Shown piece after piece: positions 1 through 64,000 of a DNA stretch of 64,000 bases (within the stretch, counting starts at the first letter, position 1; each line of letters opens with the position of its first letter). The position numbers were made by a program, and so were the translations under genes. Location of the stretch: the NCBI RefSeq assembly GCF_005049235.1, contig NZ_SUMD01000012.1:1-64000 (forward strand). Direction: 5' to 3'. The DNA comes from Rhodococcus oryzae. GTDB lineage: Bacteria; Actinomycetota; Actinomycetes; Mycobacteriales; Mycobacteriaceae. The notes below the pieces were generated by a model. It had not been told where the DNA came from, made no database searches, and saw only the letters and a program-made list of their open reading frames with translations.

Positions 1-95
1 GGCTACAAACTTCGGGATTGCCAGGCGCCTGACGTCCAACCTCGTGTCCCGCGCCTCTCGGCCGGGTCGGTGTCCGTGTCGCTCTGACTCGACAA

Positions 96-124
96 AAGTT
101 ACGCGAACAAGAACACAGCGTCAA
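96..124 (-). promoter_or_regulatory. Strong sigma70-type promoter reading leftward, downstream of tyrS (candidate rrn promoter)
   Basis: On the minus strand a TTGACG hexamer (119-124) is followed by exactly 17 nt and a TAACTT hexamer (96-101), close to the ideal housekeeping promoter. It lies past the tyrS stop and reads out of the window, so its gene is not visible. In fast-growing mycobacteria one rRNA operon (rrnB) lies directly downstream of tyrS, so an rRNA operon beyond the left edge is my inference. Nothing else in 1-245 looks coding. Confidence 0.6.
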
Positions 125-245
125 ATCCCCAGGTCAGCTGCGCGCGTCGCGGAACTCCCGCAGGTCGCGGGCCGCGCGCACCGCCCTGGGGGCGCGCATC
201 CATCGAATCACATCGATGTGACCCGCGCCACCCCTGACGATCGGC

Positions 246-1520
246 TCAGGAGGGCAGTACCTGGATGCCGGCGAAGTTCCGCTTTCCTCGACGGATGACC
301 AGCCACTGTCCGTGCAGGAGATCGGTGGCCTGCGGCTCCCACTCCTCGGCGCTGATGCGCTGGTTGTTCACCGAAGCACCGCCCTCCTTGATGGTGCGTC
401 GCGCAGCGCCCTTGCTCTCGCAGAGACCGCTGGTCACCAGCAGGTCGACGATGGTCGTCGCGTCGCCGGGCCGCACCTGTGCGACCGCTGCCTCGGTCAG
501 CGCCGCGGCGAGGGTCGACTCGTCCAGCTCGGAGAGCTCGGCCCTGCCGAACAACGCCTGGCTGGCGAGCTCGACGGCGGCGGTGTTGTGCTCGCCGTGG
601 ACCAGGGTCGTCATCTCTGCCGCGAGCCGGCGCTGCGCTGCACGGGCCTGCGGCCGCGCGAGCGTCTCCTGCTCGAGCTCGGCGAGCTCCTCCTGCGTGA
701 GGAAGGTGAACCAGCGGAGGTACCGGACGACGTCCGCGTCCGCGGTGTTCACGAAGTACTGGTACCAGGCGTAGGGACTGGTCATCTCCGGGTCGAGCCA
801 CAGGCTGCCGCCACCGGTCGACTTGCCGAACTTCTTGCCGTCGGCCGAGGTGACCAGCGGGACCGTGAGCGCGTGCACCGACTCCCCGTCCACCCGTCGA
901 TTGAGCTCGACGCCCGCGATGATGTTGCCCCACTGATCGGACCCGCCGACCTGGAGCGTGCAGCCGTACTCGCGACGGAGCTGCAGGTAGTCGTTCGCCT
1001 GCAGCAGCATGTAACTGAACTCGGTGTACGACATGCCGTCCGAGTCGAGCCTGCGCTTGACCGTGTCCCTGGCCAGCATGACGTTGACCGAGAAGTGCTT
1101 GCCGATATCGCGCAGGAAGTCGATGGCGGTCAGCTTGCCGGTCCAGTTCATGTTGTTCTCGATCACGGCTGCGCCGGGACCCTCGAACTCCACGAAGCGC
1201 TCGAGCTGGGCGCGGATACGGCCAGCCCACTCGGCGACGGTGTCGGCGGAGTTCATGGTGCGCTCCCCCACGTCGCGCGGATCGCCGATCAGTCCGGTCG
1301 CACCGCCTGCGAGCACGATCGGCCGGTGGCCGGCCATCTGGAATCGCTTCAGCGCCAGCAGCGGCACCAGGTGCCCGGCGTGCAGGCTTGGGCCGGTCGG
1401 GTCGAAGCCGGCATAGAGCGTGACCGGACCGGCATCGGCGTCGCGCCGCAGCGCGTCGAGATCCGTGGATTGCTGGATGAGGCCACGCCAGTGGAGTTCG
1501 TCGATGATGTTCACAGTCAC
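246..1520 (-). CDS. tyrS: Tyrosyl-tRNA synthetase
   Basis: TyrS attaches tyrosine to tRNA-Tyr in the cytoplasm. The 424-residue product has the family's usual length. The class I HIGH motif appears as HAGH at about residues 47-50, the KMSKS loop as KFGKS at about residue 233, and an S4-like RNA-binding domain closes the protein ([12 protein letters not shown] region). I chose the GTG at 1520 because it overlaps the upstream mpg stop in a GTGA tetranucleotide, suggesting translational coupling; a second GTG lies at 1514. The open frame continues further upstream but reads there as the wrong frame of mpg. The mpg-tyrS order matches M. tuberculosis Rv1688-Rv1689. Confidence 0.96.
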
Positions 1521-2143
1521 GTCCTCGATTCTCCCGCACCAGGGACGACGGACGCACGCGGGCTGCGGCGGTACGCGGAAACCGCTGACGAGGTGGGATC
1601 CCACAGTCGCCAGGGCCACTCGGCCGCCCGACTCACCCCGACGCGCGGCCCCTCCTCGTGATCGAGCAGCGGATCGAGCCGCAACCGGATCGGGGATCCG
1701 GCTGCGAAAAGATCGGTTCCGTTGTCCGCCAGGGTGATTCCGAGCGCCTGCCCGAGGTTGCCCGGACCTCGCGCCAGGTCGCGATCGCGCTTGTCCGGAC
1801 CGCGGCGCTGCCGCACGACGTCCTCGCCCTCGATCACCTCGGCCGCCCTGAGCAGGACCGCGCCCGCGGTGCCGACGCCGGCGCAGGAGACGTTCATGCA
1901 CAGATGGAGCCCGTGACTGAGGTAGACGTACAGCCGGCCCGCGGGCCCGAACATCACGGCATTGCGCTGAGTCGGCCCAGGATAGGAATGCGCGGCCGGA
2001 TCCGGCCACGGCCCCGCCGGGTCACTGCCGTACGCCTCCACCTCGACGACTCGCACCGTGACCCCGCCCGCGCTGAGTCGGGCCCCGAGCACCAGACGTG
2101 CCGCCGTGAGGGGATCCGCGGCGGCCAGCTCTCGCTCCGACAT
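1517..2143 (-). CDS. mpg: 3-methyladenine DNA glycosylase (AAG/MPG family)
   Basis: The protein matches the AAG/MPG family, which flips out and excises alkylated purines such as 3-methyladenine in base-excision repair. At 208 residues it has bacterial family length. Family blocks include [13 protein letters not shown] near residue 40, which carries the catalytic Glu, then [19 protein letters not shown] and [13 protein letters not shown]. The ATG at 2143 lies 7 nt from a CACAAT hexamer (2151-2156) that could be a -10 for a leaderless message. The stop overlaps the tyrS start, so the two form a short operon. The exporter operon diverges from it upstream. Confidence 0.93.
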
Positions 2144-2181
2144 CTCGCCGATTGTGCCTCGAAGTCGTGCCCACCGGGGTG

Positions 2182-2243
2182 TTGACACCCACCCACCACG
2201 GGCAGAGAATTCATCCAAGGATGATTTCATCACACGATGAATT
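2182..2243 (+). promoter_or_regulatory. Promoter with two tandem palindromic operators before the ABC exporter-TetR operon
   Basis: A perfect -35 hexamer TTGACA (2182-2187) is followed by 17 nt and GAGAAT (2205-2210). Two palindromes of the form TTCATC-N4-GATGA sit in tandem: AATTCATC-CAAG-GATGATTT (2208-2227) and ATTTCATC-ACAC-GATGAATT (2224-2243). Their centres are 16 bp apart. The first covers the -10 and the expected start of transcription, and the second lies just before the ribosome binding site GAGG (2244-2247). This is how a repressor site is built. The TetR protein at 3745-4359 is the obvious candidate ligand. Confidence 0.72.
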
Positions 2244-2252
2244 GAGGCTTCG

Positions 2253-2996
2253 ATGCCCGGATCGACGACCCGCCCAGCGATCGAGATCTCCGATCTCGTC
2301 GTCCGGCGAGGCAGAAGCGAAGTGCTGCACGCGCTGAACCTGAGCGTCACAAGCGGATCCATCACGGGGCTGCTCGGACCATCAGGCTGCGGAAAGACGA
2401 CCCTGATGCGGGCGATCGTCGGGACGCAGATCGTCGAATCGGGCTCGGTCACCGTGCTCGGCGAACCCGCCGGATCGGCCTCGCTGCGCCGCCGGGTCGG
2501 GTACGTCACCCAGTCCCCCACCGTCTACCTCGACCTCTCGGTCCGCGACAACGTCCGGTACTTCGCCGCCCTGTACGGCCGCCCGGCGGCCGCCGCGGCC
2601 GAGGCCATCGACGCGGTGGCGCTCGGCGGCTACTCCGACCAACAGGCCGGACAGCTCTCCGGCGGCCAGCGCGCCCGCGTGTCCCTGGCCTGCGCCCTGG
2701 TCGGGAACCCCGAGCTGTTGATCCTGGACGAGCCGACCGTAGGGCTCGATCCGGTGCTGCGCGCCGACCTGTGGGATCAGTTCGCCGACCTGGCGGCCGC
2801 GGGCACCACGCTGCTCGTCTCCAGCCACGTGATGGACGAGGCCGAGCACTGCCCGGAGCTGCTGCTCATGCGCGAGGGCAGCCTGATCGCCCAGCTCAGC
2901 CCCGACGAACTGCGCACCGAGACCGGGCAATCGAGCCTCGAGCACGCCTTCCTCACCCTGATCCGCACCCGCACCGTAGGAGCGCAGCAGTCATGA
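2253..2996 (+). CDS. ABC-2 type exporter, ATP-binding protein
   Basis: This 247-residue ATPase powers an ABC-2 type export system. It has Walker [10 protein letters not shown] near residue 42, the signature [12 protein letters not shown] near 135, Walker [14 protein letters not shown] near 158 and the switch His in [12 protein letters not shown]. This is the drug- or lipid-exporter type, like DrrA or NodI. A GAGG ribosome binding site lies 5 nt before the ATG. The stop overlaps the permease start in ATGA. The order ATPase-permease-TetR matches M. tuberculosis Rv1687c-Rv1685c, whose substrate I do not know. Confidence 0.92.
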
Positions 2997-3748
2997 ACGC
3001 GCGGATATATACCGCCAGCACCGGACGGATCCTCCGCCAGCTCCGCGCCGATCACCGAACGGTCGCGATGATCCTGCTGGTCCCCGCGCTGCTGATGACG
3101 CTGCTCTACTTCCTGTACGTGAACGTGCCGACGCCACCCGGCCAGGAGCCGCTGTTCGACCGGATCGCGGTCACCATGCTCGGGATCCTTCCGTTCGTGG
3201 TGATGTTCCTGGTCACCTCGATCGCGATGCAGCGCGAACGGAGCTCGGGCACCCTCGAACGACTCCTCACCACGCCGATGTCCAAGCTGGACCTGCTCGG
3301 CGGTTACGGCACCGCGTTCTCGCTCGCCGCCGCGGCGCAGGCGATCGTCGCCTGCCTGGTGACGTTCGGGCTGCTCGGCCTGACCACCTCGGGCAGCGTC
3401 GGGTTGGTGGTGCTGATCGCGGTGCTCGACGCGACGCTCGGCGTCGCGCTCGGTCTGCTCTGCAGCGCCTTCGCCCGGACCGAGTTCCAGGCTGTCCAGT
3501 TCATGCCGGTGATCGTGATCCCGCAGCTGTTCCTGTGCGGCCTGTTGGTGCCCCGCGACCAGTTGCCGCAGTGGCTGGAATGGATCTCGAACGTGATGCC
3601 TCTGAGCTACGCCGTCGAGGCCCTGCAGCAGGTCGCGCGGTACCCCGGCAGCACCGCGGTGATGTGGCGCGACCTCGGCGTTGTCGCCGGCTTCGCGGTC
3701 GTGGCGCTGTGCCTCGCCGCGGCGACGCTGCGCAGGCGAACGCCATGA
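2993..3748 (+). CDS. ABC-2 type exporter, permease protein
   Basis: The 251-residue membrane protein is the transport channel partner of the preceding ATPase. About six hydrophobic segments can be read, starting with VAMILLVPALLMTLLYFLYV near residue 24 and ending with AGFAVVALCLAAATL near the C-terminus. The block RERSSGTLERLLTTPMSKL between the second and third segments is the usual cytoplasmic loop of ABC-2 permeases. The start overlaps the ATPase stop by 4 nt and the stop overlaps the TetR start by 4 nt, so all three genes should be made from one message. The substrate cannot be told from sequence. Confidence 0.9.
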   Translation: MNARIYTASTGRILRQLRADHRTVAMILLVPALLMTLLYFLYVNVPTPPGQEPLFDRIAVTMLGILPFVVMFLVTSIAMQRERSSGTLERLLTTPMSKLDLLGGYGTAFSLAAAAQAIVACLVTFGLLGLTTSGSVGLVVLIAVLDATLGVALGLLCSAFARTEFQAVQFMPVIVIPQLFLCGLLVPRDQLPQWLEWISNVMPLSYAVEALQQVARYPGSTAVMWRDLGVVAGFAVVALCLAAATLRRRTP

Positions 3749-4359
3749 CCTCTCGCGGTCCCACCGAGGCCGCGGCGCGGTCCGGACGCAGGCCCGGCAA
3801 CCCGGACACCAAGGAGCTCATCCTCACCGCTGCCCGGAATCAGTTCGCAGACAGCGGTTTCGAGAGGACCTCGGTGCGTTCGATCGCCGCGGAGGCAGGT
3901 GTCGACTCGGCGCTGGTGCATCACTACTTCGGCACCAAGCGCGCGCTGTTCCTCGCCGCTGTCGACATGCCGGTCGATCCCCAGGTGATCCTGGGCGCGG
4001 TGCTCGACGCCCCGATCGAGGAGATCGGCGAGCTGCTGCTGCGCGGCGTCCTCGGGGTCTGGGAGTCGCCGCAGGGCACCGCCGTGCTGGCCGCCTTCCG
4101 CGCCGCGATCTCCGGCGAGTCGACCGGGCTGGTGAGCAACTTCCTCACCGAGGTGATCCTGCGCGAGCTCGTCGGGCGGTTCGACGACCCACCGGGAAGC
4201 AGCCCGCTTCGGGCCACCCTGGTCGCATCGCAACTGTCCGGGCTGCTGATCACCCGGTACCTGCTCCGGCTCGAACCGATCGCCTCGCTGTCCGTCGACG
4301 AGGTCGTCGTCCTGATCGGACCGACGGTGCAGCGCTACCTGACCGGAGCGGTTGGCTGA
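3745..4359 (+). CDS. TetR family repressor, probable regulator of the exporter operon
   Basis: The 204-residue protein has a TetR N-terminal helix-turn-helix at about residues 18-65 (AARNQFADSGFERTSVRSIA, then SALVHHYFGTKRALF) and a C-terminal ligand domain of the DUF1956-like kind used by drug-responsive regulators. The start overlaps the permease stop in ATGA, so repressor and exporter are co-translated. With the two operators before the first gene this predicts autoregulation that is lifted when the exported compound binds. The ligand is unknown. The gene converges with the Trm112-like gene with one base between them, leaving no room for a terminator. Confidence 0.9.
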   Translation: MTSRGPTEAAARSGRRPGNPDTKELILTAARNQFADSGFERTSVRSIAAEAGVDSALVHHYFGTKRALFLAAVDMPVDPQVILGAVLDAPIEEIGELLLRGVLGVWESPQGTAVLAAFRAAISGESTGLVSNFLTEVILRELVGRFDDPPGSSPLRATLVASQLSGLLITRYLLRLEPIASLSVDEVVVLIGPTVQRYLTGAVG

Positions 4360-4360
4360 T

Positions 4361-4579
4361 CTAGTCGGCTGCCGGCCCCGAGGCACGCGCGAGCAGCGCC
4401 TCGTGCTCGTCCTCGCCCACGATCCGCGCCTCGTCCACCAGCAGGACCGGGATGCCGTCCTCGATGGGGTACGCGCGGTGCAGCCGAGGGTTGTAGAGCA
4501 GCTCGTCGTCGACGAGCAGCAGGGGACCCTTGTCCTGCGGGCAGGCCAGGATGCTCAGCAGGGTGGGATCAAGCGCCAC
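4361..4579 (-). CDS. Trm112/UPF0434-like small protein lacking its zinc cysteines
   Basis: This 72-residue protein matches the Trm112-like (UPF0434) family. In other organisms members support methyltransferases; the actinobacterial role is not established. The family pattern LLSILACPQDKGPLLLVDDE near residues 7-26 and YPIEDGIPVLLVDEAR near 37-52 is clear. The usual second cysteine of the CPxC pair is Asp here and the downstream Cys is also missing, so only one Cys remains and zinc binding is unlikely. It corresponds to Rv1684 by position. The start is GTG behind an AGAGGACC ribosome binding site. Confidence 0.85.
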   Translation of the reverse strand: MALDPTLLSILACPQDKGPLLLVDDELLYNPRLHRAYPIEDGIPVLLVDEARIVGEDEHEALLARASGPAAD

Positions 4580-4648
4580 GGAAAGGTCCTCTCGAGCGTG
4601 CGAAGGGCGGGATCGGCAACAACCGATGTCGTCGGTAACGCTACCCGG

Positions 4649-7624
4649 CTATCCGGTCAGTGCCCGACTCCCCTGCTCCTTCAGTTCCGCGATCACCGCC
4701 CGGGTCAGGCGCCGATAGCCGTCCTTCTCCGGGTCGTAGTACCACGAGCGCACACCGGGCTTGGGCAGTCCGGCCGCCTTGAGGGCGCTGCGCCTGGGCC
4801 GGTACGAATTGCTGATCGCGATCTCCGGGACGACGTGGATCAGGTCCGGGCGCTGCGAGGGGTCGAGGTCGGCGAGGGCATCCGCCAGATCGACTGCACT
4901 GAGGGAACTGTCGGGGAGCAGCGTCAGCGCGGCCACCGCCAGCTCCTCGTCCCCGACGGCGACCCCGTAGGCAACCGCGTTGTCCACCCGCTCGATCCCG
5001 CCGAGGGCGTCGACGATCGGTTGCCCGAACACCGGTCCGCGCTTGGCCCGGACCACGGCGTCCTTCTCGTCCATCATCCAGAAGTCGCCGTCGGCGTCCA
5101 TGGTGAACAGGTGCTCGGTCGGCACCCAGGCGTCGCCGGCACCGAACACCCCGCGCATGGCGCCGCTGATCGCCTCGTTGTGGGTCGCGTGACCGAGCAG
5201 CAGCCCGACCTCCCCGACCCCGCACTCACGAACCAGACCCTGCTCGTCGACCAGGTACTCGCCACGGATCGGGTCGTATGCGGCGATCCGGACCGGGGTG
5301 CTGCCGGGCAGCGGGCGTCCCTTCGAGCCCGGCTTGGCACCCGAGACGTTCGCGAGGACCACCGCGCCCTCGGTGGAGGCATAGAACTCGAGCACCTGTG
5401 CCGGCTCGAATCGCTCCATCGTCCGCAACCACAGGCCGCGCGGCATGCCCGAACCGATGAACAGCCGGATCGGGTGCCCGGGGCCGATGGGCAGGTCCTC
5501 GCAGTTCACCAGCTCACGCATCATCGTCCACGTGTAGGCGACCACGGTCACGCCGTAGCGGTGCACCTCGGCGGCGAACTGCGCCGGATCGAGGCCGCGG
5601 GTGAGCGCGATCCTCGATCCACCGGCGATCGCGCCGCCGAGCGTGGCCAGGAGGACGGACGAATGGTAAAGCGGAGCAATCGAATACACCGTGTCGCCGC
5701 GGCCCAGATTCGCCGCGGTCGCGGTACCGAAGGCGGACAGCGCCCAGCGGTGATTGGTGATGTGCTTCGCCTCGAGATGGCCGCCGGACCGGCTCAACAA
5801 CACGAAGGCGAGCTCCTGTGCGCGTCCGGGATTCGGTCGGTACCACGCGGGCAACTTCACCTTCGACGGGTCGATCTTCTCGAGATCGATGGTGGCCGAG
5901 TCCGGTTCGGTGTCCAGGACACGCGACTCACCGCCGCCGAGGACCAGCACGTCGACCCCGAGCGAGGTGGCGGAGCGCAGGTTGTCCGGGTCCGTGATGA
6001 TCGTCTGGACCCCGCCGAGGCGCACCGACGCGGACAGGTCGGCGGTCGGCGGCAGCATGACGACGACGGCGCCGATCCGCGACAGCGCCGCGATCGCAAT
6101 GAGCGCGCTCGGTCTGGTCTCCATGAGCACGCCGATGCGCTCCGCGGGACGGACACCCGTCGAGATCAGCCCCCGCACCACGTTGTCGATCCGGGTGTTG
6201 ACGGCCTCGTTGGTGTACACCCGATCGTCGAACAGGAAGCACTCACCCTTGGGCGACTTGGCTCCCGCCTCGGCCAGCAGCTTGCCGAGCGAGATCGTGG
6301 TGTGCGGCTGGATCTGTCCGAGCCGGGCCAGCCGGGGCAGCACCCGGATTGCCTCGGCGGACAACTCCCTCGTCCCGCGCATCGTGTGCGAGGTGATGTC
6401 CAGAACGCCCCTGGTGATCCCGACACCCACCTCGGCGATGGACGCCCCGGTGTGCAGGATCCGGTCACTCACCGAGACCCCGGTCTCCGTCGCCGGCTGA
6501 TCCTCGTAGGTCATCTCGTCGACAGTCTCCGGGCGCGGGCCGAGCCCCTCCCGCCAGCGCACCCATTCGCCTGCCGTCGGCCAGGTCTGGGTGGCCGCGG
6601 CGGACCCGACGACGAGCCCGAAGTGACCTGCACGCAAGGTGGATTCGAAGACCTCGGCGCGCGGCGCCGCCTTCCGGATGCCACGCACCGCCACCGGCTG
6701 GCCGATGTCGTCGACCTCACCGACGAAGGCCAGGATCGGGCAACTCAGCTCCGCAAGGGTGACGAGCCGCTCCTGGATCACGAAGCCACCGGACATCATC
6801 CGGTTGTGCACGATGAACTGCTTGAGCAGTTCCGCGACGGCGGGGCCCGACCAGGCGACCCATCCCTCCGTGGCCAGGAAGCGCCGCTGCTGCTCGCGCG
6901 GCAGCAGGGCCTCCCGGTCGTGCAGCTGACGCAGGAAGTCGAGCCGGGACTTCGCGGTCTTGACGGGGTCGAGCAGCTGAAAGCCCGTGCGCGCCATCCA
7001 TCCCGCGATCGAGAGCCGGGTGAACACGTGATCGGCGAGGAAGTCGGCTGCCCTGGTCGCGACGCCCTCGGGGATGCCGAGCGGGAGCGCCGCGAGCGTG
7101 TCGACGGGTGCCCCGAAGGTGATCACGCTGGCCAGGTTCTTGCACCGCCGGTAGGCCGCAGCCTGGTAGCAGAACATTCCACCCTGGGAGTATCCGGCGA
7201 GGTGCACGTCCCGGCCGGTGTGCTCGTGCACCCGGTCGATGATGTCGCTGATGGCGACGACGTGGTCGGCGAGTGTGCGGTTCCAGCCGCCGTCCTCACT
7301 GTCCGGCGACCCGAAATCGACCACCCACGGGTCGAGACCCATTGCGTGCAGGACACCGACCGCGCCCTGATCCTGTGCGACGTCGTACACGTCCGCCGAC
7401 ATCATCATCGGCGGCACGAGCACGATCGGCGGCCGCGAGCCGTCGGTGGCCTCGTCCGCGAAGTACCGGCGCAGCCGGAACATCGGCTCCCGCTCGACCA
7501 CCCGGAACTGCGAGGGACGGGCTTCCGTCTCCAGGCCACCCAGCCGAATCACCTCGAGGCCGTTCTGAGCGGTGGCCACGACACGACGCACCGAGCCGTT
7601 CAGAACCTCTGGATACCAACTCAC
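4649..7624 (-). CDS. Fused alpha/beta-hydrolase (lipase-like) and long-chain acyl-CoA synthetase-like protein
   Basis: The 991-residue protein joins two lipid enzymes and corresponds to M. tuberculosis Rv1683, described as a bifunctional lipase and acyl-CoA synthase linked to storage triacylglycerol. Residues about 40-370 form an alpha/beta-hydrolase of the polyhydroxyalkanoate-synthase type, with the nucleophile elbow GYSQGG at 144-149. From about 450 onward is an AMP-binding domain, with FYASTEGAVVLANV as the adenine-binding motif. Its phosphate-binding loop reads LLSRSGGHLEAK instead of the usual TSGTTGxPK, so adenylation activity could be weakened or altered. The GTG start follows a GGGGGGACG ribosome binding site. 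The 1101-residue antisense frame over it is a shadow. Confidence 0.9.
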   Translation of the reverse strand: MSWYPEVLNGSVRRVVATAQNGLEVIRLGGLETEARPSQFRVVEREPMFRLRRYFADEATDGSRPPIVLVPPMMMSADVYDVAQDQGAVGVLHAMGLDPWVVDFGSPDSEDGGWNRTLADHVVAISDIIDRVHEHTGRDVHLAGYSQGGMFCYQAAAYRRCKNLASVITFGAPVDTLAALPLGIPEGVATRAADFLADHVFTRLSIAGWMARTGFQLLDPVKTAKSRLDFLRQLHDREALLPREQQRRFLATEGWVAWSGPAVAELLKQFIVHNRMMSGGFVIQERLVTLAELSCPILAFVGEVDDIGQPVAVRGIRKAAPRAEVFESTLRAGHFGLVVGSAAATQTWPTAGEWVRWREGLGPRPETVDEMTYEDQPATETGVSVSDRILHTGASIAEVGVGITRGVLDITSHTMRGTRELSAEAIRVLPRLARLGQIQPHTTISLGKLLAEAGAKSPKGECFLFDDRVYTNEAVNTRIDNVVRGLISTGVRPAERIGVLMETRPSALIAIAALSRIGAVVVMLPPTADLSASVRLGGVQTIITDPDNLRSATSLGVDVLVLGGGESRVLDTEPDSATIDLEKIDPSKVKLPAWYRPNPGRAQELAFVLLSRSGGHLEAKHITNHRWALSAFGTATAANLGRGDTVYSIAPLYHSSVLLATLGGAIAGGSRIALTRGLDPAQFAAEVHRYGVTVVAYTWTMMRELVNCEDLPIGPGHPIRLFIGSGMPRGLWLRTMERFEPAQVLEFYASTEGAVVLANVSGAKPGSKGRPLPGSTPVRIAAYDPIRGEYLVDEQGLVRECGVGEVGLLLGHATHNEAISGAMRGVFGAGDAWVPTEHLFTMDADGDFWMMDEKDAVVRAKRGPVFGQPIVDALGGIERVDNAVAYGVAVGDEELAVAALTLLPDSSLSAVDLADALADLDPSQRPDLIHVVPEIAISNSYRPRRSALKAAGLPKPGVRSWYYDPEKDGYRRLTRAVIAELKEQGSRALTG

Positions 7625-7652
7625 TTCTGCGTCCCCCCAAGGGATGATCGAT

Positions 7653-7673
7653 GGTGACTCAGATCACACTATA
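7653..7673 (-). promoter_or_regulatory. Promoter with CRP-type palindrome for the lipase/acyl-CoA synthetase gene
   Basis: Minus-strand TATAGT (7668-7673) is a good -10 hexamer for the gene starting at 7624. Directly downstream lies GGTGA-CTCAGA-TCACA (7653-7668), one base off the CRP/GlxR consensus TGTGA-N6-TCACA. The box overlaps the -10 and the expected transcription start, where binding would repress. I could not find a good -35. A cAMP-dependent regulator acting on a lipid-storage gene would make sense but is inferred. Confidence 0.5.
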
Positions 7674-7727
7674 TTCCCCGCGCGCAGCCGGTGAACGCAC
7701 CCCGCCGCACGCTCTCCTCGGGATGAC

Positions 7728-10357
<2,630 letters not shown>

Positions 10358-10426
10358 GGTCTTTGTGCTCCTTCAGGTTGTAACTCTTCACAGATCTTCA
10401 GTTGTCAGCCGGCGGATTCGTATCCG

Positions 10427-13069
<2,643 letters not shown>

Positions 13070-13073
<4 letters not shown>

Positions 13074-13977
13074 TGCCCTTCCTTGTTCGTATGGGTGACC
13101 ATGGTGCCGATGCCCTCGCCGGTGAGCAGTTCCAGGAGCACCGAGTGCGCGACCCGGCCGTCGATCACGTGCGCGGACGACACCCCGCCGTGCACCGCCC
13201 GCAGGCAGGCCTCCATCTTGGGGACCATCCCCGCGTCGAGCGTCGGCAACAGCAGTTCCAGTGCGGCCGAGTCGATCTCGCTGGCGAGGGAGGAGCGGTC
13301 CGGCCAGTCGGTGTAGAGGCCCTCGACGTCGGTGAGCATCACCAGCTTCTCCGCGCCGATCGCCTCGGCCAGCGCCGCGGCAGCGGTGTCGGCGTTGATG
13401 TTGTGCACGACCCCGTCCGCGTCGGGAGCGATCGTGGAGACCACCGGGATCCGGCCGGCCTCGATCAGGTCGAGCACCGCGTCCGGGTTGACCGTGGTGA
13501 CATCGCCGACGAGCCCGATGTCGGTGGCCACCCCGTCGACCTGGACCGTGCGCCTGGTCGCGGTGAACAGGTGCGCGTCCTCGCCCGAGATCCCGACCGC
13601 GTACGGGCCGTGGCTGTTGATCAGGCCGACGAGCTCGCGCCCCACCTGGCCGAACAGCACCATCCGGACCACGTCCATCACCTCGGGGGTGGTGACCCGG
13701 AAGCCCCCGCGGAACTCGCCCTCCATGCCGAGACGCTTGAGCATGGCGTTGATCTGCGGGCCGCCGCCGTGCACCACGACGGGGTGGATGCCGACGGTGC
13801 GCAGGAACGCCATGTCCGCGGCGAAGGCCCGCTTGAGGTCGTCGTCAATCATCGCGTTGCCGCCGTACTTGACCACCACGATCTTGCCGTGGAACCGCTC
13901 CAGCCAGGGCAGCGCCTCCGCGAGGACGTGCGCCTTCTCGGTGGCCGTGATGTGCTCGATGCTGTCGATGCGCCCGG

Positions 13978-13981
<4 letters not shown>
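13070..13981 (-). CDS. argB: Acetylglutamate kinase
   Basis: ArgB phosphorylates N-acetylglutamate, the usual control point for arginine feedback inhibition. The 303-residue protein has [12 protein letters not shown] near residue 35, [13 protein letters not shown] near 72 and [15 protein letters not shown] near 194. The N-terminal extension [19 protein letters not shown] is the helix that forms the arginine-sensitive hexamer in other bacteria, so arginine inhibition is likely. The ATG overlaps the argJ stop in ATGA. Confidence 0.97.
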
Positions 13982-16323
<2,342 letters not shown>

Positions 16324-16342
16324 GCCAGGTCGCGGGCGGCCG

Positions 16343-16831
16343 TCAGACGACGAAGGCAACCCAGTAGAAGACCCAGCAGGACACCGCGGTCAGGGCCATG
16401 TCGATCGCGGCGATCCGGGCCCATCGCCGGTGCCACGCACTGTGCGCCCCTGGCTGCGGCGACCTGCCGAAGTTCCGCATCGCCCGAACGATCACCACCG
16501 GCCACAGCAGGACCGAGAAGACCGCGAAGACCAGGTGGACGGCCAGCACCGACCACACCAGGCTCGACGCCGAGCCGCCGACAGCACCCGCCGACCGTTC
16601 CTCCCACCCGTTGAAGCGCACGTCCAACTCGAAGAGGACGACGGCCACGAGCAGCGCGACGCCGAGCGCCAGTTGCACCGACCTGTGCAACCGAAAACGC
16701 CTGCCGACCCTGACCTGATAGACGCTCCAGCCGAGGACCGCCACCACCAGCGCCATCAACAGCACCATCATGTCCATGGCCGAGGAGGCCCTCGTGCCGA
16801 GGAAGCCGTCGATCCCACTGAACTCGTTCAT
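16343..16831 (-). CDS. DUF420-like integral membrane protein
   Basis: The 162-residue protein resembles the DUF420 family, some members of which (CtaM) help assemble cytochrome oxidase. The N-terminal block DGFLGTRASSAMDMMVLLMA near residue 7 is typical, followed by four further hydrophobic stretches and histidines in LAVHLVFAVFSVLLW and PGAHSAWHRRWARIA that could bind metal or heme. I chose the ATG at 16831 by family resemblance; an upstream ATG at 16870 would add 13 residues. It is transcribed toward argC and separated from it by the ARG box region. Confidence 0.72.
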   Translation of the reverse strand: MNEFSGIDGFLGTRASSAMDMMVLLMALVVAVLGWSVYQVRVGRRFRLHRSVQLALGVALLVAVVLFELDVRFNGWEERSAGAVGGSASSLVWSVLAVHLVFAVFSVLLWPVVIVRAMRNFGRSPQPGAHSAWHRRWARIAAIDMALTAVSCWVFYWVAFVV

Positions 16832-16928
16832 CGCCGAAACCACACCTTTGTTCCAATCTTCCCGACACACTGTCGGGAAGATGCGTGGTTCGCAACGTAT
16901 CAGGCCGCGCAGGCGTGCCCGGCGCCGG

Positions 16929-18461
16929 TCAGGACAGCACAGCCTCCCGGATCACGTGCTTGGTGAGCTTCCCGGAAGGATTGCGCGGCAGTTCGTCGAC
17001 CACGACCAGCTCCCGCGGGATCTTGTAGCGGGCCAGCTTGTCGGCCAGGTAGTCCCGCAACTCGTCCAGCTCTAGGTTCGCGCCGCCGACGGTCGCCACC
17101 ACCGCGACCACCGTCTCGCCCCACTGCGGGTGCGGCCGACCGATCACCGCGACGTCGACGATGTCCGCACGCGGGCGGATCGCCTCCTCCACCTCCTGCG
17201 AGTAGACGTTCTCGCCGCCGGTGATGATGACGTCCTTGGTTCGGTCCACGATGTAGAGGTAGCCGTCCTCGTCGACCCGCGCGACATCGCCGGAGCGGTA
17301 CCAGCGGCCCTCGAACACCTCGTCGGTCGCCTCGTCGTTGTCGAGATAGCCGACCATGCGGGTGTCGCTCGCGAGCCAGATTTCACCCGTCTCCCCCGGC
17401 TGGGCGTCGCGGCCATCCGGCCGGACCACCCGCAGGTCGACACCGGGCATGCCGCCGCGCCCGATCGACCCGGCCTTCGCGATCTGCTCGTGCGGGTAGA
17501 GCGCGGTGCCGGTCGGGCCCATCTCGCTCATCCCGTACACCTGATAGAAGGCCTCGGACCTGTACGCCTGCTGCAGCTGCCGCGCCACCTCGGCACCGAT
17601 CGGCGCACCGCCGTAGGTCCATCGCCGCATGGTCGAGAAGTCGTAGGTGGACATGTCGATGCCTGCGGCGCGGGCGACCTGCAGCGGAGCCAGGTACGCG
17701 ATCGGAGCGCCGAAGAACGCGGTGATCTTCTCGGCGCCGATGATCTCGAGGAAGGGCAGCGGCGCGTACTCGCGCATCAACACCACCGTCCCGCCGAGGA
17801 ACATCGTCGGGACGAACCAGACATTGAGGGGGGCCGCGTGCCAGATCGGCATCGCGATCAGCACCCGTTCGTCGCGGTCAAGGCCGAGGGTGGTCGCGAT
17901 GTACGGCGCGACGGTCGTGATCGAGCGATGCGTGTGCAGACAGCCCTTGGGGGCACTGGTGGTCCCCGACGTGTAGAGCACCTGGGCGATCTCGGTCTCG
18001 TCGACTGCGACGCCGTCCCACTCGTCGGCGACGTCCACCAGCGCGTCGAAGTCCCGATCCGCCTGCCCCTCGGCGTCGTCACCGAGTTCGGTCAGCAGCC
18101 AGTCCACCTGCGGTGCGCCGGCCTCCGCGTTCACCCGGAGGCCTGCGGAGACCACACCCACCTTCGCGCCGCAGTGCGTGAGCGTGTACTCGACCTCCGG
18201 GGGCGCCAGCTTGTGGTTTACCGGCACCAGCACTGCGCCCGCCCGCCACGCCCCGAAGGCCGCGATCACGAAGCCGGGGGTGTTGTACGTCATCACCGCG
18301 ACCCGGTCGCCGCGCCGGACACCCCGACCGCGCAGCACCTCGGCCGCCCGCTTCGACGCGGCGACGAGTTCGCGATAGCTGAGGCGCTCGGCCCCGTAGA
18401 CCACCGCCTCCTTGTCCGGGAACTTCCGGCAGGTGCTCTCCAGCATCGTCGTCAGGTCCAT
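16929..18461 (-). CDS. Acyl-CoA ligase (class I adenylate-forming, FadD-like)
   Basis: The enzyme should activate a fatty or other carboxylic acid as its CoA thioester. The 510-residue length suits medium- or long-chain acyl-CoA synthetases. Motifs in order are VLYTSGTTSAPKGCLHTH near residue 165, YGMSEMGPTGTAL near 315, the hinge YRSGDVARVDEDGYLYIV near 395 and the catalytic lysine in NPSGKLTKHVI near the end. The ATG at 18461 follows a perfect AGGAGG; the frame continues 32 codons upstream without a better start. It diverges from a TetR gene and an acyl-CoA dehydrogenase, so the three probably handle one acyl substrate. Confidence 0.9.
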   Translation of the reverse strand: MDLTTMLESTCRKFPDKEAVVYGAERLSYRELVAASKRAAEVLRGRGVRRGDRVAVMTYNTPGFVIAAFGAWRAGAVLVPVNHKLAPPEVEYTLTHCGAKVGVVSAGLRVNAEAGAPQVDWLLTELGDDAEGQADRDFDALVDVADEWDGVAVDETEIAQVLYTSGTTSAPKGCLHTHRSITTVAPYIATTLGLDRDERVLIAMPIWHAAPLNVWFVPTMFLGGTVVLMREYAPLPFLEIIGAEKITAFFGAPIAYLAPLQVARAAGIDMSTYDFSTMRRWTYGGAPIGAEVARQLQQAYRSEAFYQVYGMSEMGPTGTALYPHEQIAKAGSIGRGGMPGVDLRVVRPDGRDAQPGETGEIWLASDTRMVGYLDNDEATDEVFEGRWYRSGDVARVDEDGYLYIVDRTKDVIITGGENVYSQEVEEAIRPRADIVDVAVIGRPHPQWGETVVAVVATVGGANLELDELRDYLADKLARYKIPRELVVVDELPRNPSGKLTKHVIREAVLS

Positions 18462-18538
18462 GGGTCCTCCTCGGGGTGGCGCCCGGCTTGTCGTTGCGGC
18501 CGGATTGCCGTCTACGGCGATTCGTTCTACAGTCGGGA

Positions 18539-18567
18539 TCGTCAAGGATTGAATCACGATTCATAGT
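18539..18567 (+). promoter_or_regulatory. Divergent promoter with TetR-type operator
   Basis: TCGTCA (18539-18544), 17 nt, then CATAGT (18562-18567) make a reasonable promoter for the TetR gene. Between them is a perfect 14-bp palindrome TGAATC-AC-GATTCA (18550-18563). On the minus strand TTGACG (18540-18545) could be the -35 for the acyl-CoA ligase. One repressor dimer here could control both directions. Confidence 0.6.
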
Positions 18568-18588
18568 TTTGCGAAAGGCACCGACGAG

Positions 18589-19209
18589 ATGGCCTACCGA
18601 GCGACGGAGAAGACCCGCGCTGCCCAGGCGGAGCGTCGGGAGGTGCTGCTCGCCGAGGCCGGGAAACTGGTCGCGGCCGGCGGATTCTCCGCGGCCTCGG
18701 TCAAGGCCATCGCGGAGAACTGCGGCGTGAGTGTCGGCTCGGTGTACTCGTACTTCGACGGCAGGTCCGACCTGCTGGCCGCCGTGTTCCGCCGCGGCGC
18801 CGACCAGGAACTGAACGAAGTGCGGATGGCCGTCGCCGAACACTCGGGCGCGGCGGACCGACTGCGCGCGCTCGTCGAGACGTTCGCCCGCCGCGCCATC
18901 CGGGGCCGCCAGATGGCCTGGTCGCTGCTGTTCGAACCGGTCGATCCCCGGGTCGACGAGGAGCGGCTCATCTACCGCGGCTCCTACGCCGAGCTGACCA
19001 CCGCGATCCTGCGCGACGGCATCGAGGAGGGCGAACTGCCCGACCAGCACGTCGGGATCGCCGCGGCCGCGCTGATCGGCGCCATCAGCGAGTCCCTCAC
19101 CGGCAGGCTCTCCCCCGTTCCGGTGGAGCTGCCCGAGACCTTCTCCGACGACGACATCGTCGACGCCATCCTCCAACTGTGCCTGCGCGCGGTCGGTTTC
19201 GCCGCCTGA
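18589..19209 (+). CDS. TetR family regulator of the adjacent lipid genes
   Basis: The 206-residue protein has a TetR DNA-binding domain at about residues 15-62, with VKAIAENCGVSVGSVYSYF as the helix-turn-helix and FDGRSDLLAAVF behind it. The C-terminal part is the ligand domain, presumably for an acyl-CoA. It lies between a divergent acyl-CoA ligase and a downstream acyl-CoA dehydrogenase that starts 29 nt after its stop, so it is probably co-transcribed with the dehydrogenase and regulates both sides through the palindrome at 18550-18563. Confidence 0.88.
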   Translation: MAYRATEKTRAAQAERREVLLAEAGKLVAAGGFSAASVKAIAENCGVSVGSVYSYFDGRSDLLAAVFRRGADQELNEVRMAVAEHSGAADRLRALVETFARRAIRGRQMAWSLLFEPVDPRVDEERLIYRGSYAELTTAILRDGIEEGELPDQHVGIAAAALIGAISESLTGRLSPVPVELPETFSDDDIVDAILQLCLRAVGFAA

Positions 19210-19238
19210 CCGCAGCCGATACCCAACAAGGAATCAAC

Positions 19239-20891
19239 ATGACGAACACAGTCGCCTCGCCGCACCGCACCCACGAGGTCTTCAACCAGGCACCCCCGCG
19301 GGTGGAGGTCAACGAGTACACCTCGAACGTCCCGCTCGTGGAGGGCGTGCGCCGGTACGACGCCGACTGGGCGCAAAGCGATCTCACCGAGGTCGGCGAG
19401 CTGGTCGGCACAGCGGAGTTCCAGCACGACGCGGATCTGGCCAACACCGTGCTCCCGACCCTGCACACACACGACAAGTACGGCCATCGGATCGACGAGG
19501 TCGAGTACCACCCGAGCTACCACCGGATCATCGGAGCGGCCGTCGAGCACGGCGCCCACACCTCCGCGTGGGCCGACCCGAAGCCCGGCGCCAACGTCGC
19601 CCGCGCCGCCACGTTCATGATGTTCGCCCAGGTCGAGCCCGGCCACTCCTGCCCGGTCTCCATGACCCATTCGGTGGTGCCCGCCCTGGACTTCTCCCCT
19701 GAACTGGCCGAGCTGTGGCTGCCACGCCTCTACGCCCGCGGGTACGACGGCGGCCTCGCCGCGCCCGGCAGCAAGCCGGGCGTGCTGTTCGGCATGGCGA
19801 TGACCGAGAAGCAGGGCGGATCCGATGTCCGCGCCAACACCACCCGCGCGGTCCCGAACTCCGACGGCACCTGGTCGCTGACCGGGCACAAATGGTTCTG
19901 CTCGGCGCCGATGTCGGACGGCTTCCTGATCCTGGCGTACACGGACGAGGGGATGTCCTGCTTCCTGGTCCCGCGGGTGCTCGAGGACGGCACCAGGAAC
20001 GTCTTCCGGATCCAGCGCCTCAAGGACAAGCTCGGCAACAAGTCCAACGCCTCGTCGGAGATCGAGCTCGACGGCACGATCGGACATCTGGTCGGCGAAC
20101 CGGGCCGCGGCGTCCGCACCATCATCGAGATGGTCTCGCGCACCCGCCTGGACTGCGTGTACGGCTCGGCCGCGGGCATGCGCCAGTCGGTCGCGGAGGC
20201 ACTGTGGCACGTGCGCCACCGGGCCGCATTCGGCGCGACGCTGATCGACCAGCCCGCGATGACTGCGGTCGCCGCGGACCTGGCGCTCGAGTCGGAGGCC
20301 GCCACCGCGACCGCGCTCCGCCTGGCCCGCGCCCACGACGAGGACGCCGACGACGCCGAGAAGGCGTTCCGCCGGCTCGCCACCGCCGTCAGCAAGTACT
20401 GGATCTGCAAGCGCGGACCGCATCACGCCTACGAGGCGCTCGAATGCCTGGGCGGCAACGGCTACACCGAGGCGTTCCCGCTGGCGCGCCGGTACCGCGA
20501 GCAGCCGGTGATGGCCGTGTGGGAGGGTTCCGGCAACGTGATCGCCCTCGACGTGCTCCGCGCCATGACGCGCGAACCCGAGTCCGTCGCCGCCTTCGAC
20601 GCGGAGCTCGCGCTGGCGTCCGGTACGTCGCGGTTGTTCGACGACCACCTCACCCGGATTCGGGGCGCACTGGCCGAACTCGCGACCCTGGACACCGCGC
20701 AGGCCCAGCTGCGCGCGCGTCCCGTGGCCGCGGCAATGGCCCTCGGACTGCAGGGCGCACTGCTCCTGCGCACCGCGCCTTCCGCGGTCGCCGAGGCGTT
20801 TCTGGCGGCGCGGCTCGGACCCGAGCGCGACCTCGAATACGGCACGCTCCCCGTCGGCACCGACTTCGGGACGATCCTGGACCGCCAGTAG
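19239..20891 (+). CDS. AidB-like acyl-CoA dehydrogenase
   Basis: The 550-residue flavoprotein belongs to the AidB branch of acyl-CoA dehydrogenases, longer than the usual 380-400 residues. Blocks include GMAMTEKQGGSDVRANTT near residue 186, WSLTGHKWFCSAPMSDGF near 210, ALECLGGNGYTEAFPLARRY near 402 and VWEGSGNVIALDVLRAM near 427, the AidB-type C-terminal block. The ATG at 19239 follows AAGGA. In E. coli AidB binds DNA and responds to alkylation damage, but next to an acyl-CoA ligase and a TetR a catabolic dehydrogenase is more likely. Confidence 0.9.
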   Translation: MTNTVASPHRTHEVFNQAPPRVEVNEYTSNVPLVEGVRRYDADWAQSDLTEVGELVGTAEFQHDADLANTVLPTLHTHDKYGHRIDEVEYHPSYHRIIGAAVEHGAHTSAWADPKPGANVARAATFMMFAQVEPGHSCPVSMTHSVVPALDFSPELAELWLPRLYARGYDGGLAAPGSKPGVLFGMAMTEKQGGSDVRANTTRAVPNSDGTWSLTGHKWFCSAPMSDGFLILAYTDEGMSCFLVPRVLEDGTRNVFRIQRLKDKLGNKSNASSEIELDGTIGHLVGEPGRGVRTIIEMVSRTRLDCVYGSAAGMRQSVAEALWHVRHRAAFGATLIDQPAMTAVAADLALESEAATATALRLARAHDEDADDAEKAFRRLATAVSKYWICKRGPHHAYEALECLGGNGYTEAFPLARRYREQPVMAVWEGSGNVIALDVLRAMTREPESVAAFDAELALASGTSRLFDDHLTRIRGALAELATLDTAQAQLRARPVAAAMALGLQGALLLRTAPSAVAEAFLAARLGPERDLEYGTLPVGTDFGTILDRQ

Positions 20892-20900
20892 TTCGAGGAC

Positions 20901-20940
20901 GGCCGGCTCGGTGGCGGACCCAGGTCCGACCGGGCCGGCC
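20901..20940. terminator. Bidirectional hairpin terminator
   Basis: GGCCGGC at 20901-20907 pairs with GCCGGCC at 20934-20940, and inner arms ending CGGACC (20915-20920) and starting GGTCCG (20923-20928) continue the stem with small bulges over a 2-nt apex. It lies between the stops of the convergent dehydrogenase and small membrane protein genes and can serve both. No long U run follows. Confidence 0.65.
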
Positions 20941-20948
20941 GTTCTCGC

Positions 20949-21137
20949 TCACTCCAGGCGCAGTGCCGCCGATCGGCCCCGGCCGTCCGGTTCGTCGGGG
21001 AATCCGCGGGGCTTGCGCTGCCCGAAGTTCTCCCAGATCGACACGATGAACAGCATCGTGACCCCGATGAGGACGACGGCCACGGTGGTGATGACGACCG
21101 CGAATCCGAACACGACCCCGATATCCGACCAGACCAT
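20949..21137 (-). CDS. Small single-pass membrane protein
   Basis: The 62-residue protein has one transmembrane segment at about residues 8-33 (VVFGFAVVITTVAVVLIGV) and a basic cytoplasmic-looking tail, WENFGQRKPRGFPDEPDGRG. The ATG at 21137 follows a good GGAGG ribosome binding site 6 nt upstream, which supports a real gene. I recognise no family with certainty. It lies just downstream of a broken DUF2332 gene in the same direction. Confidence 0.62.
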   Translation of the reverse strand: MVWSDIGVVFGFAVVITTVAVVLIGVTMLFIVSIWENFGQRKPRGFPDEPDGRGRSAALRLE

Positions 21138-21244
21138 GGCACTACCTCCACGTTTTGGTTGTGAAGTTGCACAGTGGGACGGCTACACCGTACGCCGAAC
21201 GACCCCGGGAAGCGCCTCGAATCCGCCGGACACTGGGACTCTGT

Positions 21245-21737
21245 CAGCCAGGCCAGCATGCGGCCCCGCGACCAGCAGCGCCCGATGGCCTCGACCCTGC
21301 GCATCGACCCGTCGAACACCGCCAGGCCGATGACGCTGTGGCCGGAGGCGCGACAGCGCCCACGTCGTGGTGACGACGGGCAGGGCGTCCGCGGGCACAC
21401 GGGCGAAGGCGTCGGGCAACACCTCGACGGCATCCCCGTGCACCAGCAACGGAGACCGCCGTCGCACCCACCCGATGCGCCGCCTCGGCAATGGCCGGAT
21501 ACAGCACGCCGCCGTGTCCGGTCTCGCCGGTCCGCGTCTTACGGCGCGCGTGGGATGCCGCTTGCGGGCCGGCGCCGCCCCGATGGCGCGCAGTGCCTCG
21601 TCGGACCCGCTCAGCGCGACGGCGACGCGCTCGTACAGCGGCGATGTACCGGCGGCGTCGACCTCACCGAAACGTCGGTACACCTGAGCGAGAGTGCGGG
21701 CCCTTCCGGCGGGTGCGGCGCTTCCCGCGGTCGGCAT
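21245..21737 (-). pseudogene. Decayed DUF2332-type gene with three internal deletions
   Basis: Four consecutive pieces of what I recognise as the DUF2332 family appear in the right order but in changing frames. They are the N-terminus RTLAQVYRRFGEVDAAG to RKRHP (21737-21552); RRKTRTGETGHGG then VLYPAIAEAAHRVGATAV (21546-21448); LLVHGDAVEVLPDAFARVPA then DALPVVTTTWALSR (21455-21348); and ASGHSVIGLAVFDGSMRRVE to RGRMLAWL (21349-21245). Intact members are about 330-350 residues; about 165 remain. Each junction skips conserved sequence and changes frame, so no single frame can make the protein. The family name is from memory. Confidence 0.72.
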
Positions 21738-21769
21738 CGAAGTCGAATTCTGGCCAGTGAACGACAAAC

Positions 21770-22243
21770 CTAGGAGTCCATGGTCTTTCGGATCTCGTCC
21801 AGCTTGCTCTTCGCCGCCTTCTGCCGCTCTTCCCACTGCTCCGCGACAGTGCGACCCGCAGGGGACTCGGCGTCGAGCTCGGTGGCACCCGCGGCGGTCC
21901 CGGCGCGGGTCTCGATCTTCTCGCGCACCGAGTCGAATGTCGGCACACCGGAGTCGGTGTAGTCGGGCGCGGGCATCGCGGTCGGCAGCCCGGTTCCCGC
22001 CGTCGTCGCCGGGACTCCCGCCACCACCGTCGGGTCAGGCGGGATCGGCACGTCGGCAGGGAAGGGCACCTCGGCCGGGATCGGTACATCCGGCGAAGCC
22101 GGGACCTCGCCGCCGATCGCGTTCGCGGCGGCTGCGATCGATGCGAGCCCCGGTCGGCCCGCGGTCGCGGCGGCGATCACCCGCACCAGTTCCTGGTCGG
22201 TGAGCCGGCTCAGCCCATCGGCAACGCTCTGGGAATCGGTCAT
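21770..22243 (-). CDS. Hypothetical Pro/Ala-rich protein of mycolata type
   Basis: I do not recognise a named family. The 157-residue protein starts with a small helical domain (residues 1-45, with LSRLTDQELVRVIAAATAG). Next comes a Pro-rich linker with near-repeats of VP-P-A/P-(D/E) at about 48-75, such as VPIPAEVPFPADVPIPPD. It ends in a charged helical segment, VAEQWEERQKAAKSKLDEI. There is no signal peptide or membrane segment. It lies on the same strand as pheT but behind a strong hairpin, so it is probably its own transcript. Confidence 0.7.
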   Translation of the reverse strand: MTDSQSVADGLSRLTDQELVRVIAAATAGRPGLASIAAAANAIGGEVPASPDVPIPAEVPFPADVPIPPDPTVVAGVPATTAGTGLPTAMPAPDYTDSGVPTFDSVREKIETRAGTAAGATELDAESPAGRTVAEQWEERQKAAKSKLDEIRKTMDS

Positions 22244-22287
22244 GACACCTCATTCCGTCGACTTGCCGCAAGGCTACGTCAGCCCGC

Positions 22288-22348
22288 GTCGAGAGTGCAC
22301 CTGCCGGACGGCCTACTCGGCCGATGCCCCGGTAGGTGCACTCTCGAC
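22288..22348 (-). terminator. Long hairpin downstream of pheT
   Basis: A 20-bp inverted repeat pairs 22288-22307 with 22329-22348, with a single G/A difference, and the 21-nt loop holds a nested CGGCC/GGCCG stem. It begins 8 nt after the pheT stop on the minus strand, the place for a terminator, but no U run follows. A stem this long and this perfect could also be a mobile repeat of a kind found in this genome. Confidence 0.6.
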
Positions 22349-22355
22349 AATGCGG

Positions 22356-24842
22356 TCAGGCCCGAAGCTGCGCACCCACGGCGGCGGATGCCGCGGCTAC
22401 CGCCGCGTCCCGTGCCGCTGAGGCCTCGTCCTCGGTGAGCGTCCGATCCGCGGCGCGGAACCGCAGCGCGAAGGCCAGGGACTTGCGACCCTCACCGACC
22501 TGCGCACCCTCGAACACGTCGAACAGGCGGATCTCCTCGAGCAGCTCGCCCGCGCCGGAGCGCAGCGCCGCCTCGACGGTGGCGGCGGGCACGCTCGCCT
22601 CGACCACGACCGCGACATCCTGGAGGACCGCCGGGAACGGCGAGACCCGAGGCGCCGGAAGCGATTCGGCGATCGGCAGCGCGGTCAGGTCGATCTCCAC
22701 CGCGCAGGTGCGCGGCGGCAGCCCGCTGCGCTCGAGCACCGCCGGGTGCAGCTCACCCGCGTACCCGACGACGATTCCGTCGACCAGCAGTTCGGCGCCG
22801 CGGCCCGGGTGCCAGGGCAGGTACTGAGCCGCCCTGCGCTCGAGGTTCACGCCAGCCGCCTCGGCGATCGTCTCCGCGGCCGCGAAGGCATCAGAGGCCT
22901 CGACCGCGCGGCCCGAGCCCCACGGCCCGCTCGGCACCCTGAGCCCGGTCAGCACCGCGGCGACGTGGGTCGGCTGCGCGGGCAGCGACTTCAGCAGATC
23001 CGCGATCTGGTCGTCGGTCGGGCGACGGTCCACCGGCAGCGCCTGCACCGGCTTGGTGTCGGGTCCCGGCAGGACGACCTGCGCGATGCCGAACAACGCG
23101 AGGTCGCGCTGGCCACGAGAAGTGTTGCGGGACAGGATCTCCAACAGGCCCGGCAGCAGCGTGCTTGCCAGCTCGGGACGATCGGACTCGAGCGGGTTGA
23201 GCACCTTCGAGGTCGTGCGGCGCGGATCGTCGGCGTCGAGGCCCCAGGTGTCGAACACCCCGGTGGGCAGGAACACCGTCGGCAGCACCTCGACGTACCC
23301 GTCGAACGCGAGCGCCCGACCGACGGCGCGGCGGCGACGCTGCTGAGGGGTCAGGCCGCGGCCTGCGGGTGCGGCGGGCAGCACGGACGGGATCTGTTCG
23401 AGGCCCTCGAGGCGCAGCACCTCCTCCACCAGGTCCGCGGGCTGCTCCAGGTCCGGCCGCCAGGTGGGCGGGGTGACCACGAGCTGGCCGTGGCCGGACT
23501 CGCTGACCCCCACGTCCACGGCGCAGCCGACCTGGGTCAGCCTCCTGGCCGCGGTGCCGTTGGGGTACGCCACGCCCGCCACCCGATCGGGCAGGTCAAT
23601 GTCCATGCGGATGGGCGCTGGGTCGTTGACGCCGCCGACATCGGTCAGCACCGATTCGATCCGGCCGCCCGCGATCTCCACCAGGAGCGCGGCCGCACGG
23701 TCGAGCGCGGCGACGGGCAGGGCCTGGTCCACCACGCGCTCGTACCGCTTGCTGGCCTCGCTGATCAGCTTGTGCCTGCGGGAGGTCCGGAATACCGCGA
23801 GCGGGTTCCAGATCGCGGCCTCGAGCAGCACCTCGGTGGTCCCGGCGCCGACCTCGGTGCTGGCACCGCCCATGACACCGGCGAGAGAGACCGCGCCCGT
23901 GTCGTCGGCGATCACCACGTCCTCGGCGTCGAGGGTCCGCTCCACCCCGTCGAGGGTGGTCAGCTTCTCGTCAGCGGCGGCCCGGCGCACGACGAGGCCA
24001 CCGGTCAGCTTGTTCGCGTCGAAGGCGTGCAGCGGCTGTCCCAGCTCGAGCAGCACGTAGTTGGTGACGTCGACCGCCGGGGAGATCGGACGCACGCCGG
24101 AGAGCAGCAGCCTGCGCTGCAACCACCACGGGGAGACCGCAGCGGGGTCGATCCCGGTGACGCGACGCAGCGCGAATCGCGGCGACCCCGACTCGGGCAG
24201 CACGGTCAGCGGCCACGCCTCCCCGTCCGCCCCGTGCGTGGGCAGCACCGCGGGATCGGCGAACTCGAGGTCGAACCCGCAGGCCAGCTCCCTGGTCAGC
24301 CCTCGAACCGAGAAGCAGTAACCGCGATCGGGGGTGATGTTCAGCTCGATGATCGTGTCGCCGAGGCCGAGCAGGTCGTTGGCGTCGGCACCGGGCTCGG
24401 CAGTACCGGGTTCGAGCACCAGGATGCCCGAATGGTCCTTGCCGATCCCGAGTTCGGCGACCGAGCAGATCATCCCGTCGGACACCTGACCGTAGGTCTT
24501 GCGCGCGGCGATCTTGAAGTCACCGGGCAGCACCGCGCCGGGCAGAGCCGCGACGATCAGGTCGCCCTCGGCGAAGTTCCTGGCGCCGCAGACGATTCCG
24601 CGGGGCTCGGACTCTCCGACGTCGACCTGACACATCCGGATCGGCTTCTTGAACTCGGTGAGCTCGGTGATCGAAACGACCCGGCCGACCACCAGCGGCC
24701 CCGGCACCCGGTGCAGGACGTCGACCTCCTCGACCTCGAGGCCGACGCGCACGAAACCGGCGTCCAACTCCTCGGCCGTCACCTCCCAGTCGGGGGTCGC
24801 CCGCTGCAGGATCTCGGTCAGCCACGATTGCGCTACTCGCAC
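22356..24842 (-). CDS. pheT: Phenylalanyl-tRNA synthetase beta chain
   Basis: PheT is the large subunit of the alpha2beta2 enzyme that charges tRNA-Phe. The 828-residue protein shows an N-terminal tRNA-binding OB fold ([13 protein letters not shown] near residue 47), the B3/B4 editing region ([15 protein letters not shown] near 265), the B5 domain, and a C-terminal ferredoxin-like anticodon-binding domain ([18 protein letters not shown] near 733). It follows pheS by 34 nt and is clearly co-transcribed with it. Confidence 0.96.
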
Positions 24843-24876
24843 GTCTTCTCAGCTCTTTCGCTCGTGATGAAGTTCG

Positions 24877-25953
<1,077 letters not shown>

Positions 25954-26011
25954 TCAAACTCCTCGTCGATGGTCGTCGCGCCGTGCGCACCCGGCGCACA
26001 GCAGAACAATC

Positions 26012-26824
26012 CTAGGTTGTCGGTCGGTCCTGCCGGTGCTGCACCCGCGCGCTCGCGTACAGGCAGATGGCGGCGGCGGTCGCCAGGTTCAGGCTCTCCG
26101 CGCGGCCGTGGATGGGAATCCGCACCCGATGGTCGGCCCTCGCGGCGATCGCCGGGTCCAGCCCATGGGCCTCGTTGCCGAACAGCCAGGCGGTCGGCCG
26201 GGCCAGCAACTCGTCCGCGTCGTCGAGGTCGACCTCGCCGTCCGCCGCGGTCGCCAGGATCTGCACACCCGCGGCGGTGATCTGCTCGAGCACCAGGGAT
26301 ACGTCCCGCTCCCGCGCGATCGGCAGGTGGAACACGCTGCCCGCCGAGGAGCGCACGCACTTGCCGTTGTGCGGGTCGACGCTGTCGCCTGCCAGGATCG
26401 CCGCGTCGGCTCCGACCGCGTCCGCGACCCGGATCACCGTTCCCGCGTTACCCGGCTCGGACACCGAGACCGGGACGGCCAGCAACCTGGGCGATCCGTC
26501 CAACGCCTCGCCGAGCGGAACGTCCAAGAGGGCACAGACCGCGACCAGCCCCGGCGGGGTCACCGTGTCGCTCAGTGACCTGGCTGCCCGCTCGGTGATC
26601 GGCGAGACCCGCACGCCTGCGGCGGTTGCCCCGGCGATCAGGTCGCCGTACCTGGCGGCGGCCTCGTCGGTGAAGAAGAGTTCCTCCACGCGACCGGTCG
26701 CGAGCGCCGCGGTCACCGAGTTCGCGCCCTCGGCGAGGAAGCGCCCCGCCTTCTTGCGCTCGGCGCCGCGCAGCAGCTTGACAGCAGAAACGACCCGTGG
26801 AGTCCGCTCGGTGAACGGGTCCAC
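26012..26824 (-). CDS. SpoU-type 23S rRNA/tRNA 2'-O-methyltransferase (TsnR-like)
   Basis: The protein is a SPOUT-class RNA ribose methyltransferase. In the 270-residue product the three SpoU motifs are clear: SEPGNAGTVIRVADAVGADA near residue 137, TAWLFGNEAHGLDP near 217 and IPIHGRAESLNLATAAAICL near 240. An N-terminal RNA-binding domain (KLLRGAERKKAGRFLAEG) precedes them. I chose the GTG at 26824, which has AGGAG 6 nt upstream; the longer open frame is the wrong frame of rplT. The M. tuberculosis equivalent is tsnR (Rv1644). The target nucleotide is not deducible. Confidence 0.9.
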   Translation of the reverse strand: MDPFTERTPRVVSAVKLLRGAERKKAGRFLAEGANSVTAALATGRVEELFFTDEAAARYGDLIAGATAAGVRVSPITERAARSLSDTVTPPGLVAVCALLDVPLGEALDGSPRLLAVPVSVSEPGNAGTVIRVADAVGADAAILAGDSVDPHNGKCVRSSAGSVFHLPIARERDVSLVLEQITAAGVQILATAADGEVDLDDADELLARPTAWLFGNEAHGLDPAIAARADHRVRIPIHGRAESLNLATAAAICLYASARVQHRQDRPTT

Positions 26825-26847
26825 GGGTCGCTCCTGGTTCAGCTTGC

Positions 26848-27237
26848 TCAGGCTGCTTCCCCGGCGGGGGCGTTCACGTCGGCAGGCAGAGCGGCCTTGG
26901 CGATGGCCACCAGGCCGGCAAACGCCTCGGCGTCGGAGACGGCCAGCTCGGCGAGGATCTTGCGGTCGACCTCGACACCCGCGGCGTTCAGGCCCTGGAT
27001 GAAGCGGTTGTAGGTCATGTCGTTCGCGCGCGCGGCGGCATTGATACGCGTGATCCACAGCTTGCGGAAGTCACCCTTGCGCGCGCGGCGGTCCCGGTAC
27101 GCGTAGGTGAGCGAGTGGAGCTGCTGCTCCTTGGCCTTGGTGTACAGGCGCGAGCGCTGTCCACGGTAGCCCTTGGAGGCCTCAAGAATTGAACGACGCT
27201 TCTTCTGGGCGTTGACCGCCCTCTTTACGCGTGCCAC
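26848..27237 (-). CDS. rplT: 50S ribosomal protein L20
   Basis: L20 binds 23S rRNA early in 50S assembly. The 129-residue protein begins [20 protein letters not shown] and continues with [20 protein letters not shown], the family's basic N-terminal helix. It starts with GTG at 27237. It is the last ribosomal gene of the infC-rpmI-rplT operon, with the methyltransferase 23 nt downstream on the same strand. In other bacteria L20 represses this operon by binding its leader. Confidence 0.98.
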
Positions 27238-27304
27238 TGGGAAATCCTGTCAATCTCGGAGCGCGACGGGCGCTCCTGGGTTGGTCAAAAAGTGCTGGTC
27301 TCGA

Positions 27305-27499
27305 TCAGATGCCGAGCAGGCGCTTGATGCGCGGGGTGTCAGCCTTGCTGACGACGGCCTTGCCATCGAGGCGACGGGTCACCTTGGTGGGCTTGTGCTC
27401 GAGCAGGTGGCGACGGCCGGCCTTCTGGCGCAGGATCTTGCCGCTGCCGGACACCTTGAATCGCTTCGAGGTGCCGCTGTGGCTCTTCATCTTGGGCAT
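27305..27499 (-). CDS. rpmI: 50S ribosomal protein L35
   Basis: The 64-residue L35 starts at ATG 27499 with [20 protein letters not shown] and contains the conserved [14 protein letters not shown] block. It lies 53 nt after infC and 67 nt before rplT, the universal order. A longer frame extends upstream to 28045 but reads there as the wrong frame of infC. Confidence 0.97.
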
Positions 27500-27552
27500 G
27501 GAGTCCTCAGTTCTGTGTTTCTTCGGTACTGCGTTCGGTCGAGACGGTCTTG

Positions 27553-28212
<660 letters not shown>

Positions 28213-28546
28213 GGGGCCTCCTAGGTTGAGCGGCGTGGTCGTCCTGACCGCCGGCAGCCCGTTGCCCGCTCTCTCCCAACAAAAGAGCCCCGCTGGATTT
28301 TCACCATGCGAGGCCCGATGTCGACCGGTTCGATGTCCGCTGCGATCGCTCGCAGCCTTCATCCCCTCTCGAGAGGGAACCCATCCCCTGGCATGATCTC
28401 CACACGGAACACCGTGTCGAGGCCAAGCCCTTGAGGGCGGGCGACCGGACCGCTGACCAGCGTGTTTGAGGCGCCAGATAGCGGTGGGAGTCGGACTCCA
28501 CTTGCTGCCCCCAACGTCGTCGGGGGCGGTCGTGTATGGAAGTCTA
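28213..28546 (-). promoter_or_regulatory. Long leader of the infC-rpmI-rplT operon
   Basis: This 334-nt stretch has no gene. A TAGACT hexamer at 28541-28546 on the minus strand is the best -10 and would start RNA near 28534. Directly after it is a GCCCCC/GGGGGC hairpin (28507-28512 with 28522-28527), and further along an attenuator-like hairpin (28281-28316). In other bacteria this operon has a structured leader read by L20 or by an attenuator, so a regulatory leader is expected; its details are inferred. Confidence 0.6.
28281..28316 (-). terminator. Attenuator-like hairpin in the infC leader
   Basis: On the minus strand GGGCCTCGC (28308-28316) pairs with GCGGGGCTC (28285-28293) through nine positions, two of them G-U. 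It is followed at once by UUUU (28281-28284). A U run after a GC stem is rare in this window, so intrinsic termination about 70 nt before infC is likely. That makes it a candidate on-off switch for the operon. Confidence 0.6.
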
Positions 28547-28552
28547 GCAGGC

Positions 28553-28897
28553 ATGACAGAGCAAACTCACACGGGCGACGTCCGCGAGCTGGCCGATGTG
28601 CCCGCAGTGGAGGTCATCAGCCGCGCCGCAGTGATGCTGATGAGCTCGGCCGCCGAGAAGCTCGGCCTCTCCTCACCCGACCCCGACGAGAGCGACCACC
28701 TCGACCTGGACGAGGCCCGCCGGGTGATCACCGCACTCGCAGGCCTGGTCACCGCCTCGGTGGAGTACCTCGGACCGCATGCGGGTCCGATCCGCGAGGG
28801 ACTGCAGGCGCTCCAGCGCGCCTTCCGTGAGGCCTCCGCCCATCCCGACGAGCCCGGCAACGGCCCGGGCGAGAAGTACACCGGCCCCGTCTACTGA
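28553..28897 (+). CDS. DUF1844 protein
   Basis: The 114-residue protein matches the actinobacterial DUF1844 family, whose function is unknown. The recognisable block is [20 protein letters not shown] near residues 16-35, followed by a helical segment [20 protein letters not shown]. No signal peptide or membrane span is present. It is divergent from the infC operon and the two promoters must overlap around 28541, an arrangement I recall as common in this group. The ATG at 28553 is the only well-placed start. Confidence 0.85.
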
Positions 28898-28969
28898 TCC
28901 CCGCCCCCTGCCGCCGTCGAGTGACCCGTTCACGCGATGGCGGCCGGGGTGAGCGGCGATACTGATCCC

Positions 28970-29389
28970 GTGGCGAACAAGACCCAGCCGACCGGCGCCG
29001 ACGTCGACGCGTTCCTCGGCACACTGACCGACGACGCAAAGCGTGCCGACTGCGAACGCCTGATCGACCTGATGCGCGCCGCCACCGGCGAACCGGCCGC
29101 GATGTGGGGTTCGAGCATCATCGGGTTCGGCGACCGCGCCTATCGCTATGCCAGCGGGCACACCGGCAATACGGCGCTGATCGGCTTCGCCCCCCGATCG
29201 ACGGCCCTCACCCTCTATCTGAGCCTGAACCTGGATGACCACCGCGACGCCCTGCAGCGTCTCGGCAAGCACCGGACCGGCAAGGGCTGCCTCTACGTCA
29301 AGCGACTCGCCGACATCGACGAGTCCGAACTCCGCGGTTTGATCGAGGCCTCGGTGCGCGCCGCCCGCACGCTGTCCGCCGACTCCTGA
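28970..29389 (+). CDS. DUF1801 protein (YdhG/YjhX-like)
   Basis: The 139-residue protein belongs to DUF1801, small proteins with a fold found in heme- and metal-linked or unknown functions. The usual opening KTQPTGADVDAFLGTLTDD and the block MWGSSIIGFGDRAYRY near 45 are clear. I chose the GTG at 28970 because the family starts there and a GATACT hexamer (28958-28963) lies 6 nt upstream, as for other leaderless genes in the window. An ATG at 28937 would add 11 residues. Confidence 0.82.
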   Translation: MANKTQPTGADVDAFLGTLTDDAKRADCERLIDLMRAATGEPAAMWGSSIIGFGDRAYRYASGHTGNTALIGFAPRSTALTLYLSLNLDDHRDALQRLGKHRTGKGCLYVKRLADIDESELRGLIEASVRAARTLSADS

Positions 29390-29450
29390 GCGGACGTAAT
29401 CAGCGCGCTGAGCAGCACAGTTCCGCCAATCGGCGAACCCCGCAGCGCGC

Positions 29451-29466
29451 TGTGACGGACGTCACA
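29451..29466 (+). promoter_or_regulatory. Perfect CRP/GlxR-type binding site in the 29390-29740 gap
   Basis: TGTGA-CGGACG-TCACA matches the consensus TGTGA-N6-TCACA at every fixed position. A CAGATT hexamer at 29489-29494 would place a transcription start about 42 nt from the site centre, the geometry of an activated class II promoter. The gap also has two copies of the self-complementary CAGCGCGCTG (29401-29410, 29442-29451) and a GGCGGATCCGCC palindrome (29560-29571). I see no convincing gene in the remainder of 29390-29740. Confidence 0.6.
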
Positions 29467-29740
29467 ATCGTTCGACGAAGGCGGGCATCAGATTCCGTAC
29501 ATGCGTCCAGTCCGGTTCGTGTAAAAAGAGTCCGAATGCAGTGAGGGACACCCCGTCCGGGCGGATCCGCCGACGCTCGACCGGTCGGATGTTCGGGGTT
29601 CGCTGCAGTCGGGGGATCACATTCGTTCTGCCCGTCGCCATCTCCGGATGCGACACCAGCTCGATTCGTCTCCAGCCAACGAGAACGCTGGCTTCAGCGC
29701 CTCTGTAATGAACACCGCACATCGCAATGAAGGAGCTCAC

Positions 29741-29857
29741 ATGCCCAACCCCGGTGACATCGACGGCCTGTTCGGATCGATTGCCAACATCGTCAACTCC
29801 TTGCTCTCGGGCGCTGCCAGCGGGTCGGCCCAGACCCCCCCAACCACGGGCGTCTAG
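29741..29857 (+). CDS. Small 38-residue peptide, function unknown
   Basis: The 38-residue product starts MPNPGDIDGLFGSIANIVNS and ends in SGAASGSAQTPPTTGV, with a short hydrophobic helix between. The ATG has a strong AAGGAG 5 nt upstream, and a perfect terminator hairpin follows 23 nt after the stop, so this looks like a true gene despite its size. Spacing of hydrophobic residues in the helix suggests an amphipathic peptide. Corynebacteria and relatives make cell-wall channel peptides (PorA, PorH) of this size without signal sequences; I see no direct similarity to them, so that is only a possibility. Confidence 0.6.
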   Translation: MPNPGDIDGLFGSIANIVNSLLSGAASGSAQTPPTTGV

Positions 29858-29879
29858 CTCGACACGATTGTCTGCCGGC

Positions 29880-29911
29880 GAGGGCCGGGACCGAGTTCGG
29901 TCCCGGCCCTC
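29880..29911 (+). terminator. Terminator hairpin, copy 1 of an identical pair
   Basis: A perfect 14-bp stem pairs 29880-29893 (starting GAGGGCCGGG) with 29898-29911 around the loop AGTT. It lies just after the 38-residue peptide gene. The same arms and 8 nt of flanking sequence recur at 30121-30160. Confidence 0.8.
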
Positions 29912-29993
29912 GCTCCGTCTCACCGCGATTCCTACCGCACAGCGGGAAGCTGCGCACCGCTCGCCACCAGCACAGCACCATCAAAGAGATTCC

Positions 29994-30095
29994 GTGTCCC
30001 TGGTCTTCGACACCCCGATCTACGCGCTGCTTCTCGACCTGGGGGCCGCCTTTGGCTGGTCACTGGGACCGACACCGATGCCGGGCGCCGGCTAG
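29994..30095 (+). CDS. Small 33-residue hydrophobic peptide, function unknown
   Basis: A GTG start gives 33 residues: MSLVFDTPIYALLLDLGAAF followed by GWSLGPTPMPGAG. The middle is strongly hydrophobic and could insert in a membrane. An AAGAG about 5 nt upstream is a modest ribosome binding site. The gene lies between two identical terminators, so if expressed it needs read-through from copy 1 or its own promoter. It pairs with the 38-residue peptide by position but not by sequence. It could be spurious. Confidence 0.45.
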   Translation: MSLVFDTPIYALLLDLGAAFGWSLGPTPMPGAG

Positions 30096-30120
30096 TAAAC
30101 TCGCCGACCGCTCACAGCCG

Positions 30121-30152
30121 GAGGGCCGGGACCGTATGCGGTCCCGGCCCTC
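30121..30152. terminator. Terminator hairpin, copy 2 of an identical pair
   Basis: The 14-bp arms 30121-30134 and 30139-30152 are identical to copy 1; only the 4-nt loop differs (TATG instead of AGTT). It starts 25 nt after the 33-residue peptide and ends 6 nt from the uvrA stop, so it can terminate transcription from both sides. Confidence 0.8.
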
Positions 30153-30158
30153 GCTCCG

Positions 30159-33083
30159 TCACACCTTCGCGGCGACCTTCCGCGGCGCCCGCTTGCGCTT
30201 CGGCGGCGCCGCGGGTGCGACGGGCGCGCCGTCGAGCACGTCCCGCAGGAACCTGCCGGTATAGCTGGCAGGCACCGCCGCGATCTGCTCGGGGGTGCCC
30301 TCCCCCACCACGGTTCCGCCGCCCGATCCGCCCTCGGGCCCCATGTCGACCACCCAGTCCGACGTCTTGATCACGTCTAGGTTGTGCTCGATCACGATCA
30401 CCGTGTTGCCCTTGTCCACCAGGCCGTTGACGACGCCGAGAAGCTTGCGGATGTCCTCGAAATGAAGTCCGGTCGTCGGCTCGTCGAGCACGTACACGGT
30501 GCGGCCGGTGGAACGCTTCTGCAGCTCGGCGGCCAGCTTCACCCGCTGCGCCTCGCCGCCCGACAGGGTCGGCGCCGGCTGGCCGAGACGCACGTAGCCG
30601 AGCCCGACCTCGACGAGCGTCTTGAGATAGCGGTGGATCGAGGTGATCGCCTCGAAGAAGTCGGCGGCCTCCTCGATGGACATGTCGAGCACCTCGGCAA
30701 TGGTCTTGCCCTTGTAGTGCACCTCCAGGGTCTCCCGGTTGTAGCGGGCCCCGTGGCACACCTCGCACGGGACGTACACATCCGGGAGGAAGTTCATCTC
30801 GATCTTGAGCGTGCCGTCTCCCGAGCAGGCCTCACACCGGCCACCCTTGACGTTGAAGGAGAACCGTCCCGGTTGGTAGCCGCGCACCTTCGCCTCGGTC
30901 GTCGCGGCGAACAGGGTGCGGATCTTGTCGAACACGCCGGTGTAGGTGGCCGCGTTCGAGCGCGGTGTCCGGCCGATCGGCGACTGGTCCACCTGGACCA
31001 GCTTGTCGAGCTGGTCCAGCCCGTTGATCCGGGTGTGCCTGCCGGGGACCTGACGCGCGCCGTTGAGCTTGTTCGCCATCACGGTCGCGAGGATGTCGTT
31101 GACCAGAGTCGACTTGCCCGATCCGGAGACACCGGTCACCGAGGTGAGGACGCCGAGCGGGAAGCTGACGTCGATGTTCTTGAGGTTGTGTTCCTTGGCC
31201 CCGATCACCGTGACCTGACGCTTCTTGTCGACGGGCCTGCGAATAGCAGGCACGTCGATCGTCGACCGGCCGGAAAGGTATGCGCCCGTGAGGGATTCCT
31301 CGCAGGTCAGCAGCTCCTCGTACGGGCCGCTGTGCACCACCCGACCGCCGTGTTCACCCGCGAGCGGGCCGATGTCGACGACCCAGTCCGAGGTCCGGAT
31401 GGTGTCCTCGTCGTGTTCGACGACGATGAGCGTGTTGCCGAGATCCCGCAACCGGGTCAGTGTCTCGATCAGCCGCCGGTTGTCGCGCTGATGGAGCCCG
31501 ATGGATGGCTCGTCCAGCACGTACAGGACGCCCACCAGGCCGGAACCGATCTGGGTGGCGAGCCGGATCCGTTGGGCCTCGCCGCCGGAGAGGGTGCCTG
31601 CCGCACGTGAGAGCGACAGGTACTCGAGACCGACATCGAGCAGGAAGCCGAGCCGAGCCTGCACCTCCTTGAGGACCTGACCGGCGATGGCCTCCTCCCG
31701 GGCTCCGAGCGTGAGGCTGTTCAGGAAATCCGCGCAGTCCGAGATCGACAACTCGGCGACGTCGGCGATGGACTTCTTGCCGTGCTCGCCCGCCGCGATG
31801 GTGACCGAGAGGATCTCCGGCCGGAGCCGGGCACCGTCACACGCCGGACACGGCACGTCGCGCATGTACCCGTCGTAGCGTTCCTTCATCTGCTCGGACT
31901 CGGTCTGCTCGAGCCGACGGTGCAGGAAGGGCATCACGCCCTCGAACTCGGCGTAGTACGAGCGCGTCCGCCCGTACCGGTTCTTGTACTTGACGTGCAC
32001 CTGGTCCGCGCTGCCCTCGAGCACCGCCTTGCGTGCCTTGGCCGGCAGTTCGTTCCATGGGGTCGACATCTCGAAGCCCATGATGTCGGCGAGTCCGGAC
32101 AGCAGGCGGCCGAAGTACTCCGATGTCTGCCCCATCGACCACGGCGCGATCGCCCCGTCCTCGAGGCTCAGCTCGGGATCCGGCACCACCAGGTCCGGGT
32201 CGACCTCCTTGCGGATGCCGAGTCCGGTGCACTCGGGGCAGGCGCCGTACGGCGAGTTGAACGAGAACGACCGCGGTTCGAGATCGTCGATCGAGAGGGC
32301 ATGCCCGTTCGGGCAGGCCAGCGACTCGGAGAAGCGGCGTTCCCGGTCCGGCGCGTTCTCGTCCCGATCGACGAAGTCGAGGACGACGATGCCGTCGGCC
32401 AGGCGAAGCGCGGTCTCCACCGAGTCCGTGAGCCGCTGCTTCGAGCTCGCCTTGACCGTGAGGCGGTCGACGACCACCTCGATGTCGTGCTTCTCCTGCT
32501 TCTTGAGCTTCGGCGGGTCGGTCAGCTGATGCACCACGCCGTCGACCCGGACCCGTGCGTACCCCTGGGTGTTGAGCTGGTCGAAGAGGTCGACGAACTC
32601 ACCCTTACGGGTGCGGACCACCGGTGCCAGCACCTGGAAGCGGGTGCCCTCCTCCATGGCGAGCACCTGGTCGACGATCTGCTGGGGGCTCTGCTTCGCG
32701 ATCTGCTCGCCGCACACCGGGCAGTGCGGGGTGCCGGCACGGGCGTAGAGCAGACGGAGGTAGTCGTACACCTCGGTGATGGTGCCGACGGTGGATCGTG
32801 GATTGCGGTTGGTCGACTTCTGGTCGATCGACACCGCGGGCGAGAGGCCCTCGATGAAATCGACATCGGGCTTGTCCATCTGACCGAGGAACTGGCGGGC
32901 GTAGGCCGACAGCGATTCGACGTAGCGCCGCTGGCCCTCCGCGAAGATGGTGTCGAACGCGAGCGACGACTTGCCCGAGCCGGACAACCCGGTGAAGACG
33001 ATGAGACTGTCCCGTGGCAGGTCGATGTCGATGCCTCGCAGGTTGTGCTCACGCGCTCCTCGCACGATCAAGCGGTCCGCCAC
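30159..33083 (-). CDS. uvrA: Excinuclease ABC subunit A
   Basis: UvrA finds DNA damage and loads UvrB in nucleotide-excision repair. The 974-residue ATPase has two ABC modules: Walker [20 protein letters not shown] near residue 33 and [15 protein letters not shown] near 645, each with a signature ([32 protein letters not shown]). Zinc-binding cysteine pairs occur in [17 protein letters not shown] and CEACSGDG. The GTG at 33083 follows AAGGGA. I see no complete LexA box upstream, only a TCGAAC half-site near 33176. Confidence 0.97.
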
Positions 33084-33253
33084 TCGATGTCCCTTCTCGT
33101 CGACGCAGAGGCGATAGTCCTCACGCGCTGCACATGGTAGGCCGGGGTACCGACATCATCGGTGGAGCCGCGATCGAACGACCCCGGGTCCACCTGTGGC
33201 CGATCGCGTGCCCGAACCCTCGTCCGCACACATTCGACGGTAGCGTCCCCACC

Positions 33254-33943
33254 ATGGACGGGCAGCAGATGACAATCGACGACCACTACACCGGAGAGCT
33301 CACCGCGGATTCCGATCCGCAGCGGCGATCCTTCGCGGGCGCCAGCATCACCAAGATCTCCGTCGGCCCCATGGACAACAACGCCTATCTCGTGGTCTGT
33401 TCCGAGACCGGCGAATCCCTGCTCATCGACGCCGCGAACGACGCGGACCGGCTCGTGAGCCTGGTCGCGGCCGCGGCGCCGACGCTCACCTCGATCGTCA
33501 CCACCCACCAGCATCCGGACCACTGGCTGGCGCTCGCCGAGGTGGTCGACAAGACCGGCGTCCCCACCATGGCGCACGCACTCGACGCGGGCCCGCTGCC
33601 CGTCACGCCCGACCGCACCGTCACCGACGGCGACCTGGTGGAGGTGGGCCGACTCTCACTCGAGGTCATCCACCTCGCGGGTCACACCCCGGGGTCGATC
33701 GCGCTGGCGCTGACGGATCCGGCGACCGGCCAGGTCCACCTCTTCAGCGGGGACTCGCTGTTCCCCGGCGGCGTCGGCAAGACCGCCGATGCGGAGAAGT
33801 TCGCCTCGCTCTACCGTGACGTGACGACCAAGCTCTTCGAGCGGTTCCCCGACGACACCGTCGTGTACCCGGGACACGGCAAGGACACCACGATCGGCGC
33901 CGAGCGGCCGTTCCTCGCGGAGTGGCAGGATCGCGGTTGGTGA
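33254..33943 (+). CDS. Metallo-beta-lactamase fold hydrolase (glyoxalase II-like)
   Basis: The 229-residue protein is an MBL-fold hydrolase; the metal motif reads THQHPDHW near residue 85, with further ligands in LAGHTPGSIAL, FSGDSLFPGG and YPGHGKDT. Its size and motifs resemble glyoxalase II-type thioesterases, though the substrate is unknown. I chose the ATG at 33254 because TAGCGT (33241-33246) lies 7 nt upstream, giving a leaderless message; an ATG at 33269 is an alternative. It is divergent from uvrA, as is Rv1637c in M. tuberculosis. Confidence 0.87.
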   Translation: MDGQQMTIDDHYTGELTADSDPQRRSFAGASITKISVGPMDNNAYLVVCSETGESLLIDAANDADRLVSLVAAAAPTLTSIVTTHQHPDHWLALAEVVDKTGVPTMAHALDAGPLPVTPDRTVTDGDLVEVGRLSLEVIHLAGHTPGSIALALTDPATGQVHLFSGDSLFPGGVGKTADAEKFASLYRDVTTKLFERFPDDTVVYPGHGKDTTIGAERPFLAEWQDRGW

Positions 33944-33996
33944 CGCCCGGCACTGGCTAGGGTGGAGGTGCACCCGACCACGAGGGAGGCCACACC

Positions 33997-34890
33997 ATGT
34001 TGGTCCGTCGAATCGCACGCCCCCTGCTCGCAACGGTGTTCATCACCGGCGGCATCGATGCACTCCGACATCCCGCCGGGAAAGCAGACGTCGCGGAGCC
34101 GATCATCCAGCAAGCCCATGGCGCTCTCCCAGACAGCGTCGCGGCGCTGGTGCCCTCTGACCCCACGAACCTGGTGCGCCTGAACGGGGCGATCCAGGTC
34201 GGTGCGGGCGCGTTGCTGGCCATCGGCAAGGCTCCGCGCGTCGCGTCGCTGACCTTGGCGGGCAGCCTGCTACCGACCACGCTCGCCGGCCACGCCTTCT
34301 GGAGGGAGTCCGACCCGGTGCAGCGGGCCGCGCACCGGACCCAGTTCTTCAAGAACATGAGCCTGCTCGGCGGTTTGCTGATCGCAGGCGTCGACACCGA
34401 AGGCAAGCCATCGCTCGGCTGGCGGGGCCGCCGAGCGGCCCGTCAGGCTTCCGATGCGGTGCTGGCGGCGCTGCCGACGGCCAAGGAGAGCGAAGCGCAC
34501 GGAGCGGTCGGTGAGCGACTCCAGTCCGCATCGGAACGGATCCGTGAGCTCGCGGCCGAGGCGGCCGAACGCGGGGCAGCCCTCGCGGAGACGGCGCAGG
34601 AACACGCCCCGGAACTCCTCGCACTCGCCCGCGAACGCGGGACAGCCCTCGCGGAAACAGCACAAGAACACGCCCCGGAACTCCTCGCACTCGCCCGCGA
34701 ACGCGGGGCAGCCCTCGCGGAGACGGCACAGGAACGCGCCCCCGAGCTCCTCGCACTCGCCCGCGAACACGGCGCCGAGTGGACCGAAACGGCGACCGAG
34801 CGCGGCGCCCGACTGGGTCACACGGTCGGCGTCGGCACCGAACGCGCCGTGCGGCGGGCCCGACGGGCCGTCGCGAACCTGGACTCGTGA
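33997..34890 (+). CDS. DoxX-like membrane protein with a 22-residue repeat tail
   Basis: The 297-residue protein has a DoxX-type membrane domain in residues 1-135 with about four hydrophobic stretches, starting RRIARPLLATVFITGGIDAL. DoxX relatives take part in redox and detoxification at the membrane. The C-terminal half is a charged alpha-helical tail with three near-identical 22-residue repeats (ERGAALAETAQEHAPELLAL type) and a worn fourth. GAGGGAGG precedes the ATG. The stop overlaps the next start in GTGA, so the SnoaL-like protein is coupled to it. Confidence 0.85.
   Translation: MLVRRIARPLLATVFITGGIDALRHPAGKADVAEPIIQQAHGALPDSVAALVPSDPTNLVRLNGAIQVGAGALLAIGKAPRVASLTLAGSLLPTTLAGHAFWRESDPVQRAAHRTQFFKNMSLLGGLLIAGVDTEGKPSLGWRGRRAARQASDAVLAALPTAKESEAHGAVGERLQSASERIRELAAEAAERGAALAETAQEHAPELLALARERGTALAETAQEHAPELLALARERGAALAETAQERAPELLALAREHGAEWTETATERGARLGHTVGVGTERAVRRARRAVANLDS
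34567..34830 (+). repeat. 66-nt tandem repeats within the DoxX-like gene
   Basis: Three 66-nt units (34567-34632, 34633-34698, 34699-34764) are nearly identical in DNA, and a diverged fourth fills 34765-34830. They encode ERG-(A/T)-ALAETAQE-(H/R) followed by APELLALAR. The period of 22 residues is two 11-residue turns, the pattern of amphipathic helical repeats seen in lipid-binding and LEA-like proteins. Near-identity at DNA level suggests recent expansion or homogenisation. Confidence 0.85.
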
Positions 34891-35300
34891 TCACTGCCAC
34901 GGAACCCCGGATCATCCGGGAGATCGAGGATCACCACGCGGTACTCGAACGGTGGCTCGGGACCGTCGCGGACCCGGCGCTGCTGACCGAGTTCATCGGC
35001 GCCCACACCGCGGACTTCTCACTCGTCACCACCGACGGGCACGTCGTGTCCCGCGACCAGCTCACCGATTCGCTCCGCGGGGCGCGGGGCGCAGTCCCCG
35101 GCCTCCGGATCGTCATCACGGCGGTCGAGGTACAGGTCGCCACCGCCGAGGTGGCGATCGCCCGGTTCACCAAGACACATCACACCGAGACCGGAACCGG
35201 GTCCGGCGTCCGGGTGGTCACCGCCGTCCTGATCCCCGCGCCGGCCGCTCGTAACGGACTCCGTTGGCGCTCGGTGCACGAGACCCTCCGCACCGACTGA
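34887..35300 (+). CDS. SnoaL/DUF4440-like protein
   Basis: The 137-residue protein looks like a nuclear-transport-factor-2 fold (SnoaL or DUF4440) protein: a helical start EIEDHHAVLERWLG, then a beta-rich half with TADFSLVTTDGHVVSRDQL and a closing LRWRSVHETLR strand. Members may be enzymes or simple binding proteins, and no catalytic set is obvious here. The GTG start overlaps the DoxX-like stop in GTGA, so the two proteins probably work together. Confidence 0.72.
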   Translation: MITATEPRIIREIEDHHAVLERWLGTVADPALLTEFIGAHTADFSLVTTDGHVVSRDQLTDSLRGARGAVPGLRIVITAVEVQVATAEVAIARFTKTHHTETGTGSGVRVVTAVLIPAPAARNGLRWRSVHETLRTD

Positions 35301-35418
35301 ACCAGGCGCCGCGGATGACGCGCCGGACAGCGCTCTGACCTGGCCCTTCTGCGTCCAAGCCACCCGCCCACTAGACTCGCTTGGCACTTTTCCCTCCCCT
35401 ACCGCCCGAGGAGACCAC

Positions 35419-37719
35419 TTGCCGGACGAGGCGCTGCAGCACGACGAACGTGAGCGCGAGCAGCAATACGTGTCGATGCTGTACGACCGTCTGGATTCGC
35501 TGCGTGACTACGCCGCGACCCGCCTGCGCAAGGTGCTCCTCGAGACCGGCGGTACCCCGCAGGCTCGCAGCGAGCGCGAGTCGTTCAGCCTGATGTACAC
35601 CGAGGACATCGCCAAGTACGACGCCGCGGAGAACGGCCTCTGCTTCGGGCGGATCGATCTCGACGGGCAGGATCCGGACGAGGAAGCCCTCGACGGCGAC
35701 GTGCGGCGCTATATCGGCCGGGTGGGCATCCTCGACGAGGCAAACGACTACGAGACGCTGCTGCTGGACTGGCGGGCGCCGCTGGCCCGGCCGTTCTACC
35801 TGGCGACCCCGGCCGCGCCCGAGGGCGTCACCCGGCGCAGGCACATCAGGACCCGCAGCAGGAAGGTCACCGGGCTCGGCGACGAGTACCTGGACCTCGC
35901 GACCGCGGAGCGCGCGGGGGCACTCGACGGCGCCGACGGCGTTGCGGGTGAGAGCGCCCTGCTCACCGCGCTCAACGCGGCCAGGACCGGCCACATGAAC
36001 GACATCGTCGAGACCATCCAGTCGGAGCAGGACGCGATCATCCGGTCCGAGCACAAGTCGGTGATGGTCGTGCAGGGCGGGCCGGGAACCGGAAAGACCG
36101 CGGTGGCACTGCACCGCGCGGCGTATCTGCTCTACACCTACCGGCAGCAGCTGGCGAAGAGCGGCGTGCTGATCATCGGGCCCAACGACACCTTCCTCGA
36201 CTACATCGGCCAGGTGCTCCCCTCGCTCGGCGAGACCGGCGTGCTGCTCTCCACCATCGGCGACCTCTATCCGGGAGTGCGTGCCACGCATCAGGATTCG
36301 CTCGAGTGTGGCGAGGTCAAGGGTTCGCTCGCGATGGTCGAGGTGCTCAAGCAGGCGGTCAGGGACCGGCAGGAGACCCCGCCGGAGCCGATCCGGCTGA
36401 GGTTCGACTCCTACCCGATCTCCCTCGATCGCAAGGTCGTCACCCGCGCGCGCGGGCGGGCCCGCTCGTCGCGGCGCCCGCACAACCTCGCCCGGCCGAT
36501 CTTCGTCTCGGCGGTGATCGAGGCCCTCGCCGATCAGCATGCGGCCCGGATCGGGTCGAACGTGCTGGGCGGGGCGAACCTGCTCAGCCGCGACGACATC
36601 GCCGACATCAGGGACGAGATGCGCGGCGATCCCGAGGTGATGGCCGCGATCGACGGGCTGTGGCCGCAGCTGACACCCCAGCGGGTGCTCGCGGACCTGC
36701 TCGGTTCCCGGAAGCGGCTGGACACGGCGGCACGCCAACTCACCGCCGAGCAGCGCGAATTGCTGCACCGCACCGGTGTCGCGGGGTTCAGTGCCGCCGA
36801 CGCTCCCCTGCTCGACGAGCTCGCCGAGCTGCTCGGCGTCGACGATGCGGCGGAACGCGAACGCGCGGACCGCGAATGGCGGGCACAGATCGCCGATGCC
36901 CAGGGCGCGCTGGACATTCTCACCGGCTCGGCCCCGCAGGACCTCGAGGACGAGCTGGATCCCGAGATCCTGATGGCGTACGACCTGATCGACGCGGGCC
37001 AGCTCGCGCAGCGTCAGGACCTGCGGCAGTCCCAGACCGCAGCCGAGCGCGCGGCGGCCGACCGCACCTGGACCTACGGGCACGTCATCGTGGACGAGGC
37101 GCAGGAACTCTCGGAGATGGCCTGGCGAATGTTGATGCGGCGCATCCCGAATCGGTGGATGACCCTGGTCGGCGACACCGCCCAGACGGGCGATCCGGCG
37201 GGCAGCTCGTCCTGGCAGACGGTGCTCGAGCCGTACGTCGCCCGGCGCTGGAAGCTGACCGAGCTGACGGTGAACTACCGCACGCCGTCGGAGATCATGG
37301 AGGTCGCGCAGGACGTGCTGGCCCGGATCGACCCCGACCAGACGGTGCCCCGTTCGGTGCGCGACTCGGGGACGCGGCCATGGGCACGGCGGGTGCCCGA
37401 GGGCGACGTCGCCGAGCAGGTCCGTCGGCTGGTAGCCGCGGAGACCGGGCCGGGTCTCGTCGCGGTCCTGACCAGCGAGTCCGGGGTCGACGAGTACCTC
37501 GACCTGATCTCGGATTCGGTGAGCGTGCTCTCGGTCCGGCAGGCGAAGGGGCTCGAGTTCGACTCGGTCCTCATCGTGGAGCCCGGTCAGATCGTGGACG
37601 AGTCACCGCGCGGGATGAACGACCTCTACGTCGCGCTCACCCGCGCCACGCAACGGCTCGGCGTCGTGCATGCGCACCCGCTCCCGGACGGACTGTCGAA
37701 ACTGTCTGCACTCGAATAG
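35419..37719 (+). CDS. HelD-like superfamily 1 helicase/RNA polymerase recycling factor
   Basis: The 766-residue ATPase resembles HelD, which pulls stalled RNA polymerase off DNA. It has an N-terminal coiled coil (residues 5-50), Walker A VVQGGPGTGKTAVALHRAAY near 217, motif II HVIVDEAQELSEM near 557, motif III MTLVGDTAQTGDPAGSSSW and a final motif VALTRATQRLGVVH near 741. Related HelR proteins give rifampicin tolerance, but I see no rifamycin-associated element upstream. The TTG start at 35419 has GAGGAG upstream, and TAGACT (35372-35377) is a fair -10. Confidence 0.9.
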   Translation: MPDEALQHDEREREQQYVSMLYDRLDSLRDYAATRLRKVLLETGGTPQARSERESFSLMYTEDIAKYDAAENGLCFGRIDLDGQDPDEEALDGDVRRYIGRVGILDEANDYETLLLDWRAPLARPFYLATPAAPEGVTRRRHIRTRSRKVTGLGDEYLDLATAERAGALDGADGVAGESALLTALNAARTGHMNDIVETIQSEQDAIIRSEHKSVMVVQGGPGTGKTAVALHRAAYLLYTYRQQLAKSGVLIIGPNDTFLDYIGQVLPSLGETGVLLSTIGDLYPGVRATHQDSLECGEVKGSLAMVEVLKQAVRDRQETPPEPIRLRFDSYPISLDRKVVTRARGRARSSRRPHNLARPIFVSAVIEALADQHAARIGSNVLGGANLLSRDDIADIRDEMRGDPEVMAAIDGLWPQLTPQRVLADLLGSRKRLDTAARQLTAEQRELLHRTGVAGFSAADAPLLDELAELLGVDDAAERERADREWRAQIADAQGALDILTGSAPQDLEDELDPEILMAYDLIDAGQLAQRQDLRQSQTAAERAAADRTWTYGHVIVDEAQELSEMAWRMLMRRIPNRWMTLVGDTAQTGDPAGSSSWQTVLEPYVARRWKLTELTVNYRTPSEIMEVAQDVLARIDPDQTVPRSVRDSGTRPWARRVPEGDVAEQVRRLVAAETGPGLVAVLTSESGVDEYLDLISDSVSVLSVRQAKGLEFDSVLIVEPGQIVDESPRGMNDLYVALTRATQRLGVVHAHPLPDGLSKLSALE

Positions 37720-37741
37720 TTTTCACGGGCGCAATGACAAA

Positions 37742-37773
37742 CCGCCCCCGTCGGCGAGGCCGGCGGGGGCGGG
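37742..37773. terminator. Bidirectional terminator between the helicase and universal stress genes
   Basis: CCGCCCCCG (37742-37750) pairs with CGGGGGCGG (37764-37772), and CGGC/GCCG continues the stem inward around a GAG loop. ATTTGTT follows on the plus strand. It lies between convergent stops at 37719 and 37790. Confidence 0.8.
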
Positions 37774-37789
37774 ATTTGTTCGGACGCGA

Positions 37790-38242
37790 CTAGCGGACCG
37801 TGTGCACGATCAGGACGTCGGAGGTGGACTTGCGCGCCGCGTCCGAGGGGACCGATCCGAGCAGACGCCCGGTCAGCGTGTTCAGTCCGCGGTTGCCGAT
37901 CACCAGCAGGTCGGCCTCGACCTCGTCGATGAGCGCGAGCAGCGAGTCCACGGGAGCGCCGACGACGGCGCGCTCGACGATATCGGCCGCGCCAGCCGCA
38001 TGCGCCCGCTCGCGAGCGGTCCGCAGGATCTCGAAGGTGGGCGCGGAACCGGTGATCTGGTACGCGTCCTCACGGAGGGTGTCCTGCGCGGCCTCGATAT
38101 CCTTCGGGTCCGCGGGGTAGTAGGCGCAGGCGATGACCAGTTTCGCGCCGGCATCCGCCGCCAACGACGCGGCCTTGTCCACTGCCTTCAGGGACGAATC
38201 CGAGCCATCGGTTCCGACGACGATGGTGCGGTAGGCGCTCAT
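37790..38242 (-). CDS. Universal stress protein (UspA family, Rv1636-like)
   Basis: The 150-residue protein has a full Usp domain: the opening TIVVGTDGSDSSLKAVDKAA and the nucleotide loop VIGNRGLNTLTGRLLGSVPS near residues 116-135, which fits G-2x-G-9x-G(S/T) of ATP-binding members. By position and sequence it matches Rv1636 of M. tuberculosis, reported to bind cAMP. In that case it may buffer the same signal read by the CRP-type sites in this window; this link is inferred. Confidence 0.9.
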   Translation of the reverse strand: MSAYRTIVVGTDGSDSSLKAVDKAASLAADAGAKLVIACAYYPADPKDIEAAQDTLREDAYQITGSAPTFEILRTARERAHAAGAADIVERAVVGAPVDSLLALIDEVEADLLVIGNRGLNTLTGRLLGSVPSDAARKSTSDVLIVHTVR

Positions 38243-38390
38243 TCATTCCTCCAAGGTGCTCAGGTCTGACCGGAGCGCCGCAGAATCACGGACAGCCCGG
38301 CCGCTGGGAAAGACCCTAGCCGGATCGCGATCGGGTTAGGGGGAATTGCGGCACAACGCACATCGGCGCCGCATCGCTACATTAGATCTC

Positions 38391-41204
38391 ATGCGAATCC
38401 CCCGGCCGCAGGGAATCAGGACCCGGATCGTCGTGGCCGTCGCCCTCGTTGTCGTCGGCGCCGGTGCCATCGCCGTGACCAGGTCGATCACTGAGCCGCC
38501 CGCGCCGGTGACCGAGGATGTCGCGGTGACGATGCCCGCGGGCCCCTCGGAGTCGGATCAGGTCAAAATCGATGCCCGCCTGTATCTTCCGCAGCACACC
38601 CCGGCACCTGCCGTACTCCTCGCGCACGGGTTCGGCGGCAGCAAGGACTCCGTCGCCGCCCAGGCGGGGGCACTCGCGGAGGACGGGTTCGTGGTGCTGG
38701 CATACAGCGCCAGGGGTTTCGGGCAGAGCACCGGTCAGATCTCGTTGAACGACCCGGATCGCGAGGTGGCGGACGCTCGCGGCCTCGTCGACTGGCTGGC
38801 CGCGCGCGGCGAGGTCGAGCGGGACAGCCCCGGCGACCCGCGGATCGGCGTTGCGGGCGGATCCTACGGCGGCGCACTGGCCTTGATGCTCGGCGGACTC
38901 GACTCGCGTATCGATGCGATCGCCGCGGCGATCACCTGGAATGACCTGGGCCACGCCCTGTTTCCGAACTTCGGCACGGACGAATCGCTGCCACCGTCGA
39001 CGCCGGCCGCGGCCGGGTACGGCGGCCCTGGCGTGCTCAAACGCGGCTGGGCCGGCATCTTCTTCGGCGCGGGCGCGGGCGCGGCCCCATCCGAGGCAGG
39101 AGCGGACGCGTCCGAACCGCGGCCGGAACCGGGACCATGCGGACGGTTCGCGCTGGAGTTCTGCCGGGAGTACGCCGCGGCCGCGGTATCCGGGAAACCG
39201 AGCCAGGAACTGCTGGACCTGCTCCGTGCGCACTCGCCCGCGGCGGTCGCGGGCGCGATCACCGCGCCAACACTGCTGATCCAGGGCGAACAGGACACCC
39301 TGTTCGGACTGGACCAGTCCGACGCAACCGCGCGCCAGATCACCGCGGCAGGCACACCCGTCCAGGTGCGCTGGTTTCCCGGTGGGCACGACGCCGGGGG
39401 CGAGGGCACCCGCTTCAGCGAGTCCGCGACATCGCGGTTCCTGTCCGAGCAACTCCGCGGGTCCGGCGAGGTGGATGAGGAGTTCGTGTTCTCGCTCCCG
39501 GGCACCCCGACCGATCAGGGTCGCCCCTCCTATCGGCGGATGACCGCCGCCGGCTACCCCGGCCTGAGCGCGGACGCGCCGCCGACACCGACGATCGATC
39601 TCCCGCTCGCCGGGCCGGCATCACAGAGCATCCTCCGGCCGCCCGGCGCGGCGCCTGCCGCGCTGTCGGCGGTGCCCGGCCTCGGCTCGGCGCTGTCGAG
39701 CCTGGGTGCCGTCGGCGGGCCGGCCGCGGGTCTGGTGGCCGACCCGCCCGGCCAGTCCGCCGCGTTCGCCACCGCGCCGCTCGACCATCCGCTCACGATC
39801 ACGGGTGTCTCCACGACCCGGCTCACCGTCACCGCAGCCTCCGCGCCGGGGGACGCCGTGCTGTTCGCGAAGCTGTACGACGTGAGCCCCGACGGCAGGC
39901 GCACCCTGCCCGGCGGTGCGGTCTCCGCGATCCGGCTGCCCGACGGCCCCGGACCGCACCCGATCGCGGTGGCCCTGCCGGGTATTGCGTTCCAGGTGCC
40001 GCAGGGGCACCACCTCGAAGTGGTCGTCACGACCACCGACCAGGCCTACGCGAACCCACTCAGCCCGGCTCAGTTCTCGGTGGCCCTCGCCGACGACGCC
40101 GGCCTCCTGGTCCCGAGCGTGCCCGCTGCCAGCTCCAGCCGTTCGCTGCCGATCGGCCCGCTGATCGGGATCGCCTGCATCCTCGGCGGGGCGGCCGTCC
40201 TGGTCACCATCGGCGTGATCCGGCGCCGTCGCCGCGTGGCGGCCGAGGTCGACCCCGCCCTCGTCGACACCCCGCTGGTGATCACCGACCTGCACAAGAC
40301 CTATGACAACGGCTTCCGCGCGGTCGACGGGGTGAGCTTCACCGTCCGGCGCGGCCAGGTCCTCGGGCTGCTCGGTCCCAATGGCGCCGGCAAGACCACC
40401 ACCCTGCGGATGCTGATGGGGCTGATCACGCCGACCGAGGGCGAGATCCGCGTCTTCGGCCACCGGGTCACCCCGGGTGCGCCCGTGCTCTCCCGGCTCG
40501 GGTCCTTCGTCGAGGGGTCGGGCCTGCTGCCGCACCTGAGCGGCATCGACAATCTGCGGCTGTACTGGGAGGCCACCGGACGGCCTGCCGGTGAGGCCCG
40601 CATGGACGAGGCCCTCGAGATCGCGGATCTCGGCGATGCGATCGAACGGAAGGTCCGTTCCTACAGCCAGGGAATGCGTCAGCGGCTCGCGATCGCGCAG
40701 GCGATGCTCGGCCTGCCGGATCTGATGGTCCTGGACGAACCCACCAATGGGCTCGACCCGCCGCAGATCCGCACCATGCGGGAGGTGCTGATCAACTATG
40801 CACGCACCGGGCGCACCGTCCTCGTTTCCAGCCACCTGCTGGCCGAGGTCGAGCAGACCTGCACCGACGTGGTGGTGATGAACCACGGCCGGGTGATCAG
40901 TTCCGGCACCGTCGAGGAGCTCACCTCCGCCGAGGGCGCCACCGAACTGCGGGTCGACGACCCCGCCCGGGCGGCCGTGGTCCTCGAGTCGGTCGACGGG
41001 CTCGGGCCGGTACGCCTGATCGAGGGTGAGAATCCCCGGCTGCGGGTCGATCTCGGCGAAACCGACCCGGCGGCGCTGGTGCGCACCCTCGTCGGCGCGG
41101 GCATCGGCGTCCGGGGCCTGTCGAAGACCACCCGCCTGGAGGACGTGTTCCTCCGACTGGTGGACATCTCCGACCATCGCGAGCACGACAGGGAGGACGC
41201 ATGA
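38391..41204 (+). CDS. Alpha/beta-hydrolase fused to an ABC transporter ATPase
   Basis: This 937-residue protein combines two activities. After an N-terminal signal anchor ([17 protein letters not shown] near residue 10) comes an X-prolyl-peptidase/CocE-like hydrolase: LLAHGFGG, the nucleophile GGSYGG near 161-166, and [10 protein letters not shown] as the His block. A beta-rich domain follows, then a second membrane segment ([20 protein letters not shown] near 588) and a complete ABC ATPase with [28 protein letters not shown] and [13 protein letters not shown]. The hydrolase should face outside and the ATPase inside. A TACATT hexamer 7 nt before the ATG suggests a leaderless message. The permease overlaps it by 4 nt. 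Confidence 0.9.
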
Positions 41205-42112
41205 CCAGCCATGACGACGGCGGTGCCGTCACGTCTCATCCCGACGGCGGAGCCGTGCCGTCACATCCCGACGGCAGGGCGGTCGGCTACCGAGCGACGC
41301 ACACCCTGCCGCTGCGCACCGAGCTCAAGCGACAGTTCAAACGCAGGCGCACCCACCTGGCGCTCGGCTTCCTGGCGTTGCTGCCGGTGATCCTCGCGAT
41401 CGCGTTCGCCATCGGCGGGTCGGACTCCTCTGGATCCGGCGGGGTCGACCTGATCGAACTCGGCACCACGGGCGGGGTGAACTTCACCGTGTTCTGCCTG
41501 TTCATGTCGGTCGGTTTCCTGCTGATCGTGGTGGTGGCGTTGTTCTTCGGCGATTCCGTCGCGAGCGAGGCGTCCTGGTCCTCGCTGCGGTACCTGCTGG
41601 CAATCCCGGTCCCCCGCAGCCGGCTGCTGCAGCAGAAGGCCATCGTGTCCGCGGCGCTGTCCGCGCTGGCGATCCTGATCCTGTTCGGGGTGGCGCTCAC
41701 GCTCGGCACCGCCCTGTACGGGACGGGGCCGCTGGTGACCCCGTTCGGCGATTCCCTCGGGTACGGCGAGGCGGTGGGACGACTGCTGGTCGCGCTGGCG
41801 TTCATCGCGGTGAACCTGACCTGGGTGGCGGGTCTGGCCCTTCTGCTCTCCGTGCTCACCGACGCCCCGCTCGGCGCGGTCGGCGGCACGGTGATGGTGT
41901 CCATCCTCGTGCAGATCCTCGATCAGATCACCGCTCTCGGGCACTGGCGCGACTATCTGCCGGGGCACTTCTCGTTCGCCTGGACCCGACTCCTGGCACC
42001 GACGGTGGACTGGCACGACATCGTGGTCGGGTCGTTCTCGGCGCTGGCCTACGCGGCGGTGTTCGGACTGCTGGCCTGGCAGCGGTTCGCGGTCAAGGAC
42101 ATCACCAGCTGA
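41201..42112 (+). CDS. ABC-2 type permease partner of the hydrolase-ATPase fusion
   Basis: The 303-residue membrane protein has about six hydrophobic segments, starting LALGFLALLPVILAIAFAIG near residue 50. The start overlaps the fusion gene in ATGA, so the two form one transporter. Before the first membrane span the protein has a repetitive His/Asp-rich tail (residues 2-28). The substrate is unknown; a system exporting a molecule and then trimming it with the fused hydrolase is one reading. Confidence 0.88.
   Translation: MTSHDDGGAVTSHPDGGAVPSHPDGRAVGYRATHTLPLRTELKRQFKRRRTHLALGFLALLPVILAIAFAIGGSDSSGSGGVDLIELGTTGGVNFTVFCLFMSVGFLLIVVVALFFGDSVASEASWSSLRYLLAIPVPRSRLLQQKAIVSAALSALAILILFGVALTLGTALYGTGPLVTPFGDSLGYGEAVGRLLVALAFIAVNLTWVAGLALLLSVLTDAPLGAVGGTVMVSILVQILDQITALGHWRDYLPGHFSFAWTRLLAPTVDWHDIVVGSFSALAYAAVFGLLAWQRFAVKDITS
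41204..41284 (+). repeat. Three 27-nt tandem repeats at the permease N-terminus
   Basis: The codons for [18 protein letters not shown] and PSHPDGRAV follow directly (41204-41230, 41231-41257, 41258-41284). They make a His/Asp-rich cytoplasmic tail that might bind metal; the units differ by only a few residues. Confidence 0.8.
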
Positions 42113-42127
42113 CCGCGCCCGCCACGG

Positions 42128-42994
42128 TCAGCGCGAGACCGCGGACCCGTAGACCCCGTCCGGGAACACGCCCTGGTCCACCAGGACCTCGCGCAGATCG
42201 GTGCCGAGTTCGAGCAGACGCGCCGCACCGTCCTCGCCCAGCGCCGCCCACGGGGCGACCGCCATCTCGTCGGTCAGTTCCTCGACGCACTCGCGCAATT
42301 CCCAGCCGGCACCGGTGAGCTCCCCGTCGTCCCCGAGCAGACCCCGGTCCGTGAGGGAGTCCACCGCGCCGCGCCACTGCTCGTCGGACCAGCCGCGGCG
42401 GGACCTGGCGAACTGCTCCTGGAACCCGTTGCCGGTCGCGGTGTGCGAGACCAGCGCCTCGATCCCGGAGAGTCCCGCGGTCTGCAGGGCGGCGATGTGT
42501 CCGTCACCTCGGTACTCGCGGAGCAGCGTCAGCGCGTGCCAGAGCACCAGGTGCGGCTCAGACGGCCACTCGATCTCGGCGTGCCCGGCATAGAGCGGCC
42601 GACCGGACGCCTCCGGGGTGGCGCGCGCCGCGGTGGCCGCCAGAGCTGCGGCCTCGTCGAATGCCGAGGAGCTGATCGCCTCGGCGCCGTAGATCCGCCG
42701 CATCGCCGCGTCGACCCCGCGGTACCTGGCCGCCACGACGGCCGCAGGCCCTGCCTGCGTCCAGGCGACCGGGATCACCGACGTGATCGCCTCGGGGTTG
42801 AAGTTGTAGAAGGTCGCCGCGACCACCCCGGCCCCGACCGCGCCCATCGCGGCGGACCGTCCGGCGAAGTAGCACATCCGGCCCGGGGTCAGGCCCGCCG
42901 CGACGAGGCTCTCGTTCACCTCCGGCGCGAAATACGACATGCCGTGGATCAGGTCAAGGGTTCGGGCTGTCTGCCCCGCCGTCCGTGCGTCCAT
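42128..42994 (-). CDS. SCO6745-family protein
   Basis: The 288-residue protein matches an actinobacterial family I know as SCO6745, of unknown function. Typical blocks are HGMSYFAPEVNESLVAAGL near residue 18, YFAGRSAAMGAVGAGVVAAT near 42, and a C-terminal winged-helix-like part with RGWSDEQWRGAVDSLTDRGL and LTGAGWELRECVEELTDEMA. A DNA- or ligand-binding role is possible. It converges with the permease gene with 15 nt between the stops. Confidence 0.8.
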   Translation of the reverse strand: MDARTAGQTARTLDLIHGMSYFAPEVNESLVAAGLTPGRMCYFAGRSAAMGAVGAGVVAATFYNFNPEAITSVIPVAWTQAGPAAVVAARYRGVDAAMRRIYGAEAISSSAFDEAAALAATAARATPEASGRPLYAGHAEIEWPSEPHLVLWHALTLLREYRGDGHIAALQTAGLSGIEALVSHTATGNGFQEQFARSRRGWSDEQWRGAVDSLTDRGLLGDDGELTGAGWELRECVEELTDEMAVAPWAALGEDGAARLLELGTDLREVLVDQGVFPDGVYGSAVSR

Positions 42995-43063
42995 GTGCTC
43001 GACCGTAGCGGGCGCAAGCGAACGTCACCGTCCGGTCGGTGAACGACCCGCGCCCGGCTCGCT

Positions 43064-45226
43064 CTACGAGAGGCCGGCGGCGTCCATCCCCCGAAGCTCC
43101 TTCTTCAGGTCCTGGATCTCGTCGCGCAACCGCCCGGCCAGCTCGAACTGCAGCTCGCGTGCGGCGTTCATCATCTGGTCCGTCAGTTCCTTGACCAGGT
43201 CCGCCAGCTCCGCTCGCGGCATCGATTTCACGTCGCGGCCCTCGTACACGCCCGCACTGACGGCCCGGCCCGCCTCGCCCTGGGCACGACGCCCGCGGCT
43301 GGCGTTGCGCCCCGAACCGCCGACGTCCACGCCCGCGGCCGTGTCATCGGCCTCCTCGTAGACCTGGTCGAGGATGTCGGCGATCTTCTTGCGCAGGGGC
43401 TGCGGGTCGACACCCATCTCCCGGTTGTAGGCGATCTGCTTCTCGCGGCGGCGATCGGTCTCCTCGATCGCGTGGGCCATCGAGTCGGTGATCTTGTCCG
43501 CGTACATGTGCACCTGACCGGAGACGTTGCGGGCCGCGCGGCCGATGGTCTGGATCAGGCTGGTGGAACTGCGCAGGAAGCCCTCCTTGTCGGCATCCAG
43601 GATCGCGACGAGCGACACCTCCGGCAGGTCCAGGCCCTCGCGCAACAGGTTGATGCCGACGAGCACGTCGTACTCCCCCAGCCGCAGCTGTCGGAGCAGC
43701 TCGACCCGGCGGAGGGTGTCGATGTCCGAGTGCAGGTACCGCACCCGGATCCCCAGTTCCAGCAGGTAGTCGGTCAGATCCTCGGACATCTTCTTGGTGA
43801 GGGTGGTGACGAGGACCCGCTCGTCCTTGTCGGTGCGCTCCCTGATCTCGTGCACGAGGTCGTCGATCTGGCCCTTGGTGGGTTTGACCACCACCTCCGG
43901 GTCCACCAGCCCGGTCGGCCGGATGACCTGCTCTACGAACTCGCCGCCGGCCTGGCCGAGCTCGTACTTGCCCGGGGTGGCCGACAGGTACACGGTCTGT
44001 CCGATCCGCTGGGTGAACTCCTCCCAGGTGAGAGGACGGTTGTCCGTTGCCGAGGGCAGCCGGAACCCGAACTCGACGAGGTTGCGCTTGCGGGACATGT
44101 CGCCCTCGTACATCGCGCCGATCTGCGGAACGGTGACGTGCGACTCGTCGATGACCAGCAGGAAATCTTCGGGGAAGTAGTCGATGAGGGTGGCGGGCGC
44201 GGTGCCTGCACCGCGGCCGTCGATGTGCCGCGAGTAGTTCTCGATCCCGGAGCAGAACCCGACCTGTTTGATCATCTCGATGTCGTAGTTGGTCCGCATC
44301 CGCAGCCGCTGCGCCTCGAGCAGCTTGCCCCGCCCCTCCAGGTCGGCGAGCCGCTCCTCGAGCTCGGCCTCGATGTCCTTGACCGCGCGCTCCATCCGCT
44401 CCGGACCCGCCACGTAGTGGGTGGCCGGGAAGATCCGCAGCGAATCGACCTGGCGGACCACGTCGCCGGTCAGCGGGTGCAGGTAGTAGAGCGCCTCGAT
44501 CTCGTCGCCGAAGAACTCGATGCGGATCGCGAGCTCCTCGTACGACGGGATGATCTCCACCGTGTCCCCGCGCACCCGGAACGAACCGCGGGTGAAGGAC
44601 AGGTCGTTGCGGTTGTACTGCACGTCGACCAGCAGGCGCAGCAGCGCGTCGCGGGGCACCTCGACGCCGACGTCGAGCTGGATCGACCGGTCCAGATAGG
44701 ACTGCGGGGTGCCGAGACCGTAGATGCACGAGACCGACGCGACCACCACCACGTCACGACGCGAGAGCAGGCTCGAGGTCGCGGAGTGTCGCAGCCGCTC
44801 CACGTCGTCGTTGATCGACGAGTCCTTCTCGATGTAGGTGTCCGTCTGCGCGATGTACGCCTCGGGCTGGTAGTAGTCGTAGTACGAGACGAAGTACTCG
44901 ACTGCGTTGTTCGGCAACATCTCTCGCAGCTCGTTCGCGAGCTGGGCGGCGAGGGTCTTGTTCGGCGCCATCACCAGCGTCGGCCGCTGCAACTTCTCGA
45001 TCAGCCAGGCCGTCGTCGCCGACTTTCCGGTGCCGGTGGCACCGAGGAGCACCACGTTCTTCTCGTCCGCCCGGATCCGCTTCTCGAGTTCCGCGATCGC
45101 CGCGGGCTGGTCCCCTGCGGGCTGGTGCGGGCTCACCACCTCGAACCGGGCCTCGGACCGTTCGATGTCGCCGACCGGCCGGAACTCGGAGTGCGCCACC
45201 ACGGGATGCTCGGATGCGAAAGCCAT
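43064..45226 (-). CDS. uvrB: Excinuclease ABC subunit B
   Basis: UvrB verifies damage handed over by UvrA and recruits UvrC. The 720-residue protein has Walker [21 protein letters not shown] near residue 50, the beta-hairpin [20 protein letters not shown] near 103, helicase motifs [20 protein letters not shown] and [17 protein letters not shown], and the C-terminal UVR domain [20 protein letters not shown] that meets UvrC. I chose the ATG at 45226: TACTCT (45233-45238) lies 6 nt upstream, so the message looks leaderless. No LexA box is visible. Confidence 0.97.
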
Positions 45227-45306
45227 GGAACCAGAGTAAGCCGGGGCACCGACATCCTCCCGGCATCGTCGTCGGGAGCCCGACCCGCCGGGTAGGTTCA
45301 ACAGCC

Positions 45307-45816
45307 ATGGACGGCGAAGTGCACGCCCCGAAGATCGAGTCCTTCTCGCTCGCGGACAAGACCAACACCGATCCCAAGGGCTTCGTGCGACCGGTGGACC
45401 ACTACCGGCTCGAACCGTGGGGCCTGTACATGGCCAGGACCTCGGACCATGCCCACTTCCACTACCTGGAGTCCTGGCTGCTGCCGGACCTGGGCCTGCG
45501 GGCATCGATCTTCCACTACCACCCGTATCACGCACGGGATCAGAACCATTACGTCGACATCGGCGAGTTCACCGCGGCACCCGAGGTCTGGCGATCCGAG
45601 GACCACTACCTGGACCTGGTGGTGCGGACCGGGCGCGACACCGAACTCCTGGACGTGGACGAACTGATCGCCGCGCACGCGGCGGGCCTGCTCGACGCCG
45701 CGACGACCGAGCTGGCGATCCACCGGGCGGTGACCGCGGCGGACGGGATCGCCGCGCACGGTCACGATCTCGATGCCTGGCTCGCCTCGGTCGGGATGCC
45801 GATCAGCTGGCGCTGA
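45307..45816 (+). CDS. DUF402 protein
   Basis: The 169-residue protein has the DUF402 pattern: [16 protein letters not shown] near residue 38, [20 protein letters not shown] near 59, and the acidic metal-binding stretch [12 protein letters not shown] with [20 protein letters not shown]. Relatives such as FomD are nucleotide phosphatases that use the acidic residues to hold metal. The TAGGTT hexamer (45293-45298) 8 nt before the ATG suggests a leaderless gene. It is divergent from uvrB, as Rv1632c is in M. tuberculosis. Confidence 0.83.
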
Positions 45817-45855
45817 CCGGATGGGATGCCGAGCAGCCTGCGCCGACCGCGCCCC

Positions 45856-47076
45856 TCAGGAGGGCGACCAACCGCTCCGCTCGGCCCACTCCCAGGCCCG
45901 CTGGTAGCCGAGATCGAACCACGGCGCGAGCGCCGCGGCATAGGTCACGGTGGCCTCGCCCGTGTGCGCGTCGGCGGCGGCCCAGCGGACCGCAACCCTC
46001 TTGACCTCGAGGAATTCGGCCCGAGCAGCGGCGTCGGCACGCAGCCAGTCGCGCAGCAGGAGCGCGAAGCGCTGGCCCGGCCAGCCGTCGACGCGCAGGC
46101 TGATCTCCACGGGCCTGCCGGGATCGGCGCCGCCGTGGAACCGCTTGTCCCACAGGGCCGGATCGGACTCACCACCGATGGCGTACTCCGGCTTCGGATC
46201 GTCGCGGGTGATCGACTCGATCCGCGGGAAACCGGCCGCGGCCAGCGGTCCCGCGAGCGCATCCGCGGCGGCGATGCTCGAGACAGTGATCTGCACGTCG
46301 ATCACGTCCTTGGCCTCCAGGCCGGGCACCGAGGTCGAGCCGATGTGGTCGATACGAAGGGCGCCCGCACCGCAGGCCAGCCACAGGCGCTCGATCAGCC
46401 GGCGGGCCTGGTCCGGCCAGGTCGGGTCGGCGGGCGCGAGAACTGGCCGAACCCGGACCACCGTTCCGGTCCGCAGGTTCACCTCGAACGGCACCAGCCG
46501 CTGTTCCCACAAGGCCTTCACCTCGGCGTCGAGGCCGCCCTGTGGACCGCTGTTGTCCAGCCAGACATCCGCCGCGGCCCGCCGCTGGTCGTCGGTCGCC
46601 TGCGCCGCGAGGCGCGCCCTCGCATCGTGCTCCGGCATACCGCGGAGCTCGACCAGGCGTCGCACCCGCTCCTCGGCATCCACGTAGACGACCAGCACCA
46701 GGTTGAACAGCGCGCCCATCCGGCCCTCGACCAGGAGCGGAATGTCCTGCACCACCACCGCATCCGCCCCGGCGGACTCGACGAGTTCGGTGGTGCGCCT
46801 GCCGACCAGCGGATGGACCACCGCGTTCAGCCGCGCCCGTGCCTCGTCGTCCCCGAACGCCACAGCCGCAAGGGCGGGCCGATCCAGCCGGCCGTCGGGC
46901 TGCAGGATCGAGTCACCGAACTCCGCGACCAGCGCGGCCAGCCCCTCGGTTCCCGGTTCCACCACCTCGCGGGCCACCAGGTCGCTGTCGACGACCACGG
47001 CACCGAGATCCGTCAGGATCCTCGATACGGTGGACTTACCCGCTCCAATACCTCCGGTGAGGCCGATTCTCAGCAC
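45856..47076 (-). CDS. coaE: Dephospho-CoA kinase fused to a GrpB/UPF0157 domain
   Basis: CoaE finishes coenzyme A by phosphorylating dephospho-CoA. Residues 1-200 are the kinase with P-loop GLTGGIGAGKSTVSRIL. Residues about 210-400 are a GrpB-type nucleotidyltransferase-like domain with LRIDHIGSTSVPGLEAKDVI. The 406-residue fused form is normal for mycobacteria and relatives. I chose the GTG at 47076 (MLRIGL), as in mycobacteria; a GTG two codons upstream at 47082 is possible. Confidence 0.93.
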   Translation of the reverse strand: MLRIGLTGGIGAGKSTVSRILTDLGAVVVDSDLVAREVVEPGTEGLAALVAEFGDSILQPDGRLDRPALAAVAFGDDEARARLNAVVHPLVGRRTTELVESAGADAVVVQDIPLLVEGRMGALFNLVLVVYVDAEERVRRLVELRGMPEHDARARLAAQATDDQRRAAADVWLDNSGPQGGLDAEVKALWEQRLVPFEVNLRTGTVVRVRPVLAPADPTWPDQARRLIERLWLACGAGALRIDHIGSTSVPGLEAKDVIDVQITVSSIAAADALAGPLAAAGFPRIESITRDDPKPEYAIGGESDPALWDKRFHGGADPGRPVEISLRVDGWPGQRFALLLRDWLRADAAARAEFLEVKRVAVRWAAADAHTGEATVTYAAALAPWFDLGYQRAWEWAERSGWSPS

Positions 47077-47200
47077 GCACACCAGTCTGACATCTGAACA
47101 CGCCGAAGCACACCAGCCCCAAATGCACCAGGTTTACCCGAGACTCGGTATCCTACGGACAGACGCGCCAGGCCACCCATCTCGAGACAAAGGGAATTCC

Positions 47201-47413
47201 ATGCAAAGCCACTACATCCTTCAGGGTCGGCACCGTCTGGGCATCGTCAATGGTGTGCATTGCATCCTGATTCCCGAGGTCGCCACCGCTCTGGCCGAGC
47301 ACCGTCGCAACTGGTTCACGCAGATGATCAGCCCCGCGCGCCACAGCTTCGCGACGATGCGCAAGCGCACCGCCGTGATGCAGAGCGCCTGGGCCCCTGC
47401 CGCAGTGAGCTGA
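47201..47413 (+). CDS. Small 70-residue basic protein, unknown
   Basis: I do not recognise a family. The 70-residue protein begins MQSHYILQGRHRLGIVNGVH, has a predicted beta hairpin then a helix (IPEVATALAEHRRNWFTQMI), and ends in a basic SFATMRKRTAVMQSAW tail. An AAAGGGA lies 7 nt before the ATG, and a perfect 36-nt palindrome follows 29 nt after the stop. Both support a true single-gene transcript. Confidence 0.65.
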   Translation: MQSHYILQGRHRLGIVNGVHCILIPEVATALAEHRRNWFTQMISPARHSFATMRKRTAVMQSAWAPAAVS

Positions 47414-47442
47414 TCGGGCTCCCCCCGACTCCCCCACCTCCA

Positions 47443-47478
47443 CGAGTGCCCCCGCCCGAATTCGGGCGGGGGCACTCG
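47443..47478 (+). terminator. Perfect 36-nt palindrome terminator
   Basis: Positions 47443-47460 and 47461-47478 are exact reverse complements, from CGAGTGCCCC to GGGGCACTCG, with a GAATTC centre. In RNA this forms a very stable GC hairpin after the small 70-residue protein gene. Confidence 0.82.
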
Positions 47479-47538
47479 TCTGTCATGCGTACGCAGATTC
47501 GAATGCGGTCGCCGCGACGGCGTCCTACCGTTGGTGAC

Positions 47539-47784
47539 ATGACTGTCAAAGCCGATGATCTGCGACTGCTGTTGGCCAGCTCCCTCTCGCAGCCCACGCT
47601 GGTGCTGGAGGAGGGCTCGCTCAAGGTCCTCTCGGGAGACGAGGTGGCCAAGCGGTCCTCGTGGGTGGTCGTCACCCTCGAGGACCTCCGCCGAGAACTA
47701 CCGGACGGCGACAACCCCACCGAACACGATCTGGTGGAGAAGGCCGCCATGCTCGACGAACTCGTGTCCAGCCCGGGGGCCTGA
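47539..47784 (+). CDS. Small 81-residue hypothetical protein
   Basis: No family is recognised. The 81-residue acidic protein reads as alternating helix and strand: MTVKADDLRLLLASSLSQPT, then LVLEEGSLKVLSGDEVAKRS, then a helical C-terminus. TACCGT (47526-47531) lies 7 nt before the ATG, as in other leaderless genes here, and a strong terminator follows. It converges with rpsA. Confidence 0.7.
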   Translation: MTVKADDLRLLLASSLSQPTLVLEEGSLKVLSGDEVAKRSSWVVVTLEDLRRELPDGDNPTEHDLVEKAAMLDELVSSPGA

Positions 47785-47796
47785 CCGGAGAGACAA

Positions 47797-47829
47797 AACA
47801 ACCCCGGTCCTGTACGGACCGGGGTTGTT
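47797..47829. terminator. Bidirectional terminator before the rpsA stop
   Basis: AACAACCCCGGTCC (47797-47810) pairs perfectly with GGACCGGGGTTGTT (47816-47829) around TGTAC. The A-rich left edge and U-rich right edge give a U tail in either direction, so it can end both the 81-residue gene and rpsA. Confidence 0.87.
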
Positions 47830-47858
47830 CTGTGAGACCCGGCTAGCGGGTCATCGTG

Positions 47859-49334
47859 TCACGCGTTGCCGGACAGCTTCTCGCGGAGAGCGGCGAGCTG
47901 CGCATCGCTGGCGAGCGAGCCACCAGCGGATTCCGGAGCGGCACCGGCGGACTCGCCGGCGTCGGCCGAACCGGTCTCGGAGGAGTAGCCTGCGGCGGCG
48001 TTGGCAGCCTCGGCGGCCTCGTCCGCAGCGGTCTTCTCCATCTGAGCGGTGTGCATCTTGTGGCGACGCTCGGCCTCGGCGTAGCGGCCTTCCCACTCTT
48101 CACGCTGCTTGTCGAAGCCCTCGAGCCATTCGTTGGTCTCGGGATCGAAGCCCTCGGGGAAGATGTAGTTGCCCTGCTCGTCGTACGAGTCGGCCATGCC
48201 GTACTTGGACGGATCGAACTCGGCGTTGTAATCCTCGTTGGCCTGCTTCAGCGACAGCGAGATACGACGACGCTCGAGGTCGATGTCGATGACCTTGACG
48301 AGGGCATCGTCGCCGACGCCGACAACCTGGTCCGGAACCTCCACGTGGCGCTCGGCCAGCTCGGAGATGTGGACGAGGCCTTCGATTCCCTCTTCGACGC
48401 GCACGAAGGCACCGAACGGAACCAGCTTCGTGACCTTGCCGGGCACGATCTGGCCGATCGCGTGGGTGCGGGCGAACTGACGCCACGGGTCTTCCTGCGT
48501 CGCCTTGAGCGAGAGGGAGACACGCTCGCGGTCCAGGTCGACGTCGAGAACCTCGACGGTGACCTCGTTGCCGACCTCGACGACCTCGGACGGGTGATCG
48601 ATGTGCTTCCAGGACAGCTCGGAGACGTGCACCAGGCCGTCGACGCCACCCAGGTCCACGAAGGCACCGAAGTTGACGATGGAGGACACGACGCCCTTGC
48701 GGACCTGGCCCTTCTGGAGCTGGTGCAGGAACTCGCTGCGGACCTCGGACTGGGTCTGCTCGAGCCATGCGCGACGCGACAGGACCACGTTGTTGCGGTT
48801 CTTGTCGAGCTCGATGATCTTGGCCTCGATCTCCTTGCCGACGTACGGCTGCAGATCGCGGACACGACGCATCTCGACGAGCGACGCGGGCAGGAAGCCA
48901 CGGAGGCCGATGTCGAGGATCAGGCCGCCCTTGACGACCTCGATGACGGTGCCCTTGACGGCCTCGTCCTTCTCCTTGAGCTCCTCGATGGTGCCCCAGG
49001 CGCGCTCGTACTGTGCGCGCTTCTTCGACAGGATCAGTCGACCTTCCTTGTCCTCCTTGGTGAGAACAAGAGCCTCGACGGCGTCGCCGACGGAAACGAC
49101 CTCATTGGGGTCGACGTCGTGCTTGATCGAGAGCTCGCGGGAAGGGATGACGCCTTCGGTCTTGTAACCGATGTCGAGCAGGACCTCGTCGCGGTCGACC
49201 TTGACGATGGTTCCTTCGACGATGTCGCCATCGTTGAAGTACTTGATCGTGGCGTCGATGGCGGCGAGGAAATCCTCGGCGGAGCCAATGTCGTTGATGG
49301 CTACCTGTGGCGAGGTAACGGTTGTGGAGGGCAT
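47859..49334 (-). CDS. rpsA: 30S ribosomal protein S1
   Basis: S1 helps load mRNA on the 30S subunit. The 491-residue protein has four S1 RNA-binding repeats, starting near residues 37 (GDIVEGTIVKVDRDEVLLDI), 120, 206 (GQVRKGVVSSIVNFGAFVDL) and 291 (GQIVPGKVTKLVPFGAFVRV). A long acidic, Ala-rich tail follows, as in mycobacteria, where four repeats rather than six are usual. The ATG at 49334 is set by homology, since the frame runs on to 50525. A 5' leader of about 110-150 nt has no clear structure. Confidence 0.96.
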   Translation of the reverse strand: MPSTTVTSPQVAINDIGSAEDFLAAIDATIKYFNDGDIVEGTIVKVDRDEVLLDIGYKTEGVIPSRELSIKHDVDPNEVVSVGDAVEALVLTKEDKEGRLILSKKRAQYERAWGTIEELKEKDEAVKGTVIEVVKGGLILDIGLRGFLPASLVEMRRVRDLQPYVGKEIEAKIIELDKNRNNVVLSRRAWLEQTQSEVRSEFLHQLQKGQVRKGVVSSIVNFGAFVDLGGVDGLVHVSELSWKHIDHPSEVVEVGNEVTVEVLDVDLDRERVSLSLKATQEDPWRQFARTHAIGQIVPGKVTKLVPFGAFVRVEEGIEGLVHISELAERHVEVPDQVVGVGDDALVKVIDIDLERRRISLSLKQANEDYNAEFDPSKYGMADSYDEQGNYIFPEGFDPETNEWLEGFDKQREEWEGRYAEAERRHKMHTAQMEKTAADEAAEAANAAAGYSSETGSADAGESAGAAPESAGGSLASDAQLAALREKLSGNA

Positions 49335-49520
49335 GTGTTGAGTTGCTCCGGACGGTTGGGTAGTCGGTTGATGGTGTTCTGTCGGACTCACGAATCCCCA
49401 CCGCCATACCGGATCCGGCACCGTACGGCAGACACTCGCGTGGATTAGGGTACGCGACCTGTAGCGAGCTGGGCAAACCCGGATGCACCGATGTCGATGG
49501 GAAACCCTACTGTTGAGCCC

Positions 49521-50414
49521 ATGCCGGGCTCGACGAATGACGCAGCAGACATCACACCGCCGACCGATCCGGCCGACCGTCACGGCGAGGCCAATTCCAT
49601 CCTCGGAACCAGTGGCGTGAGCCGCGACCGCCTCGACTCCGCCGACAGCGAGCGCGCGAGTCGCGCCTGGTGGGATGCCGACGCCGCCGACTACCACCGC
49701 ACGCACGGCGATTTCCTCGGCGTGGACTCCGCGGCGGGCGAGTTCGTCTGGTGCCCGGAGGGCCTGCACGAGGGCGATGTCCGCCTGCTGGGCGACGTGG
49801 CGGGCCGGGACGTCCTCGAGGTCGGCTGCGGCTCGGCGCCCTGCGCACGCTGGCTCGCGGGCCAGGGCGCGCGGGCTGTCGGGCTGGACCTGTCGATGGG
49901 CATGCTCACCCGCGGCATGGAGGCAATGGCCAAGGGCGGTCCGCGGGTACCGCTCGTCCAGGCGGGCGCGGAGTCGCTGCCGTTCGCGGACGAGAGCTTC
50001 GACATCGTCTGCTCCGCCTTCGGCGCGGTCCCGTTCGTCGCAGATTCCGCGCTGGTGATGCGCGAGGTGGCCCGGGTGCTGCGCCCCGGCGGGCTGTGGG
50101 TGTTCGCGGTGAACCACCCGATCCGCTGGATCTTTCCCGACGACCCCGGACCGAAGGGCCTGACCGCGACGATGCCGTACTTCGACCGGACGCCCTACGT
50201 GGAGGTCGACGACGACGGCACGCCGACCTACGTGGAACACCACCGCACGATCGGCGACCGGGTGCGCGAGCTCGTCGCGGCCGGCCTCGAGGTGCGCGAC
50301 ATCGTCGAACCCGACTGGCCGGAGTGGCTGGACCGCGAGTGGGGTCAGTGGAGCCCGTTGCGCGGCCAGATCTTCCCCGGCACCGCGATCTTCGTCAGCC
50401 GCAAGCCCGACTGA
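49521..50414 (+). CDS. SAM-dependent methyltransferase
   Basis: The 297-residue protein is a class I methyltransferase. The SAM-binding block VLEVGCGSAPCARWLAGQGA near residue 95 is followed by the acidic AVGLDLSMGML and a post-motif LPFADESFDIVCSAFGAVPF. Its substrate is unknown. I chose the ATG at 49521 because TACTGT (49508-49513) lies 7 nt upstream, the leaderless pattern used by several genes here; an ATG at 49491 would add 10 residues. It is divergent from rpsA. Confidence 0.86.
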   Translation: MPGSTNDAADITPPTDPADRHGEANSILGTSGVSRDRLDSADSERASRAWWDADAADYHRTHGDFLGVDSAAGEFVWCPEGLHEGDVRLLGDVAGRDVLEVGCGSAPCARWLAGQGARAVGLDLSMGMLTRGMEAMAKGGPRVPLVQAGAESLPFADESFDIVCSAFGAVPFVADSALVMREVARVLRPGGLWVFAVNHPIRWIFPDDPGPKGLTATMPYFDRTPYVEVDDDGTPTYVEHHRTIGDRVRELVAAGLEVRDIVEPDWPEWLDREWGQWSPLRGQIFPGTAIFVSRKPD

Positions 50415-50425
50415 CCTCGCTCGGG

Positions 50426-50587
50426 TCAGTCGGGATCGCGGGGCCTGCGGCCGGCCTCGTCGAGCGCCCGCCGCAGCGCGTACTCCAGTTGCGCGTTGAC
50501 GCTGCGCAGGTCGTCGGCCGCCCACTTGGCGATGGCGTCGTAGACGGCGGGATCCAGCCGCAGCAGCACCTTCTTGCGTTCGGCCAT
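50426..50587 (-). CDS. Small ribbon-helix-helix (Arc/MetJ-like) protein
   Basis: The 53-residue protein fits a ribbon-helix-helix DNA-binding domain: the strand KKVLLRLDPAVYDAIAKWA (residues 5-23) then helix SVNAQLEYALRRALDEAG. Such proteins bind palindromic DNA as dimers and often regulate their own operon. It starts 4 nt after the SPFH gene stop, so it is co-transcribed. Its most likely site is the 32-bp palindrome upstream of the pair. No toxin-like partner is seen. Confidence 0.8.
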   Translation of the reverse strand: MAERKKVLLRLDPAVYDAIAKWAADDLRSVNAQLEYALRRALDEAGRRPRDPD

Positions 50588-50591
50588 GGGA

Positions 50592-51437
50592 TCAGGAGTA
50601 CAGCGAGCCCGCGTTGACGACGGGCTGGGTGGCCTTGTCGCCGCACAGGACCACCAGCAGGTTGGACACCATGTTCGCCTTGCGTTCCTCGTCGAGCTCG
50701 ACGACGCCCTGCTCACGGAGGCGATCGAGCGCGAGGCCGACCATCCCGACGGCGCCCTCGACGATCATGGTGCGGGCCGCGACCACCTGGGCCGCCTGCT
50801 GACGCACCAGCATCGCCTGCGCGATCTCCGGTGCGTACGCGAGATGGGTGATGCGGGCCTCGATCACCTCGACGCCTGCCAGGTCGGTCCTGTCCCTCAG
50901 CTCGGCGGTGAGCTCGGCGGCCACCTCGGTGCCGTCGCGCAGGCTCGTGCCCTGCGTCTGGTCCGAGTCGTAGGGATGCGTGGTGGCCAGGTGCCGGACC
51001 GCCGCCTCGGACTGGATCGCGACGTACTCCTCGTAGTCGTCGACCGCGAAGGTCGCCTTGCCGCTGTCGACGACCTTGTAGACGACGACGGCGGCGATCT
51101 CGACCGGATTACCCGCCGCGTCGTTGACCTTCAGCTTCGAGGTCTCGAAGTTGCGCACCCGCAGGGTGACCCTGCGCTTGGTGGTCAGCGGGAGCACCCA
51201 CTGGAAGCCCGCATCGGCGACCGAGCCGACGTAGCGTCCGAAGAACTGGACGACCTTGGCCTCGTTCGGGTTGATCACCGTGAAGCCGGTCGCCAGGAGC
51301 ACGACCACCACCGCGAGCACGATCGCCGCCACCGCCCCCGCTGGGCCCGCGAACGCGGCCGCCGCGGCCACCGCCGCGAGCACCACCAGCCCGAGCAGTA
51401 CCGCGAACCCGTTCAACCGAAACGCCCGACGCTCCAT
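50592..51437 (-). CDS. SPFH/band 7 domain membrane protein
   Basis: The 281-residue protein has two close N-terminal membrane segments (residues 10-30 and 31-52), then a band 7 domain starting TGFTVINPNEAKVVQFFGRY and a helical C-terminus with RQQAAQVVAARTMIVEGAVG. Relatives form rings that organise membrane microdomains or guard membrane proteases. An AGGTGGGG precedes the ATG. The downstream ribbon-helix-helix gene and upstream palindrome suggest a small self-regulated membrane-stress unit. Confidence 0.87.
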   Translation of the reverse strand: MERRAFRLNGFAVLLGLVVLAAVAAAAAFAGPAGAVAAIVLAVVVVLLATGFTVINPNEAKVVQFFGRYVGSVADAGFQWVLPLTTKRRVTLRVRNFETSKLKVNDAAGNPVEIAAVVVYKVVDSGKATFAVDDYEEYVAIQSEAAVRHLATTHPYDSDQTQGTSLRDGTEVAAELTAELRDRTDLAGVEVIEARITHLAYAPEIAQAMLVRQQAAQVVAARTMIVEGAVGMVGLALDRLREQGVVELDEERKANMVSNLLVVLCGDKATQPVVNAGSLYS

Positions 51438-51447
51438 GTCCCCACCT

Positions 51448-51479
51448 TTGCTATCGAAGTGATATCACTACGATAGCAA
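51448..51479. promoter_or_regulatory. 32-bp palindrome before the SPFH/ribbon-helix-helix pair
   Basis: TTGCTATCG (51448-51456) and CGATAGCAA (51471-51479) flank AAGTGATATCACTA, itself a palindrome around TGATATCA. Fifteen of sixteen pairs match. It fills the 47-nt gap between the upstream ABC gene stop and the SPFH start, so it is likely an operator with the promoter inside it. It might also serve as a terminator. Confidence 0.75.
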
Positions 51480-51484
51480 GCGGG

Positions 51485-52246
51485 TCAGAGCAGCTTGGAC
51501 AGGAACAGCTTGGTCCGATCGTGCTGCGGGTTGGCGAGCAGCTCCTTCGGGTTGCCGGACTCGACGACCACCCCACCGTCCATGAACACCAGCTCGTCGG
51601 CGACCTCGCGGGCGAAACCCATCTCGTGGGTCACCACCACCATGGTCATGCCCTCCTTGGCGAGGTTCTTCATCACCCCGAGCACCTCCCCCACCAGCTC
51701 CGGATCGAGCGCGGAGGTCGGCTCGTCGAACAGCATCAACTTCGGGTCCATCGCCAGGGCCCGCGCGATCGCCACCCGCTGCTGCTGGCCGCCGGAGAGC
51801 TGCGCCGGATAGGCGTCCGCCTTCTCGCTCAGGCCGACCTGATCGAGGAGGTCGCGGGCGCGTTCGACGGCCTTCTTCTTGGGGACCTTCTTCACCTGCA
51901 TCGGCGCCTCGATGATGTTCTCGAGCGCGGTACGGTGCGGGAACAGGTTGAAATGCTGGAACACCATGCCGATGTCCCGGCGCTGCCGCGCCGCGGCCCG
52001 CGGGTGCAGCTCGTAGAGCTTGCCGCCGCGCTCGGAGTACCCGACAAGGTCGCCGTCGACGTAGAGCCGGCCGGCATTGACCTGCTCGAGGTGGTTGATG
52101 CAGCGCAGGAACGTCGACTTCCCGGACCCGGACGGCCCGACCAGGCACAGCACCTGGCCGCGTTCGATCTCGAGGGACACCCCTCGCAACACCTTGAGGG
52201 CGCCGTAGTTCTTGCAGACCCGGTCCGCCTTCACCATCAGGGTCAT
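51485..52246 (-). CDS. Polar amino-acid (glutamine-type) ABC transporter ATPase
   Basis: The 253-residue ATPase powers uptake of a polar amino acid, as GlnQ does. It has Walker [21 protein letters not shown] near 36, [20 protein letters not shown] near 147 and [20 protein letters not shown] near 170, with the family's characteristic RCINHLE sequence. A short insertion around [17 protein letters not shown] is typical. The ATG at 52246 overlaps the permease stop in ATGA. The operon order is binding protein, permease, ATPase. Confidence 0.93.
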
Positions 52247-53232
52247 CGTCGCTCGCCTCCAGGCGTGTCGGGCAGGGTGTCGGGCGCAGGCATGATCGTG
52301 ACCGGTTTGCCCTGGGCGTCGGCGAGCGCCTCCAGCTGACGCGCGGTCAGCGTGCGCGAGACGCCACGCGAGTAGTGCCGCTCCAGGTAGAACTGGCCGA
52401 CCATGAGCACGCTGGTGATCGCCAGATACCAGGTCGCGGCCACCAGCAGCAGCGGGATCGGCTGGAAGTTCGCGCCAGAGATGTCCCGCGCGCGGCCGTA
52501 GAGTTCGAGGCTGAACGGGATCGCGGTGACCAGCGAGGTGGTCTTGAGCATGCTGATCAGTTCGTTGCCCGTCGGCGGGATGATCACCCGCATCGCCTGC
52601 GGCAGCACGGTCCGGCGCATCGTCTGCGACCACGACATGCCGAGCGCGGTGGACGCCTCGGTCTGGCCCTCGCTGACCGAACTGACGCCTGCCCTGACGA
52701 TCTCCGCCATGTACGCGGCCTCGTTCAACCCGAGCCCGATGATCGCGAACAGGAACGCCGCCTCGAGGCCCTGCAGCTCGATGTGCGCGAACTGGTGCAC
52801 GAACGGGATGCCCAGGTCCAGCGTCTTGTAGATGGACGAGAACAGTCCCCAGAACACCAGCTGCACGTACACCGGGGTGCCGCGGAAGATCCACAGGTAG
52901 ACCCACGCCGACGTCCGCAGCACCGGGTTCGGGGACAGCCGCATGACCGCGAGCACGACGCCAAGCACCACTGCGAGCGCCATCGACAGCACCGTCAGCT
53001 GGATGGTCACCCAGGCCGCGGACGAGATCCGTCGGTCGAACAGGTACTGGCCGTAGACATCCCAGGCGAACGCGGGGTTGGTGGCGGCGCCGTACACGAA
53101 CAGACCCAGCAGGGTCACGACGACGATCGCGGCGATCCAGCGGCCGGGCCTGCGCAGCGGTATCGCCTTGATCGCCTCTGGCTCCGCTGAACCCCCAGTC
53201 TCGGGAGCGTCGCTCTCACTCAGTGCTGGCAT
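52243..53232 (-). CDS. Polar amino-acid ABC transporter permease
   Basis: The 329-residue permease has about six membrane spans; the EAA loop that docks with the ATPase reads [20 protein letters not shown] near residue 220. The N-terminal 40 residues are cytoplasmic and acidic. I chose the ATG at 53232, which follows GAAAGGTGG; the frame extends upstream without a better start. Being a single permease gene it probably forms a homodimer. The solute-binding protein gene ends 20 nt upstream. Confidence 0.92.
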
Positions 53233-53252
53233 CGGTGTCCACCTTTCCCGGC

Positions 53253-54200
53253 TCAACCGGCCGCCCCGTTGATCTGCGACTGCGCGATCGTGCCCGATCC
53301 GACGCCCCAGTTGTCCGCGATCTGCTGGTACTGACCGCCGTCGATGAGGTACTGCATGGCCCGCTGCAACACGGGCGCCAGGGGCGATCCCTTGACGAGC
53401 GGCCAACCGTACGGTGCCGAGTCGAACACCTCACCGGCCGCCTCCAGCCGGCCACCGCTGCGCTTGATCGCGTATGCGGTCACCGGCGAGTCGGCGGAGA
53501 GGGCGTCCACCCGACCGAGGATCAACGCGTTCGCGACGTCGTCCTGGCTGTCGAACTTCACCTTCTTGATCGGCGGTCTACCCGCCGCCACGCAGGCCTC
53601 GCTCTTCGCGGGAACCTCGTCGATGTCCTCGGTGGTCGTGGTCTGCACGCCGACCCGGAGCCCGCACGCGTTGTTCGGGTCCACCGACTCGCCGGTCCGC
53701 TGCGCCCACTGGATACCCGCGCGGTAGTAGGTGACGAAATCGACCGACTCTTCGCGCTCCTTCGAATCGGTGAAGGACGACATCCCCATCGTGTAGGTGC
53801 CCGCCTGCACGGCGGGGATGATCTTGTCGAAGTCCGCCTGCTTGTAGGCGACCGTGAGTCCGAGGACCTTGCCGACGGCGTTCAGCAGGTCCACGTCGAA
53901 GCCGACGATATTGCCCGCCTCGTCCTTGAACTCGTTGGGCGCGTACGGGATGTTCGTTCCGGCGATCAACCGACCGGACGCGGCGACCTCGCGCGGCAGG
54001 TCCGCGGCGATCTCGTCGACCCGATCGACGTGCACGTTGTCCGCGACCGGGATCAGCCCCTCGTTGTTGGTCACGCACGAGGACAGCACCAGCGCTAGGA
54101 GCGTTGCCCCGACGACCGCACCGATGCCCCTGGTGCGTCTGCGTGCTTGGCGGCCGGCCCGAACGGGCGCCGCGGAACACGAGTTGGATCGAGGAATCAC
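53253..54200 (-). CDS. Polar amino-acid ABC transporter binding lipoprotein
   Basis: The 315-residue protein is a family 3 solute-binding protein. A basic start and hydrophobic stretch lead to the lipobox LVLSSC near residue 42, whose Cys would be lipid-modified, so it sits on the outer face of the membrane. The ligand-binding block FDVDLLNAVGKVLGLTVAYK near 100 is typical. The GTG at 54200 is the only plausible start; TACTCT (54207-54212) 6 nt upstream suggests a leaderless message. The amino acid bound is unknown; glutamine or glutamate fits the family. Confidence 0.9.
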   Translation of the reverse strand: MIPRSNSCSAAPVRAGRQARRRTRGIGAVVGATLLALVLSSCVTNNEGLIPVADNVHVDRVDEIAADLPREVAASGRLIAGTNIPYAPNEFKDEAGNIVGFDVDLLNAVGKVLGLTVAYKQADFDKIIPAVQAGTYTMGMSSFTDSKEREESVDFVTYYRAGIQWAQRTGESVDPNNACGLRVGVQTTTTEDIDEVPAKSEACVAAGRPPIKKVKFDSQDDVANALILGRVDALSADSPVTAYAIKRSGGRLEAAGEVFDSAPYGWPLVKGSPLAPVLQRAMQYLIDGGQYQQIADNWGVGSGTIAQSQINGAAG

Positions 54201-54244
54201 CAGGAAAGAGTACTGGGTCGGGAGCCAACCGGACGAAAGGTCGG

Positions 54245-54269
54245 GTCGCCGCCGTCACCCGACGGCGAC
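54245..54269 (-). terminator. Hairpin after the isopropylmalate-dehydrogenase-like gene
   Basis: GTCGCCGCCGTC (54245-54256) pairs with GACGGCGAC (54261-54269) around ACCC with a 3-nt bulge. It lies 14 nt beyond the stop at 54284 and before the binding-protein promoter. No U run follows. Confidence 0.42.
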
Positions 54270-54283
54270 ACCGGCCGCCGCGA

Positions 54284-55405
54284 TCAGTGCCGGACCACCC
54301 TGGCGGTCACCGTCTCTGCGAACTCCGCGGTCGACGCCAACCCGCCGAGGTCCGCGGTCGCGACCCCGGCCTGGAGGGTGTTCGCCACCGCCGACTGGAT
54401 CCGCTCCGCGGCCCGACCGAGCGCGGGGTCGCCGCCGCGGGAGCTCAACCAGTCGAAGAGCATGGCGGTCGAGAGGATCATCGCGGTCGGATTGGCGCGG
54501 TTGCGGCCCGCGATGTCGGGGGCGGCCCCGTGTGCCGCCTGCGCCATCGCCTTGGTCTCGGACGCGTTGAGCGACGGCGCGGTGCCGAGCGAACCGGACA
54601 GCTCCCCAGCCAGATCCGAGAGGATGTCACCGAACATGTTCTCGGTGACCACCACATCGAAGTCCTCGCCCCGCCGCACCAGGTGTGCCGCCATCGCGTC
54701 GACGTGTTCGTTTCGCACCTCGACGCCCGGGTACTGCGTCCCGATCTCGTGGCACACATCCCGAAACAGTCCGGTGGTCAGCGCGAGCACATTCGCCTTG
54801 TGCACCACCGTGACCCGGCCGCGGCGCCTGGAGGCGAGTTCGAAGGCGGCGCGGGCGATCCGTTCGGTGGCCCGCCTGGTGACCACCCCGACCGCCATCG
54901 CCACATCGGGTGTGGGCATGAACTCGCCACTGCCGGTGAACATGTTGCGGTCCGCGTAGAAGCCCTCGGTGTTCTCGCGGACGATCACCAGGTCCATCTC
55001 GGGCGACACCGCGCGCACCCCGGCAAAGGCACGTGCGGGCCTGATGTTGGCGAACAGGTCGAATCGCTTCCGGATCGTTCCGCCGGGAGTCAACTGACCG
55101 CGGAAGGGATCCGGGTAGGAGGCGCTGTCGTGCGGGCCGAGCACCCAGCCGTCGAGGTCGGCGAGCGCCACCAGGGTCGACTCCGGCATCGGCGTGCCGT
55201 GCTCGCCGATGGCGTCGAGGCCGACGTCCAGGGGCACCCAGGCCACCGGCGTGCCGCCCACCGCCGCGACGGCGGCGTCCGCGATCCGCTGAGCCGCGGG
55301 CACGATCTCGTGGCCGATCCCGTCTCCCACCAGCAGGCCCAAGCGGGTCGGCTCCGATGTCGCCTGCCGGGCCGGCTCCGATGTGATTGCGCTCGTCGGG
55401 TTCAC
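54284..55405 (-). CDS. Isocitrate/isopropylmalate dehydrogenase family enzyme
   Basis: The 373-residue protein is an NAD-dependent beta-decarboxylating dehydrogenase. Blocks are LGLLVGDGIGHEIVPAAQRI near 22, VRENTEGFYADRNMF with the catalytic Tyr near 142, VVHKANVLALTTGLFRDV with the Lys near 190, and ENMFGDILSDLAGELSGSLG near 238, which holds metal-binding Asp residues. It could be 3-isopropylmalate dehydrogenase or a tartrate/malate relative, and the ENTEGFYAD form leans to the latter. I chose the GTG at 55405 because AATGAT (55412-55417) lies 6 nt upstream; an ATG at 55426 is possible. Confidence 0.83.
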   Translation of the reverse strand: MNPTSAITSEPARQATSEPTRLGLLVGDGIGHEIVPAAQRIADAAVAAVGGTPVAWVPLDVGLDAIGEHGTPMPESTLVALADLDGWVLGPHDSASYPDPFRGQLTPGGTIRKRFDLFANIRPARAFAGVRAVSPEMDLVIVRENTEGFYADRNMFTGSGEFMPTPDVAMAVGVVTRRATERIARAAFELASRRRGRVTVVHKANVLALTTGLFRDVCHEIGTQYPGVEVRNEHVDAMAAHLVRRGEDFDVVVTENMFGDILSDLAGELSGSLGTAPSLNASETKAMAQAAHGAAPDIAGRNRANPTAMILSTAMLFDWLSSRGGDPALGRAAERIQSAVANTLQAGVATADLGGLASTAEFAETVTARVVRH

Positions 55406-55410
55406 CCGAC

Positions 55411-55417
55411 AATCATT
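55411..55417. promoter_or_regulatory. Shared -10 element of a divergent promoter pair
   Basis: AATCATT reads as AATCAT on the plus strand, 8 nt before the RNA-ligase-like ATG at 55425, and as AATGAT on the minus strand, 6 nt before the dehydrogenase GTG at 55405. Both genes appear leaderless and share one -10, so only one can be initiated at a time. Confidence 0.5.
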
Positions 55418-55424
55418 GCTCACC

Positions 55425-55937
55425 ATGGTGCAGTCCGTGGAGTTGTTGCTCGACGACCGCCTCGACGCAGCGGTGCGCCGTGAGTGGCGCCAGGTATCCG
55501 GAACCGGGATCCGCGGGCAGGACGCGGTCCGGCAGGTCTCGAACCGCCCGCACATCACGCTCGCGGTGGCCCAGCACATCGACCCCGAGACCGAACTCGA
55601 ACTGCAGCGGGGACTGCTCGCCCCCGCCCTCCAGGTCACCCTCGGCGGCCTTGTCGTGTTCGGCGGTCATCGAAAGACGCTGGCACACCTGGTCGTCCCG
55701 ACCGCCGGTCTGCTGTCGCTGCAACGGACCGTCTTCCGCCTGATGCGCCACAGCGAGGGGATACCCGCGCACACCCATCCCGGGGACTGGACGCCGCACG
55801 TCACACTGGCCAGACGGGTGCTGCCCGAGCAGATCGGGACCGCGATCTGCGCCGTCTCGGCCACCCATCTGACCGGACACGCGGTCTCGATCAGGCGGTG
55901 GGACGGCGAGGCCAAGCGGGAATGGCTCATCGCCTGA
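55425..55937 (+). CDS. 2'-5' RNA ligase/2H phosphoesterase superfamily protein
   Basis: The 170-residue protein has the two HxT motifs of the 2H phosphoesterase superfamily: NRPHITLAVAQ near residue 45 and TPHVTLARRVL near 124. These act on cyclic phosphates or 2'-5' bonds in RNA or small molecules. The true substrate is unknown. The ATG at 55425 sits 8 nt after the shared -10 and overlaps a possible minus-strand start codon. Confidence 0.85.
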   Translation: MVQSVELLLDDRLDAAVRREWRQVSGTGIRGQDAVRQVSNRPHITLAVAQHIDPETELELQRGLLAPALQVTLGGLVVFGGHRKTLAHLVVPTAGLLSLQRTVFRLMRHSEGIPAHTHPGDWTPHVTLARRVLPEQIGTAICAVSATHLTGHAVSIRRWDGEAKREWLIA

Positions 55938-56031
55938 GCCGGGTTCTCCCACACATGCGCGCCCCTGGCGGGAAGAATCGGACACGCGGCCGCGTTGAAC
56001 CCGGTCGATACGCATTGACGAGAGGATTCAG

Positions 56032-56394
56032 ATGCCCACGCAGACCCTGACCCAGCAGAACTTCGACGAAGTCATCGGCGGGAACGATGTCGTCCTCGTC
56101 GACTTCTGGGCGTCGTGGTGCGGACCGTGCCGCAACTTCGCCCCGACCTTCGAGGCCTCCGCCGAGCAGCATCCCGACGTGGTGCACGCGAAGGTGGACA
56201 CCGAAGCCGAGCAGGGACTCGCGGCCGCGGCCAACATCCGATCGATCCCGACGATCATGGCCTTCCGTGAGGGCATCCTGGTCTTCTCGCAGCCCGGTGC
56301 ACTCCCGCCCGCGGCGCTCGAGGATCTGGTGACCCAGGTCCAGGCGCTGGACATGGACAAGGTCCGCGAGCAGGTCGCGGCCGCTCAGGAGTGA
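56032..56394 (+). CDS. Thioredoxin
   Basis: The 120-residue protein is a classic thioredoxin: VLVDFWASWCGPCRNFAPTF near residues 21-40 holds the redox pair WCGPC, and IRSIPTIMAFREG supplies the cis-proline. It has an Ala-rich acidic tail. It starts at ATG 56032, with AGAGG about 7 nt upstream, and lies alone between convergent and divergent neighbours, so it is probably its own transcript. It would reduce cytoplasmic protein disulfides. Which of several thioredoxins in the genome it is cannot be said. Confidence 0.94.
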   Translation: MPTQTLTQQNFDEVIGGNDVVLVDFWASWCGPCRNFAPTFEASAEQHPDVVHAKVDTEAEQGLAAAANIRSIPTIMAFREGILVFSQPGALPPAALEDLVTQVQALDMDKVREQVAAAQE

Positions 56395-56410
56395 GCGCCC
56401 GCGGGCCGCG

Positions 56411-57184
56411 TCAGAGCGGCAGCGCCGTCTCCGCCAGCCCGGCGGGGGCACCCCGGCGCCGGAACCACTCCTGACCGAACGCGGCCCGCAGCTGCTCCTC
56501 CGGCATCTGCAGGAACGGTCCGAAGTCGCCGACCTGCGTCGCGTGCGCGTGCATCGCGGCCCGCTTGGCGCCCATCGCCGCGGTCACGTCCACCACGGTG
56601 GTGATGTCCTCCTCCGGCAGGCCGAAGGTGTCGAGGTCCGGCGGCTGGGCGTCCTCCGACCACTCCGGATTGGCCGCCATCAGCCTGCGGATGTGATCAC
56701 GGCTGACGGCCGCCTCGTAGACGTGCGGCACCCCGGCGATCTCCGCCGCGCGCACGCCCACATAATGCACCTGCACATGGTCCGGGTGCCCGTAGCCGCC
56801 GTTGGGGTCGTACACGGTGACCACGTCCGCGGACTCCTCGACGAGGATCGCGGCCAGCCGCGCCGCGGCCTCCTCGACGTCGGCATTGCAGAACGCCGCC
56901 GGGTTCGCGTTCTCGGGGGTGCCCGCCATCCCCGAGTCCGCGTAGTGCAGCAGCTCCACCCGATGCGCGCCGAGCACGCTGGTGGACTCCTCCAGCTCCC
57001 GTCGCCTGCGATCGGCGAGCGACTCCCCCTCCGCGAGCAGTCCCTCCGGGACCTCACCGAGGGCGCCGTCGGTCGCGGTGACGACGACGACGCGATGGCC
57101 TGCGTCGGCAGCCTGACGCATGACTCCGCCGGTGATGAACACCTCGTCGTCGGGGTGGGCGTGGAAGCAGACCAGGACGCTCAT
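56411..57184 (-). CDS. PIG-L family deacetylase (MshB/Mca-like)
   Basis: The 257-residue enzyme has the zinc motif HAHPDDEVFITGGVMRQAAD near residue 8 and the second His block GYGHPDHVQVHYVGVRAAE near 143. Actinobacterial members act in mycothiol synthesis (MshB), mycothiol detoxification (Mca) or on other N-acetyl-glucosaminyl compounds. Length is shorter than MshB and Mca (about 290-300), so it may be a third member with another substrate. I chose the ATG at 57184 (MSVLVCFHAHPDDE); an ATG at 57205 would add 7 residues. Confidence 0.88.
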   Translation of the reverse strand: MSVLVCFHAHPDDEVFITGGVMRQAADAGHRVVVVTATDGALGEVPEGLLAEGESLADRRRRELEESTSVLGAHRVELLHYADSGMAGTPENANPAAFCNADVEEAAARLAAILVEESADVVTVYDPNGGYGHPDHVQVHYVGVRAAEIAGVPHVYEAAVSRDHIRRLMAANPEWSEDAQPPDLDTFGLPEEDITTVVDVTAAMGAKRAAMHAHATQVGDFGPFLQMPEEQLRAAFGQEWFRRRGAPAGLAETALPL

Positions 57185-57244
57185 GCCGCAATGCTTCCAC
57201 AGCATCGCCGCGCACCCCCACGTGACCCGAGTAACTTGCCGACC

Positions 57245-57679
57245 ATGGACCGGCCATGGGACACAGCGGAATCGGGGGTGCTGCGACTTCCGTCGACACG
57301 CCTCGTGCGGGGACGCGCGCTACGAAAGCCACTACCGGACGGCGTTCGTCCCGAGTTCGGCCTCTACCTGCTCGGCAGTCCCCCACCCGCCAACGACTGG
57401 GAGTCGCGCTGGGTCCGGTGGCCTGATTTCCGGCTGCCGAGCGATCGGGCCGACGCCAGGGACGCGCTGCGCGAGGCGTGGGAACGCGCCCGAACACAGC
57501 GGGTGGAGGTCGCGTGCGGCGGCGGCAGAGGCCGCACCGGCACCGCGCTGGCCTGCATCGCCGTGCTCGACGGGGTCCCCACCGACGAGGCGGTCGCCTT
57601 CGTGCGCCTGCATTTCGATTCCCATGCGGTGGAGACGCCCTGGCAGCGGCGCTACGTCGCCCGATTCACCACCGTGTGA
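57245..57679 (+). CDS. Small protein-tyrosine-phosphatase-like protein
   Basis: The 144-residue protein has a phosphatase loop VEVACGGGRGRTGTALACIA near residues 88-107, which fits CX5R. The usual His before the Cys is replaced by Ala, so activity may be altered, but the Cys and Arg are present. The general-acid Asp could be in WPDFRLPSD. TAACTT (57232-57237) lies 7 nt before the ATG, the leaderless pattern. It converges on a secreted hydrolase; their shared terminator covers both stop codons. Confidence 0.8.
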   Translation: MDRPWDTAESGVLRLPSTRLVRGRALRKPLPDGVRPEFGLYLLGSPPPANDWESRWVRWPDFRLPSDRADARDALREAWERARTQRVEVACGGGRGRTGTALACIAVLDGVPTDEAVAFVRLHFDSHAVETPWQRRYVARFTTV

Positions 57680-57709
57680 CCGGTCGACCACGGGTGGCGA
57701 CCCGGTCAC
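57676..57709. terminator. Convergent terminator overlapping two stop codons
   Basis: GTGACCGGTCG (57676-57686) pairs with CGACCCGGTCAC (57698-57709) with one bulged base. The arms contain the TGA stops of both convergent genes (57677-57679 and 57706-57708), so the hairpin forms only after both ribosomes finish. Confidence 0.6.
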
Positions 57710-58932
57710 GGGTTGTTGAACCTGACCTCGGGGTAGGCCGGGCTCGGGCCGTCGAGGATCGGCTGCGGGATGCCCCGCAGGTGCAGGTCGAAGAAGGCAC
57801 CGATGTAGGCACGGGTGAGATCGACCGATCGACCCCCCGGCAGTGCGGCCCCGATCGGCGAGGCGGCCCCGACCGGCATCCCCAACCGCTCGGCGAGGGC
57901 GGGGATGTCGGTGAAGGAGGCGTGGCCGGCACCGGCCACGGTCAGCCATCGCTTCCACCCGACGAGCCGGCTCCACGCCGCGTCCCACGACACGTCCTGA
58001 CCGCCGGGGCGGTGGACCTCGTCGTCGGTGCCCATCATCAGGAACGGCCGGTCCCTGACCCCATCCGGCTGCATCGAGGTATGGAAGGAGCCGTCCATGT
58101 TGACGCCCGCGCGAACGCGATCGTCCGCCGCCATCGCCTCCGCTGCGCTCGCTCCGCCGATCGAGTGGCCTGCCATGCCGATGCGCTCGCTGTCGATCAG
58201 ACGCGAATGCGGCCAGGCCGAGTCGGGTGCGGTGAGCCGGTCAAGGAGAAACGACACGTCCGCGGCCCTTGTCTCGGTGACGACACCGAGGGTCCCCTCA
58301 TCCTTGGTCCGCTCGCAGGCGAGGCAGGTGGACATCTGCCCGCCCGGGAACTCGATGCCGAACGACTCGTTCGCGTGGTCGACGGCGGCCACGACGAAGC
58401 CGCGGGCGGCCAGCGCCTCGGCCAGGGCGGTGAGCGTGTAACGGGAGGCGGTGAAGCCAGGCGACAGCACCACCAGCGGGTACGAGCCCTCCACCGGCAC
58501 AGCGTCGACGACGCTGTGAGTGCCGGTGGCGCTGAGCACCTCGGCTGGCACCAGGCCCGCCAACTCCTGCCCCTCGAGCAGCAGCCTGATCTCCTCGGTC
58601 GTGGCGTACCGCGCCCGCGCGCCGGATCCGGGGCGGGCCGGGTAGTACATGCTGACCATCAGCTCACGCGGGTCCGATGCGACCCAGGGGTCGGGACGGG
58701 ACTCGTCGACCAGGTGCAGCGTGTTCCGCCCGACCGCGAACGCCCCTGTGGGAGCGGGCAATTGGAGGACGGCTCCGATGGCCGAGGAACCCGCGTCGGC
58801 GGCCGCGAGCGGGGACGCCGGGCTGACAGCGGCCGCAGTGAGCGGTAGCGCGAGCGCGAGGACCACGGCGGGAACGATTCGGGAGATTCTGATCACCCGC
58901 CTCACGCTAGGGACGGGGCGACCATGAGGCAT
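57706..58932 (-). CDS. Secreted alpha/beta-hydrolase (platelet-activating-factor acetylhydrolase-like)
   Basis: The 408-residue protein has a Sec signal peptide (ISRIVPAVVLALALPLTAAA then AVSPASPLAAA) and a lipase/acetylhydrolase domain. The nucleophile elbow GMAGHSIGGASAAEAM lies near residue 230, and PFLMMGTDDEV and AGHASFTD supply likely acid and His. This fold hydrolyses ester bonds of phospholipids or polyesters outside the cell. The start is uncertain: the ATG at 58932 is used here, but a GTG at 58905 would begin directly at the signal peptide. Confidence 0.82.
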   Translation of the reverse strand: MPHGRPVPSVRRVIRISRIVPAVVLALALPLTAAAVSPASPLAAADAGSSAIGAVLQLPAPTGAFAVGRNTLHLVDESRPDPWVASDPRELMVSMYYPARPGSGARARYATTEEIRLLLEGQELAGLVPAEVLSATGTHSVVDAVPVEGSYPLVVLSPGFTASRYTLTALAEALAARGFVVAAVDHANESFGIEFPGGQMSTCLACERTKDEGTLGVVTETRAADVSFLLDRLTAPDSAWPHSRLIDSERIGMAGHSIGGASAAEAMAADDRVRAGVNMDGSFHTSMQPDGVRDRPFLMMGTDDEVHRPGGQDVSWDAAWSRLVGWKRWLTVAGAGHASFTDIPALAERLGMPVGAASPIGAALPGGRSVDLTRAYIGAFFDLHLRGIPQPILDGPSPAYPEVRFNNP

Positions 58933-59001
58933 CACCCCACGGTCGCCCGTTCCTTACGGCCGAATCCGACCACGGGCTGATGCGCCCGCTGCGGCGCCCG
59001 G

Positions 59002-61737
59002 CTAGTGGGCAGCCGCGTCCCAGCTGCGACCGGTGCCAACCGAGACCTCCAGCGGCACAGAGAGTTCGATGGCGCCCGCCATCTTCTCCCGGATCAGCGC
59101 CTCGACCTGCTCGCGCTCGGACTCGACCACCTCGAGCACCAGTTCGTCGTGGACCTGCAGCAGCATCCGCGAGCGCAGCCCCGACTCGGCGAGGGAGCGC
59201 TGCACGTCGATCATCGCGACCTTGATGATGTCGGCGGCGGTGCCCTGGATCGGGGCGTTGAGCGCGGCCCGCTCGGCCACCTCACGACGCTGGCGGTTGT
59301 CGCTGTTCAGGTCCGGCAGGTACCGGCGCCTGCCGAACAGCGTGGAGGTGTAGCCGTCCTTACGGGCCTGCTCGACGACCTCGCGGAGGTAGTCGCGGAC
59401 CCCGCCGAAGCGAGAGAAGTAGGCGTCCATCTGCCCCTTCGCCTCCTCCGTGGAGATCTTCAGCTGCGACGCGAGGCCGAAAGCGCTCAGGCCGTATGCC
59501 AGCCCGTAGGACATCGCCTTCACCCGGCGGCGCAGCTCTGGGGTGACCTCCTCGATCGGCACCCCGAACGCACGCGAACCCACGAAACTGTGCAGGTCCT
59601 CGCCGGTGTTGAACGCCTCGATCAGGCCCTCGTCCCCGGACAGGTGCGCCATGATCCGCATCTCGATCTGGCTGTAGTCGGCGGTCAGCAGGTAGTCGTA
59701 GCCCTCCCCGACGACGAAGCCGTCCCGGATCTCGCGGCCCGCGTCTGTGCGCACCGGGATGTTCTGCAGGTTGGGCTCGGTGGACGAGAGCCTGCCGGTG
59801 GCGGCCACCGTCTGGTTGAAGGTGGTGTGGATCCGGGCGTCCTCCGCGACGGACTTGAGCAGCCCGTCGACGGTCACCTTGAGCCGGGTCGCGTCGCGGT
59901 GCGCGAGCAGGTGCTCGAGGAAGGGGTGCTCGGTCTTCTCGAACAGCGCCTCGAGCGCGGCCGCGTCGGTGGTGTACCCGGTCTTGGTCTTCTTCGTCTT
60001 CGGCATGTCGAGGTCCTCGAACAACACCACCTGCAGCTGCTTCGGCGAGCCGAGGTTGATCTGCTTGCCGATCACCTCGTACGCCGCGTTGGCGGCCAGG
60101 TTGATGGCGTCGGCAAAGCGACTCTGCAGGTCGTGCAGGTGCGCGGTGTCGACGGCGATGCCGGTGTACTCGATGTCCGCGAGCACGCCGAGCAGCGGCA
60201 GCTCCATCTCCGTGAGCAGCCCGGCCGACTCGATGTCGGCGAGCTCGGTATCCAGCGCGGCGGCCAGATCCACCACCGCCCTTGCCCGCAGGATCTCGCC
60301 CTCGGCGACGGCCGCATCGGCCTGGTCTTCCTCGTCGAGCAGCGAGAGCTGGCCCTCGCCCGAGTCCTCGACCCGCAGCTCGCGCTTGAGGTACCGCAGC
60401 GACAGGTCGTCGAGGTTGAAGCTGCGCTGCCCCGGCCGGACCAGGTACGCCGCGAGCGCGGTGTCGCTGGTCAGCCCGCCCAGCACCCAACCGCGACCGC
60501 GGAGGGCGTGCATTGCCACCTTGGCCTCGTGCAGCGCCTTCGGCTCGCTCGCGTCGGAAAGCCAAGCGCCGAGCGCCTTCTCGTCCTCGGGGCTCGCGGT
60601 GGCGGTGACGATGTACGCACCCTCGCCGTCCGAGGCCGCGATCGCGATCGCGCTGGCGTCGCCGCCGTACGGCTGCTTCGAGCCGACGACCGACAGCCCG
60701 TGCCGCTGTCCGGTGCGGGCATGCTCGGCCAGCCAGTCCGCAACCTCGCCCGGCGCCAGCGCGCCGCCGCGCACCTCGAAGCCCTCCTCGGCCTCGGGTT
60801 CGGCGGAGGAGAGGGTGTCGAACAACCGGTCCCGCAGCACCCGGAACTCGAGGTCGTCGAACAGCATGTGGATCCGGTCCCGGTCCCACGGCGCCAGCAC
60901 CAGCTGGTCCGGCGTGTACGGCAGCGGCACGTCGCGGACCATCTCGGTGAGGCGACGGTTGAGGATCACGCTGTTCAGGTTCTCGCGTAGCGAGTCGCCC
61001 ACCTTGCCCTTGACCTTGTCGACGTGCAGCACCAGCTCGTCGAACGAGCCGTACTCCCGGATCCACTTCGCCGCGGTCTTCTCGCCGACGCCGGGGATGC
61101 CGGGCAGGTTGTCGCTCGGGTCGCCGCGCAGGGCGGCGTAGTCCGGGTACTGGCTCGGGGTCAGGCCGTACTTGGCCTCGACCTCCTCGGGCGTGAACCG
61201 GGTGAGCTCGGAGACGCCCTTCTTCGGGTAGAGAACGGTGACGTCCGGGGTGACCAGCTGCAGCGCGTCCCGGTCGCCGGTGCACACCAGCACCCGGTAA
61301 CCCAGCTCGGTGGCCTGCGTGGTGAGGGTGGCGATGATGTCGTCGGCCTCGAAACCGGCCTCGGCCATCACCGGGATACCCAGCGCGCCGAGCACGTCCT
61401 TGGTGATCTCCACCTGCCCCTTGAACTCGTCCGGGGTCTTGCTGCGGTTCGCCTTGTACTCCGGGAAGGCCTCCGCGCGGAAGGTCTGCCGGGAGACGTC
61501 GAACGCGGCGGCCACGTGCGTCGGCTGCTCGTCGCGCAGCAGGTTGATCAGCATCGAGGTGAACCCGTACACCGCGTTGGTGGTCTGTCCGCTGTGCGTC
61601 TTGAAGTTCTCGGCGGGCAGCGCGAAGAACGCCCGATAGGCCAGGGAATGGCCGTCGAGCAGCAACAACGTCGGCTTGTCGGCGGTTGCGGCGCCGTCGG
61701 GGCGGGCGGAGGACCGTTGATCGGTTGCTGGGCTCAC
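59002..61737 (-). CDS. polA: DNA polymerase I
   Basis: PolA removes RNA primers and fills repair gaps, working with UvrABC. The 911-residue protein has an N-terminal 5' nuclease (TLLLLDGHSLAYRAFFALPA, EAGFEADDIIATL), a degenerate 3'-5' exonuclease region without the usual acidic set, and a polymerase with LTADYSQIEMRIMAHLSGDE near 680, AMSYGLAYGLSAFGLA and VHDELVLEVVES. I chose the GTG at 61737: TAGACT (61745-61750) lies 7 nt upstream, and mycobacterial PolA starts with the same MSPA; the open frame continues to 61767. Confidence 0.96.
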   Translation of the reverse strand: MSPATDQRSSARPDGAATADKPTLLLLDGHSLAYRAFFALPAENFKTHSGQTTNAVYGFTSMLINLLRDEQPTHVAAAFDVSRQTFRAEAFPEYKANRSKTPDEFKGQVEITKDVLGALGIPVMAEAGFEADDIIATLTTQATELGYRVLVCTGDRDALQLVTPDVTVLYPKKGVSELTRFTPEEVEAKYGLTPSQYPDYAALRGDPSDNLPGIPGVGEKTAAKWIREYGSFDELVLHVDKVKGKVGDSLRENLNSVILNRRLTEMVRDVPLPYTPDQLVLAPWDRDRIHMLFDDLEFRVLRDRLFDTLSSAEPEAEEGFEVRGGALAPGEVADWLAEHARTGQRHGLSVVGSKQPYGGDASAIAIAASDGEGAYIVTATASPEDEKALGAWLSDASEPKALHEAKVAMHALRGRGWVLGGLTSDTALAAYLVRPGQRSFNLDDLSLRYLKRELRVEDSGEGQLSLLDEEDQADAAVAEGEILRARAVVDLAAALDTELADIESAGLLTEMELPLLGVLADIEYTGIAVDTAHLHDLQSRFADAINLAANAAYEVIGKQINLGSPKQLQVVLFEDLDMPKTKKTKTGYTTDAAALEALFEKTEHPFLEHLLAHRDATRLKVTVDGLLKSVAEDARIHTTFNQTVAATGRLSSTEPNLQNIPVRTDAGREIRDGFVVGEGYDYLLTADYSQIEMRIMAHLSGDEGLIEAFNTGEDLHSFVGSRAFGVPIEEVTPELRRRVKAMSYGLAYGLSAFGLASQLKISTEEAKGQMDAYFSRFGGVRDYLREVVEQARKDGYTSTLFGRRRYLPDLNSDNRQRREVAERAALNAPIQGTAADIIKVAMIDVQRSLAESGLRSRMLLQVHDELVLEVVESEREQVEALIREKMAGAIELSVPLEVSVGTGRSWDAAAH

Positions 61738-61789
61738 CGCACTGAGTCTAGGGACGTGGACCGACACCCGAGAACCACCCCGACCACCG

Positions 61790-62569
61790 CTACCCCACCC
61801 CGAGGTAGGCGCGCTTGATCGCCGGATCGGCGAGCAACTCCTTGCCGGTCCCGGTTTTGGTCACCTCGCCGGTCTCCAGGATGTAGGCCCGATCTGTCCG
61901 GGTGAGCGCCTGCTGCGCGTTCTGCTCGACCAGCAGGATCGTGGTGCCCTGCGCGTTGATCTCCGCGATGATCCGGAATATCTGCTGGATCACCATGGGC
62001 GCCAACCCCATCGACGGCTCGTCCAACATCAGCAGACGCGGCCGCGACATGAGCGACCGGCCGATGGCCAGCATCTGCTGCTCACCGCCGGACATGGTCC
62101 CGCCGACCTGGGTGCGGCGCTCCTCGAGCCGGGGAAACAGCTCGAACACCCACTCCAGGCGCTCGGAGTACGCGGCCTTCGTTTCGAATTTGCGTGCATA
62201 GCAACCCATGTCGAGGTTCTCCTGCACGGTCATCCCGGGAAACACGCCGCGCCCCTCGGGCGCCTGCACCATGCCCATCTTCACCCGCTCGTGCGCCTTC
62301 ACGTGGGTGATGTCCCGGCCGTCGAACACGATGCGACCGTGGGTGAGCGGCAGCAGCCCGGACAACGCCCGCATGGTGGTGGACTTGCCCGCCCCGTTCG
62401 CGCCGAGCAGGGTCACCAGCTCACCGCGATCGACGTGCAGTGAGACCCCGTGCAGCGCCTGGATGCGCCCGTAGCTCACCGCGACGTCGGTCACCTCCAA
62501 CAGCGGCCCCTCGGCGGTCGCGACAGAACCGGCCTGGCCGGCCTCCTCGGTCTTCCTATGCGATGGCAT
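61790..62569 (-). CDS. livF: Branched-chain amino-acid ABC transporter ATPase LivF
   Basis: The 259-residue ATPase drives uptake of leucine, isoleucine and valine or related amides. Motifs are TLLGANGAGKSTTMRALSGL near 53, the LivF-type MVQAPEGRGVFPGMTVQENL near 103, TMSGGEQQMLAIGRSLMSRP and LLMLDEPSMGLAPMVIQQIF. The first 20 residues are an extra tail. The start lies 14 nt inside livG, so the pair is translationally coupled. The substrate might also be urea, as in UrtE systems; no binding protein is visible. Confidence 0.92.
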   Translation of the reverse strand: MPSHRKTEEAGQAGSVATAEGPLLEVTDVAVSYGRIQALHGVSLHVDRGELVTLLGANGAGKSTTMRALSGLLPLTHGRIVFDGRDITHVKAHERVKMGMVQAPEGRGVFPGMTVQENLDMGCYARKFETKAAYSERLEWVFELFPRLEERRTQVGGTMSGGEQQMLAIGRSLMSRPRLLMLDEPSMGLAPMVIQQIFRIIAEINAQGTTILLVEQNAQQALTRTDRAYILETGEVTKTGTGKELLADPAIKRAYLGVG

Positions 62570-63518
62570 CGTCGGGCACCCCCAGGTAGGCAGCGATCAC
62601 GGCCGGGTTCTCGCGGATCGCGGCGGGCAGGTCGTCGGCGATCTTCTTGCCGAACTCGAGGACCACGATGCGATCGGTCACGCCCATCACCAGGCGCATG
62701 TCGTGCTCGATCAGCAGCACCGTGAAGCCGTCGTCCCTGATCTTGCGGATCAGGTCCATCAAGGCGGACTTCTCGCTCGGGTTGAACCCGGCAGCCGGCT
62801 CGTCGAGGCACAACAGCTTGGGCTCGGTGGCCAGCGCCCTGGCGATCTCCAGTCGCCGCTGGTCGCCGTATGAGAGGTTCTTCGCCTTCTCGACCGCGCG
62901 GGGCGCGATGCCGACGAACTCCAGCAGCGCCATCCCGCGGGCAACGGCGTCACGTTCCTCGCGGCGGTGACGACGGGTCCGGAAGATCGCGCCGGGGACC
63001 GAGGTCCGGTGCCGGGCATCGGTGCCGACCACCACGTTCTCGAGCGCGGTCATCTCGCCGAAGAGCCGGATGTTCTGGAAGGTCCTGGCGATGCCGAGCC
63101 GCGTGATCTCGTTGCGCTTCGTCTTGGCCAGCGGCTCACCGTCGAACATCACCCGCCCGGCCGACGGCTTGTACACACCGGTGATGGCGTTGAAACAGGT
63201 GGTCTTGCCCGCGCCGTTGGGCCCGATCAGGCCGAGGATCTCGCCGCGCCGGATCTCGAAGGACACGTCGTCGAGCGCGACGAGCCCGCCGAAACGCACG
63301 GTCAGGCCCTCCGTCTTCAGCAGCGCCTGACCCTCGGCGGTCTCGATCTCCCGCTGCGGGGCCACCGCCTCGGCGACCGCCTCGGGGTCGACGAGTGCCG
63401 GGTCGATGGCCGCGACGTCCACCACGCCCGCGGTCGGCACATCCACCTCGGGCGCGAGGTTCGCGGCCATGTCCTCGTTGTCGAACATCGCGCCGCCCGC
63501 GCCAGGTCCCGCCGTCAT
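62556..63518 (-). CDS. livG: Branched-chain amino-acid ABC transporter ATPase LivG
   Basis: The 320-residue ATPase partners LivF. Walker [21 protein letters not shown] lies near residue 96, NLSYGDQRRLEIARALATEP near 217 and LLCLDEPAAGFNPSEK near 238, the LivG form. It has an acidic, Ala-rich N-terminal extension of about 65 residues not found in the usual 255-residue LivG. The ATG at 63518 overlaps the livM stop in ATGA. Confidence 0.92.
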   Translation of the reverse strand: MTAGPGAGGAMFDNEDMAANLAPEVDVPTAGVVDVAAIDPALVDPEAVAEAVAPQREIETAEGQALLKTEGLTVRFGGLVALDDVSFEIRRGEILGLIGPNGAGKTTCFNAITGVYKPSAGRVMFDGEPLAKTKRNEITRLGIARTFQNIRLFGEMTALENVVVGTDARHRTSVPGAIFRTRRHRREERDAVARGMALLEFVGIAPRAVEKAKNLSYGDQRRLEIARALATEPKLLCLDEPAAGFNPSEKSALMDLIRKIRDDGFTVLLIEHDMRLVMGVTDRIVVLEFGKKIADDLPAAIRENPAVIAAYLGVPDDAIA

Positions 63519-64000
63519 CCGCCGACCTCCGTCCTTGCTCCGCTCGGCGCCGGACCGGCGCCCGGCGCGTCGCTGGGTCTACGTACAGCCTGGTAGATCT
63601 GCCTGCCGTAGGCCAGCAGTTTCTGCCGCGCCGGGAAAAGTCCCTGCGGGCGGAAGATCATCAGCACCACCAGCGCCAGGCCGAAGAACAGGTACTTGTA
63701 GTCGCCGAGCGACTGCCCGCCGATCTCGATCGACATCGCCCGGTTGGGCAGGTACACGATGATGAACGCGCCGACGATGACGCCGAGCTTGTTGCCCTGA
63801 CCACCGATGACCACCGCGCACAGGAAGAGCATCGAGTTGATGACGTTGAACCCGGTCGGGTTGATGAACTGCACCTGCCCGGCGTAGAGCGCGCCGGACA
63901 GGCCGCCGATCGAGGCGCCGATGGTGAACGCCCAGAGCTTGAACTTGAAGGTCGGCACGCCCATGATCTCGGCGGCGTCCTCGTCCTCCCGGATCGCGAC
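63515..64000 (-). CDS. livM: Branched-chain amino-acid ABC transporter permease LivM (cut by window edge)
   Basis: About 162 C-terminal residues of the permease are present; the gene continues beyond 64000. The edge sequence encodes AIREDEDAAEIMGV, the LivM cytoplasmic loop that contacts the ATPase, followed by KLWAFTIGASIGGLSGALYA and further membrane spans with VVIGGQGNKLGVIVGAFIIV. The C-terminal tail is Pro/Ala-rich. It precedes and overlaps livG in one operon. Confidence 0.9.
   Translation of the reverse strand, partial: VAIREDEDAAEIMGVPTFKFKLWAFTIGASIGGLSGALYAGQVQFINPTGFNVINSMLFLCAVVIGGQGNKLGVIVGAFIIVYLPNRAMSIEIGGQSLGDYKYLFFGLALVVLMIFRPQGLFPARQKLLAYGRQIYQAVRRPSDAPGAGPAPSGARTEVGG

Follow-up and report, generated by a model that had tools for sequence, protein, structure and literature searches.

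In the 64-kb stretch of Rhodococcus oryzae DNA analysed here (hereafter the window), two very short reading frames lie between a DUF1801 gene and uvrA, which raises the question of whether these frames are genes, how they are controlled and what their products might do. A sequence-only reading had placed frames of 38 and 33 residues here, and both are present, with the neighbours identified by Pfam as DUF1844, DUF1801 and uvrA. The first frame (29741-29857, plus strand) begins with ATG and encodes the 38-residue sequence MPNPGDIDGLFGSIANIVNSLLSGAASGSAQTPPTTGV, peptide 1; the second (29994-30095, plus strand) would encode the 33 residues of peptide 2 from a GTG codon with a weak Shine-Dalgarno sequence. 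The convergent uvrA gene (30159-33083, minus strand) anchors the locus in relatives.

The 38-residue frame as a gene

When 101 genomes are searched at the protein level, peptide 1 has matches at E 2.3e-5 or better in the window genome and five relatives of its genus only, namely Rhodococcus sp. RD6.2 (G004), R. maanshanensis (G002), R. triatomae (G001), R. tukisamuensis (G003) and R. spelaei (G005), the next-best match outside those six having an E-value of 0.05. The same six genomes are recovered at E 4e-20 or better when a peptide 1 profile is run against 401 genomes of the family; profile matches in 93 further genomes, with E-values from 0.0145 to 0.5, were taken as chance. Weak protein matches outside this genus and the second genus considered below (best E 0.0063) were also dropped as chance on the basis of their E-values, and many of them sit in frames of more than 100 residues or contain stops. 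Profile searches of the genus genomes reveal no second peptide 1 copy better than E 0.05. In all six genomes the orthologue lies beyond the 3' end of uvrA and on the other strand, and the distance from the end of peptide 1 to the uvrA stop ranges from 63 to 301 nt, the largest value being that of the window genome, where an extra segment intervenes.

Conservation extends to the coding signal. Summed over the 15 pairs of a 24-codon core, pN/pS is 0.42 in the true frame, and this excess of silent over amino-acid change indicates that the frame is under selection; the five other frames give values of 0.78-3.93, with stops in some. Variable columns at the first, second and third codon positions number 13, 5 and 14 of 24. 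One close pair, G000/G002, runs the opposite way, with pN (0.17) exceeding pS (0.11). Moreover, the sequence-only reading had attributed a strong ribosome binding site and a terminator of its own to peptide 1, and this description holds, with AAGGAG (29730-29735, plus strand) standing 5 nt ahead of the ATG and a hairpin downstream. The AAGGAG element is retained ahead of peptide 1 in 6/6 genus genomes, and a G+C-rich hairpin is seen by eye 3' of each orthologue, folding having been computed for the window. The same reading had named missing conservation and missing coding bias as the findings that would count against it; peptide 1, with orthologues in every genus genome and its low pN/pS, shows both conservation and coding bias. 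An antisense frame at 29462-29923 was considered and rejected, there being no sign of selection on it (anti-frame pN/pS 0.86, 1.01 and 3.93); it is open because of the high GC content. Searches of Pfam and NCBIfam give no family for the five peptides tested, and no published description of the locus was found in the literature searched, in which coverage of subscription papers is thin. Judged from these sequence comparisons, peptide 1 is almost certainly the product of a real, uncatalogued and lineage-restricted small-protein gene.

Probable promoter, leader and hairpins

The sequence-only reading had also pointed to a perfect TGTGA-N6-TCACA box, and this CRP/GlxR-type element, TGTGACGGACGTCACA, is found at 29451-29466 on the plus strand as the sole perfect box of the window; none arises in 100 shuffles of the window, and 14 perfect boxes occur genome-wide compared to 1 for a reversed control pattern. 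Upstream of peptide 1, the GTGA-N6-TCAC core is present in all six genus genomes and the perfect 16-mer in two. A second element, CGTGTAnAAAG (29518-29528, plus strand), is likewise conserved in 6/6 and is probably the core promoter, covering the -10 region, with the transcription start presumably just downstream, near 29531-29535. The spacer between the two is 52 nt in five genomes and 51 nt in one (62-63 nt when measured from the CRP centre to the box), so that a conserved CRP core stands at a constant distance from the probable core promoter in every genus genome, and spacer identity is 0.29-0.55 in 14 of the 15 pairs and 0.75 for G000/G002. The paired arrangement of CRP core and CGTGTAnAAAG is unique in the genome. 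On this evidence CRP very probably controls peptide 1.

The genomic context of the other boxes was sampled by choosing, by eye, one neighbouring gene at each of 6 of the 14 sites. Five of the six have best NCBIfam matches to acetate-CoA ligase, NarK, a fumarate reductase/succinate dehydrogenase flavoprotein, Rpf and a peptidoglycan hydrolase, although only the acetate-CoA ligase match clears its curated cut-off and three of the genes are fragments at the end of a locus; the sixth has no NCBIfam match. The chosen genes start at positions from overlapping the box to about 400 nt away. By analogy, the set looks like a CRP regulon of the type known for GlxR. It resembles the CRP/GlxR regulon of actinobacteria in that its boxes are perfect matches to TGTGA-N6-TCACA, some of them close to acs, narK, sdhA/frdA and rpf-like genes, but differs from it in that the target at this locus is a small-peptide gene adjoining uvrA, which is not known to be a target of that regulon.

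Between promoter and gene lies a leader of about 150-220 nt across the genus genomes. In the window it contains a hairpin read by eye as TGCAGTGA...TTCGCTGCA with a variable interior (29537-29607, plus strand), followed by the conserved motif GGGGGATC / TCGGGGGATC (29609-29618, plus strand). A hairpin with TGCAGTG/CACTGC-like arms is seen by eye in five of the six genomes, G002 being the exception, and the GGGGGATC and TCGGGGGATC forms of the motif occur in 6/6 and 5/6 genomes, respectively. In G002 the hairpin is cleanly missing, and the leader runs nearly straight from the CGTGTACAAAG box into the GGGGGATC motif. Leader folding is ordinary in five genomes (z -0.9 to 1.75), with a z of -3.6 in G003, and a structured-leader riboswitch was rejected on the basis of the ordinary folding energies in 5/6 genomes. 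Rfam searches of the six loci return 7 matches at E-values up to 5, all of them under the gathering scores, and these were taken as chance.

Downstream of peptide 1 the window carries two copies of a hairpin that may act as a terminator. Copy 1 (29878-29913, plus strand) has 17-bp arms and is recognised by its repetition and folding energy; copy 2 (30121-30152, plus strand) has 14-bp arms and lies between the peptide region and the convergent uvrA gene. Both belong to a direct repeat of 45 nt (29880-29924 and 30121-30165, 241 nt from start to start). The copies had been called identical in the sequence-only reading. Both are real and their 14-bp arms are the same, but the loops differ and identity over the 45 nt is only 91%. 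The further statement that the flank of copy 2 reaches the uvrA stop is borne out by an overlap with the stop codon at 30159-30161. Computed fold energies are -42.1 kcal/mol for copy 1 (z -5.6) and -35.4 kcal/mol for copy 2 (z -4.7), and no clear U-run follows either hairpin in the window sequence.

A second genus of the family has peptides of 37-43 residues, for example MGSITEILPGLISALSSGDLDITALLGSLLGGSSEQQQP, at the same place beside uvrA. A small frame with a ribosome site lies no more than 1.4 kb from the uvrA stop in 8/10 genomes of this genus and about 2.5 kb from it in G181; the tenth genome, G157, has no small peptide frame near uvrA. The 3.7-Mb genome of G157 leaves no space for such a gene, the DUF1844 end being 35 nt from the uvrA stop. 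Tandem peptide copies are present in three of the ten. A profile of the second-genus peptides, run against the 401 genomes, recovers 8 of those 10 genomes and nothing else below E 0.006. Homology between the peptides of the two genera was considered and is not supported (profile comparison probability 8, over 5 columns), and our claim is therefore limited to a common position and a common build. A leaderless acidic small frame beside uvrA was found at 1 of 23 loci outside the genus of the window, in G014 of the second genus, these 23 being drawn from 29 loci read among the 30 best-matching of 61 genomes. Among the ten second-genus genomes, G132 has a 40-residue peptide of different sequence at the same place, built of repeats of 11-12 residues (LGSLTSLLGN-D); its start is 223 nt before the uvrA stop, and it has a strong ribosome site and an upstream GTGA-N6-TCAC palindrome. 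By eye, genomes of the second genus carry a GTGATC-N2-GATCAC-like palindrome downstream of a conserved TTGGTAGCGT-like box, which probably places the palindrome in the leader. Another inverted repeat, also seen by eye, stands in place of this palindrome in G222 and G169, as if an RNA hairpin and not a CRP site were being kept.

Peptide 2 and the extra segment

The sequence-only reading had proposed a system of two peptides, and this proposal is not supported, peptide 2 being present in just one of the six genus genomes. No match better than E 0.5 is found in the five others, and the best match outside the window genome (E 0.05) lies inside a frame of 755 residues. Peptide 2 sits in an extra segment (29925-30120, plus strand) that matches the peptide-1 unit of G004 colinearly and may be a diverged or decayed tandem copy of such a unit. 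Alignment of the segment to the G004 unit scores 49, compared to a shuffle mean of 24.0 (sd 3.3), and 0/300 shuffles do as well; the alignment spans most of the segment but needs many gaps. Similarity to the G001 unit is weaker, with 3/300 shuffles as good, and the other four units, including the window's own, give no signal (36-176 of 300 shuffles as good). When profiles are searched against the 64-kb window, that of G004 alone places the segment second at E 0.013 (the next match being at 0.62), a four-relative profile places it second at E 0.022 (third match 0.052), the combined G004 and G001 profile places it third at E 0.045 over 31 nt only, and G001 alone finds it at E 6.8. In the same window, the segment is not found by the six-row profile or by G000, G002, G003 or G005 alone. 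The segment similarity thus rests on one relative, and much of the case for a copy depends on the repetition of the hairpin and on the tandem location. Between the two copies, the stretch from stop codon to hairpin is only weakly similar (120/2000 shuffles as good). Likeness of the encoded proteins is within chance, 53/1000 shuffles being as good for peptide 2 and the G004 peptide and 581/1000 for peptide 2 and the window's own peptide 1. Searching the genome for another source of the 201-nt segment 29920-30120 recovers the segment and, elsewhere, 12 short matches, none with an E-value below 0.04.

That 29925-30120, with peptide 2, arose by tandem duplication of the peptide-1 unit and then diverged or decayed is in our view an evenly balanced proposition and the likeliest of the origins considered; our earlier and somewhat more favourable estimate was lowered because the six-row profile misses the segment. 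If the segment were instead unrelated DNA that arrived with or between the duplicated hairpin, peptide 2 being a chance frame, the failure of the six-row profile and of the four single-genome profiles to find it would be expected, as would the missing source elsewhere in the genome; nevertheless, an alignment to the G004 unit that beats all 300 shuffles, and a colinear match ranked second by the G004 profile in the tandem place, make this account somewhat unlikely. Peptide 2 could also be functional, evolving fast and partnering peptide 1 in the way that PorH partners PorA. Its frame is open with coding-like base use (GC1/2/3 = 0.70/0.55/0.85), and it is acidic without Lys or Arg like peptide 1, a composition that is rare in the window, where 3 of 559 frames of 33-60 residues have at least two acidic and no basic residues, peptides 1 and 2 among them. 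Tandem pairs are maintained in the three second-genus genomes mentioned above, and PorA and PorH are themselves thought to derive from duplication, according to PMC3792995. Against such a partnership stand the empty searches of the five other genus genomes, the GTG start and weak ribosome site, the many gaps needed to align the segment with the G004 unit and a likeness to the peptide 1 protein that lies within chance, and we consider it unlikely.

More than one history of hairpins and segment would fit, the two hairpins being much closer to each other than the two frames are. Hairpin copy 1 is possibly derived from copy 2, as had been suggested; the extra segment could equally be accounted for if peptide and hairpin had been duplicated together as a unit. 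Hairpins that are 91% alike beside frames that are barely alike need gene conversion, strong constraint on the hairpin, or a separate duplication of the hairpin.

Possible function and resemblance to envelope peptides

AlphaFold2, run on the six-row alignment, predicts a single helix at residues 4-24 of peptide 1 and a loose tail (pLDDT per ten-residue block 80, 90, 65 and 58; pTM 0.37). The best hydrophobic moment is 0.45-0.49, a value reached by fractions of 0.001-0.018 of shuffled sequences. Peptides of the genus set are 38-44 residues long with a median net charge of -3 (0 in G005) and 0.17 Lys/Arg per peptide, five of the six having none, and a signal peptide is absent as judged by eye. 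An LLAGGSS stretch fits a mycoloylation site, which proves nothing.

This build recalls the leaderless envelope peptides of corynebacteria. PorA/PorH and PorACj/PorACur are, like peptide 1, acidic amphipathic helices, of 37-57 residues (PMC3792995, PMC5944148); PorACur has 37 residues (PMC5944148), and PorACj has 40, with no presequence and with AGGAG and its own terminator (PMC3792995). Signal peptides are absent from PorA, PorH and PorACj, as from the peptide 1 set by eye, and the PorA median net charge of -3 equals that of the set. The AAGGAG-type ribosome site and own terminator of PorA/PorH (PMC3792995, PMC5944148) have their counterpart in the AAGGAG element and the hairpin (by eye) of each peptide 1 gene, a correspondence read from sequence; frequent tandem arrangement and low interspecies conservation are further points of likeness. 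In contrast, PorA/PorH lie between groEL2 and the polyphosphate kinase gene ppk2 (PMC3792995) and peptide 1 beside uvrA, with a long leader, a CRP box and a single peptide in 5/6 genus genomes. ProtX (Cg2875) of Corynebacterium glutamicum, an orphan small envelope protein, also has 38 residues, six of them serines, and no classical signal sequence (PMC5310785); it is likened to peptide 1 by description, not by sequence, and differs in that mycoloylation is reported, probably at Ser37 (PMC5310785). When both peptide sets were compared by hhalign with 10 PorH and 9 PorA rows from 12 corynebacterial loci, collected with a PorH query, probabilities were 0.2-1.1. This negative is weak because PorH compared with PorA itself gives only 18. 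The PorH query matches at E 0.01 in 14/151 genomes of its own genus, which implies that such peptides drift quickly and that sequence searches miss many of them. The resemblance to PorH/PorA pairs suggested by the sequence-only reading thus survives as a common design, without a profile match and at a different locus.

Taken together, 29451-29913 would form one transcription unit for the 38-residue peptide, and CRP-cAMP, at a site about 72-76 nt ahead of the putative transcription start, would activate it in a class-I geometry. Its product lacks Lys/Arg and a signal peptide and is predicted to form one helix, acidic and amphipathic, over residues 4-24, followed by a Ser/Gly/Thr tail that is flexible. 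This peptide would reach the envelope, perhaps with one of the tail serines O-mycoloylated, and would oligomerise in, or line, the mycomembrane, acting like PorA/PorH/ProtX. The segment 29925-30120, peptide 2 and the second hairpin would then go back to a tandem duplication of the unit, the copy having since diverged or decayed. By analogy of build, and with no claim of membership in those families, we tentatively favour peptide 1 as a CRP-controlled envelope peptide working like PorA/PorH/ProtX, at a confidence that stays short of even. Counting against this assignment is the lack of any sequence or profile match to PorA/PorH. The Rhodococcus channels PorARc, PorARr and PorBRr, which are envelope channels of the same order, also count against it, being proteins of 20 kDa or more that belong to the MspA family (PF09203) and carry Sec signals (PMC9233653).

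Given its length of 21 residues and its small polar side chains, the predicted helix might just as well attach to the inner membrane or to a partner protein, for which SpoVM and other regulatory micropeptides provide precedent. Peptide 1 might then be a cytoplasmic-side protein that adjusts the membrane or partner to which it binds, under CRP control, as carbon supply or growth changes. The one amphipathic helix without signal peptide, the finding of only one copy in each genus genome at the E 0.05 level, and a CRP box common to metabolic genes make this possible, if doubtful; the acidity, the Ser/Gly/Thr tail and the fast drift between genera suit an exposed, loosely constrained structural peptide, although that is a weak argument. 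Secretion of an amphipathic peptide of the phenol-soluble-modulin or leaderless-bacteriocin sort, acting on outside membranes, would be in keeping with a short leaderless helix, a strong ribosome site and the tandem copies of the second genus, but the peptides are acidic with almost no Lys/Arg, and the direct neighbours DUF1844, DUF1801 and uvrA include no transporter or immunity gene, which renders it very unlikely. We find it just as improbable that the transcript is a type I toxin or a dual-function RNA acting mainly through its long leader, the peptide being minor. The leader length, the TGCAGTG/CACTGC-like arms in 5/6 genomes and the GGGGGATC motif in all six would fit such a role. The unexceptional folding in 5/6 genomes, the lack of an Rfam match at gathering score, the hairpin missing from one genome, selection on amino acids and the absence of a conserved antisense frame speak against it. 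Type I toxins are short basic transmembrane peptides with an antisense RNA antitoxin; peptide 1 is acidic and amphipathic.

Returning to peptide 1 as a candidate envelope peptide, the cited literature on corynebacterial envelope peptides describes O-mycoloylated residues as mostly serines amid Gly, Ala and Ser, with no strict motif (PMC3792995, PMC5944148, PMC5310785, PMC11066868, PMC9233653, PMC12632848). Rhodococcus is reported to have orthologues of Cmt1, a protein mycoloyltransferase, and protein O-mycoloylation is described as not demonstrated in mycobacteria (PMC11066868). Two channel-forming proteins of R. equi were reportedly described in a paper of 2003. How leaderless helical peptides of 4-6 kDa are exported and assembled in the mycomembrane is presented in PMC3792995 and PMC12632848 as unsolved even in Corynebacterium.

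Three sequence types occupy the position beside uvrA, and in one of these the peptide consists of a repeated element of 11-12 residues. A broader proposal, which we regard as speculative and unlikely, is that minimal, leaderless, acidic, CRP-controlled helical envelope peptides have evolved independently at this site and have been duplicated and rewritten repeatedly. Mycomembrane pores or coats of the PorA/PorH kind would then have arisen a second time, outside Corynebacterium and from an unrelated source, and peptide 2 would be an incipient partner. Peptide 1 reveals a conserved class of genes missing from Pfam and NCBIfam and, having the same build, an unrelated sequence and a readable probable CRP promoter, may allow both leaderless export and protein O-mycoloylation to be examined in a second case, in Rhodococcus.
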